Source: Bacteroidales bacterium
GTDB lineage: Bacteria; Bacteroidota; Bacteroidia; Bacteroidales; UBA932
DNA: 64,000 nucleotides
Reading direction: 5' to 3'
Assembly (NCBI GenBank): GCA_017554335.1
Contig: JAFZIO010000032.1
Span: 19,127-83,126 of the forward strand
Shown: in pieces, positions 1-64,000 of the stretch
How positions within the stretch are numbered: position 1 is the first letter of the stretch
How the letters are laid out: every line of letters starts with the position of its first letter
Program-made: the position numbers and the translations under genes
The notes under the pieces: generated by a model
Told to the model about the DNA's origin: nothing
Databases searched by the model: none
What the model saw: the letters and a program-made list of their open reading frames with translations, nothing else

Positions 1-924
1 ATTATGAAGCTGGGAGATCAGCCACAATGGGATGTCCAGGTGATACCGAGCGGCTCTGTCGCACTGGATCACGCACTTGGCATTGGTGGTTACCCCCGGG
101 GACGCATCATCGAAATCTACGGACCCGAATCGAGCGGCAAGACTACTCTTGCCATTCACGCTATCGCAGAAGCCCAGAAGCAGGGCGGAATAGCCGCTAT
201 GATCGACGCTGAGCATGCGTTCGACCGCAGCTACGCCCAGGCCCTCGGCGTCAATCTGGAGACCCTGCTTATCAGCCAGCCGGACAACGGCGAGCAGGCC
301 CTCGAGATTGCAGACAACCTTATCCGTTCCGGAGCCATCGACATAGTCGTAATCGACTCTGTAGCGGCACTTACCCCCAAGGCGGAGATTGAAGGAGAAA
401 TGGGAGACAACAAGGTAGGCCTCCAGGCCCGCCTGATGAGCCAGGCTCTCCGCAAACTCACCGCCAACATCTCCAAGACCAACACCTGCTGCATCTTCAT
501 CAACCAGCTGCGCGAGAAGATAGGCATCATGTTCGGCAACCCTGAGACCACCACCGGAGGCAACGCCCTCAAGTTCTACGCTTCAGTGCGCATCGACGTA
601 CGCCGCACCACCCAGCTCAAGGATGGTGACGAGGCCACCGGCAACCGCACCCGCGTGAAGGTCGTGAAGAACAAGATGGCCCCGCCTTTCAAGAAGTGCG
701 AGTTCGACATCGTCTACGGCGAGGGCATAAGCCACGTAGCCGAGATTGCAGACCTGGCCATTGAGTTCGACATCATCCACAAGAGCGGCTCATGGTTCAG
801 CTACAACGGCGAGAAACTGGCCCAGGGCCTGGCGTCCGTGAAGCAGCTCCTCAAGGACAACCCCGAGTTGTGCGACGAGATTGAAGCTCTGGTCCGGGAA
901 GCCCTGGCACAGGTTAAAGACTAA
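1..924 (+). CDS. recA: RecA recombinase, 5' end outside the window
   Basis: RecA forms ATP-dependent filaments on single-stranded DNA, drives homologous strand exchange and stimulates LexA self-cleavage. The visible 307 codons include the Walker A motif GPESSGKT, the VVIDSVAAL Walker B strand, the loop-2 region with [19 protein letters not shown] and the C-terminal domain. Bases 1-3 encode Ile in frame with the first ATG, giving IMKLGD. In the family this motif follows about 30 N-terminal residues, so that ATG is internal and the gene is cut by the window edge. A hairpin terminator follows directly, so recA ends its transcription unit. Identity is not in doubt. Confidence 0.97.
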
Positions 925-956
925 AAAAACGGCGGCCTTTGCAGGTCGCCGTTTTT
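925..956 (+). terminator. Rho-independent terminator of recA
   Basis: Complementary arms (AAAAACGGCG near 927 and CGCCGTTTTT near 947-956) enclose a short loop and end in a T tract immediately after the recA stop. The A and T tracts make it usable in both directions, so it may also serve the convergent ferredoxin gene. Confidence 0.85.
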
Positions 957-972
957 ATCGTTGATGCATTTC

Positions 973-1146
973 TTATTCACCGGGGGTGATTGCGCCCATG
1001 GGGCAAGCATCGGCACAAGTGCCGCAGTCGATGCACACGTTAGGATCGATGGTGTAAACATCACCTTCCTTAATTGCACCGGTAGGGCATTCACCCTGGC
1101 AGGTGCCACAAGCAACGCAGGTATCTGCAGAAATTTTGTAAGCCAT
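973..1146 (-). CDS. 2x[4Fe-4S] bacterial-type ferredoxin
   Basis: A 57-residue cytoplasmic electron carrier of the clostridial type. Two motifs, CVACGTCQGECP and CIDCGTCADACP, each give the CxxCxxCxxxCP pattern that binds two [4Fe-4S] clusters in cross-ligated fashion. The start MAYKIS at 1146 is chosen over an upstream TTG extension because it gives the normal family length and lies about 24 bases from a -7 box. It is a single-gene unit, convergent with recA and divergent from the DUF1573 gene. Such ferredoxins serve anaerobic oxidoreductases, for example pyruvate:ferredoxin oxidoreductase; the partner here is not visible. Confidence 0.93.
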   Translation of the reverse strand: MAYKISADTCVACGTCQGECPTGAIKEGDVYTIDPNVCIDCGTCADACPMGAITPGE

Positions 1147-1170
1147 AATTAAGTGTTTTGTTAGTGACCG

Positions 1171-1201
1171 CAAATTTACGGTATTGTATTTGAATAATCA
1201 A
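1171..1201 (-). promoter_or_regulatory. Bacteroidetes-type promoter of the ferredoxin gene
   Basis: On the minus strand TAAATTTG (1178-1171) matches the -7 consensus TAnnTTTG, and TTG (1201-1199) lies 20 bases upstream as the -33 element. This is one of the few promoters here in which both boxes are clear. Confidence 0.65.
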
Positions 1202-1222
1202 TACCAAGAATGATTTTTTGCA

Positions 1223-1230
1223 TATATTTG
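1223..1230 (+). promoter_or_regulatory. -7 box TATATTTG of the DUF1573 gene
   Basis: An exact TAnnTTTG match ends 5 bases before the ATG at 1236, so the predicted transcript has almost no 5' leader. It is divergent from the ferredoxin promoter. Confidence 0.6.
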
Positions 1231-1235
1231 CAGCC

Positions 1236-1634
1236 ATGAAACGCATAGCACTCATACTTGTTTTTTCGCTCTCAGCCCTCATAGCCGCCGCCCAGAAGGA
1301 CTTCGGCGGAACGGTCCGCTTCGACGCCACTTCTTACGACTTCGGTAAAGTGGACATCAAGGACGGAGCCGTAAGCTGCAGCTTCAAGGTGACCAACATA
1401 GGCAAGGACGTACTCAACATCTACGTAGTAACCAGCAGCTGCAGCTGCACGTCTGCCAAGTGGACCCGCGAAGACATCGCCCCCGGAGCCAGCGGCACCA
1501 TAGACGTGACCTATGCAAACGACGAAGGGCCTTATCCTTTCGATAAAGCCCTTACAGTCTATCTATCGAATCTGGAAAAACCAGTTATCCTTCACGTAAA
1601 AGGTACAGCCTACAGCGGCCGTAAAAAGAAGTAA
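1236..1634 (+). CDS. DUF1573 family exported protein
   Basis: A 132-residue protein with a signal peptide (MKRIALILVFSLSALIAAAQ) followed by one DUF1573 beta-sandwich. Family features visible are FDATSYDFGKVDIKDGAVSCSFKVTNIGK and the STSCSC-like run SSCSCTSA around residues 67-74, then a strand pattern ending in VKGTA. DUF1573 proteins are abundant in Bacteroidota, are related to immunoglobulin/ASH-like folds, and have no settled function. The ATG at 1236 is preferred over an upstream TTG because it starts the signal peptide and sits next to a -7 box. It is a single gene, convergent with the M16 peptidase gene across a structured repeat. Confidence 0.85.
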   Translation: MKRIALILVFSLSALIAAAQKDFGGTVRFDATSYDFGKVDIKDGAVSCSFKVTNIGKDVLNIYVVTSSCSCTSAKWTREDIAPGASGTIDVTYANDEGPYPFDKALTVYLSNLEKPVILHVKGTAYSGRKKK

Positions 1635-1639
1635 CGGTA

Positions 1640-1735
1640 GCCGCAGTGCCTGTATTTTTACGGGGCCTTTGGCTCCCGAAAAGGGAGGGGACCCGCTTGC
1701 GGGGAGGCGCCCCGTAAAATTACAGGCACTGCGGC
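1640..1735. repeat. Structured hairpin repeat, copy A
   Basis: A 96-bp fold-back element between convergent genes. The outer arms 1640-1666 and 1709-1735 are complementary over 27 bp with one mismatch. Inside are two small hairpins: CTCCC-gaaaa-GGGAG and CCCGC-tt-GCGGG. The core starting GGGGCCTTTGGCTCCCGAAA is shared with copy B (11122-11207), where the second hairpin reads CCCAC-gaa-GTGGG, a compensatory change that keeps pairing. The fold predicts a junction of three helices. It may act as a bidirectional terminator, a REP-like element, or both. Confidence 0.75.
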
Positions 1736-1743
1736 ATCAAACG

Positions 1744-4560
1744 TTATTCGCGCTCGGCTGTTTTGTCCGGGCTCATCACGACCTCGCCGAAGTTTCCGGA
1801 GTTCATGATTTTTGCCACGGCGTCGCGGATACCCTCAGCAGTGAGGGCGTTCACAGCAGCCTCATATTCAGCATCGTAATCTATATTGCCGAAGCGATAC
1901 CAGTAATTCACTACATCCATCCAGTAGCTGTTCTGGATACGCTTCTCGGGAACGTTCTTCTTGAAGTTCTCCGTCACGCGGGTCATCTGCTCTGCGGTAG
2001 GACCCTCGGTCGCAAGCTTGTTGAGACCTGCGGTAGCAAGCTCGCGCAGCTTGTCTGCAGAGCTGGGGTTGGTGTCGAAGTACACCTGAGCCAGAGCACG
2101 CTCCACAGGATACTTGACGATGGAGATAGCGGCGGAAGCACCATAGGTACCACCCTCTTCCTCACGCAGGGTCTCGGTATAAATCATATCGAGAATATAC
2201 TCTGCAGCGGCAAGATTAACCTTCTCGGCAACACTGTAATTCACATCGTAGCTGGAGTAGAACTGGAAAACTGTAGACTTGGGAGTCTGCATATCGACCT
2301 TGAACTCGTTGAGCACGCGGCCGGCAGGAATACGCTGTCCGTCATCGACCCAGTTGTATGCCTTCTTACCCTTGGGCAGTGAACCGATGTACTTCTCCAC
2401 CAGCGGCTTAAGGGTCTCAGCATCAACGTTGCCTACAATATAGACAACGGTACCTGCAGCGTCCTTGAAGAGCTTGCGGTAGTTGCGTTCAACGACCTTC
2501 ACGTCGGCCTGCTCGAGCACCTTCTCGTCGATGACGACGGAACGGGGGTTGCCTCCGGATACGGTACGCTGGAGCTCCTGCTGGAACTTGAAGTTAGGAG
2601 TATTGACCATATTGGGCAGTATGGCAGCAATCTGCTGCTTGCCAACGTTGTACTCGTCGGCATCGAAACGCATGTCCGTAAAGTACAGATAGAAAAGCTG
2701 AAGAGTGGTTTCCAGATCCTTGGGCTGGCAGGCTCCGGAGATACCGTGGGTAAGGTTCTCGAAGTAAGGAGTCACGCTCAGCTGCTTGCCGGCCAGCATC
2801 TTGGAAACGGTAGTAGAAGGATACTTGGAAACGCCGCCGTTGCTCATGAAGAGGCTCCAGACGTTACTCTCGAAGGACGAAAGGTCTTCGGTAGGAACAA
2901 GGGACAAACCGCCGTCCTTGACAAGGCGGATAATCACCTGATCCTTCTTGTAGTCGGTAGGCAGGAAAGCAACCTTCACACCGTTGGCAAGAGTCCACTC
3001 GGTAAAGCCCTTCACTAACTCACGGCTCTTCTTCACCTTGCTGCCCTTGAGCTTTGCAGGATCTACAAATTCGCTTGCAATCTCTTCCTCTGCATTGGCT
3101 GCGATCTCGGAAGCCTTAACCTTGTTGATAACCTCGAGCAACTGAGCTTCGGTCGGATTCACAAGACCCTCCTTCTGAGGACCGTTGTAAATAACCACCA
3201 TATTATCGTCGGTGATGATCTGGGCGACAGTCTGGTTGTAAACCTGGTTGGGAACCATCTGCAGAAGCTGTTTTACGAGCTGCGCTGCAACTGAAGGCTC
3301 CATAAAAGGCTTGTTGTAGAAGAAGTTCTGGAGAAGAGGTCGAATGAATTCTGCATTCTTACGGGTATCTGCACCTTCCGCGGCCTTCTCATAGCTGCTT
3401 ATGATTTCATCTTTGGCACGCTGCAGCTCACTGTCGGTAAAGCCATGACGCTTCATCTTTTCGATTTCTGTGTAGAAAGCCTCCAGAGCGGTAAGAGCCT
3501 CGCCTTCCTTGAAAGAAACGTCACCGTAAATCACGTCGCAGGTCTCGGTCATCTGTGTATCGCCGAGAGCACCTCCGAGGAAAGGAGCATCGGGTTTGGA
3601 TGAGATATCCTGCAGGCGCTCGTTCATTACGGAAGAGATGACACCCTTGATAAGATTGGTCAGGACGGCTACGTCTGTATTGTTATATTCCACAGGCAGA
3701 GGATCGCTCTTCCAGATAAGCTCTATCTCGCTGTTGGGCTGCTCGGGATCGGTAGCGATACCGATGATGGGCTCCTTGTTGTCGGGGATCTTGATAACGT
3801 CCTTGGCCTTGGGATCTACCGGTGCAGGTATGTCGGCGAACAAAGCCTTGATTTTAGCTTCGATCTTGTCGACATCGATATCACCCACTACAATAAGAGC
3901 CTGATTGTCAGGACGATACCAAGTCTCGTAGAAATTCACAAGGCTTTCGCGCTTGAAGGTTTCCAGGTTCTCCTGACTGCCGATAATAGAGCAGTCTGCA
4001 TACTTGGAACCCTTATACATGTACTGCCTGTCCTGCTCGTAGATACGCCACTGGGCGTTGCGGCGGGTACGGCGCTCCTCGAGGATGACTCCCCTCTCGG
4101 CGTCAATCTCTTCCTGCTCGTTAAGCACGAAATGGGAATAATCGTGCATCACAAGAAGGCAGGTATCCACAATACCCTCGCGCGTCACAGGCATATTGTT
4201 GAGCATGTACTGGGTAACCTCAACACCGGTGGAGGCGTTGATGTTGCGGCCGAACTCGGCGCCAATGCTCTGCAGATACTCAAGCATCTGCTTGCCGGGG
4301 AGGTTCTTGAGGCCGTTGAAGCACATATGCTCAAGGAAGTGGGCCAGACCGTCCTGGTCCGGTGTCTCCTGGATAGCGCCCACATGTGTGGCGAGATAGA
4401 ACTCGGCACGCTGTGCGGGTTTGTCGTTGTGCCGGATGTAGTAGGTCATGCCATTATCAAGCTTGCCAACCTTTACGGCGGAGTCATTGGGAAGCGGAGT
4501 CTGTGCGCTTGCCATTACTGCAGCAAATGCTGCTGCAAAGAAAATCAAAACTTTCTTCAT
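1744..4560 (-). CDS. M16 family zinc peptidase (pitrilysin-like, two-unit)
   Basis: A 938-residue exported M16 metallopeptidase with signal peptide MKKVLIFFAAAFAAVMASAQ. The inverted zinc motif HFLEH (HxxEH) is at residues 74-78, with the distal glutamates in DAERGVILEE around 154-162. The length fits two peptidase halves, the C-terminal one inactive: an AKLKGSKVKKSRELVKGFTE-like linker near residues 490-510 is followed by a second M16 repeat ending in the RVTENFKKN region. The family degrades unstructured peptides; here it probably acts in the periplasm. The gene has its own promoter downstream of mltG and is convergent with the DUF1573 gene. Confidence 0.9.
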   Translation of the reverse strand: MKKVLIFFAAAFAAVMASAQTPLPNDSAVKVGKLDNGMTYYIRHNDKPAQRAEFYLATHVGAIQETPDQDGLAHFLEHMCFNGLKNLPGKQMLEYLQSIGAEFGRNINASTGVEVTQYMLNNMPVTREGIVDTCLLVMHDYSHFVLNEQEEIDAERGVILEERRTRRNAQWRIYEQDRQYMYKGSKYADCSIIGSQENLETFKRESLVNFYETWYRPDNQALIVVGDIDVDKIEAKIKALFADIPAPVDPKAKDVIKIPDNKEPIIGIATDPEQPNSEIELIWKSDPLPVEYNNTDVAVLTNLIKGVISSVMNERLQDISSKPDAPFLGGALGDTQMTETCDVIYGDVSFKEGEALTALEAFYTEIEKMKRHGFTDSELQRAKDEIISSYEKAAEGADTRKNAEFIRPLLQNFFYNKPFMEPSVAAQLVKQLLQMVPNQVYNQTVAQIITDDNMVVIYNGPQKEGLVNPTEAQLLEVINKVKASEIAANAEEEIASEFVDPAKLKGSKVKKSRELVKGFTEWTLANGVKVAFLPTDYKKDQVIIRLVKDGGLSLVPTEDLSSFESNVWSLFMSNGGVSKYPSTTVSKMLAGKQLSVTPYFENLTHGISGACQPKDLETTLQLFYLYFTDMRFDADEYNVGKQQIAAILPNMVNTPNFKFQQELQRTVSGGNPRSVVIDEKVLEQADVKVVERNYRKLFKDAAGTVVYIVGNVDAETLKPLVEKYIGSLPKGKKAYNWVDDGQRIPAGRVLNEFKVDMQTPKSTVFQFYSSYDVNYSVAEKVNLAAAEYILDMIYTETLREEEGGTYGASAAISIVKYPVERALAQVYFDTNPSSADKLRELATAGLNKLATEGPTAEQMTRVTENFKKNVPEKRIQNSYWMDVVNYWYRFGNIDYDAEYEAAVNALTAEGIRDAVAKIMNSGNFGEVVMSPDKTAERE

Positions 4561-4583
4561 ATTGTTTTTCGTTAAGGTTTTTG

Positions 4584-4613
4584 CAAATATAATAATTATT
4601 TATTGAAATACAA
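4584..4613 (-). promoter_or_regulatory. Promoter of the M16 peptidase gene
   Basis: TATATTTG (4591-4584) with TTG (4613-4611) 19 bases upstream fits the Bacteroidetes promoter. The box lies 23 bases from the ATG, just downstream of the mltG stop, so the peptidase can be transcribed apart from the rpsA-mltG unit. Confidence 0.65.
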
Positions 4614-4616
4614 TAA

Positions 4617-5630
4617 TTAAATTTTATTATTCAATGCCGCCTGAAAAGCCCTTGCATTTCGGCCATGGGCCTCGGCAGTCTTGGCAAACACGTGTGTGCC
4701 GTCCAGATTCTTGCTGGCACAGAAGAACAGGTTGCCCCCGCCGTAGTCAGGGTTAAGCACCGCATCCAGATACTCCTTGTCCGGAACGCAAATGGGGCCG
4801 GGAGGCAAACCGGGATACTTATATGTATTATAAGGTGAATCGAATTCAAGATGACGGTAGAGTATGCGCTTGAGCTCATAATCGTAGCAGTAAGCTACGG
4901 TCGGATCGGCCTGGAGCAGCATTCCCCTGTTCAGCCGGTTGATATACACGCCGGCAATCTTCGGCAGCTCGGGCTTGTAATTGGACTCCCCTTTCACTAT
5001 GGAGGCGAGCACTACCGCCTCTTTGCGGGAAAGCCCCACCCTGGCCGCCTTCACCAGGTTATCGTCCGTCCAGTATGCGTCAGAGGCCTTTTTGCACCGG
5101 TCGAGGACATCGCTCAACGATGCTGTCCAGTATATATCATAGCTGGCGGGAAAGAAAGCGGCGAATACATTATCCGGCGTCACCCCGTAAGCGGCCAGCA
5201 GCTTTTCATCGTCCAAGGCCCTGATGACGGAAAGGGAATCCATCTGCAGCTGGTGCGATATTTTGCGGGCGATTTCCTTTTTGGTCCTGAGGGAACCTGC
5301 AAGCGTAAGGCGTACTGGCGCCTGCCAGCCGTTATTGAGCATGCGGGCCACATATACGCTGGTGCATGATGAACCTATGAGGTAGTGCCCCGGTTTGATG
5401 AATGAGGCCACTTCCTTCTGCGCAAACACCTTGCGCAGACGTTTCTCGCTGAGTATTGTAAGCTGCGTCTTGAGGCTTTCTATAACCTCGTCAGGGCCGT
5501 CGCCCTCATCCACGAAAAGTTCCGCGTTCCCGTAGAAATTGGGCAGCCTGTTATCCCTCAACCAGTTGTAGGCGACGAACGCAGCTATTGCCAGCAGAAG
5601 GACTACCAGAAGCTTTGCAATAGTCTTCAT
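4617..5630 (-). CDS. mltG: Endolytic murein transglycosylase MltG
   Basis: An inner-membrane lytic transglycosylase that cleaves nascent glycan strands and is thought to terminate peptidoglycan synthesis. One N-terminal transmembrane helix (about residues 5-22) precedes the YceG domain. The catalytic glutamate is E215 in LASIVKGESNY, followed by the family motifs LQADPTVAY, SPYNTYKYPGLPPGPI and a late THVFAKTAEAH. The length of 337 residues is normal. The start overlaps the upstream glucosaminidase stop by 4 bases (ATGA), so the two cell-wall enzymes are translationally coupled at the end of the rpsA operon. Confidence 0.95.
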   Translation of the reverse strand: MKTIAKLLVVLLLAIAAFVAYNWLRDNRLPNFYGNAELFVDEGDGPDEVIESLKTQLTILSEKRLRKVFAQKEVASFIKPGHYLIGSSCTSVYVARMLNNGWQAPVRLTLAGSLRTKKEIARKISHQLQMDSLSVIRALDDEKLLAAYGVTPDNVFAAFFPASYDIYWTASLSDVLDRCKKASDAYWTDDNLVKAARVGLSRKEAVVLASIVKGESNYKPELPKIAGVYINRLNRGMLLQADPTVAYCYDYELKRILYRHLEFDSPYNTYKYPGLPPGPICVPDKEYLDAVLNPDYGGGNLFFCASKNLDGTHVFAKTAEAHGRNARAFQAALNNKI

Positions 5631-6556
5631 CGGCGGCGCAGGACTATGGTGTCACCCTCGGCCGGTTTGTAGTCGGCAGACAGTTTGTTCATGCGGCGTA
5701 TTGCCGAGAGTTTGACGCCGAAGCGCTGTGATACCGCCCTTAAGGACTCAGGCTCTTCTCCGAAGATGTACTTCTCGGAGCCACGGGCGCCCTTGTTCTT
5801 CTTCGCCTTCAGGAACACCACGTCACCGGCCTTGAGAGGCTCGGAGGCCTTGAGATCGTTAAATGAAAGCAACTCTTTGAGGAAGAGGCCGTTGACAGCA
5901 GCGATAGACGCGTAGTCATCACCTTCCACGGCATAGATGCAAGGAACGCCGTTGATTTCGTAAACCGTGCGGGACAAGGAGAAATGATACTCTTCCTGGA
6001 CCTTTACGGGCTTGACTTCAACGGGCTGCTCTACCACCTGAGGAGTCTCAGGCACAACGGTATCCTGGTCGAAACGGTACAGCCTGTACTCTTCAATCAC
6101 TTTGACAAGCTTCTCCGCATAGCGGGGGTCGGTGGCATAGCCGGCGCTCTTAAGCCCCACAGCCCATGCCTTGTAGTCGGTAGGTTCGAGCTCGAAGAGG
6201 CCCTTGTAGCGGTCCCTGTAGCGCAGGAAGTCAGAATGGTCGCGGAAAGAGGCTTCAGGATTGGAATAGACACGGAAGCACTCGTTTTCCTTGTCGTCGT
6301 CCCTGTACATCTTCTTTCCCCTCCAGTCCGCGTGGCACTTAATTCCGAAGTGGTTGTTGGCCTTGACGGCCAGGGCCGACTGGCCTGCGGCGGACTCCAC
6401 GAGGCCCTGGGCAAGGGTGATGGATGCCGGTACACCGGTACGCTTCATCTCGGACCTGGCTATCGGAGCATACTTTTCTATGTACTTCTCATAGGCCCCG
6501 TCTGTCGCCGAAATGGCCAGCAGGGCAGCGAGTATAATGAACAAATACTTTTTCAC
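5627..6556 (-). CDS. Glucosaminidase-domain protein with LysM-like repeats
   Basis: A predicted exported peptidoglycan hydrolase of 309 residues. The signal peptide KKYLFIILAALLAISATDG is followed by a mannosyl-glycoprotein endo-beta-N-acetylglucosaminidase domain (residues about 25-155) with the family's glutamate in LAQGLVESAAGQS (E54) and the signature NNHFGIKCHADWRGKK. Two LysM-like segments follow (about 195-250 and 260-309). I chose the GTG at 6556 over upstream ATGs because it begins the signal peptide, does not overlap the rnz 3' end, and lies 5 bases from a TATCTTCG box. It is coupled to mltG by an ATGA overlap. Confidence 0.87.
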   Translation of the reverse strand: MKKYLFIILAALLAISATDGAYEKYIEKYAPIARSEMKRTGVPASITLAQGLVESAAGQSALAVKANNHFGIKCHADWRGKKMYRDDDKENECFRVYSNPEASFRDHSDFLRYRDRYKGLFELEPTDYKAWAVGLKSAGYATDPRYAEKLVKVIEEYRLYRFDQDTVVPETPQVVEQPVEVKPVKVQEEYHFSLSRTVYEINGVPCIYAVEGDDYASIAAVNGLFLKELLSFNDLKASEPLKAGDVVFLKAKKNKGARGSEKYIFGEEPESLRAVSQRFGVKLSAIRRMNKLSADYKPAEGDTIVLRRR

Positions 6557-6561
6557 AAGTG

Positions 6562-6569
6562 CGAAGATA
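6562..6569 (-). promoter_or_regulatory. Candidate internal -7 box TATCTTCG
   Basis: One mismatch from TAnnTTTG, directly abutting the rnz stop codon and 5 bases from the GTG start of the glucosaminidase gene. It suggests extra, near-leaderless transcription of the two wall-hydrolase genes. Confidence 0.4.
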
Positions 6570-7373
6570 CTAAAATTCGAAAACATCGCAATCGGATGCC
6601 GCTTCGGCATTCGGAAATACTTCCCTGCACTCTGCAAGAAGCGCGCCGATATCTGCGATGCGGGAAGAATAATGGCCTATGACAAGCTTGCCGGCGCCGG
6701 CCTTAAGCGCGCATTCAGCTGCCTGCGCCGCCGTCGAATGGAAACGGACCGCGGCTTTGTCGGCCATGTCGTTCATGTATGTCGCCTCGTGATAGAGGCA
6801 GGTTACGCCTTTTACGTACTCCGGAAGCTCGTCGAACGGAGCCGTATCGGAGCAGTAGGCGTAGGACTTGGCCACGTAAGCGGGATTCTCCTGCCTGTGG
6901 CGTTCAGTTACGGTCTCGTCGAAGCGGAAACCGTAGCAGTCTATTTTATGCTTCAGCGGGAAAGCGCTGACCGTAAGATGCTTGGACGTATGGATCAGTT
7001 CCGGCGCCTTCATCTGGAGAGGATGGAAGCGGAGCTCGAACAGATCCTCGGATCCGAAATAGCTCTTGTAGAAATTGAGTATGCCCCCCAGAGCCTGCGG
7101 CCCGTAGATATCAAGCGGAGCCGTACGCCCGTACATAGCCATGGAGTTCAGCAGACCGAACAGGCCGAAAAGATGGTCTCCATGTATGTGGGAGATGAAA
7201 ATGGCTTCCAGCTTCACGAAGGAGAAGTGGCACTTGCGCATCTGCTTCTGCGTCCCTTCACCACAATCAATAAGAAACAAGCGCCCGTTCGCAGTGAGCA
7301 TCTGGGCGCTTGGATTTCTATCAGAAATGGGCATGGCCGAAGCCGTGCCCATTGTCGTGACGCTGAAGAGCAT
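6570..7373 (-). CDS. rnz: Ribonuclease Z, short form
   Basis: A metallo-beta-lactamase-fold endonuclease that trims tRNA precursor 3' ends. The zinc motif SHIHGDH (H62, H64, D66, H67) is intact, as are the later ligands in SYAYCSDTA, the HEAT motif in LYHEATY, and the GHYSSR histidine. At 267 residues it is shorter than the roughly 300 usual. The gap falls between GFRFDETVTE and NPAYVAKSYAY, where Bacteroidetes homologues normally carry a longer insert. The start overlaps the rpsA stop by one base (TAATG), so expression is tied to S1. Confidence 0.9.
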   Translation of the reverse strand: MLFSVTTMGTASAMPISDRNPSAQMLTANGRLFLIDCGEGTQKQMRKCHFSFVKLEAIFISHIHGDHLFGLFGLLNSMAMYGRTAPLDIYGPQALGGILNFYKSYFGSEDLFELRFHPLQMKAPELIHTSKHLTVSAFPLKHKIDCYGFRFDETVTERHRQENPAYVAKSYAYCSDTAPFDELPEYVKGVTCLYHEATYMNDMADKAAVRFHSTAAQAAECALKAGAGKLVIGHYSSRIADIGALLAECREVFPNAEAASDCDVFEF

Positions 7374-9175
7374 TACTTGGAAGCCTTCTCGAGTTTCTCC
7401 TTGAGTGCTGCCAGGGCGTCGATGTCGCCGAGGGTGGCCTTCTCCACATTGGAGTTGACCTTCTTGACAGCCTTCTTGGTGGTCTCGGCCTCGGTAGCGG
7501 CGGCCTTCTCCTTCACCTCCTGGTAAGTGCGCAGGTGGCTGAGGATGATGCGGCGGGTGCTGCGACGGAGCTCGACAACCTTGAACGGAAGCTTCTCGCC
7601 TGCAACTGCAGCCTTGCCGTCTTCCTTGACGATCTCGCGGTTGAAGGCAAATCCTTCCACGTCGCCGTCCAGGGTGATCATTGCGCCCTTGTCGGTGACG
7701 GAAGCTACGGTGCCCTCTACGGTGCTGCCCACGGGGAACTTGGCCTCAATCTCATCCCAAGGGTTGGTGGTGAGCTGCTTGTGGCCGAGGCTGAGTTTGT
7801 GGTTGGCCTCGTCGAAGTCGAGAATCTGGACCTCGATGGTGTCGCCTGCGTTGACAACCTCTGAAGGATGCTTGATCTTGTTCCAGCTGAGGTCGCTGAT
7901 GTGTACGAGACCCTCTACGCCGTCCTCAAGCTCAGCGAATACGCCGAAGTTGGTGACGTTGCGGACGGTAGCAGTGTGCTTGCTGCCGACGGGATACTTC
8001 TCGCGGATATTCTCCCAAGGATTGACGGTGAGCTGCTTGAGACCAAGGGAGATCTTGCGGGCCTCACGGTCGATGCTGAGAACCTGTGCCTCAACTTCCT
8101 CACCCTGCTTCAGGAACTCCTGAGCGCTGTGGAGACGAGGGCTCCAGGACATTTCGCTAACATGTACGAGACCTTCCACGCCGGGTTCGATCTCGATGAA
8201 TGCGCCGTAGTCTGCGAGCAGGATGACCTTACCCTTGACCTTGTCACCAACCTTGAGGTTAGGATCGAGGTTATCCCAAGGATGAGGAGTAAGCTGCTTG
8301 AGACCGAGAGCGATGCGCTTCTGCTGCTCGTTGAAGTCGAGCACGACGACCTTGATCTTCTCGTCCAGGGAGACGATCTCCTCGGGGTGGTTGACACGGC
8401 CCCAGGAAAGGTCGGTAATGTGAATGAGACCGTCCACACCGCCGAGGTCCACGAACACGCCGTAGTTGGTGATGTTCTTGACCACGCCCTCGAGGACCTG
8501 TCCCTTCTCGAGCTTACCGATGAGCTCGGCCCTCTTGGCCTCCTGCTCAGCCTCGAGCAGTGCCTTGTGGGACACGACCACGTTGCGGTACTCGTTGTTT
8601 ATCTTGACAATCTTGAAGTCAATGGTCTGGTTGACATACTGGTCGTAGTCACGGATAGGCTTGATGTCGATCTGGGAACCGGGCAGGAAAGCCTCGATAC
8701 CGAATACGTCGACGATCATACCGCCCTTGGTGCGGGTCTTCACGAAACCCTTGACGACCTCGTCCTTCTCGAACGCTTCATTGACTCTGTCCCAAGACTT
8801 GAGTGCACGTGCCTTCTTGTGGGAAAGGACGATTTGTCCCTTCTTGTCCTCAGGGGACTCCACGAGAACCTCCACCTTGTCACCGACCTTGAGGTCAGGA
8901 TTGTAGCGGAACTCAGTTGCCATGATGACACCCTCGCTCTTGCCACCGACGGAAACGACTACCTCACGCTTGTTGATAGCGGTGACTTCGCCTTCCTTGG
9001 TCTCGTTGGCGTCGATACGCGCGAGAGTCTTGTCGTACGCAGCCTCGATTTCCTCTTTCTCTGAAGCTCCGTAGACATCTTTGCCGCTTTCAAACGCTTC
9101 CCAATCGAATTCTTCGGGAGCGACGGACGCATTCAGCATCTGAGCAGCCTTGGTTACTTTTTCTTCATTTTCCAT
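7373..9175 (-). CDS. rpsA: 30S ribosomal protein S1
   Basis: The mRNA-binding ribosomal protein S1, 600 residues. An acidic N-terminal segment of about 55 residues precedes six S1 (OB-fold) repeats starting near residues 57, 143, 228, 315, 400 and 487. The central ones share the YGVFVDLGGVDGLIHITDLSW type of sequence. The last, more divergent repeat is followed by a Lys/Glu-rich tail. In a lineage that lacks strong Shine-Dalgarno pairing, S1 is expected to matter in initiation. It heads the unit rpsA - rnz - glucosaminidase - mltG. Confidence 0.97.
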   Translation of the reverse strand: MENEEKVTKAAQMLNASVAPEEFDWEAFESGKDVYGASEKEEIEAAYDKTLARIDANETKEGEVTAINKREVVVSVGGKSEGVIMATEFRYNPDLKVGDKVEVLVESPEDKKGQIVLSHKKARALKSWDRVNEAFEKDEVVKGFVKTRTKGGMIVDVFGIEAFLPGSQIDIKPIRDYDQYVNQTIDFKIVKINNEYRNVVVSHKALLEAEQEAKRAELIGKLEKGQVLEGVVKNITNYGVFVDLGGVDGLIHITDLSWGRVNHPEEIVSLDEKIKVVVLDFNEQQKRIALGLKQLTPHPWDNLDPNLKVGDKVKGKVILLADYGAFIEIEPGVEGLVHVSEMSWSPRLHSAQEFLKQGEEVEAQVLSIDREARKISLGLKQLTVNPWENIREKYPVGSKHTATVRNVTNFGVFAELEDGVEGLVHISDLSWNKIKHPSEVVNAGDTIEVQILDFDEANHKLSLGHKQLTTNPWDEIEAKFPVGSTVEGTVASVTDKGAMITLDGDVEGFAFNREIVKEDGKAAVAGEKLPFKVVELRRSTRRIILSHLRTYQEVKEKAAATEAETTKKAVKKVNSNVEKATLGDIDALAALKEKLEKASK

Positions 9176-9224
9176 TTTAAACTAAACTTTTGAAAAACTA
9201 GTAATTAAACATTATGTATTGTGC

Positions 9225-9247
9225 TTGTGGGATTTCCATCCCTACAA
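9225..9247 (-). promoter_or_regulatory. Hairpin in the rpsA 5' leader
   Basis: On the minus strand TTGT-a-GGGAT pairs with ATCCC-ACAA: nine base pairs with one bulged A, closed by a GGAA tetraloop of the GNRA type. It lies within the first bases after the expected transcription start and some 50 bases before the ATG. It may stabilise the mRNA or be the site of S1 autoregulation; this is inference. Confidence 0.5.
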
Positions 9248-9254
9248 AAGCGCG

Positions 9255-9262
9255 CAAATTTA
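9255..9262 (-). promoter_or_regulatory. -7 box TAAATTTG of rpsA
   Basis: An exact TAnnTTTG match about 80 bases upstream of the rpsA ATG, giving one of the longer 5' leaders in this window. No convincing -33 TTG was found. Confidence 0.5.
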
Positions 9263-9297
9263 GGTAAAATAATTGATAATAAGAAAAATATTATTAT

Positions 9298-9305
9298 TAT
9301 TTTTG
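9298..9305 (+). promoter_or_regulatory. -7 box TATTTTTG of pnuC-recR-mntP
   Basis: Ends 4 bases before the pnuC ATG, predicting a near-leaderless mRNA. It is divergent from the rpsA promoter. Confidence 0.5.
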
Positions 9306-9309
9306 TGGT

Positions 9310-9942
9310 ATGGAAACGATACTTACCGCCCCCATTCTCCAGTGGTTTTCAGACAACCACTCCTGGATCCAGATAATTCCGCTGGTATGCGGCATTACCT
9401 ATATGACGCTCCAGATTTTCCAGCATAAGTGGATGTGGTACTTCAGCATACTCACTTCCATAGCAGCCCTGACGGTTGCCGTGACCAACTTGAATGACGG
9501 AACATGGGCTCCTCTCTGGGCTCAGGTAGCTTTGAATGCGTACCTTATCGTTATCGCCATAATAGGAATCATACGCTGGCGCAAGTTCGATCAGGAAAGC
9601 GGCGGCAAGATTCACGTGGTGCACCTGACCAAGCAGCGCCTGCTGATGACATTCTGCACAATAGCCGTCCTTACACCCGTCTTGTCTTTCATTTTGAGCA
9701 AGACAAGCGACCCCATGCCGGTTCTGGATGCAGCATCCCTTGTCTTCAGCATCGTCGCGGCCTGGCTGCTTTCCCAGTCCCATGCCGAGCAGTACTTCTA
9801 CTGGATTATCGCCAACACTCTCATAGTCTCCGTTTACGCCACACAGGAAAAATGGCTGATGGCTATCATGTATTCCCTGTACATAGTCACCTGCGTCATC
9901 GGCTTCATGAACTGGAAGAAGAACGGAGTTGTCGTTGAATGA
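9310..9942 (+). CDS. pnuC: PnuC family nicotinamide riboside transporter
   Basis: A 210-residue integral membrane protein with about seven hydrophobic helices that fits the PnuC family, which takes up pyridine nucleosides by facilitated diffusion coupled to phosphorylation. Seen are the Trp-rich helix HKWMWYFSILTSIAAL, the helix AQVALNAYLIVIAIIGIIRWRK and the C-terminal signature FYWIIANTLIVSVYATQEKW with YSLYIVTCVIGFMNWKK. Family members can carry thiamine or riboflavin instead, so the substrate is assigned by family only. It overlaps recR by 4 bases (ATGA). Confidence 0.85.
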   Translation: METILTAPILQWFSDNHSWIQIIPLVCGITYMTLQIFQHKWMWYFSILTSIAALTVAVTNLNDGTWAPLWAQVALNAYLIVIAIIGIIRWRKFDQESGGKIHVVHLTKQRLLMTFCTIAVLTPVLSFILSKTSDPMPVLDAASLVFSIVAAWLLSQSHAEQYFYWIIANTLIVSVYATQEKWLMAIMYSLYIVTCVIGFMNWKKNGVVVE

Positions 9943-10550
9943 TTCCTTCAGATAATTACCCTTCCTCGGCCCTCCGCGATGCGGTAGAGGCCATAAGCTC
10001 CCTGCCGGGAGTAGGAAGCCGCAGTGCCCTCAGGCTGGCGCTCCACCTCCTGAAGCAGCCGCCGGAGAAGATACACCGTTTTGCGTCCGCCGTCGACAAT
10101 CTGGCGGAGGGCGTCCACTATTGCAAGACCTGCATGATGGTGGCCGACGGAGACCAGTGCGACATATGCGCCGACTCCCGCCGCGACCATGATACCATCT
10201 GCGTAGTCGAGAGCGTCCGGGATGTCATGAGTATCGAGGCCACCGGTCAGTATCATGGTGTGTATCACGTACTTGGCGGCATAATCTCCCCCATCAACGG
10301 AGTTGGGCCGTCGGACCTTACCATCAGGGAACTGGTCGCACGCGTCGGCCCCGGAACCGAGGTCGTGCTGGCCCTTTCCGGCGACGTTGAAGGAGAAACC
10401 ACGGCATTTTATATTTACCGTCAGATAGAAGGCAGCGGCTGCAAGGTTACAACTCTGGCCCGCGGCCTCGGATTCGGTGACGAACTGGAGTACGCCGATA
10501 CGCTTACCCTCGGCCGCTCCATAGTCAACCGGCAGATTTTCAAACCTTAA
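9939..10550 (+). CDS. recR: Recombination mediator RecR
   Basis: RecR works with RecO (and RecF) to load RecA on SSB-coated DNA. The 203-residue protein has a helix-hairpin-helix motif (SLPGVGSRSALRLALHLL, about 21-38), the C4 zinc site C62-x2-C65...C74-x2-C77, and a Toprim domain starting CVVESVRDVMSIE with the late ALSGDVEGETTAFYI. All expected elements are present and the length is standard. It is translationally coupled to pnuC and followed 4 bases later by mntP. Confidence 0.96.
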   Translation: MIPSDNYPSSALRDAVEAISSLPGVGSRSALRLALHLLKQPPEKIHRFASAVDNLAEGVHYCKTCMMVADGDQCDICADSRRDHDTICVVESVRDVMSIEATGQYHGVYHVLGGIISPINGVGPSDLTIRELVARVGPGTEVVLALSGDVEGETTAFYIYRQIEGSGCKVTTLARGLGFGDELEYADTLTLGRSIVNRQIFKP

Positions 10551-10554
10551 GCTT

Positions 10555-11103
10555 ATGGGAATACTTGAGGCCATTCTTGTGGCCGTTTCACTTTGCGCCG
10601 ACTGCTTTGCCGTCACTCTCTGCTCGAGCGTGACACTTAAAGACTTGCGCTGGAATTCAGTGGCGAAAGTAGCCGCTGTTTTCGCCGTCATCCAGGCCGG
10701 GCTTCTGCTCGCCGGCTGGGCCTTCGGCAGCCTCTTTGCGTCTTACGTAATCAAGATATCGCACATCATAGGCTTCCTGCTGCTGCTCTACGTCGGCGGT
10801 TCTATGCTGTATGAGGGTATTCGCGGCAAGGAGGAAGTGCGAAAACTCGACAGCTGGCGCAACATCGTCCTCGGAGGCATAGCCACCAGCATCGACGCCC
10901 TTGCCGTCGGCGTCGCACAGTCCATGGAAGACACCAGCTGGAACGGCTTCCTGCCGCTGCTGATTGCCGTTTTCGCCGTCACCGCCCTCTCCGCCGTCCT
11001 CGGCATCTGCGGCGGCCGCTTCATCGGCAGGCGTGTCGGGCGCGTCGCCGAAATAATCGGCGGCCTCGTCCTCATCGCCATCGGCGTCTCCCTCCTCTTC
11101 TAG
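10555..11103 (+). CDS. mntP: Manganese efflux pump MntP
   Basis: A 182-residue inner-membrane protein of the MntP (YebN) family that exports Mn(II). Six hydrophobic helices are visible, with the paired acidic motifs SLCADCFAVTL (helix 1) and TSIDALAVGVAQS (helix 4) typical of the family. It is the last gene of the pnuC-recR-mntP unit, ending in TAG just before structured repeat copy B. No Mn riboswitch is present ahead of it, as expected for an internal operon gene. Confidence 0.9.
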   Translation: MGILEAILVAVSLCADCFAVTLCSSVTLKDLRWNSVAKVAAVFAVIQAGLLLAGWAFGSLFASYVIKISHIIGFLLLLYVGGSMLYEGIRGKEEVRKLDSWRNIVLGGIATSIDALAVGVAQSMEDTSWNGFLPLLIAVFAVTALSAVLGICGGRFIGRRVGRVAEIIGGLVLIAIGVSLLF

Positions 11104-11121
11104 CAGCGCTGATAGAGGCAA

Positions 11122-11207
11122 CAGGCAGTCCGGTTGCGGGGCCTTTGGCTCCCGAAAAGGGAAGGGGCCCACGAAGTGGGAAGGCGCCCCGCGAACGGAG
11201 CTGCCTG
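11122..11207. repeat. Structured hairpin repeat, copy B
   Basis: An 86-bp fold-back element between convergent mntP and galM. The outer arms CAGGCAG...GCGGGGC (11122-11142) and GCCCCGC...CTGCCTG (11186-11207) pair with a few mismatches. The core is nearly identical to copy A (1640-1735), but the second inner hairpin is CCCAC-gaa-GTGGG rather than CCCGC-tt-GCGGG. The outer arms differ in sequence from copy A yet are still self-complementary, which argues for selection on, or generation of, the fold. Confidence 0.75.
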
Positions 11208-11234
11208 GGCCGGCAAAAGCAGCGATGCGTTAAG

Positions 11235-12353
11235 CTACTTACAGCTGAAGCGGTAGGCGCAGGTGTGGCGATAGGTTTCGCCGGGGCGGAGAATGGTGTT
11301 AGGGAACTGCGGGTGATGGACGCTGTCCGGGAACTTCTGCGTCTCGAGGGCCAGGGCGCCGCGGAACACGATGGCGTGCCCGTACTTGTCGACCGTCTTG
11401 CCGTCCCCGAAGAAATTGCCGCTGTAGAACTGCAGGCCCGGCTGGTCGGAAAGGACCTCCATGAAGGTACCGGACACGGGGTCGAACACGGTGGCGTTCA
11501 CGGTAAGGGAACCAGTCCCGTCAACATCCAGCACCCAGTTATGATCGTACCCGTGACCGTTATGAAGCTGAACATCATCGGCGTCGATACGCTCCCCTAT
11601 CGGATGCGGCTCACGGAAATCGAAAGCCGTCCCGTCAAGCACCACCACCTCGTCGCCGGGAATGAGCTGCTCGTTCACGGGCGTTATAGCATACCCCTTG
11701 ATCATAAGCATATGCCCGAGGATGTCGCCGTCGCCGCTGCCCTTAAGGTTGAAGAACGAATGGTGCGCCAGGTTCATGGGCGTAGGGGCATCGGTCGTTG
11801 CCTCAAACTCAACTTTCAGTGAGGAATCGGAAGTTAGCGTGAACGTGGCACTTATGGTCTTGTTGCCGGGAAAGCCGCCGAGGCCGTCGGGATGGACCAC
11901 CCGCATCTTGATGCTGCTCTTTCCCTGCTCCACAACGTCCCAGACAAGATTGTCTATACCCACGAAACCGCCGTGCAGAGTATTCTCGCCGTCGTTCTTG
12001 TCAAGCTCATAGGTAACGCCGTCCAGCTCGAACGACGCCCCGCCTATGCGGTTCGCAACCGGTCCGGGGCTGGAGCCGAGAAAACGCTCGCCGGGATTGT
12101 TCACGTAGGCTTCGATGTTGCCGTATCCAATTACCACGTCCCGCAGGCAACCGTCCCTGTCGGGCACCCACAACGACACTACGCGGGCGCCGTAATTCGT
12201 AATCTGCGCAGTCAGGCCGCCGCCCTGGATAGTGTAAAGGGATACCTGCTTGCCGTCGATTTCCGTATTGAACGCCGATTCCGGCAGGAGCTGAACGTGC
12301 TTGGCGCAAGCGGCAAACACCACGAGCGCCAGAATGGGAACGAGTCTTTTCAT
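11235..12353 (-). CDS. galM: Aldose 1-epimerase, lipoprotein form
   Basis: A 372-residue mutarotase interconverting alpha and beta anomers of hexoses. The lipobox ALVVFAAC (Cys about residue 16) predicts an envelope lipoprotein. The galactose-mutarotase fold shows the substrate-binding RIGGASF, LHGG (His), AHHSFFNL (His), a late DHNWVLD aspartate and the catalytic glutamate in ALETQKFPDS. The start at 12353 begins the signal peptide and overlaps the corA stop (ATGA). A second, cytoplasmic galM-like gene lies at 49872, so this one probably serves periplasmic sugar capture. Confidence 0.93.
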   Translation of the reverse strand: MKRLVPILALVVFAACAKHVQLLPESAFNTEIDGKQVSLYTIQGGGLTAQITNYGARVVSLWVPDRDGCLRDVVIGYGNIEAYVNNPGERFLGSSPGPVANRIGGASFELDGVTYELDKNDGENTLHGGFVGIDNLVWDVVEQGKSSIKMRVVHPDGLGGFPGNKTISATFTLTSDSSLKVEFEATTDAPTPMNLAHHSFFNLKGSGDGDILGHMLMIKGYAITPVNEQLIPGDEVVVLDGTAFDFREPHPIGERIDADDVQLHNGHGYDHNWVLDVDGTGSLTVNATVFDPVSGTFMEVLSDQPGLQFYSGNFFGDGKTVDKYGHAIVFRGALALETQKFPDSVHHPQFPNTILRPGETYRHTCAYRFSCK

Positions 12354-13303
12354 AACATTTTCTTGTGCTTGAAAATCATCCAGATACCAACGATGAGGAA
12401 GACCATCAGGAGGGCAATCGCAAGCCAGGCCCACCACTTGTCGGCAAGAGGCAGGGTGACGTTCATGCCGTAGAAGCTGGCGACCAGGGTTGCAGGCATG
12501 AGGAGCAGCGAAATGAGGGTGAAAATCTTCATTATGCTGTTCTGCTCCAAGTTGATAAGGCCCACTACGGTCTCCTGCAGATACTCCAGCCTCTCAAAGG
12601 CGAAGTTGGTATGGTTGATCAGTGATGCTACGTCCTGGAGAATAACGCCAAGGTCCTCGCGGATATCGGAATTCTTAGGGCAGCGTTTACTCTTGATTAT
12701 ATTGGAAAGCAGTCGCTGCTTATCCACAATGTTCTCACGGACGAACATGGCGTTCTCCTGCAGCTGATTGATGTCCAGGAGGAACTCCTCGTTTATATCT
12801 TCCTGCTGGTTGATACGTTTGCTGAACTGGGAGACGTCTTTGGAGATAAGCTCCACGATATCTGCGTCCAGGTCCACACGTTTGTCCATAATCTCCACGA
12901 ATACGGTGAAGCCGTCGGGGAACTGGTCCGGCAGGGCCTGGATCTTGCGCTGCAAGGTGTCGAAGGAACGGAGGGGAATCTCACGGAGGGTCGTGATGCT
13001 GCGGTCGGCCAAGATGAAGGATACAGGATCCATCAACATCTCGTCGTCGGCGGGAGACAAGAAGTTGGTGTTGGCGTATATGGCTTTGTCGTCCTCCCAG
13101 AAGCGGGAAGAACTTTCGATTTCCTCAGCTTGCGCCCGGCTTTGGATTTCCGTGTCGAGGAATGCCTCAACGGCCCGTTTTTCCTCACCGCTCGGGGAGA
13201 TGAGGTCTATCCAGAGTACGTTGTCCTTGCCGATGGCAGTCAGTTGTTTTTCTGCTTGGGCGAGACGGATCTCAGCCCCGGAGCGGTAGAAAATTCTGAT
13301 CAT
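12350..13303 (-). CDS. corA: CorA-family magnesium transporter
   Basis: A 317-residue divalent cation channel with a large cytoplasmic N-terminal domain, long helices (about 150-250) and two C-terminal transmembrane helices. The signature loop YGMNV follows TM1 (LLLMPATLVASFYGMNV), and a basic tail KHKKML ends the protein. It transports Mg(II), and in some homologues Co(II), Ni(II) or Zn(II). It is coupled to galM by a 4-base overlap, though no functional link is obvious. Confidence 0.94.
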   Translation of the reverse strand: MIRIFYRSGAEIRLAQAEKQLTAIGKDNVLWIDLISPSGEEKRAVEAFLDTEIQSRAQAEEIESSSRFWEDDKAIYANTNFLSPADDEMLMDPVSFILADRSITTLREIPLRSFDTLQRKIQALPDQFPDGFTVFVEIMDKRVDLDADIVELISKDVSQFSKRINQQEDINEEFLLDINQLQENAMFVRENIVDKQRLLSNIIKSKRCPKNSDIREDLGVILQDVASLINHTNFAFERLEYLQETVVGLINLEQNSIMKIFTLISLLLMPATLVASFYGMNVTLPLADKWWAWLAIALLMVFLIVGIWMIFKHKKML

Positions 13304-13334
13304 CTTGCCTTCCTCCTATTACAGCTCTATCCGG

Positions 13335-13342
13335 CAAAGGTA
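13335..13342 (-). promoter_or_regulatory. -7 box TACCTTTG of corA-galM
   Basis: An exact TAnnTTTG match 31 bases upstream of the corA ATG, just downstream of the fba terminator. Confidence 0.55.
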
Positions 13343-13354
13343 AAAATTTTTTAT

Positions 13355-13384
13355 AAAAAAAAGAGCCCGAATGACTTCGGGCCC
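13355..13384 (-). terminator. Terminator of fba
   Basis: On the minus strand GGGCCCGAA-gtca-TTCGGGCTC is followed by a run of eight T. It sits 24 bases past the fba stop and ahead of the corA promoter. Confidence 0.85.
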
Positions 13385-13407
13385 TTAATTTTTACGATTT
13401 TTTGATT

Positions 13408-14412
13408 CTACCTGGCTTTGCCGTTGGAACCGAGGACGTTGACAATCTTGTGAACGTACATCTTCTTCATCTCCTCACGTGCCGGCTTGAGGTACTGACG
13501 GGGATCGAAGTGGCTGGGGTTCTCAACAAAGTGCTTGCGGATGGCGGCGGTCATTGCAAGACGGCTGTCGGAGTCGATGTTGATCTTGCAGACTGCGCTC
13601 TTGGCGGCCTTGCGGAGCTGCTCCTCGGGGATACCGATTGCATTGGGAAGGTTGCCACCGTACTGGTTGCACATGTCGACATACTCCTGAGGGACGGAGC
13701 TGGAACCGTGGAGAACGATGGGGAAACCAGGGAGTTTCTTCTCGATGGCCTTGAGCACGTCGAATGCGAGGGGCGGAGGTACCAGACGACCGGTCTGAGG
13801 GTCACGGGTGCACTGCTCGGGAGTGAACTTGTAAGCGCCGTGGCTGGTGCCGATGGAGATGGCGAGGGAGTCGCACTTGGTCTTCTTGACGAAGTCGATA
13901 ACCTCCTCGGGCTTGGTGTAATGGGATACTGCAGCGGAAACCTCATCCTCTACGCCAGCGAGTACTCCGAGCTCTGCCTCGACGGTGACGTCGTGCTTGT
14001 GGGCATAGTTGACAACCTTGCGGGTGAGCTTGACGTTCTCATCGTAAGGGAGGGAGGATGCGTCGATCATAACGGAGGAGAAACCGAAGTCTACGCAGCT
14101 CTTGCAGAGTTCGTAGCTGTCGCCGTGGTCGAGATGGAGAACAATCTGAGGCTTCTTCCAGCCAAGTTCCTTGGCATACTCGACAGCGCCCTGAGCCATA
14201 TAACGGAGAAGGGTCTGGTTTGCATAGTTACGTGCACCCTTGCTCACCTGGAGGATGACGGGAGACTTGGTCTCCGCCGCGGCCTGGATGATGGCCTGGA
14301 GCTGCTCCATGTTGTTGAAGTTGAATGCGGGGATGGCGTAACCGCCCTTTACGGCCTTTGCGAACATCTCGCGGGTGTTCACCAGACCAAGATCTTTAAA
14401 GGAAACTTTCAT
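13408..14412 (-). CDS. fba: Class II fructose-bisphosphate aldolase
   Basis: A glycolytic and gluconeogenic zinc-dependent aldolase that splits fructose 1,6-bisphosphate into two triose phosphates. The 334-residue protein has the Zn ligands in VLHLDHGDS, the AELGVLAGVEDE segment, the phosphate-binding SIGTSHGAYKF with VLHGSSS, and NIDSDSRLAMTAAIRKH near the C terminus. It is monocistronic: its own -7 box lies upstream and a terminator downstream. Confidence 0.95.
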   Translation of the reverse strand: MKVSFKDLGLVNTREMFAKAVKGGYAIPAFNFNNMEQLQAIIQAAAETKSPVILQVSKGARNYANQTLLRYMAQGAVEYAKELGWKKPQIVLHLDHGDSYELCKSCVDFGFSSVMIDASSLPYDENVKLTRKVVNYAHKHDVTVEAELGVLAGVEDEVSAAVSHYTKPEEVIDFVKKTKCDSLAISIGTSHGAYKFTPEQCTRDPQTGRLVPPPLAFDVLKAIEKKLPGFPIVLHGSSSVPQEYVDMCNQYGGNLPNAIGIPEEQLRKAAKSAVCKINIDSDSRLAMTAAIRKHFVENPSHFDPRQYLKPAREEMKKMYVHKIVNVLGSNGKAR

Positions 14413-14453
14413 AATTGATATAACAGTATAAACTAACGTTCTTGTAAATCACG

Positions 14454-14461
14454 CAAATATA
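14454..14461 (-). promoter_or_regulatory. -7 box TATATTTG of fba
   Basis: An exact match about 41 bases upstream of the fba ATG, on the minus strand, divergent from the gmk promoter. Confidence 0.6.
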
Positions 14462-14463
14462 GC

Positions 14464-14482
14464 AATTCTTTTCAAAAGAATT
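14464..14482. promoter_or_regulatory. Palindrome between divergent fba and gmk promoters
   Basis: AATTCTTTT-c-AAAAGAATT is a perfect 9+1+9 palindrome lying between the two -7 boxes, inside the spacer region of both promoters. It could be a shared operator; AT-rich chance symmetry is possible. Confidence 0.35.
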
Positions 14483-14484
14483 AG

Positions 14485-14492
14485 TATCTTTA
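14485..14492 (+). promoter_or_regulatory. -7-like box TATCTTTA of gmk-nadD
   Basis: One mismatch from TAnnTTTG, 20 bases upstream of the gmk ATG. Confidence 0.45.
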
Positions 14493-14512
14493 TCGCGAAA
14501 TCATCATTTATT

Positions 14513-15082
14513 ATGAGCGGAAAAGTCATAATATTCTCAGCGCCGTCCGGAGCCGGAAAAAGTACGGTGGTCGGACACCTCCTGGGCCTGCATCCGGAGT
14601 TCGAATTCTCCATCAGCGCAACATCCCGAGCCCCGAGGGGCCAGGAACAGGACGGCGTTGAATATTACTTCATAAATGCCGGGCGTTTCCGCGAACTTAT
14701 TGCGGAAGACGCCTTCGTGGAATACGAAGAAGTTTATCATGACCGCTTCTACGGCACGCTGAAGTCGGAAGTGGAACGCATATGGGCGAAAGGCCACGTG
14801 ATTGTGTTCGACGTTGACGTGAAAGGCGGCGTAAGCCTGAAAAAGTATTTCAAGGATGCGGCCCTGTCCGTACTGATAGTGCCGCCGTCCATGGAGGTGC
14901 TGGAGCAGCGCCTCCGCGGACGTGCCACCGACACTGAAGAAGCCATTCGCGAGCGCCTGGACAAGGCCCAGTCGGAGCTCGACTTTGCCGCCGGACGATT
15001 CGACCGCGAACTGGTAAACGACAAGCTGGAAGACACCTTCGCCAAGGCGGAGGCAATGGTTGACGAATTCCTATGCGCATAG
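14513..15082 (+). CDS. gmk: Guanylate kinase
   Basis: Phosphorylates GMP to GDP with ATP. The 189-residue protein has the P-loop SAPSGAGKST (about 9-18), the GMP-binding SATSRAPRGQEQDGVEYYFI, the YEEVYHDRFYGT segment, and the lid residues RLRGRATDTEEAIRERL. Length and motifs are standard. It overlaps nadD by 10 bases, an arrangement familiar in Bacteroidales. Confidence 0.96.
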   Translation: MSGKVIIFSAPSGAGKSTVVGHLLGLHPEFEFSISATSRAPRGQEQDGVEYYFINAGRFRELIAEDAFVEYEEVYHDRFYGTLKSEVERIWAKGHVIVFDVDVKGGVSLKKYFKDAALSVLIVPPSMEVLEQRLRGRATDTEEAIRERLDKAQSELDFAAGRFDRELVNDKLEDTFAKAEAMVDEFLCA

Positions 15083-15630
15083 CGGTTTACCCCGGTTCCT
15101 TCGACCCGCTGCACATCGGTCATCAGGCCATAATGGAATACCTGACGCACGACAGCGGCTTCGACTGGGTATACCTGGTCATTTCCCCGCAAAACCCTTT
15201 CAAGGACCCTTCCAAAGCGCTCACCGGCGAGCAGCGGTACAGGGCCGCAATAGATGCCGCCCGCAGGCATCCGGACCTGCATGTCTGGGTAGACAACATA
15301 GAGCTGGACATGGAGCCGCCCCATTATACCATACGCACCCTGGATGCACTGCGCCTCCGCGAGCCGGAGAACGAGTTCGTCCTGGTAATCGGTGCCGACA
15401 ATCTTTACAGCATGCCGCGTTGGCGTGATGCCGAACGCATTCTCACCGAATACGGTGTGGTCGTCTATCCCAGGAGAGGCTTCGACCTTGAGCAAATAAA
15501 AAAGGGCATCCTGGAACAGATACCCTTAAGCAAGATTGAGATTCTCAACTCCCCTCTCGTCGACATATCCTCAACCCGCATCCGTGAAGGCCTAGACGCC
15601 GGGCTCGATATGAGCGAATGGCTGATGTAA
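15073..15630 (+). CDS. nadD: Nicotinate-nucleotide adenylyltransferase
   Basis: Adenylates nicotinate mononucleotide in NAD biosynthesis. The 185-residue protein has the nucleotidyltransferase motif GSFDPLHIGH (8-17), the EFVLVIGADNLYSMPRW segment and the C-terminal ISSTRIRE motif. The start ATGCGCATAG overlaps the gmk 3' end, giving translational coupling. The window also holds pnuC, another NAD-supply gene, but in a different unit. Confidence 0.95.
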   Translation: MRIAVYPGSFDPLHIGHQAIMEYLTHDSGFDWVYLVISPQNPFKDPSKALTGEQRYRAAIDAARRHPDLHVWVDNIELDMEPPHYTIRTLDALRLREPENEFVLVIGADNLYSMPRWRDAERILTEYGVVVYPRRGFDLEQIKKGILEQIPLSKIEILNSPLVDISSTRIREGLDAGLDMSEWLM

Positions 15631-15639
15631 CAAGGTAAT

Positions 15640-15670
15640 AAAAAAGTGGAGCTCGAGGCTCCACTTTTTT
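15640..15670. terminator. Bidirectional terminator between nadD and dnaK
   Basis: A perfect 13-bp stem, AAAAAAGTGGAGC paired with GCTCCACTTTTTT around loop tcgag. It has T tracts in both directions and its end touches the dnaK stop codon. Confidence 0.92.
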
Positions 15671-17604
15671 TATTGCTCATCCGGCTGGTTGTTACCGTAG
15701 TCCGGACCGGGACCGTCCTGAGGGCCACCCTGCTGGCCGCCGAAGCCGCCGTTGCCGGGGTTGAATCCTGCACCGCCCTGAGGGCCCTGGGCGCCACCCT
15801 GGGCAGCCTTGGCCATATCTTCAGATGCGGCATGCCATGCAGCCTCGAGTTCGGAATTGTAACGCTCGATGGCGCTGAGGTCCTTGGCCTCGACAGCTTT
15901 CTTCAGCTCTGCGCATGCGCTCTCGATAGCGTTCTTCTTGTCGGCAGGAATCTTGTCGCCGTATTCCTTGAGGTTCTTCTCGGTCTGGAAGACCATTGCA
16001 TCGGCATTGTTGATCTTGTCGACGCGCTCCTTCTCTGCCTTGTCGGCCTCTTCGTTGGCCTTGGCTTCGTCGCGCATACGCTGGATTTCAGCGTCGCTCA
16101 GGCCGCTTGAGGCCTCGATACGTATGCTCTGCTCCTTGCCGGTGGCCTTATCCTTTGCGGACACGCTCAGGATGCCGTTGGCGTCGATGTCGAAGCTCAC
16201 CTCGATCTGAGGTATTCCGCGGGGTGCGGGTGCTATGCCGTCCAGATGGAATACGCCGATCTGCTTGTTGTCCTTGGCCATGGGGCGCTCGCCCTGGAGC
16301 ACGCGGATCTCAACGCTGGGCTGGTTGTCGGCCGCGGTGCTGAACACCTGGCTCTTCTTGGCAGGGATGGTGGTGTTGCTCTCGATGAGCTTGGTCATAA
16401 CTCCGCCGAGGGTCTCGATACCGAGGCTCAGAGGGGTAACGTCGAGCAGCAGCACGTCCTTCACGTCGCCGGTGAGAACACCGCCCTGGATAGCAGCGCC
16501 GATTGCCACGACCTCGTCGGGGTTGACGCTCTTGTTGGGCTCCTTGCCGAAGAACTCCTTCACCAGTTCCTGCACCTTGGGAATACGGGTAGAACCGCCT
16601 ACGAGCAGGACTTCGTCTATCTGGGATGCGGTAAGCTTTGCATCTTCCAGGGCCTTGCGGCAAGGCTCGATGCTGCGGCGGAAGAGGTCGTCGCAGAGGG
16701 CCTCGAACTTGGCACGGCTGAGGGTCTTCACGAGGTGCTTGGGCATACCGTCGACAGCGGTGATGTAAGGCAGGTTGATTTCTGCGCTCACTGCGTTGGA
16801 CAGCTCGATCTTAGCCTTCTCGGCAGCTTCCTTGAGACGCTGGAGGGCCATAGGGTCCTTCTTCAGGTCCATGCCTCCGTTCTCGGATGCGAATTCGCTT
16901 GCCAGCCAGTCGATGATGGCCTGGTCGAAGTCGTCGCCGCCGAGGTGGGTGTCACCGTTGGTGGAACGGACCTCGAATACGCCGTCGCCCAGTTCCAGGA
17001 TGGAGATATCGAAAGTACCGCCGCCAAGGTCATAGACAGCGACCTTCATGTTCTTGTTCTTCTTGTCCAGACCGTAGGCCAGTGCGGCTGCGGTAGGCTC
17101 GTTGATGATACGCTTCACATCCAGTCCGGCGATCTTACCGGCCTCCTTGGTGGCCTGACGCTGGCTGTCGGAGAAGTATGCAGGTACGGTGATAACCGCC
17201 TCGGTGACAGGCTGACGGAGGTAATCCTCAGCTGTCTTCTTCATCTTCTGAAGGATGATGGCGGATATCTCCTGAGGGCTGTAGAGGCGTCCGTTGATAT
17301 CCACACGGGGAGTGTTGTTGTCGCCACGGTTCACCTTATAAGGTACGCGTGCGACTTCCTTGCTCACCTGGTCGTAGGTCTCGCCCATGAAGCGCTTGAT
17401 GGAGAAAATGGTGTTGCCGGGGTTGGTAATAGCCTGACGCTTTGCAGGAGATCCAACCTTGCGCTCGCCATTGTCTGTGAATGCAACAACTGACGGCGTA
17501 GTACGAGCGCCCTCGTCGTTGATGATAACGGTAGGCTGGTTGCCTTCCATGACGGCTACGCACGAATTGGTGGTGCCGAGGTCAATTCCAATAATTTTTC
17601 CCAT
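15670..17604 (-). CDS. dnaK: Chaperone DnaK (Hsp70)
   Basis: The ATP-dependent Hsp70 chaperone, 644 residues. It starts with [20 protein letters not shown], has the second phosphate motif [16 protein letters not shown], the third [15 protein letters not shown], the linker-proximal [19 protein letters not shown], the substrate-binding domain, and a Gly/Gln/Pro-rich disordered tail ending near NQPDEQ. It is not adjacent to dnaJ or grpE here. The leader holds a small hairpin at 17642-17659. Confidence 0.97.
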
Positions 17605-17641
17605 ATCTATAATCTTTTATTTTGTTTTACTTCTGTCACTC

Positions 17642-17659
17642 CGGACCTCTTGCGGTCCG
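17642..17659 (-). promoter_or_regulatory. Small hairpin in the dnaK upstream region
   Basis: CGGACC and GGTCCG pair around a 6-base loop about 40 bases before the dnaK ATG. Its role is unknown. No CIRCE-type inverted repeat or exact TAnnTTTG box was seen for dnaK. Confidence 0.3.
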
Positions 17660-17720
17660 CATCTTCAATCATCAAATCTTTTGCCATCCCGCATTTGCTG
17701 ACAAATTGTCATATTTTGCA

Positions 17721-17728
17721 TATATTTG
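17721..17728 (+). promoter_or_regulatory. -7 box TATATTTG of the RluA-family gene
   Basis: An exact match ending 4 bases before the ATG at 17733, predicting a near-leaderless transcript. Confidence 0.6.
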
Positions 17729-17732
17729 CGTT

Positions 17733-18428
17733 ATGGTTTACAGAGAATTGACAGCGGAAGAATATGCCGGGCTTGCCTCGCGAATTCTGTACGAAGACAA
17801 TCACTTGCTGATAATCAACAAGTTGCCCGGAGAGATCACGCAGGGCGACAAAACCGGTGACGAGTGTCTGGCAGAAACCTATAAAGCGTTCATCGCTCAA
17901 CGCGACAACAAGCCGGGACAAGTGTTCCTGGGTATCCCCCACCGCCTGGACAGGCCCGTCAGCGGCATCTGCGTGCTGGCCAAGACCAGCAAGGCCCTCG
18001 GGCGTCTGGGCGTCATTTTCAAAGAAGGACGCGCGCACAAGACTTACTGGGCCCTGTGCTGCAACAAGCCCGAACCCGCAGAGGGACATCTGGAGGACTG
18101 GCTGATCAAGAACGAGCCGAAAAACAAATCCTATATTACGACGGAGCGCCCCGGCGCCAAACTGGCCAAACTGAACTACCGCTGGCTGAAAAGCACCGAA
18201 CGATACCATTTGATAGAAGTGGAACTGCTGACCGGCAGGCACCACCAGATACGCTGTCAGCTGGGAAACATAGGCTGCCCGATAAAAGGCGACCTGAAAT
18301 ACGGAGCGCCCCGTTCCAACCCCGACGGCAGCATATGCCTCCATGCGCACGAGATTCGTCTGGAGCACCCCGTCAAGCACGACGAGCTGCATGTAACAGC
18401 CCCGCCGCCCTCCAGCTGGCCGGTCTAG
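17733..18428 (+). CDS. RluA-family RNA pseudouridine synthase
   Basis: Isomerises uridine to pseudouridine in rRNA or tRNA. The 231-residue protein has the catalytic aspartate D73 in PHRLDRPVSGICVLAKT, the LLIINKLPGEITQ opening strand, and the late EVELLTGRHHQIRCQLGNIGCPI and ICLHAHEIRLEHPV motifs. It lacks an S4 domain. The ATG at 17733 is preferred over an upstream in-frame extension because it is adjacent to the promoter and starts the domain at its usual point. It overlaps the 3' end of the convergent AraC-type gene by 4 bases. The exact target nucleotide cannot be told. Confidence 0.92.
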   Translation: MVYRELTAEEYAGLASRILYEDNHLLIINKLPGEITQGDKTGDECLAETYKAFIAQRDNKPGQVFLGIPHRLDRPVSGICVLAKTSKALGRLGVIFKEGRAHKTYWALCCNKPEPAEGHLEDWLIKNEPKNKSYITTERPGAKLAKLNYRWLKSTERYHLIEVELLTGRHHQIRCQLGNIGCPIKGDLKYGAPRSNPDGSICLHAHEIRLEHPVKHDELHVTAPPPSSWPV

Positions 18429-19384
18429 TTTATCTTACTCAGGCTGCGCGCATACTCGCTGGGCGTAGTGTGCTCGTTGAGCTTGAAAGCCATGTTGAAT
18501 GATACGGTGGTGTGGAATCCGCTCATCAAGGCCACCTCACTCATTTTTAGGCCCGAGTCTTTGCGGATGAGTTCCATTGCATATTTAACCCTGTAGTAAT
18601 TTACCAGCTGGTTAAAATTACGTCCTGCATGGAAATTAATCGCTTTGGACAAGTACAGACGGTTGGTCCGCGTCATCCGGGACAAGTCATCCAGACCGAA
18701 ATCCTCCTGCAGATATGGCTTCTTTACTTCCATAATCTTGACTACGTCGTTGTACAGGATTGCAGAGCGGCTGTCGGAATCCACATACTGCACCGGCTGC
18801 TTGTAGCCTGAGCCCTTCAGTCCCTGGCGTATCATCTGCTCTTTCCTGCGACCAAGAAACAAGGTTCTGCGCGTACGTACGCGATAATACTGCATGCCGA
18901 AAAATACGGCAAGCATGGCGAGCAATGCCCATGACCCGGCAGGCCACCTGACCAGCACGCATAGCCAGACTCCCGTAAGCATAAAGAAGGACAGATGCAG
19001 CAGGCTCAGGTAATCCAGAACCCCGGCCCATACGGTAGATACCATGAACAACGGAGGAACATCAGCGAACCGGCAGTATCCCCTGTGAAAGGAGAAGCAA
19101 GACACCAGCATTGTACCGCCAAGTACAAAAGCCCATGACGGAGCTCCTGAGAGTTTAAAAGAAAAGCATACCAGAATCGACAGCAACACGGCGGCAGCAG
19201 ACGGATGAGCTGCTTCGTGAGGCGCAGGATAAAGAATCAGAAGCTGCAAAGCGCACCACAGATTCAGGCACAGTACAGCCGGAGACAATGCACCGGCCGA
19301 AAAGAAATCATACAATGACAACAGCGGCATAAGCAACAATGCACTCAGCCGTAAAAGTTTGTGGGATCTGATTTTTATTTTCAT
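18425..19384 (-). CDS. Membrane-anchored AraC-type transcription regulator
   Basis: A 319-residue protein with an unusual layout: about six hydrophobic helices over residues 10-170, then an AraC/XylS double helix-turn-helix domain (about 215-319). The latter shows DLSRMTRTNRLYLSKAINFHAGRNFNQLVNYYRVKYAMELI and VALMSGFHTTVSFNMAFKLNEHTTPSEYARSL. Membrane-embedded AraC regulators occur in Bacteroidota; here the sensing part would be the membrane segment. A perfect inverted repeat overlaps its -7 box, suggesting autoregulation. Its targets are unknown. Confidence 0.85.
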   Translation of the reverse strand: MKIKIRSHKLLRLSALLLMPLLSLYDFFSAGALSPAVLCLNLWCALQLLILYPAPHEAAHPSAAAVLLSILVCFSFKLSGAPSWAFVLGGTMLVSCFSFHRGYCRFADVPPLFMVSTVWAGVLDYLSLLHLSFFMLTGVWLCVLVRWPAGSWALLAMLAVFFGMQYYRVRTRRTLFLGRRKEQMIRQGLKGSGYKQPVQYVDSDSRSAILYNDVVKIMEVKKPYLQEDFGLDDLSRMTRTNRLYLSKAINFHAGRNFNQLVNYYRVKYAMELIRKDSGLKMSEVALMSGFHTTVSFNMAFKLNEHTTPSEYARSLSKIN

Positions 19385-19386
19385 AA

Positions 19387-19413
19387 CGGAGCCAAAAATA
19401 TAAATTGGCTCCG
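19387..19413 (-). promoter_or_regulatory. Inverted repeat over the AraC-type gene promoter
   Basis: CGGAGCCAA and TTGGCTCCG form a perfect 9-bp inverted repeat with a 9-base AT-rich centre. On the minus strand a TATTTTTG -7 box (19400-19393) runs through the centre and one arm and ends 8 bases from the ATG. This geometry fits a repressor-type operator, or a hairpin at the extreme 5' end of the mRNA. Confidence 0.5.
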
Positions 19414-19450
19414 AGATTCAGGGGGTCAGAAAAGAGGTATTTTTGAGGGT

Positions 19451-20416
19451 TTACGATTCTTTCGAAACTTTCTCTTTTGGTCCCTTGATTTTCTCTTTAA
19501 TCTGGTCGAAGCCTTTGCCGTAAACTCCTGTTACAGAAGATACTGAAAGGAATGCATTGGAGTCTACCGTCTTCACCATACGGAGCAGCATGCTCAGGTC
19601 CGATTTACGGGTAAGCACCATGAGGACCTCGGTACTGTGCTTGGTGTACCAGCCCTTTCCGTCCAGTACGGTCACACCACGGTGAAGATCCTGGGTAATA
19701 CGGTCGGCAATTTCTGCATATTTCTGGGAGAGGATGAACACCTGCACAGACTGGCGCGAACCGGAAAGGTAAAGGTCAAGAACGGTGCTGTTCACCATCA
19801 CCAGTATGAAACCGTATACAACAGTAGTCACTTTCTCAGTCCAGGGCAGCAGCTCCCCTTCCGGAGAGTAGGAAGGAACCAGCATGGAAGAAAGGATGAT
19901 GACAACATCCATCCAGAGTATCATACGTCCCGGGGATACATTCCTGTACTTGTTGACAATAAGCGCAATAATGTCGGTTCCTCCGGTACTTCCGCCCTGT
20001 GACATGGTCATGCCTATACCTACTCCCACAAGGATACCGCCCATGATGGTACTCATAAGCTTACCGTTGTCTATGGCGAGCGCCTGGGTTATCTCCGCAG
20101 GAATCGCACCCTGGAGGGCATTGAGGCCCACGGATGCCAGGATTACAGCATACACGGTCTTGCCGCCGAATCCCTTGCCAAGGATGAACATGGCAATGAC
20201 CAGCAATACTGCATTAACCACGAAGTAGGTAGAACCTATCTTGATGAAACCCTTCGTGGCATACTGAACGATTGCAGCAGCACCGGACACTCCCCCGCCG
20301 ACCAGGTTGTTGGGAATGAGGAACAAGTTCCAGCCCGTCACATAGAGCAGGATGCCCAGGGTGATAAGGGCGTATTCCTTTACAAAAACAAATGCGGATT
20401 TCTTACTGAGCGGCAT
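19451..20416 (-). CDS. YitT family membrane protein (second of a tandem pair)
   Basis: A 321-residue YitT-family protein with five or six transmembrane helices (residues about 10-205), the motif [25 protein letters not shown], and a C-terminal DUF2179 domain (VFILSQKYAEIADRITQDLHRGVTVLDGKG onward) that is thought to bind a small ligand. The function of the family is not established. The start MPLSKK is chosen because it gives normal length; it overlaps the upstream paralogue by 14 bases. It is the last gene of the SPOR - M28-like - leuS - yitT - yitT unit. Confidence 0.87.
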   Translation of the reverse strand: MPLSKKSAFVFVKEYALITLGILLYVTGWNLFLIPNNLVGGGVSGAAAIVQYATKGFIKIGSTYFVVNAVLLVIAMFILGKGFGGKTVYAVILASVGLNALQGAIPAEITQALAIDNGKLMSTIMGGILVGVGIGMTMSQGGSTGGTDIIALIVNKYRNVSPGRMILWMDVVIILSSMLVPSYSPEGELLPWTEKVTTVVYGFILVMVNSTVLDLYLSGSRQSVQVFILSQKYAEIADRITQDLHRGVTVLDGKGWYTKHSTEVLMVLTRKSDLSMLLRMVKTVDSNAFLSVSSVTGVYGKGFDQIKEKIKGPKEKVSKES

Positions 20417-21326
20417 CTTTCTTCTTGTTTTTAACGATTCCGGCCTTGATTTCGTCAAAGCCTTCCCCATATACGTTATTGGTAGGCGACACGGACATGA
20501 ACGCCTTAGGATCTATCTCCTTGATCATCTTGGACAGCTGAGGGAGCTCTTTCTGATTGATGAGGATAAGCAGCACATCCTTATCCTGCTTGGTATACCA
20601 CCCCTGGGCCTTCAGCACCGTGACGCCGCGGGACATGACGTCCGTAATATAATCGGCAATCTCCTTATGCTTGCGTGAGAACACCAGCAGCTGGTAGGAA
20701 GACTTCTTTCCCCCGACCACAAGGTCTATCATGAGCGAGAAGGTTACAACCTCAACAATACCGTAGCAGGCGTCCGAGAAAGTTTTATCAGGAAGGAAAA
20801 GCAGCAGGGAGATAATAGCAAGGTCGGACACAAGGAATGCCGTACTGAGAGAAATAGGCCAGTACTTGTTGATCATAAGGGCTATGATGTCCGTACCGCC
20901 GGTACTTCCGCCGAAACGTATCACCAGCCCGATGCCAACGGCCTCTGCAGCACCTGCCAGGATAGGTATCAGGATAGTTTCCTGGATATAGAAGAACCGG
21001 CCCTCAAGGCTGTGCAGGAAGACAGCGTCGGAAATCAATTCCATGGCAACCGTAGACATCAGGATGCAGTAGATGGTCTTGAAGCCGAAGCCGATTCCCA
21101 TAGCCCAGACAGCGATTATAATCAGGATGGCATTGATGACCACATATGAATACTGGGCCTGGATGAGGCCTCCGGTAGCATACTGGACAACCGTGCAGAG
21201 ACCCATCATACCGCCTGCGGACATGCCGTTCGGAATCATGAGGCCCTCCCACGCAAAAGCGAATATGAAGCACGCGAGCGTGAGGGCAAGATACTCCCAG
21301 ATAGTCCTTAATACTTTCTTGTTCAT
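20403..21326 (-). CDS. YitT family membrane protein (first of a tandem pair)
   Basis: A 307-residue paralogue of the next gene, with the same layout: membrane helices (about 10-195), the [20 protein letters not shown] motif, and a C-terminal DUF2179 domain containing [30 protein letters not shown]. Tandem YitT genes probably arose by duplication. The ATG overlaps the leuS stop (ATGA), so it is translationally coupled to leucyl-tRNA synthetase; whether that is functional or only positional is unknown. Confidence 0.87.
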
Positions 21327-24052
21327 TTCACTACTATATTCACAATTCGTCCGGGAACTACTATAACCTTAACTATCTGCTGCTCACCAACATATTTAGC
21401 TGTAGAATCATTCGCGCGTACGGCGGCCTCAACCTCGGCGGGAGAAGCGCTGCGGGGCAGGTCTACCGTGAAGCGCATCTTGCCGTTGAACTGTACCGGA
21501 TAGGTCACATTGTCCTCGGCTGCGAGTGCGGGAATGAATTCGGGGAAGCTGGCGTATGCGACCGAACCGTCATGGCCCAGGCGCTCCCAAAGCTCTTCGG
21601 TAATATGCGGAGCAAAGGGACACAGCAGAACCACGAGCGGCTCAAGTATCTCCCTCTTGCTGCACTTCAGTGCCGTCAGGTCATTTACTGCAATCATGAA
21701 AGCACTGATGGTAGTATTGTAGGAGAAGTTCTCGATATCCTCCTGCTCCTTCCCTATCAGCTTATGCAGCACTTTGAGTTCCTCCGGTGTGGCCTTTTCG
21801 TCAGACACCAGCCACTCGCTCTTGTTGTAGAACAGGCGCCAGAACTTCTTCAGGAAGCGGTTAACTCCGTCTATTCCCTTCGTGTCCCAGGGCTTGCTCT
21901 GCTCCACCGGACCGAGGAACATTTCGTAAAGCCTGAGTGTATCGGCTCCGTAGGTATCGCAGACCAGATCCGGATTGACCACGTTGTACATGGACTTGCT
22001 CATCTTTTCTATGGCCCAGCCGCAGCGGTATTCCCCGTCTTCAAGTATGAACTCGGCGTCGGCGAATTCGGGCCTCCAGGCACGGAAGGCGTCCAGATCC
22101 AGTTTGTCATTGTAGACTATGTTCACGTCCACATGAATCTCCGTTGTATCATAGTCTTTGCGAAGGCCTTCGGAAACGAATGTGTTTGTTCCGACTATAC
22201 GGTATACGAAGTTGGAGCGGCCCTGAATCATACCCTGGTTCACCAGCTTGCGGAACGGCTCGTCCTCGCAGACATATCCCAGGTCGTACAGGAACTTGTT
22301 CCAGAAACGGGAGTAAATAAGGTGACCGGTAGCATGCTCGGTTCCACCCACATACAAGTCGACGGAGCGCCAATAGTCATCTGCCTCGCGGGAAACCAGG
22401 GCGGCGTCGTTGTGAGGATCCATGTAGCGCAGGTAGTAGGCGCTGGAGCCGGCGAAACCGGGCATAGTGGACGTCTCCAGAGGGTATCCCTTGTATGTCC
22501 AGTCCTTGGCCCGTGCGAGCGGGGCCTCTCCCGTAGGCTTGTATGAGCTGATCTCCGGGAGCGTGAGAGGCAGGTCCTCTTCGGCTACCGGGCAAGGAAT
22601 GCCGTCCTTGTAGTATATGGGGAACGGCTCGCCCCAGTAGCGCTGGCGGGAGAAAATGGCGTCGCGCAGACGGTAGTTGGTCTTGCGTCTGCCGAGTCCC
22701 TTCTCCTCAACGTAATCCTTGGCCGCCTCTATTGCCTGCTTGACCTCCATTCCGTTGAGGAAGCCGGAGTTGCACATCCTGCCTTCCTTGGCGTCGAAGG
22801 ACTCCTCGCTCACGTCGCAGCCCTCGATGATGGGCACTATGGGCAGGTCGAACTTGCGGGCGAAGGCATAGTCGCGGCTGTCGTGGGCAGGCACCGCCAT
22901 GATGGCGCCGGTGCCGTATCCGGCCAGCACGTACTCGGAAATCCAGATGGGAATCTGTTCGCCGGTAAGCGGATTGATGCCGTAGGAACCGGCAAAAACG
23001 CCCGTTACGCTCTTGGTCTCGGCGATACGCTCGCGTTCGGTCTTCTTCTTGACCTCCTTTATATATTCGGCAACCGCTTCCTTGCGGTCGGCGGCAGTCA
23101 GTTCGTCCACCAGCTCGCTCTCGGGCGCAAGCACCATGAAGGTGACGCCGAAGATGGTGTCGACACGGGTCGTAAAGATGGTGACGGGCTTGCGGCGGCC
23201 GTCGCAAATGGTCTCGAAGACCACTTCAGTGCCGTCTGAGCGGCCTATCCAGTTACGCTGCATCTCCTTGAGCGAGTCGCTCCAGTCCAGGCGGTCCAGC
23301 GACTCCAGCAGGCGCTCCGCATAAGCGGACACCCGAAGCTGCCACTGGGTCATCTTCTTCTGCTCGACGGGGAAGCCGCCGCGCACGGAGAGGCCGTCCT
23401 TGACCTCATCGTTCGCCAGAACGGTTCCCAGGCCCTCGCACCAGTTGACGGAGGTTTCTCCCTGATAGGCAATACGATAGCGCATCAGAATGTCGGACTT
23501 CTCCTTCTCCGACGCCGCTGCCCACAGCTCCGGAGTCACATCCTCGTACCCCTCTTTTTCGATACGGGCAACGAGCTCCGAAATCGGGCGCGCCTTGCCG
23601 GCGGCAGGGTCGTACCAGCTGTCGAACATCTTCAGGAAGGCCCACTGCGTCCACTTGTAGTATGCGGGATCGCAGGTCCGGAGTTCCCTGTCCCAATCGT
23701 AGGAGAAGCCTATACGGTCCAGCTGCCCACGGTAGCGGGCGATGTTTTCGGAGGTAGTCTTCTCCGGATGCTGCCCCGTCTGGATGGCATACTGCTCAGC
23801 CGGCAGGCCGAAGGCGTCGTAGCCCATGGGATGCAGCACGTTGAAGCCCTTCAGCCTCTTGTAGCGGGAATAAATGTCACTGGCGATATAGCCGAGAGGA
23901 TGCCCCACGTGAAGGCCTGCCCCGGAAGGATAAGGGAACATGTCCAACACATAGTATTTGGGCCTGGAAGCATCTTCCACTGCCTTGAATGTCTTGTGCT
24001 CAGCCCAATAGGCCTGCCATTTGCTCTCGATCGCTTTGAAATCGTACTCCAT
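21323..24052 (-). CDS. leuS: Leucyl-tRNA synthetase
   Basis: Class Ia synthetase charging tRNA-Leu, 909 residues. Visible are the HIGH-type motif in [16 protein letters not shown] (about residues 39-54), the CP1 editing domain with the [18 protein letters not shown] segment, the KMSKS loop in [14 protein letters not shown], and the anticodon-binding domain with a C-terminal extension. All catalytic motifs are intact. No T-box or leucine leader is present; the gene lies inside an operon 1 base after the M28-like gene. Confidence 0.97.
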
Positions 24053-24053
24053 A

Positions 24054-25379
24054 TTATTTCTTCTTTTCCAGACGGAATTCCACGTTAAGGGAAATCTCCG
24101 ATTTAACTTTCTTGCCTCTTACGCGCCCGGGCTTCCAGTCCGGGGACGCCTTGATAACCCTGAGGGCCTCTTCTTCCAGCAACGGATGGCTGCTCTTTAC
24201 GGCACGCACATTGGTCACATGGCCCTTTTCGTCAATTATAAAGTCTACCAGCACGCGGCCCTGTATGCCCTGGCGGACCGCTTCCTGAGGATACTTCAGA
24301 TACACATATACCCACTTCTTCAAGAATACGGTGGGATCGCTGCTGCCCAGGAATGTGGGCTTGACATCGCAGTCGTAATATGCAATAACATCCGAACTAC
24401 CCTCCAGGTACAGCTCGCGGGCAGCCTCCGACGGGTCGAATTCGGGTTTGGGGCCGCCGGCCATGGCCACTATGAAATTGTACAGGTACTCCACTTCCCT
24501 CTCCATCCAGTCGTACTGAAGGATAGACGGAGTATCCTTCTCGCTGTTGTATTCCGGATACATTCCGGTGGTGAACATAACCGATGGGATCTTGGCATCA
24601 TAGAAGATGCGGTGGTCCGAAGGGCACGGCTCGGCCGGCACCAGTTTGGGCTGAACGGGCTGCAATGTATTGGACAAAGCCGTGACAACACGGTTCATGT
24701 CTGCATTCGATGCGGTATAGGCATAAAAACCGGCAGAACCCGTTCCGAGCATGTTCAATTCCACCATGGCGTCTATCTTGTTTGCTGCCGGGAACGAACG
24801 GTGCAGGAAATACCAGGAACCTGCGCCATCCTTCAGAGATGCTCCAGGGGCCAGCAGAATTACGGAACGTTTAAGCAGCACCTGGTTGGTTTTGAGGCGG
24901 TCTGCCAACTGGAGCAGCATTGCCAGTCCTGATGCATTGCCATTGGCTCCGCAATAAACCTTGCTAACTTTCTCCCCGTTGACATTGACTACTGCAGTAC
25001 CCAGGTTATCCAGCCTGGCGCAAACGACTATATAGTTCTCTTTCAGCTTATTATCATATCCGGGGATGAAAGCGGCCACGTTCCTGGAGCGAAGGGTGTC
25101 ACCATTCTCCTGCTGAAGGCCGAAAACATCTCCGTCGTTGCCATACAGCAGATCCACCCCAAGCCCTTCAAGACGGGAAGACATGTAGCGGGCGGCCTCA
25201 AGCTCCCCTTCCGAACCGGCGGCACGCCCCTCCATGGCCATAGACGCCAGATACGAGGCATCTTCCTTCATGGTCCGTACCATCTCGCTTTCCGAGAGGT
25301 CCATATAGGAGGGCGTCTTGTATTGCGCGGCGGCACACAAGGGCAGCAGAATGGCAAGCAGAAGCGGCAGTCGTCTCAT
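24054..25379 (-). CDS. M28-peptidase-like protein with TonB C-terminal domain, metal site lost
   Basis: A 441-residue exported protein (signal peptide to about residue 19). Residues about 35-310 resemble the M28 aminopeptidase fold, and 335-441 form a TonB C-terminal domain ([26 protein letters not shown]). The positions that bind zinc in M28 enzymes look replaced: ARLDN (121-125) where A-H-x-D-H is usual, GANGNASG (144-151) for [16 protein letters not shown] for the Glu-Glu motif, ELNMLG for the Asp ligand, and EYNSEKDT where a His is expected. It is therefore probably non-catalytic. It sits 3 bases after the SPOR gene. Confidence 0.8.
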
Positions 25380-25382
25380 ATC

Positions 25383-25907
25383 TCACTCATTTACAAGTAC
25401 CCAGGTATTCTTGGATGCGAACGGCAGCTGCATCACTTTACGATAGGCCTCCAATGCATCGTATATACAGTCACAAGGAGCCACGAATACGGCAGTCAGA
25501 CTGTTGCTGTAACGGAAAGCCACAGACTCGAAACCTGCGGCCGAATAACGCAGCGCCAGACGCTCGGCGTTTTCCGGCTTGGAGAAGGCGCCCGCTACAA
25601 CATAGTAGCGGTGCTCCAGATTCTTCCTGGGAGCCTTTGACAATGCCGTAGCATTGCGGAGCAAGCCGCTGCGGGAAAGAGTATCCAGCGCATAGAGGGA
25701 ATCCGCAGCGGCCTTTTCAGCGCGTGCCGCAGAATCCAGCCTTGCCTTTTCCAGGGAGTCCCTGCGAGCCTCCATCATCTCAATGCGTTCCCGCTTCTGC
25801 TGCAGTTCGGCAGAGCCCGGACGGCCCGCGATGCCGCGGAAGAAATCGCAGGAAGAAACCGATGCCGTCAAAGCGGCCAGGATGATGATAACAGAGACTT
25901 TGTTCAT
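25383..25907 (-). CDS. SPOR-domain lipoprotein
   Basis: A 174-residue envelope lipoprotein: signal peptide with lipobox ASVSSC (Cys about 20), a charged coiled-coil-like stretch (about 35-80, QQKRERIEMMEARRDSLEKA), and a C-terminal SPOR-like domain (about 100-174) beginning RYYVVAGAFSKPENAERLALRY. SPOR domains bind denuded glycan strands at division sites. It is the first gene of the unit that continues into the M28-like gene and leuS. Its -7 box lies 6 bases upstream of the ATG. Confidence 0.87.
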   Translation of the reverse strand: MNKVSVIIILAALTASVSSCDFFRGIAGRPGSAELQQKRERIEMMEARRDSLEKARLDSAARAEKAAADSLYALDTLSRSGLLRNATALSKAPRKNLEHRYYVVAGAFSKPENAERLALRYSAAGFESVAFRYSNSLTAVFVAPCDCIYDALEAYRKVMQLPFASKNTWVLVNE

Positions 25908-25913
25908 AACCTA

Positions 25914-25921
25914 CAAAGGTA
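25914..25921 (-). promoter_or_regulatory. -7 box TACCTTTG of the SPOR-leuS unit
   Basis: An exact TAnnTTTG match with 6 bases between box and ATG; near-leaderless transcript predicted. Confidence 0.6.
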
Positions 25922-25936
25922 AATAAATTCTTATAT

Positions 25937-25972
25937 AAAGAAAAGAGTCAACCGTTTCCGATTGACTCCCTT
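25937..25972 (-). terminator. Terminator after the gyrA-TPR unit
   Basis: GAGTCAA and TTGACTC arms with an inner C-G extension form a hairpin followed on the minus strand by TTTTCTTTAT, 18 bases past the TPR gene stop. Confidence 0.8.
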
Positions 25973-25989
25973 CTAAAGATAAGCTTATA

Positions 25990-27309
25990 CTATTTGCCGC
26001 CGGCAACGACTGCAGCGTACTTGTCGTACTTCTCCTGATAGGAGGCGTCGGTGGTGCGGAAGCGGAAGCATGCATTCTTGAGGTACTCGGCTACGGCCAC
26101 CTTGGTCTGCTCGTCGTCGAGGAGGTTGTAAGCCTGCTCGAAAGGCTCGATGCAAGACTTGAGGCTGGTCTCGAACTTCTCTATGAGGGCCATGTACTTG
26201 GCGTCGTCCATTTCGTTCTGGGCCTCCTCGGAGTATTTGACAGCCAGGTTGTAGAACATCTGGCCCTTGCCGATAAATCCGTAAGCGTACTTGGGATCGA
26301 TCTTGGCGCACTGGTCGTAAGCCACTACTGCTTCCTCGGTCTTGCCGAGCTGGTTGCAGATATTGCCTTCCACATAATAGAGCGAAGGGTTGTTGGGCTC
26401 GTTCTTCTTGGCCTCGTCCAGAAGCTCGAAGAGACGGTCGGTGCTGCCGTTGTTGTTGATGTAGTAGTTGATAAGGCCGACCAGGATGCTCTGGCTCTGA
26501 GGGAACTTCTGGAAGCCTTCCTCAAGATAGTCCTTACCCTTCTCGGCGTCACCCTTCTTCTCCGCTATGTCGGCAAGCTTGGCGAAAGTCTCGCCGCCGT
26601 CACCGTAGTAGCCGATATCATAGGAACGCTTGAAGAACTTCTCTGCGCGGTCCATATCACCGACAAGCCATGCGGTAAAGCCGGCGTTGTAGATGGAGTT
26701 GGAATCCAGCTGGCTGAGGGGCTCAGCCTCACGGGCGATAGCGGCAGACTCGAAGAGCTCGGAAGCTTTCTTCAGGTCACCGAGGGTATAGGCGGTATAT
26801 GCCTCCTCGTTGAATTTGCCGGAGATGGAAAGCATTGCTCCGGTGATATCCTTGGTCTTCTGGTGCTTGACATCCAGCTCGCCGGCCTTGATATAAGCAT
26901 CAAGGGCACTCATAAGGGCATTTTCGTAGATAGGCTTGGTAACCTCGATGATTCCCAGCTGACCCATTTCGTTGTAATAGTAGTTCCTGGTAGGATAAAC
27001 TTCCTTCTCCCAGGTCTGGCCGTTCAGGACAACCTGCTCGACGGACAAAGGCTTCTCATTGTTGGAAACGAGCTGAACCTCGTTCTTGTTGGCGCCGATC
27101 CATCCGCTTCCTGCAGGTGCATCGTATGCATCCACGAGAGTCTGGCCGTATTTGATCCAGGTTGTGTACTTCTCGGCTTTCTTGGGATTCTCCACATCAG
27201 CCTTAGCTTTCTGCACTGCAGTCTGGGCGGCTGCGATACTCTTGACCTGAGCGTTCGCTGAGGTAAATGCGACGGCTGCAAGAGCCAAAACCATCAATAC
27301 TTTTTTCAT
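25990..27309 (-). CDS. Exported TPR-repeat protein
   Basis: A 439-residue protein with signal peptide MKKVLMVLALAAVAFTSANA and tetratricopeptide repeats through most of its length. Clear units include YTAYTLGDLKKASELFESAA, AGFTAWLVGDMDRAEKFFKR, YVEGNICNQLGKTEEAVVAYDQ and YGFIGKGQMFYNLAVKYSEEA. It is presumably a periplasmic scaffold or adaptor; no enzymatic domain is seen. It lies 13 bases downstream of gyrA and is probably cotranscribed with it, then terminated by a hairpin. Confidence 0.87.
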   Translation of the reverse strand: MKKVLMVLALAAVAFTSANAQVKSIAAAQTAVQKAKADVENPKKAEKYTTWIKYGQTLVDAYDAPAGSGWIGANKNEVQLVSNNEKPLSVEQVVLNGQTWEKEVYPTRNYYYNEMGQLGIIEVTKPIYENALMSALDAYIKAGELDVKHQKTKDITGAMLSISGKFNEEAYTAYTLGDLKKASELFESAAIAREAEPLSQLDSNSIYNAGFTAWLVGDMDRAEKFFKRSYDIGYYGDGGETFAKLADIAEKKGDAEKGKDYLEEGFQKFPQSQSILVGLINYYINNNGSTDRLFELLDEAKKNEPNNPSLYYVEGNICNQLGKTEEAVVAYDQCAKIDPKYAYGFIGKGQMFYNLAVKYSEEAQNEMDDAKYMALIEKFETSLKSCIEPFEQAYNLLDDEQTKVAVAEYLKNACFRFRTTDASYQEKYDKYAAVVAGGK

Positions 27310-27322
27310 TGTCTATCAGATT

Positions 27323-29842
27323 TTAATTAGTTTCAATTGTCTCTTCAGTTTCCGGAGCAACATCCTGTTCCTCCTCTTTCGGTACCGGGCAGACGGCCGC
27401 TATGGAGTCTCCCTCGCGTATGTTGATCAGCCTGACGCCCTGCGTGGCACGGCCTGCGACTCTGATGTCGGTCACGGACATCCTGATCGTGAGTCCGGAC
27501 TTGTTGATAATCATCAGGTCGTTATCTTCTGTCACAGACTTGATTGCAACAAGCGGGCCAGTCTTTTCGGTGATGTTTATGGTACGTACGCCCTTGGCGC
27601 CGCGGGCGGTCTTGCGGTACTCCTCCGGAGAGGTACGCTTGCCATAGCCGTTCTCGCTGACTACCAGCACGGTACGGGAAGCGTAATCGGCATCCTGCGG
27701 GTTCGCGGAAAGGGCTCCGATTACCTCGTCGTCCTCTTCGATGTTGATACCGCGGACGCCGGAAGAATTGCGTCCGAGGCTGCGGAGCTCCTCCTCGTCG
27801 AAGCGGCAGCAGCGGCCGTTGCGGGCGGCTATCATTATCTCATGCTTGCCGTCGGTAAGCAGGGCGTCGAGCAGTTCGTCTCCCTCGCGGATGTTGATGG
27901 CTATGATGCCCTTGTTGAAGCTGCGGGAGTTGGTGTAGTCGGCCAGGTCGGTCTTCTTGATGACGCCGCGCTTGGTCACCAGTATCACGTAACGCTCGGC
28001 ATCCGCGTCCGCATTCTTGGGCAGAGGGATGTTGAGGTAGGTGCGTATCTTGTCTTCCGCGTCGATGGAAAGCAGGTTCTGGACGGCACGGCCCTTGGAT
28101 GTGCGGGTACCCTCCGGCAGCTCGTAGACCTTCTTGCAGTAACGTACGCCCTTGTCGGTGAAGAAGAGCATCACGGAATGCATGTTGGCCACGTAAATGT
28201 GCTCGATGAAGTCTTCGTCGCGGGTGGCGCTGGCCTTCTTGCCCACGCCTCCCCTGCTCTGGGTCTTGAATTCGCTGAGCGGGGTGCGCTTGATGTAGCC
28301 CATGTGGGATATGGTGATGACCACGTCCTCGTCGGGATAGAAGTCCTCAGGGTTGAACTCGTCGGCGCTGAGTGTTATCTCGGTGCGGCGGGGGTCGCCG
28401 TACTTGGCCTTCATCTCTGCGGACTCGGACTTGACGATGGCGAGCTGCTCGCTCTCGCTGGCGAGGATCTCCTGGCAGCGGGCGATAAACTTCTCCAGGT
28501 CGTCGTATTCGGCCTGCAGCCTGTCCTTCTCCAGACCGGTGAGCTGGCGCAGACGCATTTCAACGATGGCGGCAGCCTGAAGTTCGGAGAATCCGAAGGT
28601 AGCTATGAGTTCAGCCTTGGCATCGTCCACGCTCTTGGAGTGACGGATTATGTGAATGATCTCGTCTATCACGTCGATGGCCCTGAGAAGACCTTCCAGG
28701 ATGTGGGCACGCTTCTGGGCCTTGTCGAGTTCGAATTTGGTGCGGCGCACCACCACCTCATGGCGGAATTCCACGAAGTTGGCGATCATCTCCTTGAGGG
28801 TGAGTGTACGGGGGCGTCCCCTCACCAGCGCCACGTTGTTAATGGCGAAGCTGGACTGCAGGGCGGTGTACTTGAACAGGGTGTTCAGCACCACGTTGGA
28901 GTTGGCGCCCATCTTGAGGGGTATCTCGATGCGTATGCCCTCGCGGCTGGTGAGTTCCAGCAGGTCGGCGATGCCTTCTATCTTCTTGTCACGGACGAGC
29001 TCGCCTATGTGGGCGATCATGTCCTTCTTGTTGACCATGTACGGAATCTCCGTCACCACGATGGTCTCACGGCCGTTGTCGGCAACTTCGATCTCCGTAC
29101 GGGCACGTACTACCACGCGTCCGCGGCCGGTGCTGTATGCGTCCACGATGCCCTGACGGCCCATGATGATACCGCCGGTGGGGAAATCGGGGCCCTTGAT
29201 ATGCTCCATCAGCTCCTCCGTAGTGATGTCGGGATTGTCGATGTAGGCGCAGATGGCGTCGCAGACCTCCCCGAGGTTGTGAGGGGCCATGTTGGTCGCC
29301 ATACCTACGGCAATACCGGCGGAGCCGTTGAGCATCAGCAGGGGCAGCTTGGTAGGCAGCACGGTGGGCTCCTGGAGGGAGTCGTCGAAGTTGAGCGTCA
29401 TGTCCACGGTATCCTTGTCGATGTCGGCGAGGATGTCTTCCGTCATCTTGGCGAGTTTGGCCTCGGTGTATCGCATGGCCGCAACGGGGTCGCCGTCCAT
29501 GGAACCGAAGTTACCCTGGCCGAAGACCAGCGGATAACGCTGGTTCCAGGGCTGCGCCAGACGGGCCATTGCGTCGTATACGCTGGAGTCGCCGTGAGGA
29601 TGGTACTTACCGAGGACCTCACCTACGATACGGGCTGACTTCTTGGTCTGTCCGCCGAAGCTGAGGCCCAGGCCGTCCATGCCGAAAAGCACCCTGCGCT
29701 GCACCGGCTTGAGGCCGTCGCGAACGTCCGGAAGGGCTCTGGACACAATGACGGACATCGAGTAGTCGATGTACGCCGTGCGCATTTCGTGATCTATTTC
29801 TACCGGCTCAATATAGCCGTGTACGATTTCTTCACTATCCAT
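27323..29842 (-). CDS. gyrA: DNA gyrase subunit A
   Basis: The DNA-breaking and rejoining subunit of gyrase, 839 residues. The catalytic tyrosine is Y125 in [10 protein letters not shown]. The quinolone-resistance region reads [17 protein letters not shown], with Ser86 and Asp90 at the Escherichia coli 83 and 87 positions, so no classic resistance change is present. The C-terminal beta-pinwheel begins near residue 500 and its GyrA-box is degenerate ([11 protein letters not shown]). It is about 840 residues, usual for Bacteroidota, with an acidic tail. It is the first gene of a two-gene unit. Confidence 0.96.
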
Positions 29843-29867
29843 TTATTCTAGCTTCTTTATAAACGTA

Positions 29868-29875
29868 CAAATATA
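29868..29875 (-). promoter_or_regulatory. -7 box TATATTTG of gyrA
   Basis: An exact match 25 bases upstream of the gyrA ATG, divergent from the Clp-N gene promoter. Confidence 0.6.
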
Positions 29876-29898
29876 ATAAATATTTGCGAATTTTTATG

Positions 29899-29906
29899 CA
29901 TCTTTG
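29899..29906 (+). promoter_or_regulatory. -7-like box CATCTTTG of the Clp-N gene
   Basis: One mismatch from TAnnTTTG, ending 4 bases before the ATG at 29911. Confidence 0.4.
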
Positions 29907-29910
29907 TGGC

Positions 29911-30474
29911 ATGGATTTTCGCTTTTCCGACGTTTTTTTCAAGGTGCTGGAATTCAGCCGTGACGAGGCGGTGCGCACAGGCTGGCACAACATAGGTGCC
30001 GACCATATCATGCTGGCCGTACTGCGTCACGGAGACAACGGCGCATGCCGCGCCCTGGAGGCCTCAGGCGTTGATTTGACGGCCTTTAAATGCCATATAG
30101 ACGACGCCGTATTCGCAGATGAGGCCATCCCCTGGAAAGACAGGGAAAGCGTTAATTTGTGCGAGGGTGCTCAGAGCATGCTGCAGCACGCGGCGCTTGA
30201 AGCCGCCCGCTGCGGAGACGAGGTTTTGGAGCCCCTTCATTTCCTTCTTGCCGTATGCCGGATCTCCGGCAGCTACAGCCACGATTATCTGGATGATTGC
30301 GGCGTTTCACTGAAGGCCCTAGTAGAGGCCGCCGGGATTGAATGGTCTCAATACAGGCTGGACAGGAGGCACGACGGCGCATCCGCCGGCACACCTGACC
30401 CCCAGCTGCTTGCAGAGGCCATAGAGAAGCGTCTCCGGGAAGGTTATACCACCGACAACCCCAACGTCAGCTAG
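29911..30474 (+). CDS. Stand-alone Clp N-terminal domain protein
   Basis: A 187-residue protein made of two Clp-N repeats without any AAA+ domain. Repeat one is about 5-70 (FKVLEFSRDEAVRTGWHNIGADHIMLAVL) and repeat two about 75-145 (SMLQHAALEAARCGDEVLEPLHFLLAV). Such domains deliver substrates or adaptors to ClpA or ClpC; a free-standing copy resembles ClpS-independent adaptor or decoy proteins. The start at 29911 (MDFRFSD) fits the domain start and the nearby promoter box. It is a single gene, convergent with the next one. Confidence 0.82.
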   Translation: MDFRFSDVFFKVLEFSRDEAVRTGWHNIGADHIMLAVLRHGDNGACRALEASGVDLTAFKCHIDDAVFADEAIPWKDRESVNLCEGAQSMLQHAALEAARCGDEVLEPLHFLLAVCRISGSYSHDYLDDCGVSLKALVEAAGIEWSQYRLDRRHDGASAGTPDPQLLAEAIEKRLREGYTTDNPNVS

Positions 30475-30477
30475 GGG

Positions 30478-32061
30478 CTATTTGCCGCAGACAGGACGTA
30501 TAGAGCAGCCCGCGCCGCGGTTGTTGCTGACTACACGCGGGAAGTTCTGGGCAATATGGAGAATAAAGGCGTCGTGGGGCTCGCTCAGGTTGGCCGTAGA
30601 AGACCAGTAATATCCCATTGATCCGGCTTCCTGAACGCCGGAGGCGTTCCAGCTTGTACCGGCAGCGGGCAGAAAAATGGAGTTCCCTTCGTATCCGGGC
30701 TTCTTGCTCACCACCAGATAGCCGTTTACTCCGTTCCTGGGGGTCCAGGACCAGGTGCAGTTGTCGGTGCTCAGCAGTTCATCCATTTCGGCCTTGGTGG
30801 GCATCCTCCAGGGACGGCCCCAGCTGGCGAAGGCGGCGTCGTCACTCTCGGCCAGAAGCTCCACCCCGTCGTCCTTGTACTTGGTGGGAGGGTCGCCCCA
30901 CCTGTAGTTCTCCCATACGAAGCTGCCCTTGGGAGAGGTCTCTCCCCATGCGTAGAAGTCGCCGCCGGCCTGGGGCAGGGTCGCGCCCATGTTGCTGGTG
31001 GCCCAAAGGACGCTGAGACCAAGGTCCACGTAGGCGTGGCCGTTCTTCCTGTCCCCGTCTTCGTACAGAGGGAAATAGCCGGAAGTGATGGCGTTGCAGC
31101 CGTCGTCTATGGTAAGCGACGCCGAAGCGCCCACGTTATGGTTCGTAAACTCCTGTCCGAGGGCACGTCCGTTGACGGTCAGGTAGAGTATGCCGTCGAA
31201 GACGTATCTGTCGACAATGGGCAAGTTTATGGGGCCGCCTATGTACGCCTTGGTATGGGCGTGGAAGGCCGTGACGGAGAAGCATTTGTCCGGCAGCACT
31301 CCCAGGCTGGCAGCTGCGCTTGCCGGTACGATTTCGAAGCGGATCTTGAATTCGCCGGCCTTGCCGTCAACGGTACCGTCGCCGTAGTCGGGTATCACGG
31401 AGATTGCCTGTACGCCGCCGGCTCCGCGTCCGAGCTTGAATTCATTGCCGTCCTTCAACTTGAAGTAGACGAAGCTGTCGTCCACCTCCACGCTCTCGAA
31501 CAGGCCGCCGTTCACTCCGGGGGCACCGTCCTCGCCGGTCGCCTTGATCATTTTCTCCCAGGTCTTGCCGCCGTCGACGGACATGTACCAGTACTCGTTC
31601 TCTATCTTGAGCATAGGGGCGATGGAATCTTTTCCGTCCGCACCGTCGTCACCGGTCACACGCATTTTGTTCTGGTCCGGGTCGAGCAGGAAGTTTCCGT
31701 CGACCGTCCAGTACCACTGGCCGTCGGTATCCTGACGAACACCGATTACGGGAGATGTGCCGTCGGTTCCGTTTTCGCCGTTCTTGATTGTCGCGTTGCT
31801 GCCGTCGGAGAATGTGATTATATAACCGTCGCTGACTTCAGTGACTTTTTTCACAAAGACATAACCCTTTGCGCCGTCGATAAGAGCCTGTACGTTCTGT
31901 ATGTTATCGTTGTATGTATTAACGATATTCTCCAGCTCCGTCATGCGCTTTTCCAGTTCGGAAAGGTCGTGGCGGATGGCCGCATCGTCATATTTAAGGC
32001 AAGAAACAAGCGCGCCGGTCATAATGACCGCGGGCAAAAGAAGTCTTGAAAGTATCTTCAT
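30478..32061 (-). CDS. DUF4988 and Fibrobacter-paralogous-domain surface lipoprotein
   Basis: A 527-residue lipoprotein (Cys at about residue 21 in GALVSC). A short coiled coil (residues 30-60) leads into a DUF4988-like domain with GxNG/GxDG collagen-like turns (YIITFSDGSNATIKNG, DTDGQWYWTVDGNFLLD), then a mixed beta domain, and a C-terminal Fib_succ_major-type domain (about 340-527: HAYVDLGLSVLWATSNMG, DFYAWGETSPKG, RMPTKAEMDELL, YYWSSTAN, GCSIRPV). Related proteins are exposed on the cell surface in gut Bacteroidota and may bind glycans. No neighbour indicates a specific substrate. Confidence 0.82.
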   Translation of the reverse strand: MKILSRLLLPAVIMTGALVSCLKYDDAAIRHDLSELEKRMTELENIVNTYNDNIQNVQALIDGAKGYVFVKKVTEVSDGYIITFSDGSNATIKNGENGTDGTSPVIGVRQDTDGQWYWTVDGNFLLDPDQNKMRVTGDDGADGKDSIAPMLKIENEYWYMSVDGGKTWEKMIKATGEDGAPGVNGGLFESVEVDDSFVYFKLKDGNEFKLGRGAGGVQAISVIPDYGDGTVDGKAGEFKIRFEIVPASAAASLGVLPDKCFSVTAFHAHTKAYIGGPINLPIVDRYVFDGILYLTVNGRALGQEFTNHNVGASASLTIDDGCNAITSGYFPLYEDGDRKNGHAYVDLGLSVLWATSNMGATLPQAGGDFYAWGETSPKGSFVWENYRWGDPPTKYKDDGVELLAESDDAAFASWGRPWRMPTKAEMDELLSTDNCTWSWTPRNGVNGYLVVSKKPGYEGNSIFLPAAGTSWNASGVQEAGSMGYYWSSTANLSEPHDAFILHIAQNFPRVVSNNRGAGCSIRPVCGK

Positions 32062-32091
32062 AATTCGTACTAGCTAACCAACTATCGAGCG

Positions 32092-32099
32092 CAAAGATA
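32092..32099 (-). promoter_or_regulatory. -7 box TATCTTTG of the DUF4988 lipoprotein gene
   Basis: An exact TAnnTTTG match 30 bases upstream of the ATG. Confidence 0.55.
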
Positions 32100-32180
32100 G
32101 GAAAAAAATGAATACCGGGGCCACGAATCTGCAGTCCCGGCATCTATTGTGTTTTGGGGTATTTCGGAAAGCCGCAGGGC

Positions 32181-32284
32181 GAGACCGCACTTTCGGCCTC
32201 CTGCAACTAAAAATGCTGGCTCGACGCCTTCCAGAAGGGGCCGAGCCAGCATTTTTCTTCATATACCAGCGAAAGTGCGGTCTC
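32181..32284. repeat. 104-bp palindromic intergenic repeat, copy 1
   Basis: Outer arms GAGACCGCACTTTCG and CGAAAGTGCGGTCTC (15 bp), inner arms AAAAATGCTGGCTCG and CGAGCCAGCATTTTT (15 bp), and a small apical CCTTC-ca-GAAGG. Copy 2 (35870-35973) is the reverse complement over all 104 bases except one. Each copy lies just past a gene 3' end, and the inner stem with its A/T tracts could terminate transcription both ways. Confidence 0.85.
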
Positions 32285-32290
32285 ACCAGA

Positions 32291-32388
32291 GTTATCGCGT
32301 TTCGCAAGGGCGCCTGCGGCTCCCCCGAGGGGAAGGCGGCACTCTGCCGCCAGGGGGTAACGTGTAGTTATCGCGTTTCGCAAGGGCG
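32291..32388. repeat. 22-bp direct repeats around a 54-bp hairpin element at the fabF 3' end
   Basis: The 22 bases starting GTTATCGCGTTTCGCAAGGG occur at 32291-32312 and 32367-32388. The second copy encodes the FabF C terminus and stop. Between them, 32313-32366 holds hairpins CCCC-cga-GGGG and GGCGGCA-ctc-TGCCGCC, and its left part resembles the core of repeats A and B (GCCTnnGGCTCCC). This looks like insertion of a related element with duplication of the target, or a local slippage duplication. Confidence 0.6.
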
Positions 32389-33618
32389 GAACGCGATGCA
32401 GGCGTTGTGCCCGCCGAAGCCGAAGGAATTCGACAGGCCCAGCGTCAGCTGAGCCTTTACGGCTACGTTGGGGGTGTAGTCCAGGTCACACTCGGGGTCG
32501 GGATTGTCCAGATTGATTGTGGGAGGAACAACCCCGTCCTGCAGCGCCAGCACGGTGGCTATTGCCTCGGCGGCTCCGGCGGCTCCGAACATATGCCCGT
32601 GCATGGACTTGGTGCTGCTGATGTGGATCTTGTATGCATCATCGCCGAACGCCAGCTTGCAGGCGGCCGTTTCGGCAACGTCGTTCAGCTGGGTGCCGGT
32701 GCCATGAGCATTCACGTATACGCAATCGTCTGCGGAAGAGTAGCCGGCCTGGTCGAGGGCCTGGCGTATGCAGCGCGACTGGGTGCTTCCGTCGGGACGT
32801 GGAGCGGTGGCGTGATAGGCGTCGCAAGTGCTGCCGTAGCCGACCATTTCGGCGTAAATATGCGCACCGCGGGCGACGGCATGCTCCCACTCCTCGAGGA
32901 TGAGAACGCCTGCTCCGTCGGCCATCACGAAACCGGCACGGTCGGCGTTGAACGGGAGGCTGGCGTGCTTGGGATCTTCGGCCCTGGTGAGGGCGCGGGC
33001 GTTGCCGAATGCAGCGGCTCCGATGGGGATGGCGCAATGGTCGGTACCGCCGGCGATGATGGCGTCGGCGTATCCGTGGGCGATGGCCCTGAACGCCTCC
33101 CCCAGGGAATGGGTCGCCGTTGCGCAGGCAGTTACTATATCGATGCAGGAGCCCTGGGCGCCGTATTTAATGGCGATCTGGCCGCCTGCCATATCGGAAA
33201 TCATCGTGGGAACGAAGAGGGGGGAAATCCACTGTCCGGTGGGATCTTCGACCATCTTCTCAATTTCGCGCTGAATGGTTGCGAAGCCGCCGATTCCGGA
33301 GCTTACGTATGTGGAAAGCCTGTCGTTGGGTATGTTCTCGCCGGCGACCAGGCCGCTGTCTTTCATTGCCTGGAATGCCGCAGCCATCGCAAAAATGGTG
33401 AATGGATCCTGCTTGCGGATGAAAGGCTTGTCCATCCCGTAATCTTCGGGATTGAAATTGCGTATCTTACCTGCTATCTTGACGGGGAGACCCTCGGTGG
33501 GGAATTCGGTTATATAATCAATGCCGCAGACTCCGTTTTTGAGATTGTTCCAAAACGTATTTACATCATTTCCAACACATGAAATGACACCAAGTCCGGT
33601 TACTGCTACTCTTTTCAT
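32368..33618 (-). CDS. fabF: Beta-ketoacyl-ACP synthase II
   Basis: The condensing enzyme of fatty-acid elongation, 416 residues. The Cys-His-His triad is visible: C165 in VTACATATHSLGEAF, the histidine in VNAHGTGTQLND and that in STKSMHGHMFGAAGA. The C-terminal GLSNSFGFGGHNACIAF loop is typical. The ATG at 33618 is chosen over a 61-codon upstream extension because it starts MKRVAVTGLGVIS and follows a -7 box. Its stop lies inside a 22-bp direct repeat. It is monocistronic and divergent from the LytTR gene. Confidence 0.95.
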   Translation of the reverse strand: MKRVAVTGLGVISCVGNDVNTFWNNLKNGVCGIDYITEFPTEGLPVKIAGKIRNFNPEDYGMDKPFIRKQDPFTIFAMAAAFQAMKDSGLVAGENIPNDRLSTYVSSGIGGFATIQREIEKMVEDPTGQWISPLFVPTMISDMAGGQIAIKYGAQGSCIDIVTACATATHSLGEAFRAIAHGYADAIIAGGTDHCAIPIGAAAFGNARALTRAEDPKHASLPFNADRAGFVMADGAGVLILEEWEHAVARGAHIYAEMVGYGSTCDAYHATAPRPDGSTQSRCIRQALDQAGYSSADDCVYVNAHGTGTQLNDVAETAACKLAFGDDAYKIHISSTKSMHGHMFGAAGAAEAIATVLALQDGVVPPTINLDNPDPECDLDYTPNVAVKAQLTLGLSNSFGFGGHNACIAFRPCETR

Positions 33619-33637
33619 AAGGGTACTTTTTAGGCCG

Positions 33638-33645
33638 CAAATATA
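33638..33645 (-). promoter_or_regulatory. -7 box TATATTTG of fabF
   Basis: An exact match 19 bases from the fabF ATG. It lies only 12 bases from the opposing LytTR-gene box, so the two promoters overlap. Confidence 0.6.
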
Positions 33646-33657
33646 CAAACTTTTTCC

Positions 33658-33665
33658 TATATTTG
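33658..33665 (+). promoter_or_regulatory. -7 box TATATTTG of the LytTR-DUF4293-udp unit
   Basis: An exact match ending 7 bases before the ATG at 33673. Confidence 0.6.
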
Positions 33666-33672
33666 CAGGACT

Positions 33673-34563
33673 ATGCCTAAGCATTCGCCTACCGACCAGC
33701 TGCCGAGATTTCTGCTCGGAAAGCACCAGTTGATAATGACCGTTACCTTTGCGGCCTTCTTTTCTCTGGTGTTCCTCCTGGTAAGCGTTCCGCTTTCGCA
33801 CAATGCCTGGTTTGAGATCGGAAGGGGTGAGGCTTTCATGTTCACCGTTGTTTTTTATCTTATAGCCCTCTCCGTTGTCGTCATCAGCAAGGTGTTCATG
33901 TATATCCAGCGCAACGCGGATAATTTTCCTGTCTACCGTTATGTTTTATGGAACGTAACGGAGATCCTGCTTATTGCTCTTCTGTATTGCTTTTTTACTG
34001 TAGAAGGCGACAAGTTCGGGATAATCAGCCTGGAGAACAAGGCCCTGTGGCATCTCTGCCTGGGTGCCGTAGTATACGCAAGCATCTCTCTTGGCGTGCC
34101 CTATGTGCTTATGGCCCAATACTTCATGATTGAAGAGAGGGACAACACCATCCGCCTGATGAACTACGATACGGTGGTCAGCGATGTACCCATCAAGCCC
34201 AGCGAGGAAAAGCGCATTACGCTGTTCGACAACAACGGAGTGCTCAAGCTTTCCATCAGCCCGGACAACCTTTTCTTCATAGAATCAGACGACAACTACA
34301 TTCAGGTCTGGTACTCCGATGTGTCCGGAGAGCTGAAGAAATATATGCTCCGCTGCCGCCTGAAGACAGTAGAAGACAGTTTTACCGACAGCGACCTGGT
34401 TCGCTGCCACCGCAAATACATTATTAACATACGGAAGGTGCGAATGCTTATTTCCGAGCGTGACGGATATGCGGTAGAGCTCGACAGCGACGCAACTCCG
34501 CGCATCCCCGTATCCAAAACATACGAGCAGGCGGTGCTTGCCCGTTTTAACTCAAGATCCTGA
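33673..34563 (+). CDS. Membrane LytTR-domain transcription regulator
   Basis: A 296-residue protein with four hydrophobic helices (about residues 20-160) and a C-terminal LytTR DNA-binding domain (about 190-290) showing DNLFFIESDDNYIQVWY, LRCRLKTVEDSF, LVRCHRKYIINIRKV and the late PVSKTYEQAV. There is no receiver domain, so the signal would enter through the membrane part, as in LytTR-type transmembrane regulators. It is followed after 2 bases by DUF4293 and then udp. A second membrane-bound regulator, of AraC type, lies at 18425. Confidence 0.87.
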   Translation: MPKHSPTDQLPRFLLGKHQLIMTVTFAAFFSLVFLLVSVPLSHNAWFEIGRGEAFMFTVVFYLIALSVVVISKVFMYIQRNADNFPVYRYVLWNVTEILLIALLYCFFTVEGDKFGIISLENKALWHLCLGAVVYASISLGVPYVLMAQYFMIEERDNTIRLMNYDTVVSDVPIKPSEEKRITLFDNNGVLKLSISPDNLFFIESDDNYIQVWYSDVSGELKKYMLRCRLKTVEDSFTDSDLVRCHRKYIINIRKVRMLISERDGYAVELDSDATPRIPVSKTYEQAVLARFNSRS

Positions 34564-34565
34564 TT

Positions 34566-34970
34566 ATGTGGCAGAGAGTACAGACACTATATCTGGCATT
34601 GGCGACGGCCCTGATTGCCGCCATGTTTTTCTGTGATAAGGCGGACGGCGTAAGCTTCGTGTCCTACTGGCCTTATCTTGTAATGCTGATTCTTATCACC
34701 CTGCTTAACATCCTGGCACTTACGACCTACAAGATAAGGGTGTTCCAGGTGCGCACTACTGTTCTGTCCGCACTGCTTACCCTGGCCCTGCAGGCCTGGC
34801 TGGTGGTGGACTTCATCGTAACGGGCAACGACCCTTTGTTCCATGTCCCTGCGCTGTTCCCGATCGTGGCCGTAATTCTCGATGTTATGGCCGCCCGCGG
34901 CATCTGGGCAGACGAGCTCATGGTCCGCAGCTCAAGCAGGCTCCGTTCCAGCAAGCGAAACAAACATTAA
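34566..34970 (+). CDS. DUF4293 family membrane protein
   Basis: A 134-residue protein with four transmembrane helices, starting MWQRVQTLYLALATALIAAM, the usual opening of DUF4293. Function is unknown; the family is largely confined to Bacteroidota. The C terminus is basic (RSSSRLRSSKRNKH). It is tightly linked to the LytTR regulator upstream and to udp 12 bases downstream. Confidence 0.85.
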   Translation: MWQRVQTLYLALATALIAAMFFCDKADGVSFVSYWPYLVMLILITLLNILALTTYKIRVFQVRTTVLSALLTLALQAWLVVDFIVTGNDPLFHVPALFPIVAVILDVMAARGIWADELMVRSSSRLRSSKRNKH

Positions 34971-34982
34971 ACCACAATAATT

Positions 34983-35867
34983 ATGCGTATCCCTGAATCT
35001 GAACTAATCATCAACGGCGACGGCTCCGTATTCCACATTCACCTGAAGCCGGAAGAGCTGGCCGACAACGTCATCATGGTAGGCGATCCGTCCCGCGTGG
35101 ACATGATCGGCGAGTACCTCACTGACATCGAATTCCGCCACGAGTCGCGCGAATTCGTGTCCATTACCGGCAAGCGTAACGGCAAGCGCATCACCGCCAT
35201 TTCCCACGGCATCGGTCCGGACAACATCGACATTGTGATGACCGAACTTGACGCCCTTGCCAACGTGGACTTCAAGACCCGCGAGGTCAAACCCGTCCAC
35301 CGCGCCCTGAACATCCTCCGTATAGGCACTTCCGGCGCCCTTCACGCAGACATCCCTCTCGGAAGCTATGTGCTTGCGCATATCAGCGTCGGTTTCGACG
35401 GAGTCATGAACTGGTATGCCAACCGCGACAAGGTTACCATCCCCGCAGTTGAGGAAGCCTTCAAGAAACACATGAACTGGCTTGACGTGCTACCTTCCCC
35501 TTACTTTGTAAAGGCATCCCCGAAGATTATCGACCTGATGAAGGACGTTACTATTAAGGGCGTTACCATTTCCGCTCCCGGCTTCTACGGTCCTCAAGGC
35601 CGCGTGGTCCGCGTTCCTCTGGCAATGCCAAACATGCTTGAGGACATCGAGAGCTTCCGCTTCAGCGAAGCAGGCGAGGATTATAAGATTACCAACTTCG
35701 AGATGGAGAGTTCCCCTCTCGCCGGCCTTGCCGCCCATCTCGGACACAACGCCTCTACGGTCTGCTGCATAATCGCCAACCGCTACCTGCAAAGTTCCAA
35801 CCCCGACTACAAACCGGCAATCCGCAAACTTGTTGAGTTGGCGGTGGATCGCATGAGTACGCTGTAG
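34983..35867 (+). CDS. udp: Uridine phosphorylase-like nucleoside phosphorylase
   Basis: Phosphorolysis of nucleosides to base and ribose 1-phosphate. The 294-residue protein fits the PNP/UDP family: MVGDPSRVDMI (phosphate site, about residues 32-42), ISHGIGPDNIDIVMTEL, LRIGTSGALHADIPLGSYV (about 104-122) and the ribose-binding TNFEMESSPLAGLAAHLG with the Glu-Met-Glu motif. Uridine preference is by family resemblance only. It is the last gene of its unit, with a palindromic repeat 3 bases after the stop that may end transcription. Confidence 0.88.
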   Translation: MRIPESELIINGDGSVFHIHLKPEELADNVIMVGDPSRVDMIGEYLTDIEFRHESREFVSITGKRNGKRITAISHGIGPDNIDIVMTELDALANVDFKTREVKPVHRALNILRIGTSGALHADIPLGSYVLAHISVGFDGVMNWYANRDKVTIPAVEEAFKKHMNWLDVLPSPYFVKASPKIIDLMKDVTIKGVTISAPGFYGPQGRVVRVPLAMPNMLEDIESFRFSEAGEDYKITNFEMESSPLAGLAAHLGHNASTVCCIIANRYLQSSNPDYKPAIRKLVELAVDRMSTL

Positions 35868-35869
35868 AC

Positions 35870-35973
35870 GAGACCGCACTTTCGCTGGTATATGAAGAAA
35901 AATGCTGGCTCGGCCCCTTCTGGAAGGCGTCGAGCCAGCATTATTAGTTGCAGGAGGCCGAAAGTGCGGTCTC
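35870..35973. repeat. 104-bp palindromic intergenic repeat, copy 2
   Basis: The reverse complement of copy 1 (32181-32284) with a single difference (CAGCATTATT against CAGCATTTTT). It lies between the convergent udp and prfA 3' ends and can fold into the same double-stem hairpin. Confidence 0.85.
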
Positions 35974-35991
35974 GCCTCCTCTCACAAAGAA

Positions 35992-37080
35992 TTATTCTCC
36001 TGCCTCTTTGAGGCGTTCGGCGTTTTCTGCAATCTGGAGCTGATCTATGCACTCCTGGATGTCGCCGTCCATGAAGACGGGAAGGTTGTACATGCTCCAG
36101 TTGATGCGGTGGTCGGTAACGCGGCCCTGGGGATAGTTGTAGGTACGGATTTTGGCCGAGCGGTCTCCGGTAGACACCATGGTCTTGCGCTTGGCGGCAA
36201 TGCCGTCGAGGTACTTCTGATGCTCCAGATTATACAAACGGGTACGGAGCTCCTCGAATGCACGGTCTTTGTTCTTAAGCTGCGAGCGCTCCTCCTGGCA
36301 CTGGACCACCAGACCGGAAGGGATATGGGTAAGACGCACGGCCGAATAGGTCGTATTTACGCCCTGGCCGCCGGGGCCTGAAGAGCAGAACAAATCCAGG
36401 CGGATATCGTCCCAGCTGAGGTCCACGTCAAACTCCCCTGCCTCAGGGAAAACGGCCACGGAGGCAGCCGAGGTCTGGATTCGTCCCTGGGTCTCGGTCT
36501 GGGGGACACGCTGGACGCGATGAACGCCGGACTCATATTTCATAACTCCGTAAACTCCGTCGTTGCCGCTGAGCTTGAACACTATCTGCTTGAAGCCGCC
36601 GGACGTGCCGGGTGCCTGGTCGGTGACCTCCAGCTTCCAGCCGCGGGACTCGGCAAAATGCTGATACATACGGAAGAGGTCTCCGGCAAATATTGCCGCC
36701 TCGTCGCCTCCGGCGCCGCCGCGGATTTCCACGATGGCGTTCTTGGAGTCGTCAGGATCGGCCGGAATCAGCAGGAGCTTGATATTCTGCTCCATCTCGG
36801 GAATCTTCGGCTCAATCTCGGCAATCTCCTCGCGGGCCATCTCACGCAGTTCCTCGTCCTTCTCGTTCAGCATGATGTCCTTTGCCGACTGCAGGTCGCT
36901 CAGCATCTTCTCGTACTCGTGCCCTGCCTTGATAATGGGCTCGAGTTCCTTGTAGTCCTTGTTCAGCTGCACATATTTCTTCATGTCGGACATAACCGAA
37001 GGGTCCGACAACTGATCCTGAATGGACTGGAATTTTCCCTCGAGGGAAAGAACTTTGTCAAGCAGCGTATTCTCTGCCAT
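35992..37080 (-). CDS. prfA: Peptide chain release factor 1
   Basis: Terminates translation at UAA and UAG. The 362-residue protein has the GGQ motif in [20 protein letters not shown], the stop-codon-reading PxT tripeptide as PQT in [18 protein letters not shown], and the N-terminal helical domain. The QTSAA where HTSAA is commoner is a minor variation. The length is standard. It follows the acetyltransferase-like gene by 3 bases and is probably cotranscribed with it. Confidence 0.95.
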
Positions 37081-37083
37081 AAA

Positions 37084-38202
37084 TCACTCTCCTATCTTCT
37101 TAATGTAGCACCTGCGCCGCATGAACGGCTCATGCTCATAACTGTTCCAAATATTCACCGCACCGTTTGACTCTATCTGGGGATTGGAAATGGCCCAGCG
37201 GTTGCCTATCTTGATAGCCTTGTCTGCCATCTCCTTGTAATACACGGCAGAAACGCCCTTGTTCTGCCACTCCGGCACTGCGCCGTTTATCATAAGGTCC
37301 GTGATCTCGTAATCCTTCAGGGCCTTCCTGAGATACCACCAGCCGAAGGGGAACAGACGGCCTTTCGCCTTCTTGAGAGCCTCCGAGATGCTCGGGAAAG
37401 AGATTCCGAAAGCCACAATCTCGTTATGCTCGTCGAAGAGCACGCAGCTGGCCTTGTCGGAAATAAAGCGCATGGAAGTTTTGGCCTCCTCGTCAATTTC
37501 GGCGTCCGTGAACGGGATGAAATTATATACCGTTTCCGAGAAGCTCTCGTTATATACGTGGAAGAACTTGCGCACCATTTCAGGGTCTTTCTTCAGCTCG
37601 TCGATGCTGCCGAAATGCAAGTTGTAACGCTCCTCTACCACCTTTGCCACTCGCCTGGCCTTCTCGGGCACGCCATGGTTGGCAACCATCTTGTACTGCA
37701 GCCAGTCGCACTCTTTCTCGAAGCCGAGCTCCTGAATCAAGTCGTTGTAATACGGGTAGTTATAAAGGCAGTTGAAAGGCGGGGTGTTCTCGTATCCCTC
37801 TACCAGCATGCCCTGCTTGCCGAGGGTGTTGTAATAAAGGGGACCGTGAATCTCGGTCATGCCCTCCCCTTTTGCCCACTGCTCAGCGGTGCTGATGAGC
37901 AGACGGGCGACCTCCAGGTCTTTCACGCAGTCGAACCAGCCGAAACGGACGCGCTTCTTCCCGTATCGCTCGTTGTAGCGGGGATTGATGATGGCGCAGA
38001 TGCGTCCCACCACCTTGGTCCCGTCCTGCACCATCCACATCTTGCGCTTGCAATAAGACAGCGAAGACACCTTGGTCAGGGAATAAACCTGATCTGAATG
38101 CAGCGCAGGAACATACTGCCTGCAAGACTGATAGAGCTGGTCCGGGAACTTGATGAAGCGCATCAAGTCCGAACGGGTTTTAACTTCGTGAACACTAAAC
38201 AT
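37084..38202 (-). CDS. GNAT-like acyltransferase family protein
   Basis: A 372-residue cytoplasmic protein resembling the large GNAT-fold hypothetical proteins of Bacteroidota. Conserved-looking stretches are YVPALHSDQVYSLTKVSSLSY, RICAIINPRYNERYGKKRVRFGWFD, IHGPLYYNTLGKQGMLVEGY and the late INGAVPEWQNKGVSAVYYKEM, which resembles an acyl-CoA binding segment. The substrate is unknown. The ATG at 38202 replaces an upstream TTG because a TAACTTTG box sits 6 bases before it. prfA follows after 3 bases. Confidence 0.72.
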   Translation of the reverse strand: MFSVHEVKTRSDLMRFIKFPDQLYQSCRQYVPALHSDQVYSLTKVSSLSYCKRKMWMVQDGTKVVGRICAIINPRYNERYGKKRVRFGWFDCVKDLEVARLLISTAEQWAKGEGMTEIHGPLYYNTLGKQGMLVEGYENTPPFNCLYNYPYYNDLIQELGFEKECDWLQYKMVANHGVPEKARRVAKVVEERYNLHFGSIDELKKDPEMVRKFFHVYNESFSETVYNFIPFTDAEIDEEAKTSMRFISDKASCVLFDEHNEIVAFGISFPSISEALKKAKGRLFPFGWWYLRKALKDYEITDLMINGAVPEWQNKGVSAVYYKEMADKAIKIGNRWAISNPQIESNGAVNIWNSYEHEPFMRRRCYIKKIGE

Positions 38203-38208
38203 ATCCTG

Positions 38209-38216
38209 CAAAGTTA
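38209..38216 (-). promoter_or_regulatory. -7 box TAACTTTG of the GNAT-like gene and prfA
   Basis: An exact TAnnTTTG match with 6 bases to the ATG at 38202. Confidence 0.6.
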
Positions 38217-38222
38217 AGCATT

Positions 38223-38945
38223 TTATTCTATTTCAGCAAAATGCCGTACCATGGCCTGAGCGCACACACAGCCGAAAACCGCCGGCAGCCAGGAAACAGT
38301 TCCGGTCTGCGACTTCTTGTTACGGCTCTCCTCCAGAACCACGGACGCCTTGTCCGGCTTTTCAGTAGAGAACACCGCCAGAAAGCCCTCAGTAATCCCA
38401 AGCTTATGCAGACGCTTGCGGAGCATATGGGCCAGCGGGCACTGGAAACTGCGGGAAATATCATCCACACGCACCTTGGTGGCATCCAGCTTGGAGCCGC
38501 TGCCCATGGAACTCACCAGAAATATCCCCCTGGACAAGCAATACTGAATCAGCGCAATCTTCGGGCTCAGCGTATCTATCGCATCCACGACGCCGTCCAG
38601 CTCCAGCGGTCCCAGCAGCGACGGGATGCTCTCCTCATTCAGATACTCCGGCAGCACGGTAACATCCAGCGACGGATTGATATCCACCAGCCGTTCCCGC
38701 ATCACCTCGCACTTGGGACGCCCCACGGTCGAATGCAGGGCCGGCAGCTGACGGTTGATGTTGCTGACAGATACCACGTCGACATCCACCAGCACCACGT
38801 GCCCGACTCCCGCCCGTACAATCATTTCCGCCGCCATCGCACCGACGCCTCCCAGGCCGACTACGGCAACCCTGACCGCCGCCAGCCTCTCAAGCGCCGC
38901 AGCTCCCAGAAGCATCTCTGTTCTTTCCTGCCAATCTAGGATCAT
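38223..38945 (-). CDS. tcdA: tRNA threonylcarbamoyladenosine dehydratase
   Basis: An E1-like enzyme (ThiF/TcdA family) that cyclises t6A37 in tRNA to ct6A. The 240-residue protein has the nucleotide-binding VAVVGLGGVGAMAAEMIVRAG, VLVDVDVVSVSNINRQ, the DGVVDAIDTLSPKIALI segment, and a late GTVSWLPAVFGCVCAQAM. The start MILDWQERTEMLLG is chosen over a 69-codon upstream extension: it begins the domain properly and overlaps the S9 peptidase stop by 4 bases. Confidence 0.92.
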   Translation of the reverse strand: MILDWQERTEMLLGAAALERLAAVRVAVVGLGGVGAMAAEMIVRAGVGHVVLVDVDVVSVSNINRQLPALHSTVGRPKCEVMRERLVDINPSLDVTVLPEYLNEESIPSLLGPLELDGVVDAIDTLSPKIALIQYCLSRGIFLVSSMGSGSKLDATKVRVDDISRSFQCPLAHMLRKRLHKLGITEGFLAVFSTEKPDKASVVLEESRNKKSQTGTVSWLPAVFGCVCAQAMVRHFAEIE

Positions 38946-41125
38946 TTCATCCAGCGTTCGAGCCAATCGAAGAACGTACGATGCCAGAAGAGGGCGTTCT
39001 GCGGCTGCAGGATCCAATGGTTCTCCTCCGGGAACACCACCAGCTTGCTGGGCACACCCATCATCTGGGCGGCGTTGAAAGCGGCCATCCCCTGCTCGTA
39101 CGGGATACGGTAGTCCATCATCCCATGGATGCAAAGGATAGGCGTGTGCCACTTGGTGACCATGGTAACCGGCGAATTGGCATAGTGGCGCTGCGCCTTG
39201 GGAGTGGAGGCGTACGGGGCGCCCGCCTGCTGCATGCCGCCGAAGGTGACGCCGTCGCCCGCAGGCCCCTGCTTCCCTTCAGAATAAGCGTACTGCTTCA
39301 GGCCGCCGTTGTCCCAGTTGGCGAACCACATCTCCTCCGTCGTAAACCACAGCTGAGCCTCGTCGAAGATGCCGGCGTGCGCAATGAAACAGTCGTAAAG
39401 GTCGCCATGCAGCCCCTCCAGCATATAAGCCGAATAGCCGCCGTAAGATGCGCCCACGCAGGCAAGCTTGCCAACGTAAGGCTTCCCCTTGATGTAACGG
39501 CCGGCGCTCAGGTAGTCCTGCATGTTGAGGCCGCAGTAGTCACCGCTGATCTGCTCCTTCCACTCCTGGCCGAAGGCAGTGGTACCGCGACGGTTGGGCA
39601 TGATGACGATGTAGCCCTGCTGCGCCATCAGACGGTAGCACCAGCGGTAGCTCCAGTCCTGCGAATTCGTGCCCTGGGGACCTCCCAGAACGATTTCGAT
39701 GGCAGGATAAACCTTTTCCGGGTCGAACTGCGGCGGGTACATAACCCAGCAGTGCATCTGCTTGCCGTCCACGGTAGGCACATAAACGGCCTCCGTAGTC
39801 ACATCGTCCAGCTGATTGAAAATGTATCCGTTGACATCGCTGACGGGGGCGTACGCAGGCTTGCCGGGGAAAACTTCTGCAAGCTCGAGGGGACGCTGGA
39901 GGGAATAATAAGTAGTAAGCAGGCGCTGCGACTCCCCTTCCCCTTCCACGGCGAACGGGGTGAACATGTCGCACTTCCAGCCGGCAGGCGTGAGGCGTGT
40001 AAGCTCATCCTCCGGGGTCACCTTGAATATGGCCTGAATGCCGTCAATCAAAGCGTTGAAGTACAATTCATTGCCGAACCAGGCAGGGCCGGAGGCGTCA
40101 CGGTCGAGGGATGCCGCCAGCTGCCTGGGGGCACCGAACTGCAGCCCGCCGTCTCCATTCTGCACGTCACAGATAAGGATGCGCTGGGCATCGGCCTCGT
40201 AGCCGTCGCGAGGCATGGAAATCCATGCCAGCCACTCACCGCCGGGACTCCATACGGGATCGGTATCGTAGCCGCCGTCCGTCTTTACCGGGATAGTCTC
40301 ACCGGTCTGGGTATCAAAAACATAGATACCGGTATTCGTACTGAAGGCATACTGCTTGCCGACGAGCTTGCGGCAGGAATAAGCTATGTAACGGCCGTCG
40401 GGACTCCAGTCCAGCTGCTCGGCTCCGCCGAAGGGCTCGGTGGGCAGTTCGAAAGGCTCGTCGCCCAGGATATCGGTGGACTTCTCCGGAGTGATCATGC
40501 CGCCCAGCGAAGCCACGTAACTGCGGGGAACCTCGGTCACCCAGTGGTCCCAGTGACGGTACATCAGGTCCTCGGTGGCATAAGCCTGGGCCTTGTCCAG
40601 CGCAGGATCGGTATCGGCAGGCTGCTGGAGCCTGGGGTTCTTGATTGTTGACAAATAAATGAGCTTGCTCTGGTCGGGAGACAACTTAAACTCGGAAATC
40701 TTGAGGCATGAGTCACTCAATTGCACTTTCTTGCCGAGCTTGGAACCGGTGAGCGGCGCCTTCCATATCAGGCCTCCCTGCAGGAAGTAGATACTCTTGC
40801 CGTCGCCGGACCAGCGAGCGTTGCTTACGCTCTTGGCATAACGGGTCAGCTGGCGATGGTTGCTTCCGTCGGCGTCGCAGAGCCACAGGTTGCGGCAGCT
40901 GCGGTTGGCGGCAATATCGTTCCAGGATACGCCGTACATGATGGTCTTGCCGTCAGGACTTATCTGGGGGTCGCTCAGGCGCCCGAGAGACAGCAGCACT
41001 TCCGGAGTCATCACTCCGTCTTCTACAGTTATGTCGGAAGGGCCCGCGTAGCCTTTGGAATCTTCCGTCTTGGCACAACTCATAATTGCTAAAATGGCAC
41101 AGAGGCCGAAAAGATATTTCTTCAT
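38942..41125 (-). CDS. S9 family prolyl oligopeptidase-type lipoprotein
   Basis: A 727-residue serine peptidase attached as a lipoprotein (lipobox LAIMSC, Cys 17). The N-terminal beta-propeller (about 35-440) shows repeats such as SDPQISPDGKTIMYGV and LDWSPDGRYIAYSC. The C-terminal alpha/beta-hydrolase domain has the nucleophile in GASYGGYSAYM, the aspartate in HGMMDYRIPYEQG and the histidine in FPEENHWI. It resembles dipeptidyl peptidase 5 or S9C enzymes that trim peptides in the periplasm. It lies 14 bases after the DUF2207 gene and overlaps tcdA. Confidence 0.9.
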   Translation of the reverse strand: MKKYLFGLCAILAIMSCAKTEDSKGYAGPSDITVEDGVMTPEVLLSLGRLSDPQISPDGKTIMYGVSWNDIAANRSCRNLWLCDADGSNHRQLTRYAKSVSNARWSGDGKSIYFLQGGLIWKAPLTGSKLGKKVQLSDSCLKISEFKLSPDQSKLIYLSTIKNPRLQQPADTDPALDKAQAYATEDLMYRHWDHWVTEVPRSYVASLGGMITPEKSTDILGDEPFELPTEPFGGAEQLDWSPDGRYIAYSCRKLVGKQYAFSTNTGIYVFDTQTGETIPVKTDGGYDTDPVWSPGGEWLAWISMPRDGYEADAQRILICDVQNGDGGLQFGAPRQLAASLDRDASGPAWFGNELYFNALIDGIQAIFKVTPEDELTRLTPAGWKCDMFTPFAVEGEGESQRLLTTYYSLQRPLELAEVFPGKPAYAPVSDVNGYIFNQLDDVTTEAVYVPTVDGKQMHCWVMYPPQFDPEKVYPAIEIVLGGPQGTNSQDWSYRWCYRLMAQQGYIVIMPNRRGTTAFGQEWKEQISGDYCGLNMQDYLSAGRYIKGKPYVGKLACVGASYGGYSAYMLEGLHGDLYDCFIAHAGIFDEAQLWFTTEEMWFANWDNGGLKQYAYSEGKQGPAGDGVTFGGMQQAGAPYASTPKAQRHYANSPVTMVTKWHTPILCIHGMMDYRIPYEQGMAAFNAAQMMGVPSKLVVFPEENHWILQPQNALFWHRTFFDWLERWMK

Positions 41126-41139
41126 AATCGTAATTATTC

Positions 41140-42864
41140 TTATCTACTTCCGCCGCCATGACCGCCTCCGGAGAAGCCGCCACCGCCGCCGAAAGAGGAA
41201 TGCCCGCCGAATCCGCCGGAAGAGCGGCCTGAGTAGCCCCCTCCCGAAGGAGCTGTGGCAATGGCATAAGCACCACGGGTGGCACTGCGGAACGTGTTAG
41301 TAAAGATGAGGACATCATTAAGGTCGGAGACTGGCAGACTGGGAATGCCGACAGCTGCCGTAGGCGCCAGGTTCTTCATATCCTTGGCAACCTTGTCCGC
41401 CATTCCGAACAGGGCCGCCACCATAAGGTACTTGCCCCAGAGCGCGACCTCGGGGGAATAGCGCTCGTTAATCAGAGTGAAGTCTTTAAGGTACTGAACG
41501 AAGCGCAGTGACTGCATGGCTTCTTTCTGCCCCTCAGGACTGAAAGTCATCTCATCATAATACCTGGAGTTCTCCGGATCTGCGTAACCGTTCTGGCGCA
41601 GGCTGATGCGGACCTCGTCCTTCAAGGTCTTTACCCATTCCTTCACTGCTGAGGTATGGCTCTCCGCCCAACGCTTGAACTCTTTCTCCTGCAATACCTT
41701 ATCCGATCCGGAGGCGGTCTTCAGAAGCCCGAGCAGACCCATCTCGCTCCGCGAAAGGTTCTCCGTGGAAGCCGAATCGTTGAAATGGAATTCCTTCTTG
41801 TTGTTAACATCCCTCTTCAACACTATTACGCCCTCATACATCATGTGAAGCATCATAGCGGGAATGATTGTAAACTTGCCGTCGTCGTACCCGGTAAGAT
41901 GAGAAGCCACATAATAGGTCTCCTGTATTCCCCCGTTGAAGGGCAGGGTCCTGTTCCATTCAAGGTTCTTGGGAATTCTCCTGACGCCGAAAATCTTCTT
42001 GATATTTTTCCGGCTCTTGCCCTTTACTATGCCGAGTGCTATAAGGAAGCGCTTGATCGGATATACCACCAAGCCCCATATCATACCGACGAACATAATG
42101 AAACCCAGCAGCGCCTCATACCATGTTGCTTCCTCCTCTTCTTCGTCACCGAAGTCGGCACCGTCCATTGCCCTGCTGAGTACATAGTCGAAATCATTGT
42201 CCCGAACGCTGGAGGAGTTGAAGATACCTTTGTCGAAACGCAGGAGCAGGATCAGAGAAGAACTGCGCCTGAAGCTCTCCGAAGACTCGGCGACGACCTT
42301 TCCGTCCGCCCAACTGGTGGTGCCCTCATAGCCGAATCCCCAGATACGGGAATTCTCTTCGCCGAGCGGAACGGGGGCGCTGAGAGTCAGGCGCACGTGC
42401 GCAGGATTCGCTGAAAGTTCGTCGGACACGAACTGCATATGCAACATGTCATAGTCGTTGAGCGACTTGACCGCATTGGTCATATCATAGCTCACGGTAA
42501 AGGTGTGGGGACCGTAACTGCCTACACCCCAGCAAATCTCGTAGCCGCCATAAGTCTTATGGAGGCCGCACCTGAAGGCCTTTTCATCGATACTGCGGTC
42601 TACATCCCAGCTGCCTTCGTTGTGATATGCCCTGCCGCGCTCGTCTATGACATGGAGATTGCCTATACTGATGTCCCCGAGGTTTTCCCTCACCAGATAC
42701 CACTCCGTTCCGCTCGCCACAACCACATCCCAGACTTCCACGATATGGGCGGTACCCAGAGTATCCAGGGACACCTTGATGTCAATGTCCCGGATCTCAG
42801 GCTCGTATGCAAACGCAGAAATGGCGGACAAAGCCGCCACTACTGTAAAAATGAACCTTTTCAT
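41140..42864 (-). CDS. DUF2207 membrane protein
   Basis: A 574-residue exported membrane protein. A signal peptide (to about 19) precedes the DUF2207 extracytoplasmic beta domain (about 20-230), a transmembrane pair (about 253-290), a cytoplasmic part and, near the end, a Gly/Ser-rich tail (GGYSGRSSGGFGGHSSFGGG) typical of the family. Genes for DUF2207 and LemA are commonly neighbours, as here, where lemA is 14 bases upstream. No activity is established for the pair. Confidence 0.87.
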   Translation of the reverse strand: MKRFIFTVVAALSAISAFAYEPEIRDIDIKVSLDTLGTAHIVEVWDVVVASGTEWYLVRENLGDISIGNLHVIDERGRAYHNEGSWDVDRSIDEKAFRCGLHKTYGGYEICWGVGSYGPHTFTVSYDMTNAVKSLNDYDMLHMQFVSDELSANPAHVRLTLSAPVPLGEENSRIWGFGYEGTTSWADGKVVAESSESFRRSSSLILLLRFDKGIFNSSSVRDNDFDYVLSRAMDGADFGDEEEEEATWYEALLGFIMFVGMIWGLVVYPIKRFLIALGIVKGKSRKNIKKIFGVRRIPKNLEWNRTLPFNGGIQETYYVASHLTGYDDGKFTIIPAMMLHMMYEGVIVLKRDVNNKKEFHFNDSASTENLSRSEMGLLGLLKTASGSDKVLQEKEFKRWAESHTSAVKEWVKTLKDEVRISLRQNGYADPENSRYYDEMTFSPEGQKEAMQSLRFVQYLKDFTLINERYSPEVALWGKYLMVAALFGMADKVAKDMKNLAPTAAVGIPSLPVSDLNDVLIFTNTFRSATRGAYAIATAPSGGGYSGRSSGGFGGHSSFGGGGGFSGGGHGGGSR

Positions 42865-42878
42865 TGCAGGAGTCCTTC

Positions 42879-43427
42879 TCAGATCTTGAGAGAAGGCATA
42901 TCCTTCTTGGTGGTATCTTCCTGGAGATACTGCTTCTCCGTGAAATGGAAGAGGGACGCCACTATGCTGTCCGGAATCTGACGGGTAAGGCGGTTGTAGC
43001 GGGTCACGGTATCGTTGTAAGTCATACGTGCCATACGGACCTGGTTCTCATAGGTATTGACGGAATCCATGGTCTTCTGGTACATAGAATCAGCCTTGAG
43101 TTCGGGATAACGTTCGACCACAACGTTGAGCTGCTTCATTGCAGCGTTGAATGCATCGTCCTGGGCCTGGGCCTCTGCCGCGGTGCTGTTGGAACTGATA
43201 TTTGAGCGGGCGGAGATGACGTCTTTCAGAGTGTTGTACTCATGCTCGTTGTAAGATTTGAGCAACTCCACGAGACCTGTGAGAGCATCCCAGCGGCTGG
43301 ACTGCTGTACGCCGATCTGGCTCATTGCATTCTTGGTAAGCTCCTCGGCATTTACGAGTTTGCGCTGGGAAGAAATAATCCAGAAAACGAGGAGGATTAC
43401 AACAAAGATAATAATGGCAGTAATCAT
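42879..43427 (-). CDS. lemA: LemA family protein
   Basis: A 182-residue membrane-anchored protein with one N-terminal helix (about 3-20) and a long helical LemA domain: QRKLVNAEELTKNAMSQIGVQQSSRWDALTGLVELLKSY, then LNVVVERYPELKADSMY and VNTYENQVRMARMTYNDTVTRYN. The function is unknown; the family has been linked to envelope stress in various bacteria. It is the first gene of the lemA - DUF2207 - S9 peptidase - tcdA unit. Confidence 0.9.
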   Translation of the reverse strand: MITAIIIFVVILLVFWIISSQRKLVNAEELTKNAMSQIGVQQSSRWDALTGLVELLKSYNEHEYNTLKDVISARSNISSNSTAAEAQAQDDAFNAAMKQLNVVVERYPELKADSMYQKTMDSVNTYENQVRMARMTYNDTVTRYNRLTRQIPDSIVASLFHFTEKQYLQEDTTKKDMPSLKI

Positions 43428-43461
43428 TTCACTAAATATTTTTTTGCAAGATAATAATTTT

Positions 43462-45561
43462 TCAGGATATATTGCTGTAGTCCCTGATATCGTATTTGCC
43501 TTTTCTCAGTTCCCGCAGCAAAACAAGGTTTTGAGGCCTGTCCAGGCCGGGGTCTGCATCCAGTACTTTCTGGGCGCAGGAACGGGCTTCGTCCAGCATG
43601 GCACCGTCCCTGAGCAGGGATGCTATGTGGAGCTCGATGGGCATACCGCTCTGCTGGGTTCCCTCCAGGTCGCCGGGGCCGCGCATCTTCATGTCCTTTT
43701 CCGCTATCTCGAAGCCGTCTTCCGTTGCGCACATAAGTTCCAGGCGCTCCTGGGCGTCTTTTCCGGTCTTGGGATCCTTGACCAGGATACAATAGGATTT
43801 CTCGGCCCCGCGGCCCACCCTGCCCCTGAGCTGATGCAGCTGGCTGAGGCCGAAACGCTGGGCGCTGCGAATCACCATCACGCTGGCGTTGGGCACGTCT
43901 ACGCCCACCTCGATAACTGTAGTGGAAACCAGGATATGGGCCCGTCCCTCAACGAAAGCCTTCATATTGAAAAGCTTCTGTTCGTTGTTCTGCTGCCCGT
44001 GGACTATAGCCACTTTGTACCCCTCTTCGAGCGGGAAGGCCTTCACTATCTCTTCGTATCCCTGCTCCACATTGCTGATATCTTCCATCTTTTCGTTGAT
44101 GAAGATCATGGGATATACCACGAACACCTGGCGTCCCTTCGCTATTTCTTCACGCATGAAGCGGTACATGGCAGGCAGGCGGTTCTGCCCTATCAGCATG
44201 GTCTGTACGGGTTTGCGGCCGGGAGGCATTTCGTCGATTACGGACAGGTCCAGATCTCCGTAGAAGGTCATGGCAAGGGTGCGGGGAATAGGAGTCGCGG
44301 TCATCACGAGAACGTGCGGAGGAATACCGTCAGGGCCCTTGCTCCAGAGGGCGGCACGCTGGCTTACGCCGAAGCGGTGCTGCTCGTCTATGACGGCGAG
44401 CCCGAGGGCGCGGTACTTCACGGGCTCCTCTATGAGGGCGTGTGTTCCCACGATCAGCTGAATGCTGCCGTCGGCCAGCCCCTCCAGTATCGGCTTGCGC
44501 TCCTTCTTCGTAGTGCTGCCGGTCAGCAGGGCGCAGGTGACGCCGGTGGGCGCCAGGTACTTCTGTATATTCGCATAGTGCTGCTGCGCAAGCACTTCCG
44601 TAGGAGCCATGATGCAGGCCTGATAGCCGTTTCCTATGGCGATGAGGCAGCTCAGCACCGCTACCATCGTCTTGCCTGAGCCCACGTCTCCCTGCAGCAG
44701 ACGGTTCATCTGGGAGCCGCCGGAGAGGTCGGCCCGTATCTCCTTTATCACCCTCTGCTGCGCCCCCGTGAGAGCGTACGGGAGGGCGTTGTAGCAGGCG
44801 TGGAAGGCCGGCCCAACGTGAGGCATCACCAGCCCGTTAGCCGCCCTGCTGCGCACGTACTTCTGCTTCAACAGGCTGAGCTGCAGGTAGAAGAGCTCTT
44901 CGAACTTCAGCCGGCGGGTGGCAGCCGCGAGCGCGCTCATATCGGCAGGAAAATGTATGTTCTGGAGGGCCCACGGGAGCGACGGCAGGCCGTATTTAGC
45001 GAGGATGTATTCCGGCAGGGTCTCCTGCACCTCCGGCAGGCAGAGCGCCAGCGCCGCACGCTCCAGCTTGCACATAAGCTTCCCGGTGATGCCGCCGGCC
45101 TTCAGCTTCTCCGTGCTGGGGTAGACGCCCGTAAGCGTCCCCTTCGCCGACGGATCGGACTGCGGCGCGTCGACCTCCGGATGCACTATGTTGATGCGTC
45201 CGTTGAACGACTGCGGCTTGCCGAAAAAGAGGAATGTGGCTCCGGGAACCAGGCGGTCGAAATTCCACTTGACACCTTTGAAGAACACCATCTCCATGCG
45301 CCCGGTGCCATCTTCCACGATGACGCTGAGGTGCTTGATATTGATGAGGTTGCGGCTCACCACCCTCCCCTGCACCTGAACGTAGGCAAGGTCCGGGGTA
45401 ACGGAGACTATGGGGGTGATGCTGCTGCGGTCTATGTAGCGGAAGGGGTAAAAATGGATGAGATCCTCCAGCGTATTGATGCCGAGCTCGCGCTTGATGA
45501 GGGCCGCACGCTTGGGCCCCACCCCGGGCAGGAACTGTATGTCACTCTGGAGCTCGCTCAT
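43462..45561 (-). CDS. recG: ATP-dependent DNA helicase RecG
   Basis: A branch-migrating helicase for stalled forks and Holliday junctions, 699 residues. An N-terminal wedge/OB domain (IQFLPGVGPKRAALIKRELG, VQVQGRVVSRN) is followed by the helicase domains with LLQGDVGSGKT (motif I), VIDEQHRFGVSQR (motif II), VMTATPIPRTLAMT (motif III), HQLRGRVGRG (motif VI) and the C-terminal FEIAEKDMKMRGPGDLEGTQQSG. An open frame extends about 296 codons further upstream, but ATG 45561 is correct: it begins the RecG domain and overlaps the anSME stop (ATGA). Confidence 0.96.
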   Translation of the reverse strand: MSELQSDIQFLPGVGPKRAALIKRELGINTLEDLIHFYPFRYIDRSSITPIVSVTPDLAYVQVQGRVVSRNLINIKHLSVIVEDGTGRMEMVFFKGVKWNFDRLVPGATFLFFGKPQSFNGRINIVHPEVDAPQSDPSAKGTLTGVYPSTEKLKAGGITGKLMCKLERAALALCLPEVQETLPEYILAKYGLPSLPWALQNIHFPADMSALAAATRRLKFEELFYLQLSLLKQKYVRSRAANGLVMPHVGPAFHACYNALPYALTGAQQRVIKEIRADLSGGSQMNRLLQGDVGSGKTMVAVLSCLIAIGNGYQACIMAPTEVLAQQHYANIQKYLAPTGVTCALLTGSTTKKERKPILEGLADGSIQLIVGTHALIEEPVKYRALGLAVIDEQHRFGVSQRAALWSKGPDGIPPHVLVMTATPIPRTLAMTFYGDLDLSVIDEMPPGRKPVQTMLIGQNRLPAMYRFMREEIAKGRQVFVVYPMIFINEKMEDISNVEQGYEEIVKAFPLEEGYKVAIVHGQQNNEQKLFNMKAFVEGRAHILVSTTVIEVGVDVPNASVMVIRSAQRFGLSQLHQLRGRVGRGAEKSYCILVKDPKTGKDAQERLELMCATEDGFEIAEKDMKMRGPGDLEGTQQSGMPIELHIASLLRDGAMLDEARSCAQKVLDADPGLDRPQNLVLLRELRKGKYDIRDYSNIS

Positions 45562-46820
45562 TGCTGCATCATTATTAATGCCGGAGCCTTTCCCTGCTCC
45601 AGCAGTTCTTTCATCGTCTGCATGCCTTTGGCGCTGTGCTTGAAGAACATGCTGTATCCTTCGCACAGGGCGTTCAAGCCGGTCTGACCGCTGTCGGTGG
45701 TATTGAAGCGATGCTTGGGGCAGCCGCCGTGGCACAGGCTCCAGCACTCGCAGCGCAGGCACTTGCGCGGCAAAGAATTGCGTTTGTCTATGCCGAAGCG
45801 TATCTGGGCTTCCGAGCTCATCATTTCCGTAAGCGAGTCGCGGTATATATTGCCAAGCAGGTACTTGGGATACACGAAATGGTCGCAGCTGTACACGTCT
45901 CCGTTGTGCTCGACCACCGCATTGCCGCCGCAGGTCTCCGCAAAGCTGCAGGTCCCCGGCATCACGCCGCACCAGTTGGCGAGGGTGCAGTCGAAAAAGT
46001 TCACGAACACCCGGCCTACGTCGTGCTTCACCCAGTAATCGTAGATGTCGCAGATGAAGCGGCCGAAGCCGACAGGACTGACCGACCATGGGGCCAGGGT
46101 GGCGCCGGGCTCCGACGGGTCCACGATATGAGGTCGCGCGTGTTTGTCCGGCTTTCCGTTCCTGACAGGCCAGACAACGTGCTCGACCACAGGAGAAAAC
46201 TGAATAAAAGCGCTCCCCAGGCCTTTCAGGAACTGATACACCTGAAGGCCCCGACCTTCCGAGGCGCTGTTGATGGTGGCCATCAGGTTGTACTCTGCAC
46301 CTGCGTCGTACAGCTTCCTGATTCCTTTGACCACACGTTCCAGGCTGGGCTGGCCTCCCTTGTCCTTGCGGTAACGGTCGTGCACTTCCGGCGGGCCGTC
46401 CACCGAAACGCCGAGCAGGAAATTGTTGTCCTTGAAGAAGTGCGCCCATTCATCAGTAATGAGCGTAGCGTTGGTCTGGAGTGTGTTGTGGATTGTCTTT
46501 TCGCCCTTGTATTTCTGCTGATACTCAACGGCCTTCCTGTAGAAATCAAGGCCCAGTACAAGCGGCTCGCCGCCATGCCAGTTGAAAGTTATTTCCTTCG
46601 TTTCGCAAGCCTCGATGTACTGCTTCACGTAGCGTTCCAGCTCCTCCAGCGTCATTCTCGGCTCCCTGCCGCCGTAAATCTCCGATTTGTCCAGATAGTA
46701 GCAATACGCACAGTCCAGGTTACACAGCGAACCCGCAGGCTTCAACATAAGGTTGAAAGCCAGCGGGCCGCTTATTCGCCGGGCGTCGTCCAGCGTAATT
46801 GTGTCCTTTACAGTACGCAT
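45558..46820 (-). CDS. Anaerobic sulfatase-maturating radical SAM enzyme
   Basis: A radical SAM protein of 420 residues that converts an active-site Cys or Ser of sulfatases to formylglycine. The [4Fe-4S]-SAM motif is CNLDCAYCYY (about residues 33-42), followed by TFNWHGGEP. A C-terminal SPASM-type region contains CGVMPGTC, CGGNAVVEHNGDVYSCDHFV and RCECWSLCHGGCPKHR for two auxiliary clusters. No sulfatase gene is present in this window. The ATG at 46820 is chosen because a -7 box lies 6 bases upstream. It is coupled to recG. Confidence 0.9.
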   Translation of the reverse strand: MRTVKDTITLDDARRISGPLAFNLMLKPAGSLCNLDCAYCYYLDKSEIYGGREPRMTLEELERYVKQYIEACETKEITFNWHGGEPLVLGLDFYRKAVEYQQKYKGEKTIHNTLQTNATLITDEWAHFFKDNNFLLGVSVDGPPEVHDRYRKDKGGQPSLERVVKGIRKLYDAGAEYNLMATINSASEGRGLQVYQFLKGLGSAFIQFSPVVEHVVWPVRNGKPDKHARPHIVDPSEPGATLAPWSVSPVGFGRFICDIYDYWVKHDVGRVFVNFFDCTLANWCGVMPGTCSFAETCGGNAVVEHNGDVYSCDHFVYPKYLLGNIYRDSLTEMMSSEAQIRFGIDKRNSLPRKCLRCECWSLCHGGCPKHRFNTTDSGQTGLNALCEGYSMFFKHSAKGMQTMKELLEQGKAPALIMMQQ

Positions 46821-46826
46821 AGGACA

Positions 46827-46834
46827 CAAATATA
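46827..46834 (-). promoter_or_regulatory. -7 box TATATTTG of anSME-recG
   Basis: An exact match 6 bases before the ATG at 46820, only 7 bases past the trpB stop. Confidence 0.6.
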
Positions 46835-46840
46835 ATAAAA

Positions 46841-48205
46841 TTACTGGTTCAAAGCGTCGGCGCTCTTGATGAACTTGGCCAGATCTTCCTCAGAAACGTG
46901 ATAGTTCTGCATCTCGCCGGAGAAATACTGGTCGTAGGCGCTCATGTCCACGAAGCCGTGGCCGGAGAGGTTGAACAGGATGGTCTTCTGCTCGCCGGTC
47001 TCCTTGCACTTGAGAGCCTCGGTGATTGTGGCGGCAATGGCGTGGCAGCTCTCGGGAGCGGGGATAATGCCCTCCGTGCGGGCGAAGAGCACGCCGGCCT
47101 TGAAGGAGTCAAGCTGCTCGATATCAACGGCTTCCATGTATCCGTCCTTCATCAGCTGGGAGAGGATGACGCCGGCGCCATGGTAGCGCAGACCGCCTGC
47201 ATGGATGGCGGCGGGCTTGAAGGTGTGGCCCAGGGTGTACATAGGGAGGAGCGGGGTCATGCCGGACTCGTCGCCGAAGTCATACTCGAACTTGCCGCGG
47301 GTAAGCTTGGGGCAGGAGAATGGCTCGGCAGCGATGAAGCGGGTCTTCTTGCCGTCCTGGATGTTGTGGCGCATGAACGGCAGGGCGATGCCGCAGAAGT
47401 TGGAGCCGCCGCCGAAGCAGGCGATCACGATGTCGGGGTACTCCCCTGCGAGCGCCATCTGCTTCTCCGCCTCAAGGCCGATGACGGTCTGATGCAGGCA
47501 CACGTGGTTGAGCACGGAGCCGAGAGCGTACTTGCAGTTGGGGGTGCTGACGGCCAGCTCGATGGCCTCGGAGATGGCGCAACCCAGGGAGCCCTGGTCG
47601 TTGGGGTTGCGGGTAATGATATCCTTACCTGCACGGGTACTCATTGAAGGAGAAGGAGTTACGGTAGCGCCGAAGGCCTGCATGATGGAGCGGCGGAAAG
47701 GCTTCTGCTCATAGCTCACCTTAACCATATAAACTGCACACTCGATGCCGAACTTCTTGGTTGCATAGCTGAGTGCACCTCCCCACTGGCCTGCACCGGT
47801 CTCGGTGGTAAGATTGGTGATGCCCTGCTCCTTGGCGTAATAGGCCTGGGCGATGGCGGAATTCAGCTTGTGGCTGCCGGCGGGCGACACACTCTCGTTC
47901 TTGAAGTAGATGTGGGCGGGGGTGCCGAGGGCCTTCTCCAGCTCGTAGGCACGCACAAGCGGGGTGCAGCGGTAGGCCGCATACTGCTCGCGTACTTCTT
48001 CGGGGATGGGAATCCATTCATCCGTCTGGTTGAGTTCCTGGTCGGCGCAGGCCTTGCAGAAGATGGGATAGAGATCTTCGGGCTTCAACGGCTGCTTGGT
48101 TGCAGGGTGCAGGAAAGGCTGGGGCTTGTTGGGCATGACAGCCTGGATGTTGAAGTAATGGGTAGGAATCTCGGATTCCGGAAGGATGAATTTTTTCTGT
48201 TTCAT
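46841..48205 (-). CDS. trpB: Tryptophan synthase beta chain, TrpB2 type
   Basis: A PLP enzyme that condenses indole with serine. The 454-residue length and the N-terminal extension (residues 1-75, with FLHPATKQPLKPEDLYPIFC) mark the TrpB2 subgroup, which often works without TrpA. The PLP lysine is K113 in SPAGSHKLNSAIAQ, the ETGAGQWGGALSYA loop is present, and the phosphate is bound by ACFGGGSNFCGIAL. No trpA or other trp gene is nearby, so it may salvage indole. Upstream lie a Trp-rich leader peptide and a terminator, suggesting control by charged tRNA-Trp. Confidence 0.93.
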   Translation of the reverse strand: MKQKKFILPESEIPTHYFNIQAVMPNKPQPFLHPATKQPLKPEDLYPIFCKACADQELNQTDEWIPIPEEVREQYAAYRCTPLVRAYELEKALGTPAHIYFKNESVSPAGSHKLNSAIAQAYYAKEQGITNLTTETGAGQWGGALSYATKKFGIECAVYMVKVSYEQKPFRRSIMQAFGATVTPSPSMSTRAGKDIITRNPNDQGSLGCAISEAIELAVSTPNCKYALGSVLNHVCLHQTVIGLEAEKQMALAGEYPDIVIACFGGGSNFCGIALPFMRHNIQDGKKTRFIAAEPFSCPKLTRGKFEYDFGDESGMTPLLPMYTLGHTFKPAAIHAGGLRYHGAGVILSQLMKDGYMEAVDIEQLDSFKAGVLFARTEGIIPAPESCHAIAATITEALKCKETGEQKTILFNLSGHGFVDMSAYDQYFSGEMQNYHVSEEDLAKFIKSADALNQ

Positions 48206-48234
48206 GGTTGTATAAATTAATTGTTGTTAATTGT

Positions 48235-48271
48235 CAAAAAATAAGGGCCGCCCTTGTTCGGACAGCCCCTT
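48235..48271 (-). terminator. Candidate attenuator terminator ahead of trpB
   Basis: On the minus strand AAGGGgCTGTCC pairs with GGGCGGCCCTT (11 pairs including two G-U, one bulged G), followed at once by ATTTTTTG. It lies between the leader peptide stop (48314) and the trpB ATG (48205), that is, inside the trpB leader and not at a gene end. Confidence 0.75.
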
Positions 48272-48281
48272 TGTATCATGC

Positions 48282-48300
48282 AGCAGGCGCCTGGCCTGCT
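48282..48300 (-). promoter_or_regulatory. Upstream leader hairpin of the trpB attenuator
   Basis: AGCAGGC and GCCTGCT pair (7 bp, 5-base loop) between the leader-peptide stop and the terminator. A further hairpin, GTCTGA/TCAGAC (about 48345-48321), overlaps the codons just after the two Trp codons. Mutually exclusive pairing is likely but was not computed. Confidence 0.5.
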
Positions 48301-48313
48301 ATTGTTCACATAC

Positions 48314-48379
48314 TCAACGAGTCTGACCGAAAATATCGCTCAGACGCCACCAGAAGAATATGCTGCTTGTTCCAATCAT
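48314..48379 (-). CDS. Trp-Trp leader peptide ahead of trpB
   Basis: A 21-codon open frame that reads MIGTSSIFFWWRLSDI and ends in QTR before TGA. It has two consecutive TGG (Trp) codons at positions 10 and 11. Its ATG lies 7 bases after an exact -7 box, so it would be the first thing translated on the trpB transcript. It is followed by hairpins and an intrinsic terminator before trpB. This is the layout of a ribosome-mediated tryptophan attenuator. The peptide itself has no expected function beyond sensing charged tRNA-Trp. Confidence 0.72.
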   Translation of the reverse strand: MIGTSSIFFWWRLSDIFGQTR

Positions 48380-48386
48380 TCTTCTG

Positions 48387-48394
48387 CAAATATA
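48387..48394 (-). promoter_or_regulatory. -7 box TATATTTG of the trpB leader
   Basis: An exact TAnnTTTG match that places the transcript start at or just before the leader-peptide ATG, giving a trpB leader of about 175 bases. Confidence 0.6.
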
Positions 48395-48454
48395 GAAAGA
48401 ATTTTAATAATGCAATACTTCGTGCGCAAAAAATTCTTAACTTAGAGGCAAGAA

Positions 48455-49858
48455 ATGGACAGACGACTATTTTTAAAAGAAGGTGCAGCGGGGCTGGCAG
48501 CCCTGGCGCTTAGTTCAAGCACAGCTCTGGCGGGCGGAAAGGCCGCGGGAGCACAGGAATCCCTCTCCTCTCGTATACGCAAGGCAGGACATTATGATGT
48601 AGTAGTGTGCGGCGGCGGGCCCGCGGGCTTTATTGCAGCAATTGCAGCCGCCAGGCAGGGAGCCAAAGTGGCTATAGTCGAACGCTACTCCTTCCTGGGC
48701 GGCATGGCCACGATGGGCTACGTGGCGCCCATCAGCGAATTCGCATTCAACGGGGAGCGCGTCATCGGCGGCATCCCGTGGGAGTTCATCCAGCGGCTGG
48801 AGGCCCTCGGAGGCGCCTGCGTACAATGGCCCAAGGGCAACGTCGACTTCGACATAGAGCTCTATAAACTCTGCGCCCAGAGGATGGTGCTGGAGGCCGG
48901 CGTGCAACTGTTCATGCGCTCGTCCCTCATAGGCTGCGAGATGGAAGGCAAACGCCTCTGCAGTGTAATCGTAGAAAACAAGAACGGCCTCGAGGCGCTC
49001 GAGGCGGAGCGTTTCATAGACGCCACCGGCGACGGAGACCTGGCCTTCATGGCCGGAGTGCCTATGCAGGCGAACCCCGAAAAGGAGCTGCAGCCGTCAT
49101 CCTACTGCTTCGTGCTTTCCGGCGTAGACACCGACAGCGAGCTGCTGCGCCGCTACATGTACCACAGCGGCAAAAAGGGAGGCAGCCAGTGCACGCCCGT
49201 CCGGGACAAGTTGCTGAAACTGAAGGCCGACGGAGCCGACCTGCCGGATTTCGGAGGCCCCTGGTTCAACAGCGTGATGCATAAGGGCAGCGTGGCCGTC
49301 AACATCACCCGGGCCGCCGCCGACTCCACCGACAACCGCGACTTCACGGCCGCCGAGTGCCGCCTGCGGGAAGATATTTACAAGTTTACCGACGCCCTGC
49401 GGCGCCACGTCCCCGAATTCAAAGACTGCTACGTGGCCTCTACCGCCCCACAGGCCGGCATACGCGAATCCCGCCGCATACTCGGCGTGCACACGGTCAC
49501 TGCCGAAGAATACGTGGAAGGCGTAAAGTACCCCGACCGCGTATCCCGCGGGGCGCACCAAATAGACATCCACGCCAGCAAGGGCTCCGGCCAGGTACTC
49601 ATCAAGCTGAAGCAGGCGGCGTACGTCCCCTACAGGGCGCTTATTGCCGACGGGTTCCCCAACCTGCTGGTGGCCGGCCGCTGCATTTCCGCCGACCGCA
49701 AGGCCCTGGCCTCCCTGCGCGTACAGGCCAGCTGCATGGGCATAGGGCAGGCGGCAGGAGTGGCCGCAGCGCAGAGCTTGCGCGAGGGGCATGCGGTGCA
49801 GGACATAGAAACCGAAACCCTCGTATCCACTTTACAATCACTAGGTGCAATAATCTAA
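48455..49858 (+). CDS. FAD-dependent oxidoreductase with Tat-like signal
   Basis: A 467-residue FAD_oxidored-family protein. The N terminus MDRRLFLKEGAAGLAALALS carries a twin-arginine type signal (RRLFLK). The dinucleotide-binding motif is YDVVVCGGGPAGFIAAIAAARQGAKVAIVE (about 48-77), then FIDATGDGDLAFMAG (about 188-202) and a C-terminal FPNLLVAGRCISADRKALASLR typical of the family. The substrate is unknown; relatives sit in carbohydrate-degradation loci. It heads a unit with an aldose epimerase, cstA and a glycosyltransferase. A TAACTTAG sequence 9 bases before the ATG is a possible weak -7 box. Confidence 0.83.
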   Translation: MDRRLFLKEGAAGLAALALSSSTALAGGKAAGAQESLSSRIRKAGHYDVVVCGGGPAGFIAAIAAARQGAKVAIVERYSFLGGMATMGYVAPISEFAFNGERVIGGIPWEFIQRLEALGGACVQWPKGNVDFDIELYKLCAQRMVLEAGVQLFMRSSLIGCEMEGKRLCSVIVENKNGLEALEAERFIDATGDGDLAFMAGVPMQANPEKELQPSSYCFVLSGVDTDSELLRRYMYHSGKKGGSQCTPVRDKLLKLKADGADLPDFGGPWFNSVMHKGSVAVNITRAAADSTDNRDFTAAECRLREDIYKFTDALRRHVPEFKDCYVASTAPQAGIRESRRILGVHTVTAEEYVEGVKYPDRVSRGAHQIDIHASKGSGQVLIKLKQAAYVPYRALIADGFPNLLVAGRCISADRKALASLRVQASCMGIGQAAGVAAAQSLREGHAVQDIETETLVSTLQSLGAII

Positions 49859-49871
49859 ACACTAATAACTC

Positions 49872-50915
49872 ATGTCAGTCTCCAGAAAACTGTGGGCCAG
49901 GACGGCCGAAGGCAAAGCAATCTACCGCTATACCATTACCAACTCCTCGGGAGCATCCGTCGTATTAAGCAATTACGGCGCAGCCATAGTGGCCGTAAAC
50001 GTGCCCGACAAAGACGGCAAGACGGGCGACGTAGTACTCGGTTACGGCAAGGCGGAGAACTATTTCCATGACGGACCCTGCTTCGGCAAATGCCCCGGCC
50101 GTTATGCCAACCGCATAGCCAAGGGCCGCTTCAGCCTGGACGGCAAGACCTTCGAGCTCCCCGTCAACAACGGTCCCAACCACCTGCACGGCGGTCCCGA
50201 CGGCTTCCAGAACCAGGTATGGGAATCCCGCAAGAAGAACGGCGCCGTAGAGTTCAAATACGTGGCCGAAGACGGTGAGATGGGCTATCCCGGCAAGCTG
50301 GCCGTAGTCGCCCATTATGCCTGGAGCGAGGATAACGTGCTGACGCTCACGTTTACCGCCAGGACGGATGCGCCCACGGTCATCAACCTCACCAACCACG
50401 CCTATTTCAACCTTGACTGCAAGGGCTCGGTCCTCAGGCACACGCTCAAGCTCAACGCCTCCGAGTATCTGCCTACGGACGATACGCTTATACCTCTGGG
50501 GGAATCCGAGCCGGTGGCAAAGACGCCGATGGACTTCCTCAACCCCAAGCGCCTGGGACGCGACATTCATAAAGACTTCCCCGCCCTGAACTATGGCAAG
50601 GGTTACGACGCCTGCTGGCTCATAGACGGTTACATGCCCGGCCAGCTGCAGCAGGCCGCAGAACTCAGGGCCGCACGCAGCGGACGCATCCTCAAGGTGT
50701 TCACCACACAGCCCGGCGTGCAGGTCTACACCGGTAACTGGCTCGAGGGATGCCCCAAAGGCAAACGCGGCAAGGTTTATCACGACTACTACGGCGTAGC
50801 AATAGAATGCCAGCATTATCCGGACAGCCCGAATCATACTGAGTATCCCCCGGTAGTGCTCAGGCCGCATAAGGTTTATCACGAAGCCATAGTGTTTGCA
50901 TTCAGTACGGAATAA
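49872..50915 (+). CDS. galM: Aldose 1-epimerase, cytoplasmic form
   Basis: A 347-residue mutarotase without a signal peptide. Motifs are KCPGRYANRIAKGRFSLDGK, NHLHGGPDGF (His), TNHAYFNLDCKG (His), the Asp region YDACWLID, and the catalytic glutamate in GVAIECQHYPDSPN. It is distinct from the lipoprotein galM at 11235, so the cell has epimerases on both sides of the inner membrane. It lies 13 bases after the FAD oxidoreductase gene and 3 bases before cstA. Confidence 0.92.
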   Translation: MSVSRKLWARTAEGKAIYRYTITNSSGASVVLSNYGAAIVAVNVPDKDGKTGDVVLGYGKAENYFHDGPCFGKCPGRYANRIAKGRFSLDGKTFELPVNNGPNHLHGGPDGFQNQVWESRKKNGAVEFKYVAEDGEMGYPGKLAVVAHYAWSEDNVLTLTFTARTDAPTVINLTNHAYFNLDCKGSVLRHTLKLNASEYLPTDDTLIPLGESEPVAKTPMDFLNPKRLGRDIHKDFPALNYGKGYDACWLIDGYMPGQLQQAAELRAARSGRILKVFTTQPGVQVYTGNWLEGCPKGKRGKVYHDYYGVAIECQHYPDSPNHTEYPPVVLRPHKVYHEAIVFAFSTE

Positions 50916-50918
50916 GCT

Positions 50919-52379
50919 ATGTTATCATTTATTATCAGCATCTTAGCCCTGATTGCAGGGTATTTCATCTACGGAAAGATAGTAGAAAGGGTGTTCGGCC
51001 CGGACCCGTCGAGGGTAACGCCGGCCGTCGCAATGCAGGACGGAGTGGACTACGTTCCTATGCCTACCTGGAAAGTGTTCATGATACAGTTCCTGAACAT
51101 CGCAGGCACAGGGCCAATATTCGGTGCCATAATGGGGGCCAAGTTCGGACCGTCGTGCTACCTGTGGATAGTTCTGGGCAGCATTTTCGCAGGCGGCGTT
51201 CACGACTACTTCTCCGGCATGCTGTCTATGCGCAACAAAGGCGCTACGCTTCCTGAGATCGTGGGCGGGCAGTTCGGCCGCGGCAGCCGCACCGCCATCA
51301 TCATCTTCACCACCGTGGTGCTGCTGATGGTAGGAACGGTGTTCGTGTACAGTCCCGCACTTATACTCGGCGGACTCGCAGGCGACGGAAGTTCGAGCGC
51401 CATTCTTATTTGGGCGCTAGCAATTCTGGGCTACTACATAATCGCCACTCTGCTGCCGGTAGATAAGATTATTGGAAAGATATATCCGCTGTTCGCCTTT
51501 GCGCTGTTGTTCATGGCGGCGTCGCTTATGGTCTGCCTGTTCGTTCACTGGCCGTCGATTCCCGAGTTCTGGAGCGGCCTCGGCAATAGGGCTGCAAGCG
51601 TGGGAGTGAAGGGTCAGAACATCTTCCCCTGCCTGTTCATTACCGTAGCCTGCGGAGCAATAAGCGGTTTCCACGGCACCCAGAGTCCCATCATGGCACG
51701 CTGCCTCACGAACGAGAAGATGGGACGTCCCATCTTCTACGGAGCTATGATTGTAGAAGGTATCGTTGCACTCATCTGGGCAGCGGTCAGCTCCTATTTC
51801 TTCTTCGACGGCGGCATGCAGGAGTGCGGTATGCAGTCGGCCTCCGCTCCTCAGGTGGTAACGGCCGTAAGCAAGCACTGGCTGGGCATCGTGGGCAGCA
51901 TCCTGGCAATACTCGGTGTGGTAGCGGCGCCCATTACTTCGGGCGATACGGCCCTGCGCGGCGCCCGCCTCAACATAGCCGACTTCTTCCACATGCGGCA
52001 GGACAAGATAGGCAAACGCCTCGCCGTCAGCATCCCCATCTTTGCCGGCGTAGGCCTGCTGCTTTGGTTCAACGTGCGCTTCGAGGACGGTTTTAACGTA
52101 ATCTGGCGCTACTTCGGCCTCTCCAACCAGCTGCTGGCCACATTCATGCTGGCAGCGGCTACCATGTACCTGCTTCGCCGCAAGCCGCAGAGCTGGCAGT
52201 TCCTGCTTACCGGCGTGCCCGCGGCGTTCATGTTTACGGTATGCATGACCTTCCTCTGTGTAGACAAGACCTGCTTCGGGCTTCCGCTGGAATGGACCGG
52301 CTGGCTGGCCGCAGTATGGGCGTCCATAGGGGTAATACTGGAAATAATAGCCGTCGTTTCTATCAGACGCAAGAAATAA
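50919..52379 (+). CDS. cstA: CstA family carbon-starvation/peptide transporter
   Basis: A 486-residue polytopic membrane protein with 12 or more hydrophobic helices. The CstA family is visible in DGVDYVPMPTWKVFMIQFLNIAGTGPIFGAIMG, GGVHDYFSGMLSMRNKGATLPEIVG, CGAISGFHGTQSPIMARC and SGDTALRGARLNIADF. Family members import peptides or pyruvate under nutrient limitation. It is shorter than the 700-residue E. coli form but typical of the short subgroup. One base separates it from the glycosyltransferase gene. Confidence 0.9.
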   Translation: MLSFIISILALIAGYFIYGKIVERVFGPDPSRVTPAVAMQDGVDYVPMPTWKVFMIQFLNIAGTGPIFGAIMGAKFGPSCYLWIVLGSIFAGGVHDYFSGMLSMRNKGATLPEIVGGQFGRGSRTAIIIFTTVVLLMVGTVFVYSPALILGGLAGDGSSSAILIWALAILGYYIIATLLPVDKIIGKIYPLFAFALLFMAASLMVCLFVHWPSIPEFWSGLGNRAASVGVKGQNIFPCLFITVACGAISGFHGTQSPIMARCLTNEKMGRPIFYGAMIVEGIVALIWAAVSSYFFFDGGMQECGMQSASAPQVVTAVSKHWLGIVGSILAILGVVAAPITSGDTALRGARLNIADFFHMRQDKIGKRLAVSIPIFAGVGLLLWFNVRFEDGFNVIWRYFGLSNQLLATFMLAAATMYLLRRKPQSWQFLLTGVPAAFMFTVCMTFLCVDKTCFGLPLEWTGWLAAVWASIGVILEIIAVVSIRRKK

Positions 52380-52380
52380 T

Positions 52381-53694
52381 ATGGACATCAAGAGATTCGA
52401 CATACCCCTGAGGGCTTCTACCGCACGCATCAGGGAAATTGCCGCAGCAGCGGATACTGAGTACACCCTCCTGTACACCCGCGAAACCCGCCTGGACTGG
52501 GTACGCTTCGGCCTGGAGCGCCTGCTTCAGATTGCCGGCGATTCCGGCGCCGCCATGATTTACGCCGACCACTTCAACGGCAGCGACCCGGCGCCCGTCA
52601 TCGACTATCAGGCCGGCTCGCTCAGGGACGACTTCGACTTCGGCGGCGTGCAGGTGTACCGTACCTCCCTGCTCAAGCAGGCCGTCGCCTCGATGGACGA
52701 AGAGTACGAATTCGCAGCCATATACGACCTGCGCCTGAGGGTCTCCGAACTGGGGCCGCTGGTGCACGCCAACGAGCTGCTGTACTACGAAATAGAGACC
52801 GATACCCGCGCCTCCGGCGAGAAGCTGTTCGACTATGTGGACCCGCGCAACCGGGCGGTACAGGTGGAGATGGAGAAGGCTTGTACGGCCCACCTGAAGC
52901 GTATCGGAGGCTGGCTGGAGCCGGTTTTCAAGGAGGTAGACCTCTCGCTCGGCGAGTTCCCCGTGGAGGCGTCCGTAGTCATCCCCTGCAAGAACAGGGT
53001 GCGCACCGTCGGCGACGCAATACGCTCCGCGCTGGCGCAGAAGACCGATTTCCCGTATAACGTGATAGTGGTGGACGACAATAGCGACGACGGGACTGCG
53101 GACGTGATACGCTCGTTCGCCGGAGACCCCAAGCTGGTCTATATAGCCCAGGACAAGAGCTACCATGCCATCGGCGGCAACTGGAACGCCGCCCTTCATC
53201 ATCCGCAGTGCGGCAGGTTCGCCCTGCAGCTCGACTCCGACGACGTATATTCCGACGAGCACACGGTTCAGAAGTTCGTGGACGCCTTCCGCGAGCAGGG
53301 ATGTGCGATGGTGGTGGGAACGTACAGAATCACCGATTTCGAGATGAGGGAGTTGCCTCCGGGGGTCATAGACCATCGCGAATGGACGCCCGACAACGGC
53401 CGCAACAACGCGCTTCGCATCAATGGCCTGGGGGCGCCCCGTGGCTTCTGGACTCCACTGCTGCGCGAGCTCAACTTCCCTACCACCAAGTACGGGGAGG
53501 ATTATGCCGTCGGGCTCCGGGTCAGCCGGGAGTATCAGATAGGCCGCATCTACGACGTTATGTACAACTGCCGCCGCTGGGGAGGCAACTCCGACGCCGC
53601 CCTGGACGTAGAGGCCAACAACCGCAACAACCTCTATAAAGACAGAATCCGCACCTGGGAGCTCCAGGCGCGGATCCGTATGAATTCCAAATAA
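52381..53694 (+). CDS. Family 2-type glycosyltransferase
   Basis: A 437-residue cytoplasmic protein. The C-terminal half (about 195-437) is a GT-A fold: ASVVIPCKNRVRTVGDAIRSAL, VIVVDDNSDDGTADVIRSF, the DxD-type LQLDSDDVYSDE, and GEDYAVGLRVSREYQIGRI. The N-terminal half (1-190) looks like a second, degenerate glycosyltransferase-like domain (YTLLYTRETRLDWVRFGLERLL, AAMIYADHFNG) without a clear nucleotide-sugar motif. The sugar and acceptor are unknown. It is the last gene of the FAD oxidoreductase - galM - cstA unit and is convergent with the nuclease gene. Confidence 0.83.
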   Translation: MDIKRFDIPLRASTARIREIAAAADTEYTLLYTRETRLDWVRFGLERLLQIAGDSGAAMIYADHFNGSDPAPVIDYQAGSLRDDFDFGGVQVYRTSLLKQAVASMDEEYEFAAIYDLRLRVSELGPLVHANELLYYEIETDTRASGEKLFDYVDPRNRAVQVEMEKACTAHLKRIGGWLEPVFKEVDLSLGEFPVEASVVIPCKNRVRTVGDAIRSALAQKTDFPYNVIVVDDNSDDGTADVIRSFAGDPKLVYIAQDKSYHAIGGNWNAALHHPQCGRFALQLDSDDVYSDEHTVQKFVDAFREQGCAMVVGTYRITDFEMRELPPGVIDHREWTPDNGRNNALRINGLGAPRGFWTPLLRELNFPTTKYGEDYAVGLRVSREYQIGRIYDVMYNCRRWGGNSDAALDVEANNRNNLYKDRIRTWELQARIRMNSK

Positions 53695-53698
53695 TCCC

Positions 53699-55795
53699 CT
53701 ACAAACCCCAGTCGGAGGCCGTCGCCGTAGACTTGGGGGCGTTGGGCACGTTCACGAAGTAGTTGAGGCCGGTAATGGCTTCCAGCTCTTCCACCGTGTA
53801 CATATCGCTGGCGCTGGGTTTATGCCCGGCGTTGGTGCGATGTCCCAGAATGAAGGCGGCGCACTTCAGCTCTTCCGACGTACATTGGTCGACGCGTTTG
53901 CCTGTTTTGCCGCTCTTTGTGCGGAGCAGCACCTTATAGTATGCAGTAGGTATATGCACGTCGCCCACTGTCTTGGGTTCCACGGTCTTGCCGTAACGGT
54001 CTGTAAACTTGGTGAATATACATCCGATAACCTGGTAGAGGGTATCGGCGCACCACTGCCCGTCGGTAAGCGATTCGAGGTTGTTCCATGAGCCGCCGCC
54101 GGTGTTGAAACCGGCCTGCAGCTGCGCCCCTATGTTGGAATAGTAGAACACCTGGCGGTTGGTCGGCTTGCTCACAGTACGGTCGGAGGAGCCCAGCATG
54201 TGGCCCCTGGTATATCCGTCAACCTTGCTGGCCTGAGCGCATTTGATGTTGGGGTCGGCCTTGTAACTGTCGTTGCGGCCGGATGAACCCTTATAGCTGT
54301 TGTGCATAGGAGCTGCCACCCACACAGGCTGCATGTTGCCCTTGGAGTAGCAGCAGGAGAAGTTGCGTATCTTGGCCGCATCGGCCCTGAAAGTGTGTGA
54401 GTAATAGTAATCAGGGTAATTGTCATCTATGCCGTCGGCATTTTTGTCCACCTGCCCGGGCAGTTCGAACCAGCCATAATCCGCCAGTCCGTTGGGATCT
54501 ACGTGCGGCTGAGGATCGGGGTCGGGATCAGGATCAGGATCAGGATTTGAGCCGCCGGAGCCCCAGACAACGGTAACGGAAGTAATATAAGAAACGGCTG
54601 AAGACCTGATAAACAGCTGACTGGACTCAAGTGAAGTTACATCTATGGTATAGTCTCCTTCCCCGTTGTATGCAGTTTCAACTTTATTACCGGCAGGAGC
54701 ATTGCCGCCGGCCTCGGTGCAGACTATCAGGTTGCCGCTCCTGTCTGCAGTGTTATGCAACTTAATGCTAGTAATGTTGCCGGGCATGGACGGCGTTCCC
54801 AGATAGGCAACCTTATTGGTGTTCAACTGGAAGGCACTGCCCGTGTTATATGCGCTGATCGTCCAGCTGCCATAACTATTTGTATAACTGGTCGGATTGT
54901 TGTACCCCTTGACATACTCGGAAGCTTCCTGATATGTCAGCGTTGCGGTTCCACCCGGCTCCTCCCCTCCTGTCCAGTCGCTATCGGCTATGCTGAAGGC
55001 GCTCAGCTGGGCGATGGTATTGCGCTTGATGGTTATATCAGACGCCCTTTTGAAAGTCGCCACACGACCCTGGTCGTCGGTGAACGTCACTTCCATGTTG
55101 CTGTACGTCCCCGGGAACGCCAGCGCATAGTAACGCTCGCCAGGCTGGATATCACCATCCAGCTCGACGTACTCGGCTCCCGTATCAATGCTTGATGCGC
55201 ACACCGGGACTTCTCCGTCAAAAGAAACGGATGCGCTGCCGCTCAGGGCACCGCCGCCGGTTTCGGTAGCGCTGATCCTTATCGACGTGATACCGGAATT
55301 GTTTACGCATACACCTATAATACCGCATACATTCTTGAAATACAGGGAGCCGCTCTCATCCACCTTGGATATCGCCAGGTTGGTTGCGGTATCAAATGAG
55401 CCCGCGACTGCCTCTTGCTCCGAAGGAATGCTCAGGCCGAGAAGGCCGTTATCTACAAGCACTTCTGCCTGCACGGGGTAAACTGCACAGAGAAGCCCCG
55501 ACTGCGGCACATCTCCGGAAAACACAGCGCTCTTCCTGTCCTGGCTGACAGATTTCTGGATCAGTTCATAGCAGGTGCCGCTCTGGTCGACCACGGAAAC
55601 GGCCTCCCCCTCTTCATCCCACAGAACCTTGTATTCGGAATCCAAAGAAGTACGTGTATCCGCCCGGCTGTCAAGGCTGGCGGAGAACTCACGAAGCGAC
55701 AGCGCCGGAGTTATGGCCAGCTCGGTATTACATGCCGAACAAGCTGTAGTCAATATGCAGGCAATAAAAAGATTGGTTATTATGTGAGTGTTCAT
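53699..55795 (-). CDS. Secreted modular nuclease lipoprotein
   Basis: A 698-residue lipoprotein (lipobox TTACSAC, Cys about 19-22). The N-terminal 270 residues look like a fimbrillin-type beta domain (DEEGEAVSVVDQSG, RYYALAFPGTYSNMEVTFTDDQG). A second beta domain (about 285-420) and a Asp-Pro repeat linker (residues about 420-433) follow, then a C-terminal DNA/RNA non-specific endonuclease domain with the catalytic histidine in GYTRGHMLGSSDR and NVGRN-like metal region YYSNIGAQLQAGFN. It probably degrades extracellular nucleic acid at the cell surface. A TATATTCG box lies 6 bases from the ATG. Confidence 0.85.
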   Translation of the reverse strand: MNTHIITNLFIACILTTACSACNTELAITPALSLREFSASLDSRADTRTSLDSEYKVLWDEEGEAVSVVDQSGTCYELIQKSVSQDRKSAVFSGDVPQSGLLCAVYPVQAEVLVDNGLLGLSIPSEQEAVAGSFDTATNLAISKVDESGSLYFKNVCGIIGVCVNNSGITSIRISATETGGGALSGSASVSFDGEVPVCASSIDTGAEYVELDGDIQPGERYYALAFPGTYSNMEVTFTDDQGRVATFKRASDITIKRNTIAQLSAFSIADSDWTGGEEPGGTATLTYQEASEYVKGYNNPTSYTNSYGSWTISAYNTGSAFQLNTNKVAYLGTPSMPGNITSIKLHNTADRSGNLIVCTEAGGNAPAGNKVETAYNGEGDYTIDVTSLESSQLFIRSSAVSYITSVTVVWGSGGSNPDPDPDPDPDPQPHVDPNGLADYGWFELPGQVDKNADGIDDNYPDYYYSHTFRADAAKIRNFSCCYSKGNMQPVWVAAPMHNSYKGSSGRNDSYKADPNIKCAQASKVDGYTRGHMLGSSDRTVSKPTNRQVFYYSNIGAQLQAGFNTGGGSWNNLESLTDGQWCADTLYQVIGCIFTKFTDRYGKTVEPKTVGDVHIPTAYYKVLLRTKSGKTGKRVDQCTSEELKCAAFILGHRTNAGHKPSASDMYTVEELEAITGLNYFVNVPNAPKSTATASDWGL

Positions 55796-55801
55796 ATCCT
55801 G

Positions 55802-55809
55802 CGAATATA
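55802..55809 (-). promoter_or_regulatory. -7-like box TATATTCG of the nuclease lipoprotein gene
   Basis: One mismatch from TAnnTTTG, 6 bases from the ATG at 55795. Confidence 0.45.
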
Positions 55810-55822
55810 CTCATTTTCTTGC

Positions 55823-58408
55823 TTAATTGGTCATCACCAGCCGGAAACCGTTAATGACCAGGTTGCTCTGAGGGGCGTCAAAACTGCGGTAAGTGACACG
55901 GCAGCTGTTTGTTCCGCCGAAGATGCCGCCGCCACGAACCACGCAGTATGCTCCGGAAGAAGGACCTTGAGGATCCTTGGCAGGTTCATCCAGATAGGGG
56001 CCGTAGCGGTCGGAGCAGAGCTCCCAGGCATTGCCGCTCATATCGTAAATGCCCAGTTCGTTGGGGAGCTTCGTGCCCACCGGATGCATAACGCCGCCGG
56101 ACGTCAGATTGATCCATGCCACGTCGGCCCAGTCGTCGCTGCCGCTGTACAGATATCCTTTGGACTTGTTTCCGCCACGTGCGGCATATTCCCATTCAGC
56201 TTCCGTGGGCAAGCGGAAATGCCTGCCGGTCAGAGCTTCAAGCCGTGAACAGAATTCCGCTATTTCCGCCCTTGTACGTCTCTGGACGGGCAGGTTGTCG
56301 TCTTCCGGGGGCGTGGAAATACCGGCATCGTCTTTCATAATTGCCTTCCAGAGCCCGTTGGTTACTTCGTAACGACCTATCCAGTAGCTGCTTAAGCTTA
56401 CTTCGTGCGCAGGCTTCTCGTCCTGGTGGGTAAACTCGGCACGACCGTCGGCCCCCATCAGGAAACTGCCGCCCTCAACGAATACCATCTCGAATACCGC
56501 ATCACCGGCAACCACGGGCAGACCGGGATCGACGGTATGCGGAGGCGTCGGCCTTAAAGTCAGCGGCTTGTCAAAGAAATGGTGAGCATTACGGCCCACG
56601 TTGGTCATCTGCAGATTGGGCGCCGACGGGTCTCCGGCACCTTTCTCCATCAGGGCCTGAAGCTCTCCGAAGCAAGCGGGATAGACGCCACGGGGATCGC
56701 AGCCGTTGTCCCGGCAGACCTTCGCCGCCAGGCCGACCACCTCCCCCATCATGGCACAGGTCCGCATCACGCGCACGGAGGCAAGTGCTACGTGGGAGAC
56801 GCTTATATCGCGGCCCGCCATAAACAGATTGTCAACGTTGCGAGAATAGAGGCAACGGTACGGAATGGGGCTTACGGGCGTCTCCTCCTGGTCGCACACG
56901 CTCTTGAATTCGCGGCCGGGAAAGTACTTGTGGTTCTCGGGCTCGGGATAATGTATGTCGATGGACCAGGACGTGGAACAGGTGGCATCCGGGAACTGCA
57001 CGTTGCGGAGGATATCCATCCCGGTAAGCACGTAGTCCCCCATCAGCCTGCGGCTTTCCCGCTTGCCGCTGTTGAAGGACACCCAGTCCAGAGAGCGCTT
57101 TGCGAATTCGTCTTTACAGGAAGCCTTGTTCTTGAGGTAGGACCAGTTGGCATAAATGGCCAGCATGCCGTAGTCGCGTATCTGCTCAGCCTCGGTAATC
57201 TGGTCTTTGAACATGCCGGTCTCCCAGGTCCAGGAGCCCTTGGTCATACGCTGGAAGCTGTCTTCCGTTAGTTCTATGCCGTAACTCAGCTCCGGGAAAC
57301 TGCTGGCCTCCTTGTCTTTTTTGGAGCTCCATTGCAGGGACGCGCCAAGCACCATGTTGTCAGGATTCCCGGGCGCCTGCGGCTCGCCGTATTCGCTCCT
57401 TGGTTCGCGGCCTGTACGGTAATCGGCACCGGCCATCGCTCCTACCGTTCCGTCGCCCGTGCAGTCTGCAAACAGCGGAGCCCGGAAGCGCAAGCGCTCC
57501 CCGCTGACCACATTGTAACCGATGACGGAGGCTATCCTGCTGCCGTTTTTCTCCACCTCCAGCACCTTTGTCAGGGAAAATAGGGAAATATTGGGTTCGT
57601 TGCGGACTATGCTCATTTTGTCGTCGTCGGCATAGTAGGAGGCCGGCATGGCGTTGCCTTTAAGAGTAGGGGCGAATTCCTTCATCAGGTTGCCCAGATT
57701 GGGATAAGGCTGGCAATCCATGGCCCCACCGAGCTGCACACGGATCTCCGAAGAGTTGTTGCCACCGAGAACGGCCCGGTCCTGGACCAAAGCCACCTTA
57801 AGACCCTGGCGCGCAGCTGCCACTGCGGCACATATGCCCGAATAACCGCCACCCACGACCACCAGGTCAAAGTCGCCGGCATCCTTTATCGGTTTCTCAG
57901 GAACATTATAAGGGCGGACAGCGTTTTGCTGCTCCGGTGTGAGCTTTTTTGTAGTGAGCAGCACCGCGTCGCATCTGCCCTCGAGGCCTTTCATATCCTT
58001 GAGCGCAAGTTCCACACTCCCGGCCGCAAGACGCACGCATCCGGCGTACTGCCATATCCACCTGTCGCCGCTCTGTCCCAATGGTCCGAGGTCATGCCCG
58101 CCGACGCTTAGCATAAAAGCCCCCGGGCCGGGGCCTTTTTCGAACGGCGCTGTCCAGTTGTATGTGCGTACATATATATGGTAGCGTCCCCGCCCCTTGA
58201 GCTCCACGCTGGTAACCGCATCTTGAACCGGCACCCCGGCCCCATGAGCGAGCAGGTAAGACGAACCCATCTGCTCCATAAACTGCTGGTCCAGCGACCA
58301 TCCGCCGTAATCGCCGAACTGTTCAGCTTCTACGAGAATATGGCGTTGAGCAGCTGACGAAAAACCCAGAGCACAAAGCAACAGGACAATTGAAAGTAAT
58401 TTCTTCAT
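55823..58408 (-). CDS. FAD oxidoreductase fused to a sulfatase-modifying-factor-like domain
   Basis: An 861-residue exported protein (signal peptide to about residue 19). Residues about 20-150 form a beta-rich, carbohydrate-binding-like module (EAEQFGDYGGWSLDQQFM, GRGRYHIYVRTYNW). Residues about 178-590 are an FAD_oxidored domain (FDLVVVGGGYSGICAAVAAARQG, FADCTGDGTVGAMAGADY, NLFMAGRDISVSHVALASVR). Residues about 625-861 are an FGE-sulfatase-type domain (FVEGGSFLMGADG, RLPTEAEWEYAARGG, YDMSGNAWELCSDRY, NGFRLV). The FGE cysteine pair is not kept (TNSCRVTYRS has one Cys), so it is unlikely to make formylglycine. The ATG at 58408 begins the signal peptide and follows a TATCTTTA box. Confidence 0.82.
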   Translation of the reverse strand: MKKLLSIVLLLCALGFSSAAQRHILVEAEQFGDYGGWSLDQQFMEQMGSSYLLAHGAGVPVQDAVTSVELKGRGRYHIYVRTYNWTAPFEKGPGPGAFMLSVGGHDLGPLGQSGDRWIWQYAGCVRLAAGSVELALKDMKGLEGRCDAVLLTTKKLTPEQQNAVRPYNVPEKPIKDAGDFDLVVVGGGYSGICAAVAAARQGLKVALVQDRAVLGGNNSSEIRVQLGGAMDCQPYPNLGNLMKEFAPTLKGNAMPASYYADDDKMSIVRNEPNISLFSLTKVLEVEKNGSRIASVIGYNVVSGERLRFRAPLFADCTGDGTVGAMAGADYRTGREPRSEYGEPQAPGNPDNMVLGASLQWSSKKDKEASSFPELSYGIELTEDSFQRMTKGSWTWETGMFKDQITEAEQIRDYGMLAIYANWSYLKNKASCKDEFAKRSLDWVSFNSGKRESRRLMGDYVLTGMDILRNVQFPDATCSTSWSIDIHYPEPENHKYFPGREFKSVCDQEETPVSPIPYRCLYSRNVDNLFMAGRDISVSHVALASVRVMRTCAMMGEVVGLAAKVCRDNGCDPRGVYPACFGELQALMEKGAGDPSAPNLQMTNVGRNAHHFFDKPLTLRPTPPHTVDPGLPVVAGDAVFEMVFVEGGSFLMGADGRAEFTHQDEKPAHEVSLSSYWIGRYEVTNGLWKAIMKDDAGISTPPEDDNLPVQRRTRAEIAEFCSRLEALTGRHFRLPTEAEWEYAARGGNKSKGYLYSGSDDWADVAWINLTSGGVMHPVGTKLPNELGIYDMSGNAWELCSDRYGPYLDEPAKDPQGPSSGAYCVVRGGGIFGGTNSCRVTYRSFDAPQSNLVINGFRLVMTN

Positions 58409-58416
58409 AAGTTTTG

Positions 58417-58424
58417 TAAAGATA
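58417..58424 (-). promoter_or_regulatory. -7-like box TATCTTTA of the FAD-FGE fusion gene
   Basis: One mismatch from TAnnTTTG, 8 bases from the ATG at 58408; divergent from the tRNA promoter. Confidence 0.45.
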
Positions 58425-58435
58425 CAAAAAAATAT

Positions 58436-58443
58436 TACCTTTG
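58436..58443 (+). promoter_or_regulatory. -7 box TACCTTTG of tRNA-Ser
   Basis: An exact TAnnTTTG match ending 10 bases upstream of the tRNA 5' end. Confidence 0.6.
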
Positions 58444-58453
58444 CGCCGTATTT

Positions 58454-58541
58454 GGAAAGATGCTCGAGTGGCTGAAGAGGCACGTCTGGAAAGCGTGTGG
58501 CCGCCTAAAGCGGCTCCAGGGTTCGAATCCCTGTCTTTCCG
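58454..58541 (+). tRNA. tRNA-Ser (anticodon GGA)
   Basis: An 88-base class II tRNA. Acceptor GGAAAGA pairs perfectly with TCTTTCC, with discriminator G at 58541. The anticodon stem CACGT/GCGTG carries the loop CTGGAAA, anticodon GGA reading UCC and UCU. A long variable arm (GCCGC-ctaaa-GCGGC) identifies the serine type, and the T arm is CAGGG-TTCGAAT-CCCTG. CCA is not encoded. A terminator hairpin follows 21 bases later. Confidence 0.96.
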
Positions 58542-58698
58542 CTCTACGCAATACGCTGCAGGCGCCGCACCAATGTGCGGCGTTTTTGTTTTCCAGGGGC
58601 ACCCGACGAGAGCTAGCTCTCACGAGGATGCCCCTGGAAAACTAACCAGCGTGGCTCTGCCACGCACCTGCCAGCGTATTGCTCCCGGAAAGACAGGG
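58529..58698. repeat. Nested palindrome with an inverted copy of the tRNA-Ser 3' end
   Basis: The last 13 bases of the tRNA (58529-58541, CCCTGTCTTTCCG) recur inverted at 58686-58698, and GCAATACGCTG-CAGG (58548-58562) recurs inverted at about 58667-58682. Inside are the terminator hairpin, a perfect 14-bp pair GTTTTCCAGGGGCA (58588-58601) with its complement (58629-58642) around AGAGCTAGCTCT, and CGTGGC-tct-GCCACG. The whole 170 bases can fold back on itself. It may be a hairpin mobile element or a template-switch product. Confidence 0.75.
58563..58592 (+). terminator. Terminator of tRNA-Ser
   Basis: CGCCGCAC-caat-GTGCGGCG, a perfect 8-bp stem, followed by TTTTTGTTTT. Confidence 0.9.
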
Positions 58699-58733
58699 AA
58701 AAGGCCGGCGCAGCCGGGCTAATCCCGCCCTCC

Positions 58734-58762
58734 CGAAGTCCTCTCTCAGATTCGTGAAATGA
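58734..58762. repeat. 29-bp direct repeat, left copy
   Basis: The 29 bases beginning CGAAGTCCTCTCTCAGATTC are identical to 61868-61896. The left copy contains the last codons and stop of the truncated exonuclease gene; the right copy lies just after the YccF gene. The block between them is 3.1 kb. Confidence 0.85.
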
Positions 58763-59252
58763 CTCTGGCACCCCATTTTATCACGTCACAGACCATTTTT
58801 CGCTGATAATAGCCAAAAACCGCTAGCGACGTGACTCTGGAGACCTCCACAATCACGTCGCTTGCCAAAAATGAGAGAAAACGAGAACTTATCTTAGTCG
58901 CACCCAGCGTATCCAAAAAATCATAGTCCGGATAGTCCATCTGGTACACCTTGAACACCTCCTTGAGGCACCCCTGGTCGAACCCGGCGTTGTGCGCCAC
59001 CAGCGGCAGCCCCTCGATCAGCGGCTCCACACGAGACCACACAAAAGGAAACACCGGCGCGTCCTCGGTATCCTCCGGCCCCAGCCCGTGAACCTGCCGG
59101 CAGAACCACGCATAATACTCCGGCTCCGGATGGATCAGCGAGTAGAATTTCTCCACTATCTCCCCTCCCCGCACGACAACCACGCCCACGCTGCACACAC
59201 TGCTCGGGCACTCGTTCGCCGTCTCGAAATCTATTGCCGCAAAGTCCTTCAT
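58746..59252 (-). pseudogene. 3'-5' exonuclease, DEDDh type, C terminus replaced
   Basis: A 168-residue product. The first 125 residues are a clear DnaQ-like exonuclease: FAAIDFETANECPSSVCSVGVVVV carries motif I (Asp, Glu) and LPLVAHNAGFDQGCLKEVF motif II (Asp). After YDFLDTLGA the expected HxAxxDA motif III is missing. The tail (ISSRFLSFLASDVIVEVSRV and on) is unrelated, and its end falls in the 29-bp direct repeat. It has probably lost activity. The tail DNA holds two imperfect copies of TGACTCTGG...ATCACGTC about 71 bases apart (58761 and 58832). It is coupled to tiny genes upstream. Confidence 0.7.
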
Positions 59253-59308
59253 ACTCCGTACGCTTTAGCCATCGCCGCCGCCCAAGCCTGATATGACAGA
59301 AGGCTCAC
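59249..59308 (-). CDS. Candidate 19-codon coupled ORF
   Basis: A GTG-initiated frame MSLLSYQAWAAAMAKAYGV. The GTG overlaps the stop of the upstream 62-residue gene (GTGA) and its own stop overlaps the exonuclease ATG (ATGA). The double overlap is what suggests a real reading frame; composition alone does not prove it. It may instead be spacer that keeps ribosomes moving between two genes. Confidence 0.3.
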   Translation of the reverse strand: MSLLSYQAWAAAMAKAYGV

Positions 59309-59493
59309 TCAAAACCGTCAAGCCTCTTCATCCGCTTCCGGTCATACAGCTTCTTCGATTTATGCAACATCTTCCGCAATGACACCGGCCGCCCGTGCTC
59401 GGCAATCTCTTCGAGCCTTGCCGCCCTCCGGTTCGCAAGCATAAAGTCCGCCTCCGTAATCCGCAGTTTCTTCCCTTTCTTCTTCGCTTTCAT
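59305..59493 (-). CDS. Small basic protein of unknown function
   Basis: A 62-residue, strongly basic protein (MKAKKKGKKLRITEADFMLAN at the start, then NRRAARLEEIAEHGRPVSLRK and a Lys/Arg-rich end). It is probably helical and could bind nucleic acid; no family is recognised with confidence. The ATG follows the stop of the frame at 59495 by one base, and its own stop overlaps the next tiny frame, so it belongs to the HIRAN-like - small gene - exonuclease unit. Confidence 0.6.
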   Translation of the reverse strand: MKAKKKGKKLRITEADFMLANRRAARLEEIAEHGRPVSLRKMLHKSKKLYDRKRMKRLDGFE

Positions 59494-59494
59494 C

Positions 59495-59623
59495 TTATAA
59501 CCCGTCCTCGATCTCTTCCTGAACGAACTCCTTGTTCACAGGCAGGATTACCTTGATCTCGGCGGTCATCCAGCCGCGCCTGTCCACCGTGATTTCCCCG
59601 ACGAACGGACACACGACATTCTG
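59495..59623 (-). pseudogene. In-frame continuation of the HIRAN-like gene after a TAG codon
   Basis: Directly after the TAG at 59626-59624 the same frame runs on for 42 codons (QNVVCPFVGEITVDRRG, then MTAEIKVILPVNKEFVQEE, IEDGL) to TAA. It has protein-like composition and no good ATG of its own; a GTG at 59614 is possible. The simplest reading is that it is the original C terminus cut off by a CAG or GAG to TAG change. Confidence 0.5.
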
Positions 59624-60307
59624 CTAGTTGAAGTCCTCGTACCAGTCCTGTTGCTTCCTTGGGATATAACCAAGCAACTTCCCGTCGTAGCGATACACCG
59701 CCTGCGCCCTGGAGTCGTGAGGATTCGTCGGATCCGGCTTCACATACCCAACAATCGGCCCGCGGTCAAGCACAGTGCAATGATAAGTCAGGCCGGCAAT
59801 GTCGAACGTCTCCGTATTCTCCTGCAGATGCTCATAGTAATACAGAGAATCCAAGAACGACAAGTCCGTCTTAGCCTCGTCGTCATACCTCTCTCCCTCC
59901 TCCGGCGGCTCCTGCTCATCAACATCCTCGGCACTCCCGGCCCAATAGCTCCTCTGCCCCGTCCCCTTCATCGCATCGTTGAATGCCGTCCGCGCCTCGT
60001 CGAACGCCTTCCTCACATCCTGCTGCATCGCCTTCATGGAGTCTGCATTCTGCTCGCGAACTTCCTTGATTATGGACTCGACGACGTTGATGACCGTATC
60101 CTTAACGTTTTCCTTCGGCTCCGACTTGAACTCCGTCCGCGGCGCCTCCTGCTTCGGCTGCTGAGCCTGAGGCTGCGCCCTCTTCTCCTTCGCCTTCCGC
60201 GAATACCTGCTCCTTCCATCACCCCTGTCATACGACGAGTCACGGTCATCCCAGAACAACAACAGCAGCACAAACGCCGCCACCGCACCAATTATCACGT
60301 AAATCAT
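59624..60307 (-). CDS. Membrane-anchored protein with HIRAN-like C-terminal domain, likely shortened
   Basis: A 227-residue product: one N-terminal transmembrane helix (MIYVIIGAVAAFVLLLLFW), a charged linker (20-65), an acidic helical part (70-150) and a C-terminal domain resembling HIRAN (FDIAGLTYHCTVLDRGPIVGYV, then NPHDSRAQAVYRYDGKLLGYIPR). HIRAN domains are found in DNA-repair and restart proteins. The frame stops at TAG but continues in register for 42 more codons that look like the rest of the protein. A TATATTAG sequence 4 bases from the ATG may be a weak -7 box. Confidence 0.55.
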   Translation of the reverse strand: MIYVIIGAVAAFVLLLLFWDDRDSSYDRGDGRSRYSRKAKEKRAQPQAQQPKQEAPRTEFKSEPKENVKDTVINVVESIIKEVREQNADSMKAMQQDVRKAFDEARTAFNDAMKGTGQRSYWAGSAEDVDEQEPPEEGERYDDEAKTDLSFLDSLYYYEHLQENTETFDIAGLTYHCTVLDRGPIVGYVKPDPTNPHDSRAQAVYRYDGKLLGYIPRKQQDWYEDFN

Positions 60308-60311
60308 AGCG

Positions 60312-60319
60312 CTAATATA
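60312..60319 (-). promoter_or_regulatory. Possible weak -7 box TATATTAG
   Basis: One mismatch from TAnnTTTG, 4 bases upstream of the HIRAN-like gene ATG. Confidence 0.3.
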
Positions 60320-60434
60320 CTGCTTTATTCGATAACCTTACCCCTCCATCATCCTAAATACCCCCCCTCCTGTCACTGTCATCCCGACCGCTCTCCTGTC
60401 ATTCTCCATCTTCCGGCTTTCTTTGCCATCGTTC

Positions 60435-60565
60435 CTGACAGAATTTCGTCGTTTATCTGTCAGATTGTGACCTATTTCTCCATTCCTGGCAGATTTCAGG
60501 CTGATTCCTGCCCGATTGACCGATAAGCCACCGTTTCTGACAGATTTTGGCCGCAAATCTGTCAG
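60435..60565. repeat. Two CTGACAGA palindromes
   Basis: Hairpin 1: CTGACAGA (60435-60442) with TCTGTCAG (60456-60463). Hairpin 2: CTGACAGATTT (60537-60547) with AAATCTGTCAG (60555-60565). The same half-site thus occurs twice as inverted pairs 102 bases apart, with related half-sites (CCTGTCA, CTGGCAG) around them. Otherwise 60308-60567 holds no convincing gene. The right palindrome ends 2 bases before the WYL gene remnant. Confidence 0.65.
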
Positions 60566-60567
60566 GC

Positions 60568-60695
60568 ACTCCATGGAAGGCATAGGCCGCTTTGTTATAG
60601 GCCTGTCGGAGGACATCGTAATCGAGGATGGTTCGCTATTGAAGGCCTGGCTGGTGGAAAAGGGGGCCTTTATACATAAAAAGTTCAAAAAGTAA
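60568..60695 (+). pseudogene. 3' remnant of a WYL-domain regulator gene
   Basis: 128 bases that align without gaps to the last 128 bases of the WYL regulator at 62955-63860. It encodes SMEGIGRFVIGLSEDIVIE followed by D-G-S and a KKFKK end, then TAA. About nine bases differ and most changes are silent or conservative (Glu/Asp, Ser/Ala, Gln/His). This implies a formerly functional paralogue, not a fresh copying error. The 5' part of the gene is gone, replaced by the palindromic stretch. Confidence 0.85.
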
Positions 60696-60702
60696 CTAAT
60701 TC

Positions 60703-61408
60703 TCAATTCAACCACCACCAGCTGACTCTGCCGGGGTTTTCGTTTTTGATCTGTTGGGCAACGGTTTCTCCGGTCACGGCGGGCAGATTCACAAATAATT
60801 GATACCCCAGTCTCTTTTCCAGCTCCGCGATGGACATGGACTCTTTTCTCGAGAAGGATTCAGCGGTATCTTTATAGTCGTACCAAAATGCTATTCCCAT
60901 ATAGCCGCCATTGTTATTTGCGGAGTCCTTTTTGTAACGCAGGACTGCCTTGTAAATAGCCACAGGCACCGTGACCATTCTCTTGTTGCTATCATAGACA
61001 AAGCACTCTGCGCCCTTTGTCACGCAACCGGAAATGACATAAAGCGTGTCGGAATTTTCCGCCCAGGAGCGGATCCTTTTCTCCAGTTGGGCCCAGACAC
61101 CCTCGCCATTAACTTTATATAGCGGAACCATGTTGGTGCTGTAGAAGGTCGTTTCAATGAGATCCCCGCTCGCCGAACGGTGACTGTTCGGAAGCTGTAG
61201 CCCACGGTCGTAGGAACCGCGGTTGCCTTCCATATATCCATGGGGTAAAAACGGCTGCTTCGCGGCGGGCACAAGCGGATCATATCTCCAACCATCGTAT
61301 TTTTTCACATTGCCGAGATAGGATTTGTCGAGAGGATATGCCACCCAGCGGGACACCTTGTCCGAATAGTCCCAACAGAACGGATATAAAGAGAAAGATT
61401 CTACGCAT
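60703..61408 (-). pseudogene. DNA/RNA non-specific endonuclease, frameshifted and catalytically altered
   Basis: The nuclease domain runs from CWDYSDKVSRWVAYPLDKSY to the C terminus (about 215 residues) and aligns with the domain of the gene at 53699. Two defects are seen. First, an ATG at 61408, 4 bases after a TATCTTTG box, starts a good signal peptide (MRRIFLFISVLLGLFGQ) in another frame, so a frameshift separates signal and domain. Second, the active-site motif reads YDRGLQLPNSHRS, with Leu where the catalytic His of DRGH belongs. An alternative ATG at 61434 opens the domain frame without a signal peptide. Confidence 0.7.
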
Positions 61409-61459
61409 ATTGCAAAGATACTATGAAAAAGCATTACCTTGTTCTTATTTTATTTTGAT

Positions 61460-61467
61460 TATCTTTG
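61460..61467 (+). promoter_or_regulatory. -7 box TATCTTTG of the YccF gene
   Basis: An exact TAnnTTTG match 18 bases upstream of the ATG at 61486. Confidence 0.55.
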
Positions 61468-61485
61468 TTTGAACTATATACAGAC

Positions 61486-61854
61486 ATGAAATTCCTCGGC
61501 AATATCCTTTGGCTTTTTTTTGGCGGCCTCATCATCGCCATCATCTACTATATCATAGGCCTGCTGATGTGTATCACGCTCATCGGCATTCCCTTCGGTG
61601 TACAGTTATTCAAGCTGGGCACTTACGCACTCTGGCCGTTCGGCCATGAACTGGTGAACGGACCCAATGAGCCTGGTTGCGTGTCGGTAGTAATGAACCT
61701 CATCTGGATTCTCTGCGGCTGGTGGGAGATTGCCATCCTGCATTTCGCCTTCGGACTACTCTTCTGCGTCACCATTGTGGGAATTCCCTGGGGCCTGCAG
61801 CACTTCAAGATGGCCATCGCCACCGTTTTCCCGTTTGGTAAAGAAATTCATTAA
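61486..61854 (+). CDS. YccF domain-containing membrane protein
   Basis: A 122-residue inner-membrane protein with two internally repeated YccF units. Each has a helical pair and a GIPxGxQxxK turn: GLLMCITLIGIPFGVQLFKLG (about 27-47) and GLLFCVTIVGIPWGLQHFKMA (about 91-111), each followed by a xWPFG/VFPFG motif. Function is unknown. The start MKFLGNILW fits the family and the promoter; an upstream TTG is not needed. It lies next to the right copy of the 29-bp repeat. Confidence 0.85.
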   Translation: MKFLGNILWLFFGGLIIAIIYYIIGLLMCITLIGIPFGVQLFKLGTYALWPFGHELVNGPNEPGCVSVVMNLIWILCGWWEIAILHFAFGLLFCVTIVGIPWGLQHFKMAIATVFPFGKEIH

Positions 61855-61867
61855 TCTTCAACGGCCG

Positions 61868-61896
61868 CGAAGTCCTCTCTCAGATTCGTGAAATGA
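61868..61896. repeat. 29-bp direct repeat, right copy
   Basis: Identical to 58734-58762. It begins 13 bases after the YccF stop, upstream of the hydrolase promoter. Confidence 0.85.
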
Positions 61897-61934
61897 ATGA
61901 GAGAATGCAAAAATGTATGATGGACGTTTTTTCG

Positions 61935-61942
61935 TATATTTG
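61935..61942 (+). promoter_or_regulatory. -7 box TATATTTG of the hydrolase-WYL unit
   Basis: An exact match 19 bases before the ATG at 61962. Confidence 0.55.
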
Positions 61943-61961
61943 GCAAGGAGAAGAAAAAGAA

Positions 61962-62909
61962 ATGATAAAACATCTAACCATAGTTTTAGCGGCAGCGTTA
62001 ATGCTGTTCGGATGCGGTTCAACAGGGGGCGGTTTCATAGTTACCAAGCCGCTGTTGAAACTCGTTGTATCGGCAAGCAAGAAGAACGCTAAGTATAACA
62101 CTTTCGCCGACAGTTGCGAGAAGAGGATTGCTGTACCCTACGTAAAAGAAGGCGATCCGGCGCAGGTGCTTGACATCTACTACGCTCCGGCGGAGAACAG
62201 GAAGAACGCTGTTCTCATCGACGTCCACGGCGGTTTTTACGTTGCCGGCAGCCGGGAAAGCAACCGTCCGTTCGCATCGGCGTTCCTGAAAGAGGGTTAC
62301 GACGTGGTGTTGCTTGAATACCGCTTGAACGACGGCAAAAGGTCTGTTTCCGATGAGCTGGGCGACTGTGCCGCAGCGCTTGATTATCTTGCAACCAATT
62401 CCGAAGAACTCGGCCTCAACAAGGGCAGTATGTTCCTGACCGGAGATTCAGCCGGCGGGCACCTGGTCTTGTATATGGCAGAGGGGACCGGCGACTCTTC
62501 CGTTCCGGTGCGGCCGAAGATGTTCGCCCCGCGGGGCGTCCTCGTCAACTGCCCGGCATACGATTTCGCATCATTCTCCAACCCGAAGGTCTTCTCGAAA
62601 GGGGCGCTGGAATGGTTTATCGGGCCGAAGTATGCCGACCGGGAATGGCTGGAATCTATGTCTCCGCGCACCTTCGTCGCCAGTTACAAAGGGCCCCTGT
62701 TCATCTCTACTTGCACCAACGACTTCATTCGTGAGCAAGCGTTGATGCTCAAGGCCGAACGTGATTCGCTAGGGTGCCCAGCGGTTTTGCTCGACATAGA
62801 ATCCGACGACAAGAAAGTCGCACACGTTCACAATGTCATCAGTCCGGGCCTCCCCGAATCACAAAATGTCAACTCCGCGATGGTGGATTTTATGAATGGA
62901 TTACTCTGA
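61962..62909 (+). CDS. Alpha/beta-hydrolase lipoprotein
   Basis: A 315-residue lipoprotein (MIKHLTIVLAAALMLFGCGS, Cys 18). The hydrolase domain resembles the hormone-sensitive-lipase/acetylesterase group: the oxyanion HGG in LIDVHGGFYVAGSR, the nucleophile in FLTGDSAGGHLVLYMAEG, and late Asp and His candidates in FISTCTNDF and KVAHVHNVISP. Substrates are probably short acyl esters, for instance on polysaccharides. The ATG at 61962 is chosen because it starts the lipoprotein signal. The WYL regulator follows 45 bases downstream. Confidence 0.87.
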   Translation: MIKHLTIVLAAALMLFGCGSTGGGFIVTKPLLKLVVSASKKNAKYNTFADSCEKRIAVPYVKEGDPAQVLDIYYAPAENRKNAVLIDVHGGFYVAGSRESNRPFASAFLKEGYDVVLLEYRLNDGKRSVSDELGDCAAALDYLATNSEELGLNKGSMFLTGDSAGGHLVLYMAEGTGDSSVPVRPKMFAPRGVLVNCPAYDFASFSNPKVFSKGALEWFIGPKYADREWLESMSPRTFVASYKGPLFISTCTNDFIREQALMLKAERDSLGCPAVLLDIESDDKKVAHVHNVISPGLPESQNVNSAMVDFMNGLL

Positions 62910-62954
62910 CAAGGATGAACCGGAACGATTAGTCTGCCAGCCAACACTGTCATT

Positions 62955-63860
62955 ATGGACCAACCAAAAATAGAACGCATGCTGCGCCTGATGCAGATGC
63001 TATCCGGCAACATAAACTACACCCTGGACGAGATGGCCGGCAAGTTGGAACTTTCCCGCCGTTCCCTCTTCCGCTACATAGACACCTTCAAGAACGCCGG
63101 TTTCGTAGTCCAGCGCCTGAGCGACGGCAGCTACAAAATGACCACCTACAACAAGGAACTTGCCGACCTGTCCCAGCTTGTGTACTTCTCCGAGGAAGAA
63201 GCCATCGTAGTCAGCCACCTCATCGAGAACCTGGACGCGGCAAATGCCCTCAAGGCCGGCCTGAAGCAGAAACTTGCTGCCGTTTACGATTCCACTTCCA
63301 TCAGCGATTTCATTGAGGTGAAAGACAAATCCGAGATTGTAGAATCTCTGGCGAATGCAGTGCGAGGCAAGCGACAGGCGATCCTGAAAGAATACGCCTC
63401 CGCCCATTCCGGAGAAACCAAAGATTACATCGTGGAGCCATACAAGTTCACTAAAGGTTTCGTAGATATAATTGCCTACGACACTGCCGCCGGAATCAAC
63501 AAAGTATTTAAGATCAGCCGCGTAGGGTCGGTCAAGATGCTGGACAGCTGGGAGTTCGAAGACCGTCACGAGGAAAAGATAATCGACTCTTTCCGCATGA
63601 GCGGGAGCCCTGTGGAGCACGTTAAGTTGCGGCTCTCCCTAAGGGCAAAGAACCTTCTCACGGAAGAGTACCCGGTAACCGGAACCGAAGTTTATCAGAA
63701 CAAGCGCAACTGGTACTGGGAAGGCGACGTGAACTCCATGGAAGGCATAGGCCGCTTTGTTATAGGCCTGTCGGAGGACATCGTAATCGAGGAGGGTTCG
63801 CTATTGAAGGCCTGGCTGGTAGAAAAGGGATCCTTTATCCAAAAAAAGTTCAAAAAATAG
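62955..63860 (+). CDS. WYL-domain transcription regulator with HTH
   Basis: A 301-residue cytoplasmic regulator. An N-terminal HTH (about 1-60: MLRLMQMLSGNINYTLDEMAG, LELSRRSLFRYIDTFKNAGF) is followed by a WYL-type ligand-sensing region (about 135-240: ILKEYASAHSGETKDYIVEPYKF, then DIIAYDTAAGINKVFKISRVGSV) and a C-terminal extension (WYL C-terminal-like, to FKK). WYL proteins often control defence or stress genes by sensing nucleic-acid ligands. The last 128 bases have a diverged second copy at 60568. It is probably cotranscribed with the hydrolase. Confidence 0.87.
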   Translation: MDQPKIERMLRLMQMLSGNINYTLDEMAGKLELSRRSLFRYIDTFKNAGFVVQRLSDGSYKMTTYNKELADLSQLVYFSEEEAIVVSHLIENLDAANALKAGLKQKLAAVYDSTSISDFIEVKDKSEIVESLANAVRGKRQAILKEYASAHSGETKDYIVEPYKFTKGFVDIIAYDTAAGINKVFKISRVGSVKMLDSWEFEDRHEEKIIDSFRMSGSPVEHVKLRLSLRAKNLLTEEYPVTGTEVYQNKRNWYWEGDVNSMEGIGRFVIGLSEDIVIEEGSLLKAWLVEKGSFIQKKFKK

Positions 63861-63935
63861 CATCTAGACTCAAGTACGAAATGCAATTCTAGACATTCGC
63901 CTGGTTAACACAACAAATATACAAAACATATGAAA

Positions 63936-64000
63936 AACTTTCGGGGGTGTGCCAAGCGGCAGGGGCCGCAAGCCCCTGAGAGCATCATAACTAAACATAC
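63936..64000 (+). ncRNA. Possible start of a TPP riboswitch, cut by the window end
   Basis: After 75 bases without a gene (63861-63935), the sequence ACTTTCGGGGGTGtGCC, a stem GGGGC-cgcaa-GCCCC, and CTGAGAGCATCAT resembles the 5' half of a thiamine-pyrophosphate element (GGGGUGCC ... CUGAGA ... AUACCC). The pairing partner for GGGGGT and the GAACCUGAU half would lie beyond the window. The fit is partial: spacing after CTGAGA is not standard. Confidence 0.35.

What the first reader, a model, noticed from the sequence alone, without database searches (positions are those of the whole stretch)
48235..48394. Tryptophan attenuator with a Trp-Trp leader peptide ahead of a lone trpB2 gene
Seen: a -7 box TATATTTG, 7 bases later an ATG opening a 21-codon frame with tandem TGG codons (MIGTSSIFFWWRLSDI...), a hairpin GTCTGA/TCAGAC overlapping the codons after the Trp pair, a second hairpin AGCAGGC/GCCTGCT, then an 11-pair terminator with six T, all before the trpB ATG. 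Known: this is the plan of ribosome-mediated attenuation in proteobacterial trp operons. Inference: in this Bacteroidales the indole-using TrpB2 is controlled by charged tRNA-Trp, independent of any trp operon. The leader peptide would itself be translated almost leaderlessly, so ribosome loading starts at the very 5' end of the RNA.
Basis: partly seen in the sequence, partly recalled or inferred. Interest (0 to 1): 0.82.

Follow-up and report, generated by a model that had tools for sequence, protein, structure and literature searches.

The report
Tryptophan attenuator controlling orphan trpB2 gene
A short RNA leader with two neighbouring tryptophan codons and a switchable stop signal sits in front of a lone tryptophan-making gene in a gut bacterium that seems to have lost the rest of the pathway, so the cell probably turns the gene on only when tryptophan runs short; the control plan is known, its placement here is new.

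Summary
In detail: on the minus strand a -7 box, 7 nt, a 21-codon WW leader, an 11-pair terminator with six T, and trpB2. Of 97 distinct trpB2 upstreams from related Bacteroidales, 78 have a WW short ORF against 1.2% of shuffles. The AGCAGGC hairpin is a variable spacer. This is ribosome-mediated transcription attenuation, not a new kind: Rfam has Bacteroid-trp (RF01692), which passes one of two trp-operon leaders tried and misses the window. New: the target is an orphan trpB2; 27 of 27 attenuated genomes examined lack trpA, trpC and above-cut-off trpB1, and the three unattenuated ones have trpA hits (underpowered once kinship is allowed for); 15 of 20 trp-operon regions of relatives show WW leaders; 44 of 53 type A and B leaders start 6-9 nt after the -7 box. 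Likely tRNA-Trp-controlled indole salvage. No expression data were available.

The parts
48413..48415 (-). TTG, possible -33 element, 18 nt upstream of the -7 box
   Evidence: sequence; TTTG at about -33 of Bacteroides promoters as stated in PMC7366714 (passage seen)
48387..48394 (-). -7 box TATATTTG (Bacteroidetes TAnnTTTG)
   Evidence: sequence; consensus in PMC7366714 (passage)
48314..48379 (-). leader ORF MIGTSSIFFWWRLSDIFGQTR with stop; starts 7 nt after the -7 box
   Evidence: WW short ORFs upstream of 78 of 97 distinct trpB2
48347..48352 (-). tandem TGG TGG, sensing codons
   Evidence: tandem-codon count
48340..48345 (-). segment 1 (GTCTGA), would be masked by a ribosome stalled at the Trp codons
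   Evidence: stem 1:2, 92.4% of cells paired in type B
48321..48326 (-). segment 2, partner of segment 1 (TCAGAC)
48323..48331 (-). antiterminator 5' strand (TTCGGTCAG)
   Evidence: covariation, 0/500 shuffles; fold of the stalled state
48282..48300 (-). spacer hairpin AGCAGGC..GCCTGCT; not conserved in sequence, spacer hairpins of -8 kcal/mol or better in 6 of 11 type B leaders
48257..48265 (-). antiterminator 3' strand = segment 3 (CTGTCCGAA: terminator 5' arm plus loop)
48236..48270 (-). intrinsic terminator: 11 pairs, 6-nt loop, A and six T
46841..48205 (-). trpB2, 454 aa
   Evidence: NF009057 698 bits and TIGR01415 596 bits, both over cut-off; TIGR00263 149 bits, under its cut-off of 392; best solved relatives by sequence 6hul, 4qys, 6hte; HKxN and ETGAGQWG kept in the alignment to 6hul

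Best explanation
Ribosome-mediated transcription attenuation of an orphan trpB2 by the charge of tRNA-Trp. With Trp-tRNA scarce, the ribosome on the near-leaderless 21-codon ORF stalls at TGG TGG and covers segment 1; segment 2 (UUCGGUCAG) pairs with the 5' arm and loop of the terminator (CUGUCCGAA), the terminator cannot form and trpB2 is transcribed. With Trp-tRNA plentiful, the ribosome reaches the stop and covers segment 2 (or leaves and 1:2 forms), and the terminator forms 30 nt before trpB2. The stated confidence is for this control. Further inference, held less firmly: because the genome shows no trpA, trpC or above-cut-off trpB1, TrpB2 makes Trp from scavenged indole and serine. Shown here: anatomy, conservation, covariation, association with absence of trp genes. 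Inferred: transcription start, ribosome positions, response to Trp, TrpB2 substrate.
For: WW short ORF in 78 of 97 distinct trpB2 upstreams vs 1.2% of shuffles. Antiterminator in the window's type (11 leaders): 92.0% of cells paired vs 84.1 +/- 1.7 shuffled, 0/500; slid versions at most 50%; hand-anchored strand-swap control reached in 1 of 5000. 69 non-redundant leaders: own duplex mean -18.9 vs -13.9 kcal/mol, 0/20,000 permutations overall and within type. Folding of 6 chosen leaders, window included: antiterminator in 6 of 6 when segment 1 is masked and RNAP is just past the loop; terminator in 6 of 6 when the ribosome is at the stop. Target: TrpB2 family; indole salvage by a TrpB2 is the subject of Hiyama et al. 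2014 (only its title in a reference list seen). trpA, trpC and above-cut-off trpB1 absent from 27 of 27 WW genomes among the 30 examined; the three without WW are the three with trpA hits, one a fragment. Wider set, TrpB2 at least 78% identical: trpA in 0 of 46 WW vs 9 of 14 non-WW genomes, Fisher 1.4e-7, not corrected for kinship.
Against: No expression data. With the whole leader made, the terminator is the minimum-energy fold in 6 of 6 even when segment 1 is masked (state B), so antitermination must be kinetic; these folds ignore the RNA hidden in RNA polymerase. In a per-sequence shuffle test the window's own antiterminator was not significant (z +0.1, p 0.52; 30 of 73 leaders had z below -2). 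The 1:2 stem in type B does not exceed the strand-swap control (1403/5000). The trpA association rests on few independent changes: 4 well-supported independent pairs, 2-3 in the expected direction, none against, the rest without difference, p 0.25. At 69% identity and above, 2 of 57 WW genomes do have trpA (G121, G225), and 36 of 52 non-WW genomes lack it. The own genome is only 87.6% complete, and some relatives less (60-100%).
Confidence: 0.9

Rival explanations
1. Nascent-peptide arrest (TnaC-like): the leader peptide in the tunnel senses free L-Trp or indole, rather than tRNA charge.
For: TrpB2's presumed substrate and product are indole and Trp; Trp residues are conserved in the peptide.
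Against: Residues before WW vary in number and kind, though Asn is frequent; segment 1 lies at nt 2-7 after the Trp codons, as expected for codon stalling; TGG is the only tandem codon found in most of these ORFs.
Confidence: 0.05
2. Ordinary terminator plus chance ORF: the hairpin ends an upstream or antisense transcript and the ORF is not translated.
For: In some relatives (e.g. L005, L026, L029) a terminator-like hairpin stands before trpB2 with no WW leader.
Against: WW ORF frequency 78/97 vs 1.2%; covarying antiterminator; -7 box directly before the leader.
Confidence: 0.02
3. The attenuator works as described, but TrpB2 does something other than indole salvage (e.g. uses O-phosphoserine, or acts with an unrecognised indole-making enzyme). 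This rivals only the indole step, not the control.
For: PMC1854888 (passages) reports that the sole TrpB2o of Pyrococcus horikoshii was taken to suggest another, unidentified function; the own genome has a tryptophanase-like lyase, 315 bits, below the family cut-off of 826.
Against: A Trp-specific attenuator in genomes without trpA, trpC and above-cut-off trpB1 argues that the product is Trp.
Confidence: 0.2

Closest known systems
Bacteroid-trp leader RNA (Rfam RF01692; listed in Weinberg et al. 2010, PMC2864571, table row seen)
   Same: Bacteroidetes, leader of tryptophan genes by its Rfam description; trp-operon leader L157 (61.4 bits) and trpB2 leader L070 (49.9) pass its cut-off of 49
   Different: The window's leader is not found by it even at E 10; 1 of 20 trpB2 loci passes, L077 (36.7) and the trp-operon leader L154 (40.7) fall short; target is a lone trpB2; 44 of 53 type A and B leaders start 6-9 nt after the -7 box
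Classical proteobacterial trp attenuator (E. coli trpL; recalled, not tested)
   Same: Tandem Trp codons, 1:2, 2:3 and 3:4 pairings, stop codon near segment 2
   Different: Unrelated sequence; target a single trp gene; in type A leaders the antiterminator pairs with the terminator loop and 3' arm instead of the 5' arm
Leaderless cysteine-sensing attenuators of mycobacteria (Canestrari et al. 2020, known here only from a passage and reference in PMC9031893)
   Same: Leader ORF at or near the 5' end senses an amino acid through its codons
   Different: Other amino acid, other phylum; the passage speaks of translation of downstream genes, here there is a terminator

Membership tests
Ribosome-mediated transcription attenuator | leader ORF with tandem codons of the regulated amino acid | tested here: met
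Ribosome-mediated transcription attenuator | intrinsic terminator between leader ORF and gene | tested here: met
Ribosome-mediated transcription attenuator | mutually exclusive, evolutionarily kept antiterminator | tested here: met
   window alone not significant
Ribosome-mediated transcription attenuator | read-through depends on amino acid / tRNA charge | not testable with these tools
   needs expression data
Bacteroid-trp RF01692 | match to the Rfam covariance model | tested here: not met
   no match at gathering or at E up to 10
Bacteroid-trp RF01692 | homology to Bacteroidetes trp-operon leaders | tested here: inconclusive
   model R1 from 18 trp-operon leaders misses the window site at E 1 but finds the 16 type C trpB2 leaders given to it at E about 1e-9 or better; model R2 from 11 type B leaders (window included) finds 16 trp-operon leaders below E 1e-3, best 6e-9, while a place without a WW leader (L005) reaches 0.002
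TrpB2 (TrpB-like, TIGR01415/NF009057) | match over curated cut-off | tested here: met
   596 bits (cut-off 519) and 698 bits (cut-off 366); TIGR00263 below its cut-off
TrpB2 (TrpB-like, TIGR01415/NF009057) | makes Trp from indole and serine | not testable with these tools
   motifs kept in the alignment to 6hul; activity not tested

The most novel reading that the evidence does not exclude
Regulatory hand-over: in a lineage of gut Bacteroidales the phylum's trp-operon attenuator passed, more than once and in several sequence versions, to trpB2 when the trp operon was lost, turning an accessory TrpB into a Trp-sensing indole-salvage pathway of one enzyme. The leader meanwhile became near-leaderless, and the antiterminator was rewired (loop plus 3' arm in type A, 5' arm plus loop in type B).
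Probability: 0.45. Interest if true: 0.68.

Novelty: new variant of a known kind. Interest (0 to 1): 0.52.

Why it matters
What orphan TrpB2 genes are for was left open in PMC1854888 (2007; passages). A Trp-specific attenuator on trpB2, found with trpA in only 2 of 57 cases, says that the product that counts is tryptophan, probably from scavenged indole. My inference: such species might be scored as plain Trp auxotrophs by pathway reconstructions, yet live on indole released by neighbours. The leader's sequence versions also give a natural series for studying how an attenuator is rewired while its logic is kept.

Tried and rejected
Rejected: the AGCAGGC hairpin as antiterminator or pause hairpin (not conserved in sequence). 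Rejected: the 5' hairpin over the start codon as a general feature (z -2.6 in the window, between -0.1 and +1.1 in the other 10 type B leaders). Rejected: a further Trp attenuator of this kind in the own genome (R2: trpB2 site E 2e-23, next best E 0.01; the three next sites were read and look to my eye like coding sequence or plain terminators; R1: best E 2.8; both on an 87.6% complete genome). Rejected: trpB2 as the first gene of a conserved operon. A sulfatase-maturase gene starts 11 nt after it, but no relative of that gene (E 1e-20, over 150 residues) was found in the other 109 loci of L001-L110 (downstream flank 0.2 to 3 kb, at least 1.2 kb in 104 of 110). Not settled: whether type B is homologous to trp-operon leaders; the trpA association after correction for kinship.

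Rows dropped: L068 and L090 (contig ends), 11 near-duplicates, G296 (upstream cut). L079 and L101 are probably chance ORFs; they are included in the 78 of 97 but were left out and of the spacing count. Of 197 genomes with TrpB2, upstreams of 110 were fetched (30 loci and 80); the more distant 87 were not.

Full report
1. The observation. On the minus strand of 48235-48394 the sequence reads TATATTTG (48394-48387), CAGAAGA, ATG (48379) of a 21-codon ORF MIGTSSIFFWWRLSDIFGQTR with TGA at 48316-48314, GTCTGA/TCAGAC, a variable stretch with AGCAGGC/GCCTGCT, and an 11-pair terminator (48270-48243) followed by A and six T, 30 nt before the ATG (48205) of a 454-residue protein. That protein passes TIGR01415 and NF009057 (TrpB-like, the TrpB2 group) and falls far below the cut-off of TIGR00263, ordinary TrpB; its best solved relatives by sequence are 6hul, 4qys and 6hte, and it keeps the SHK.N and ETGAGQWG motifs in the alignment to 6hul (that these are the PLP-lysine and catalytic-glutamate regions is recalled). 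The leader folds better than all 200 shuffles, z -4.8.

2. Conservation. A search of 299 genomes of the family gave TrpB2 in 197; 30 loci came back, and 80 more named loci came from GTDB genomes, many titled as Bacteroidales MAGs from ruminants (best 80 of 584). Of these 110, 108 had at least 170 nt upstream and 97 were distinct at 95%. 78 of 97 have a short ORF with tandem TGG, 73 with a called terminator after it; the same ORF rule is met by 115 of 9,700 shuffled upstreams. The rule asks for TGGTGG, so conservation of the codons inside the hits is circular; the comparison with shuffles and with all other tandem codons (TGG 75, AAC 20, then 8 or fewer, ATG starts only) is not. Of the 19 without a leader, 14 are loci whose TrpB2 is only 75-79% identical; the other five (L005, L026, L084, L086, L087) are 81-93%.

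3. The missing piece: the antiterminator. Aligning the leaders shows three main sequence versions: A (43 leaders, e.g. WWRTCSSKL), B (11, the window's), C (17, WWWRLQL and the like), and 7 others. In version B, UUCCGGUCAGGC or like letters after the Trp codons pair with GGCUGUCCGGAA of the terminator. On the 11-row alignment this helix (8 pairs) has 92.0% of cells paired against 84.1 +/- 1.7 in shuffles (0/500), while every slid version has at most 50%; pair 23:103 appears as C-G, U-A and A-U, pair 22:104 as U-A and A-U. A hand-anchored count agrees (97 of 121 cells, reached by 1 of 5000 strand swaps), but there the 1:2 stem does not exceed its swaps (61 of 66, 1403 of 5000). In version A, CUGUAAGUC pairs with GACUUACAG, that is with the loop and 3' arm of the terminator; L004, L021 and L038 change both sides (CUGUGAGC with GCUCACAG). 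Across 69 non-redundant leaders of all versions and of trp operons, each leader's segment pairs with its own terminator at a mean of -18.9 kcal/mol against -13.9 with others; no permutation of 20,000 reaches the observed sum, overall or within versions. The window ranks 4 of 69 there. In an earlier per-sequence shuffle test, 30 of 73 leaders had z below -2 and the window had z +0.1, so the case for the window rests on its relatives.

4. Geometry. Segment 1 lies at nt 2-7 after the last Trp codon, the antiterminator strand at nt 16-24, the stop at nt 31-33. With segment 1 masked and RNA polymerase just past the terminator loop, the minimum-energy fold is the antiterminator in 6 of 6 leaders chosen; with the ribosome at the stop, or with no ribosome, it is the terminator in 6 of 6; but once the whole leader is made the terminator wins even with segment 1 masked (6 of 6). 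The switch therefore has to be kinetic, as I recall it to be in E. coli.

5. Near-leaderless start. With a loose -7 box, 37 of 42 version A leaders start 6-9 nt and 7 of 11 version B leaders 6-8 nt after the box; in version C 7 of 14 start 19-25 nt after it, 4 start at 7 and 3 have no box. In Bacteroides thetaiotaomicron most mRNAs have a 5' UTR of 23 nt and only about 3.7% of 5' UTRs are under 10 nt (PMC7366714, passage). So ribosome loading at the very 5' end is likely, but the start of transcription is inferred.

6. Where the attenuator sits. Of the 30 genomes first examined, 27 have the WW leader on trpB2 and none of these has trpA, trpC or an above-cut-off trpB1; the three without it (G245, G251, G149) are exactly the three with trpA hits, that of G149 being a fragment without trpC or trpB1 (control genomes over the cut-off 14 of 14 for trpA and trpC, 13 of 14 for trpB1). 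With 80 more upstreams and the trpA search of 299 genomes, genomes whose TrpB2 is at least 78% identical give WW: 0 of 46 with trpA; no WW: 9 of 14 with trpA; at 69% and above 2 of 57 against 16 of 52 (G296 left out, two fragments counted as trpA). Kinship is not removed by Fisher's test; on a tree of 50 TrpB2 there are 4 well-supported independent pairs, 2-3 in the expected direction and none against, p 0.25. In 20 trp-operon regions of trpA-bearing genomes, 8 show a WW leader with an exact -7 box and 7 more show one under looser rules (the place directly before trpB1 was checked by coordinates only for G245 and G251); of the other five, four are cut by contig ends. G121 has a WW leader in both places. 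Of 30 trpB1 loci across the order, 10 have a WW leader with a terminator, and a model of trp-operon leaders finds matches in 32 of 296 genomes of the phylum; all 30 of those fetched have a WW-type short ORF. The divergent FAD-oxidoreductase gene of the window (48455-49858) is also found opposite to trpB2 in L012, L016, L052 and L058, all version B (L058 a near-copy of L016), so part of version B shares one locus.

7. What is known. Rfam RF01692, Bacteroid-trp, described as 'Bacteroidete tryptophan peptide leader RNA', matches the trp-operon leader L157 and the trpB2 leader L070 above its cut-off; the trp-operon leader L154 and the trpB2 leader L077 fall short of it; the window and 19 of the 20 trpB2 loci tried have no match at the cut-off. 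It comes from Weinberg et al. 2010 (PMC2864571; passages only, its table row seen). The model of 18 trp-operon leaders finds 16 version C trpB2 leaders at E about 1e-9 or better and 13 of 16 version A leaders at 1.1e-3 or better; of the 11 version B leaders the best reaches 0.008 and several, the window's included, are not listed at E 1. The model of version B finds 16 trp-operon leaders below E 1e-3 (best 6e-9), while chance-like matches begin near 0.002. Homology of the window's leader to the trp-operon leaders is therefore likely but not settled. Clues to leader-peptide attenuation before amino-acid operons are reported in Flavobacterium psychrophilum (PMC9723704, passage). Ten library searches (several listings were capped, e.g. 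6 of 64 and 8 of 22) listed no paper that I recognised as describing attenuation of trpB2; most subscription papers are not held, among them Lopatovskaya et al. 2010.

8. Verdict. A genuine tryptophan attenuator, ordinary in logic, a new variant in target, sequence and 5' end. Steps shown: anatomy, conservation, covariation, association with missing trp genes. Steps inferred: transcription start, stalling, response to Trp, indole as substrate.

Noticed in passing
window 45558-46829 (-): An anaerobic sulfatase-maturase gene (TIGR03942) starts 11 nt after the trpB2 stop, so it may be co-transcribed under the attenuator in this genome; no relative of it was found near trpB2 in the other loci.
   Followed up: partly
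L005, L026, L029, L079, L084, L086 upstream of trpB2: Here trpB2 follows a gene ending in a conserved membrane segment (like GFWSMFQSVGWNN; succinate dehydrogenase cytochrome b by memory, not searched): trpB2 seems to change place along with its control.
   Followed up: no
TrpB2 tree: Attenuator versions A, B and C are mixed among close relatives (5 changes on the tree among the rows labelled A, B or C), as if leader and gene were exchanged separately.
   Followed up: partly
L077:2889-2987: A long inverted repeat between the attenuator terminator and trpB2: both strands hit the same miRNA precursor model below its cut-off; perhaps a small repeat element.
   Followed up: no
L013:4260-4323 (-): SAM-II riboswitch (long loop) above its cut-off.
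   Followed up: no
L012, L036, L051, L052 between leader and terminator: Spacer hairpins with CCGGT letters look like extra copies of the antiterminator strand and might compete for the terminator arm.
   Followed up: no
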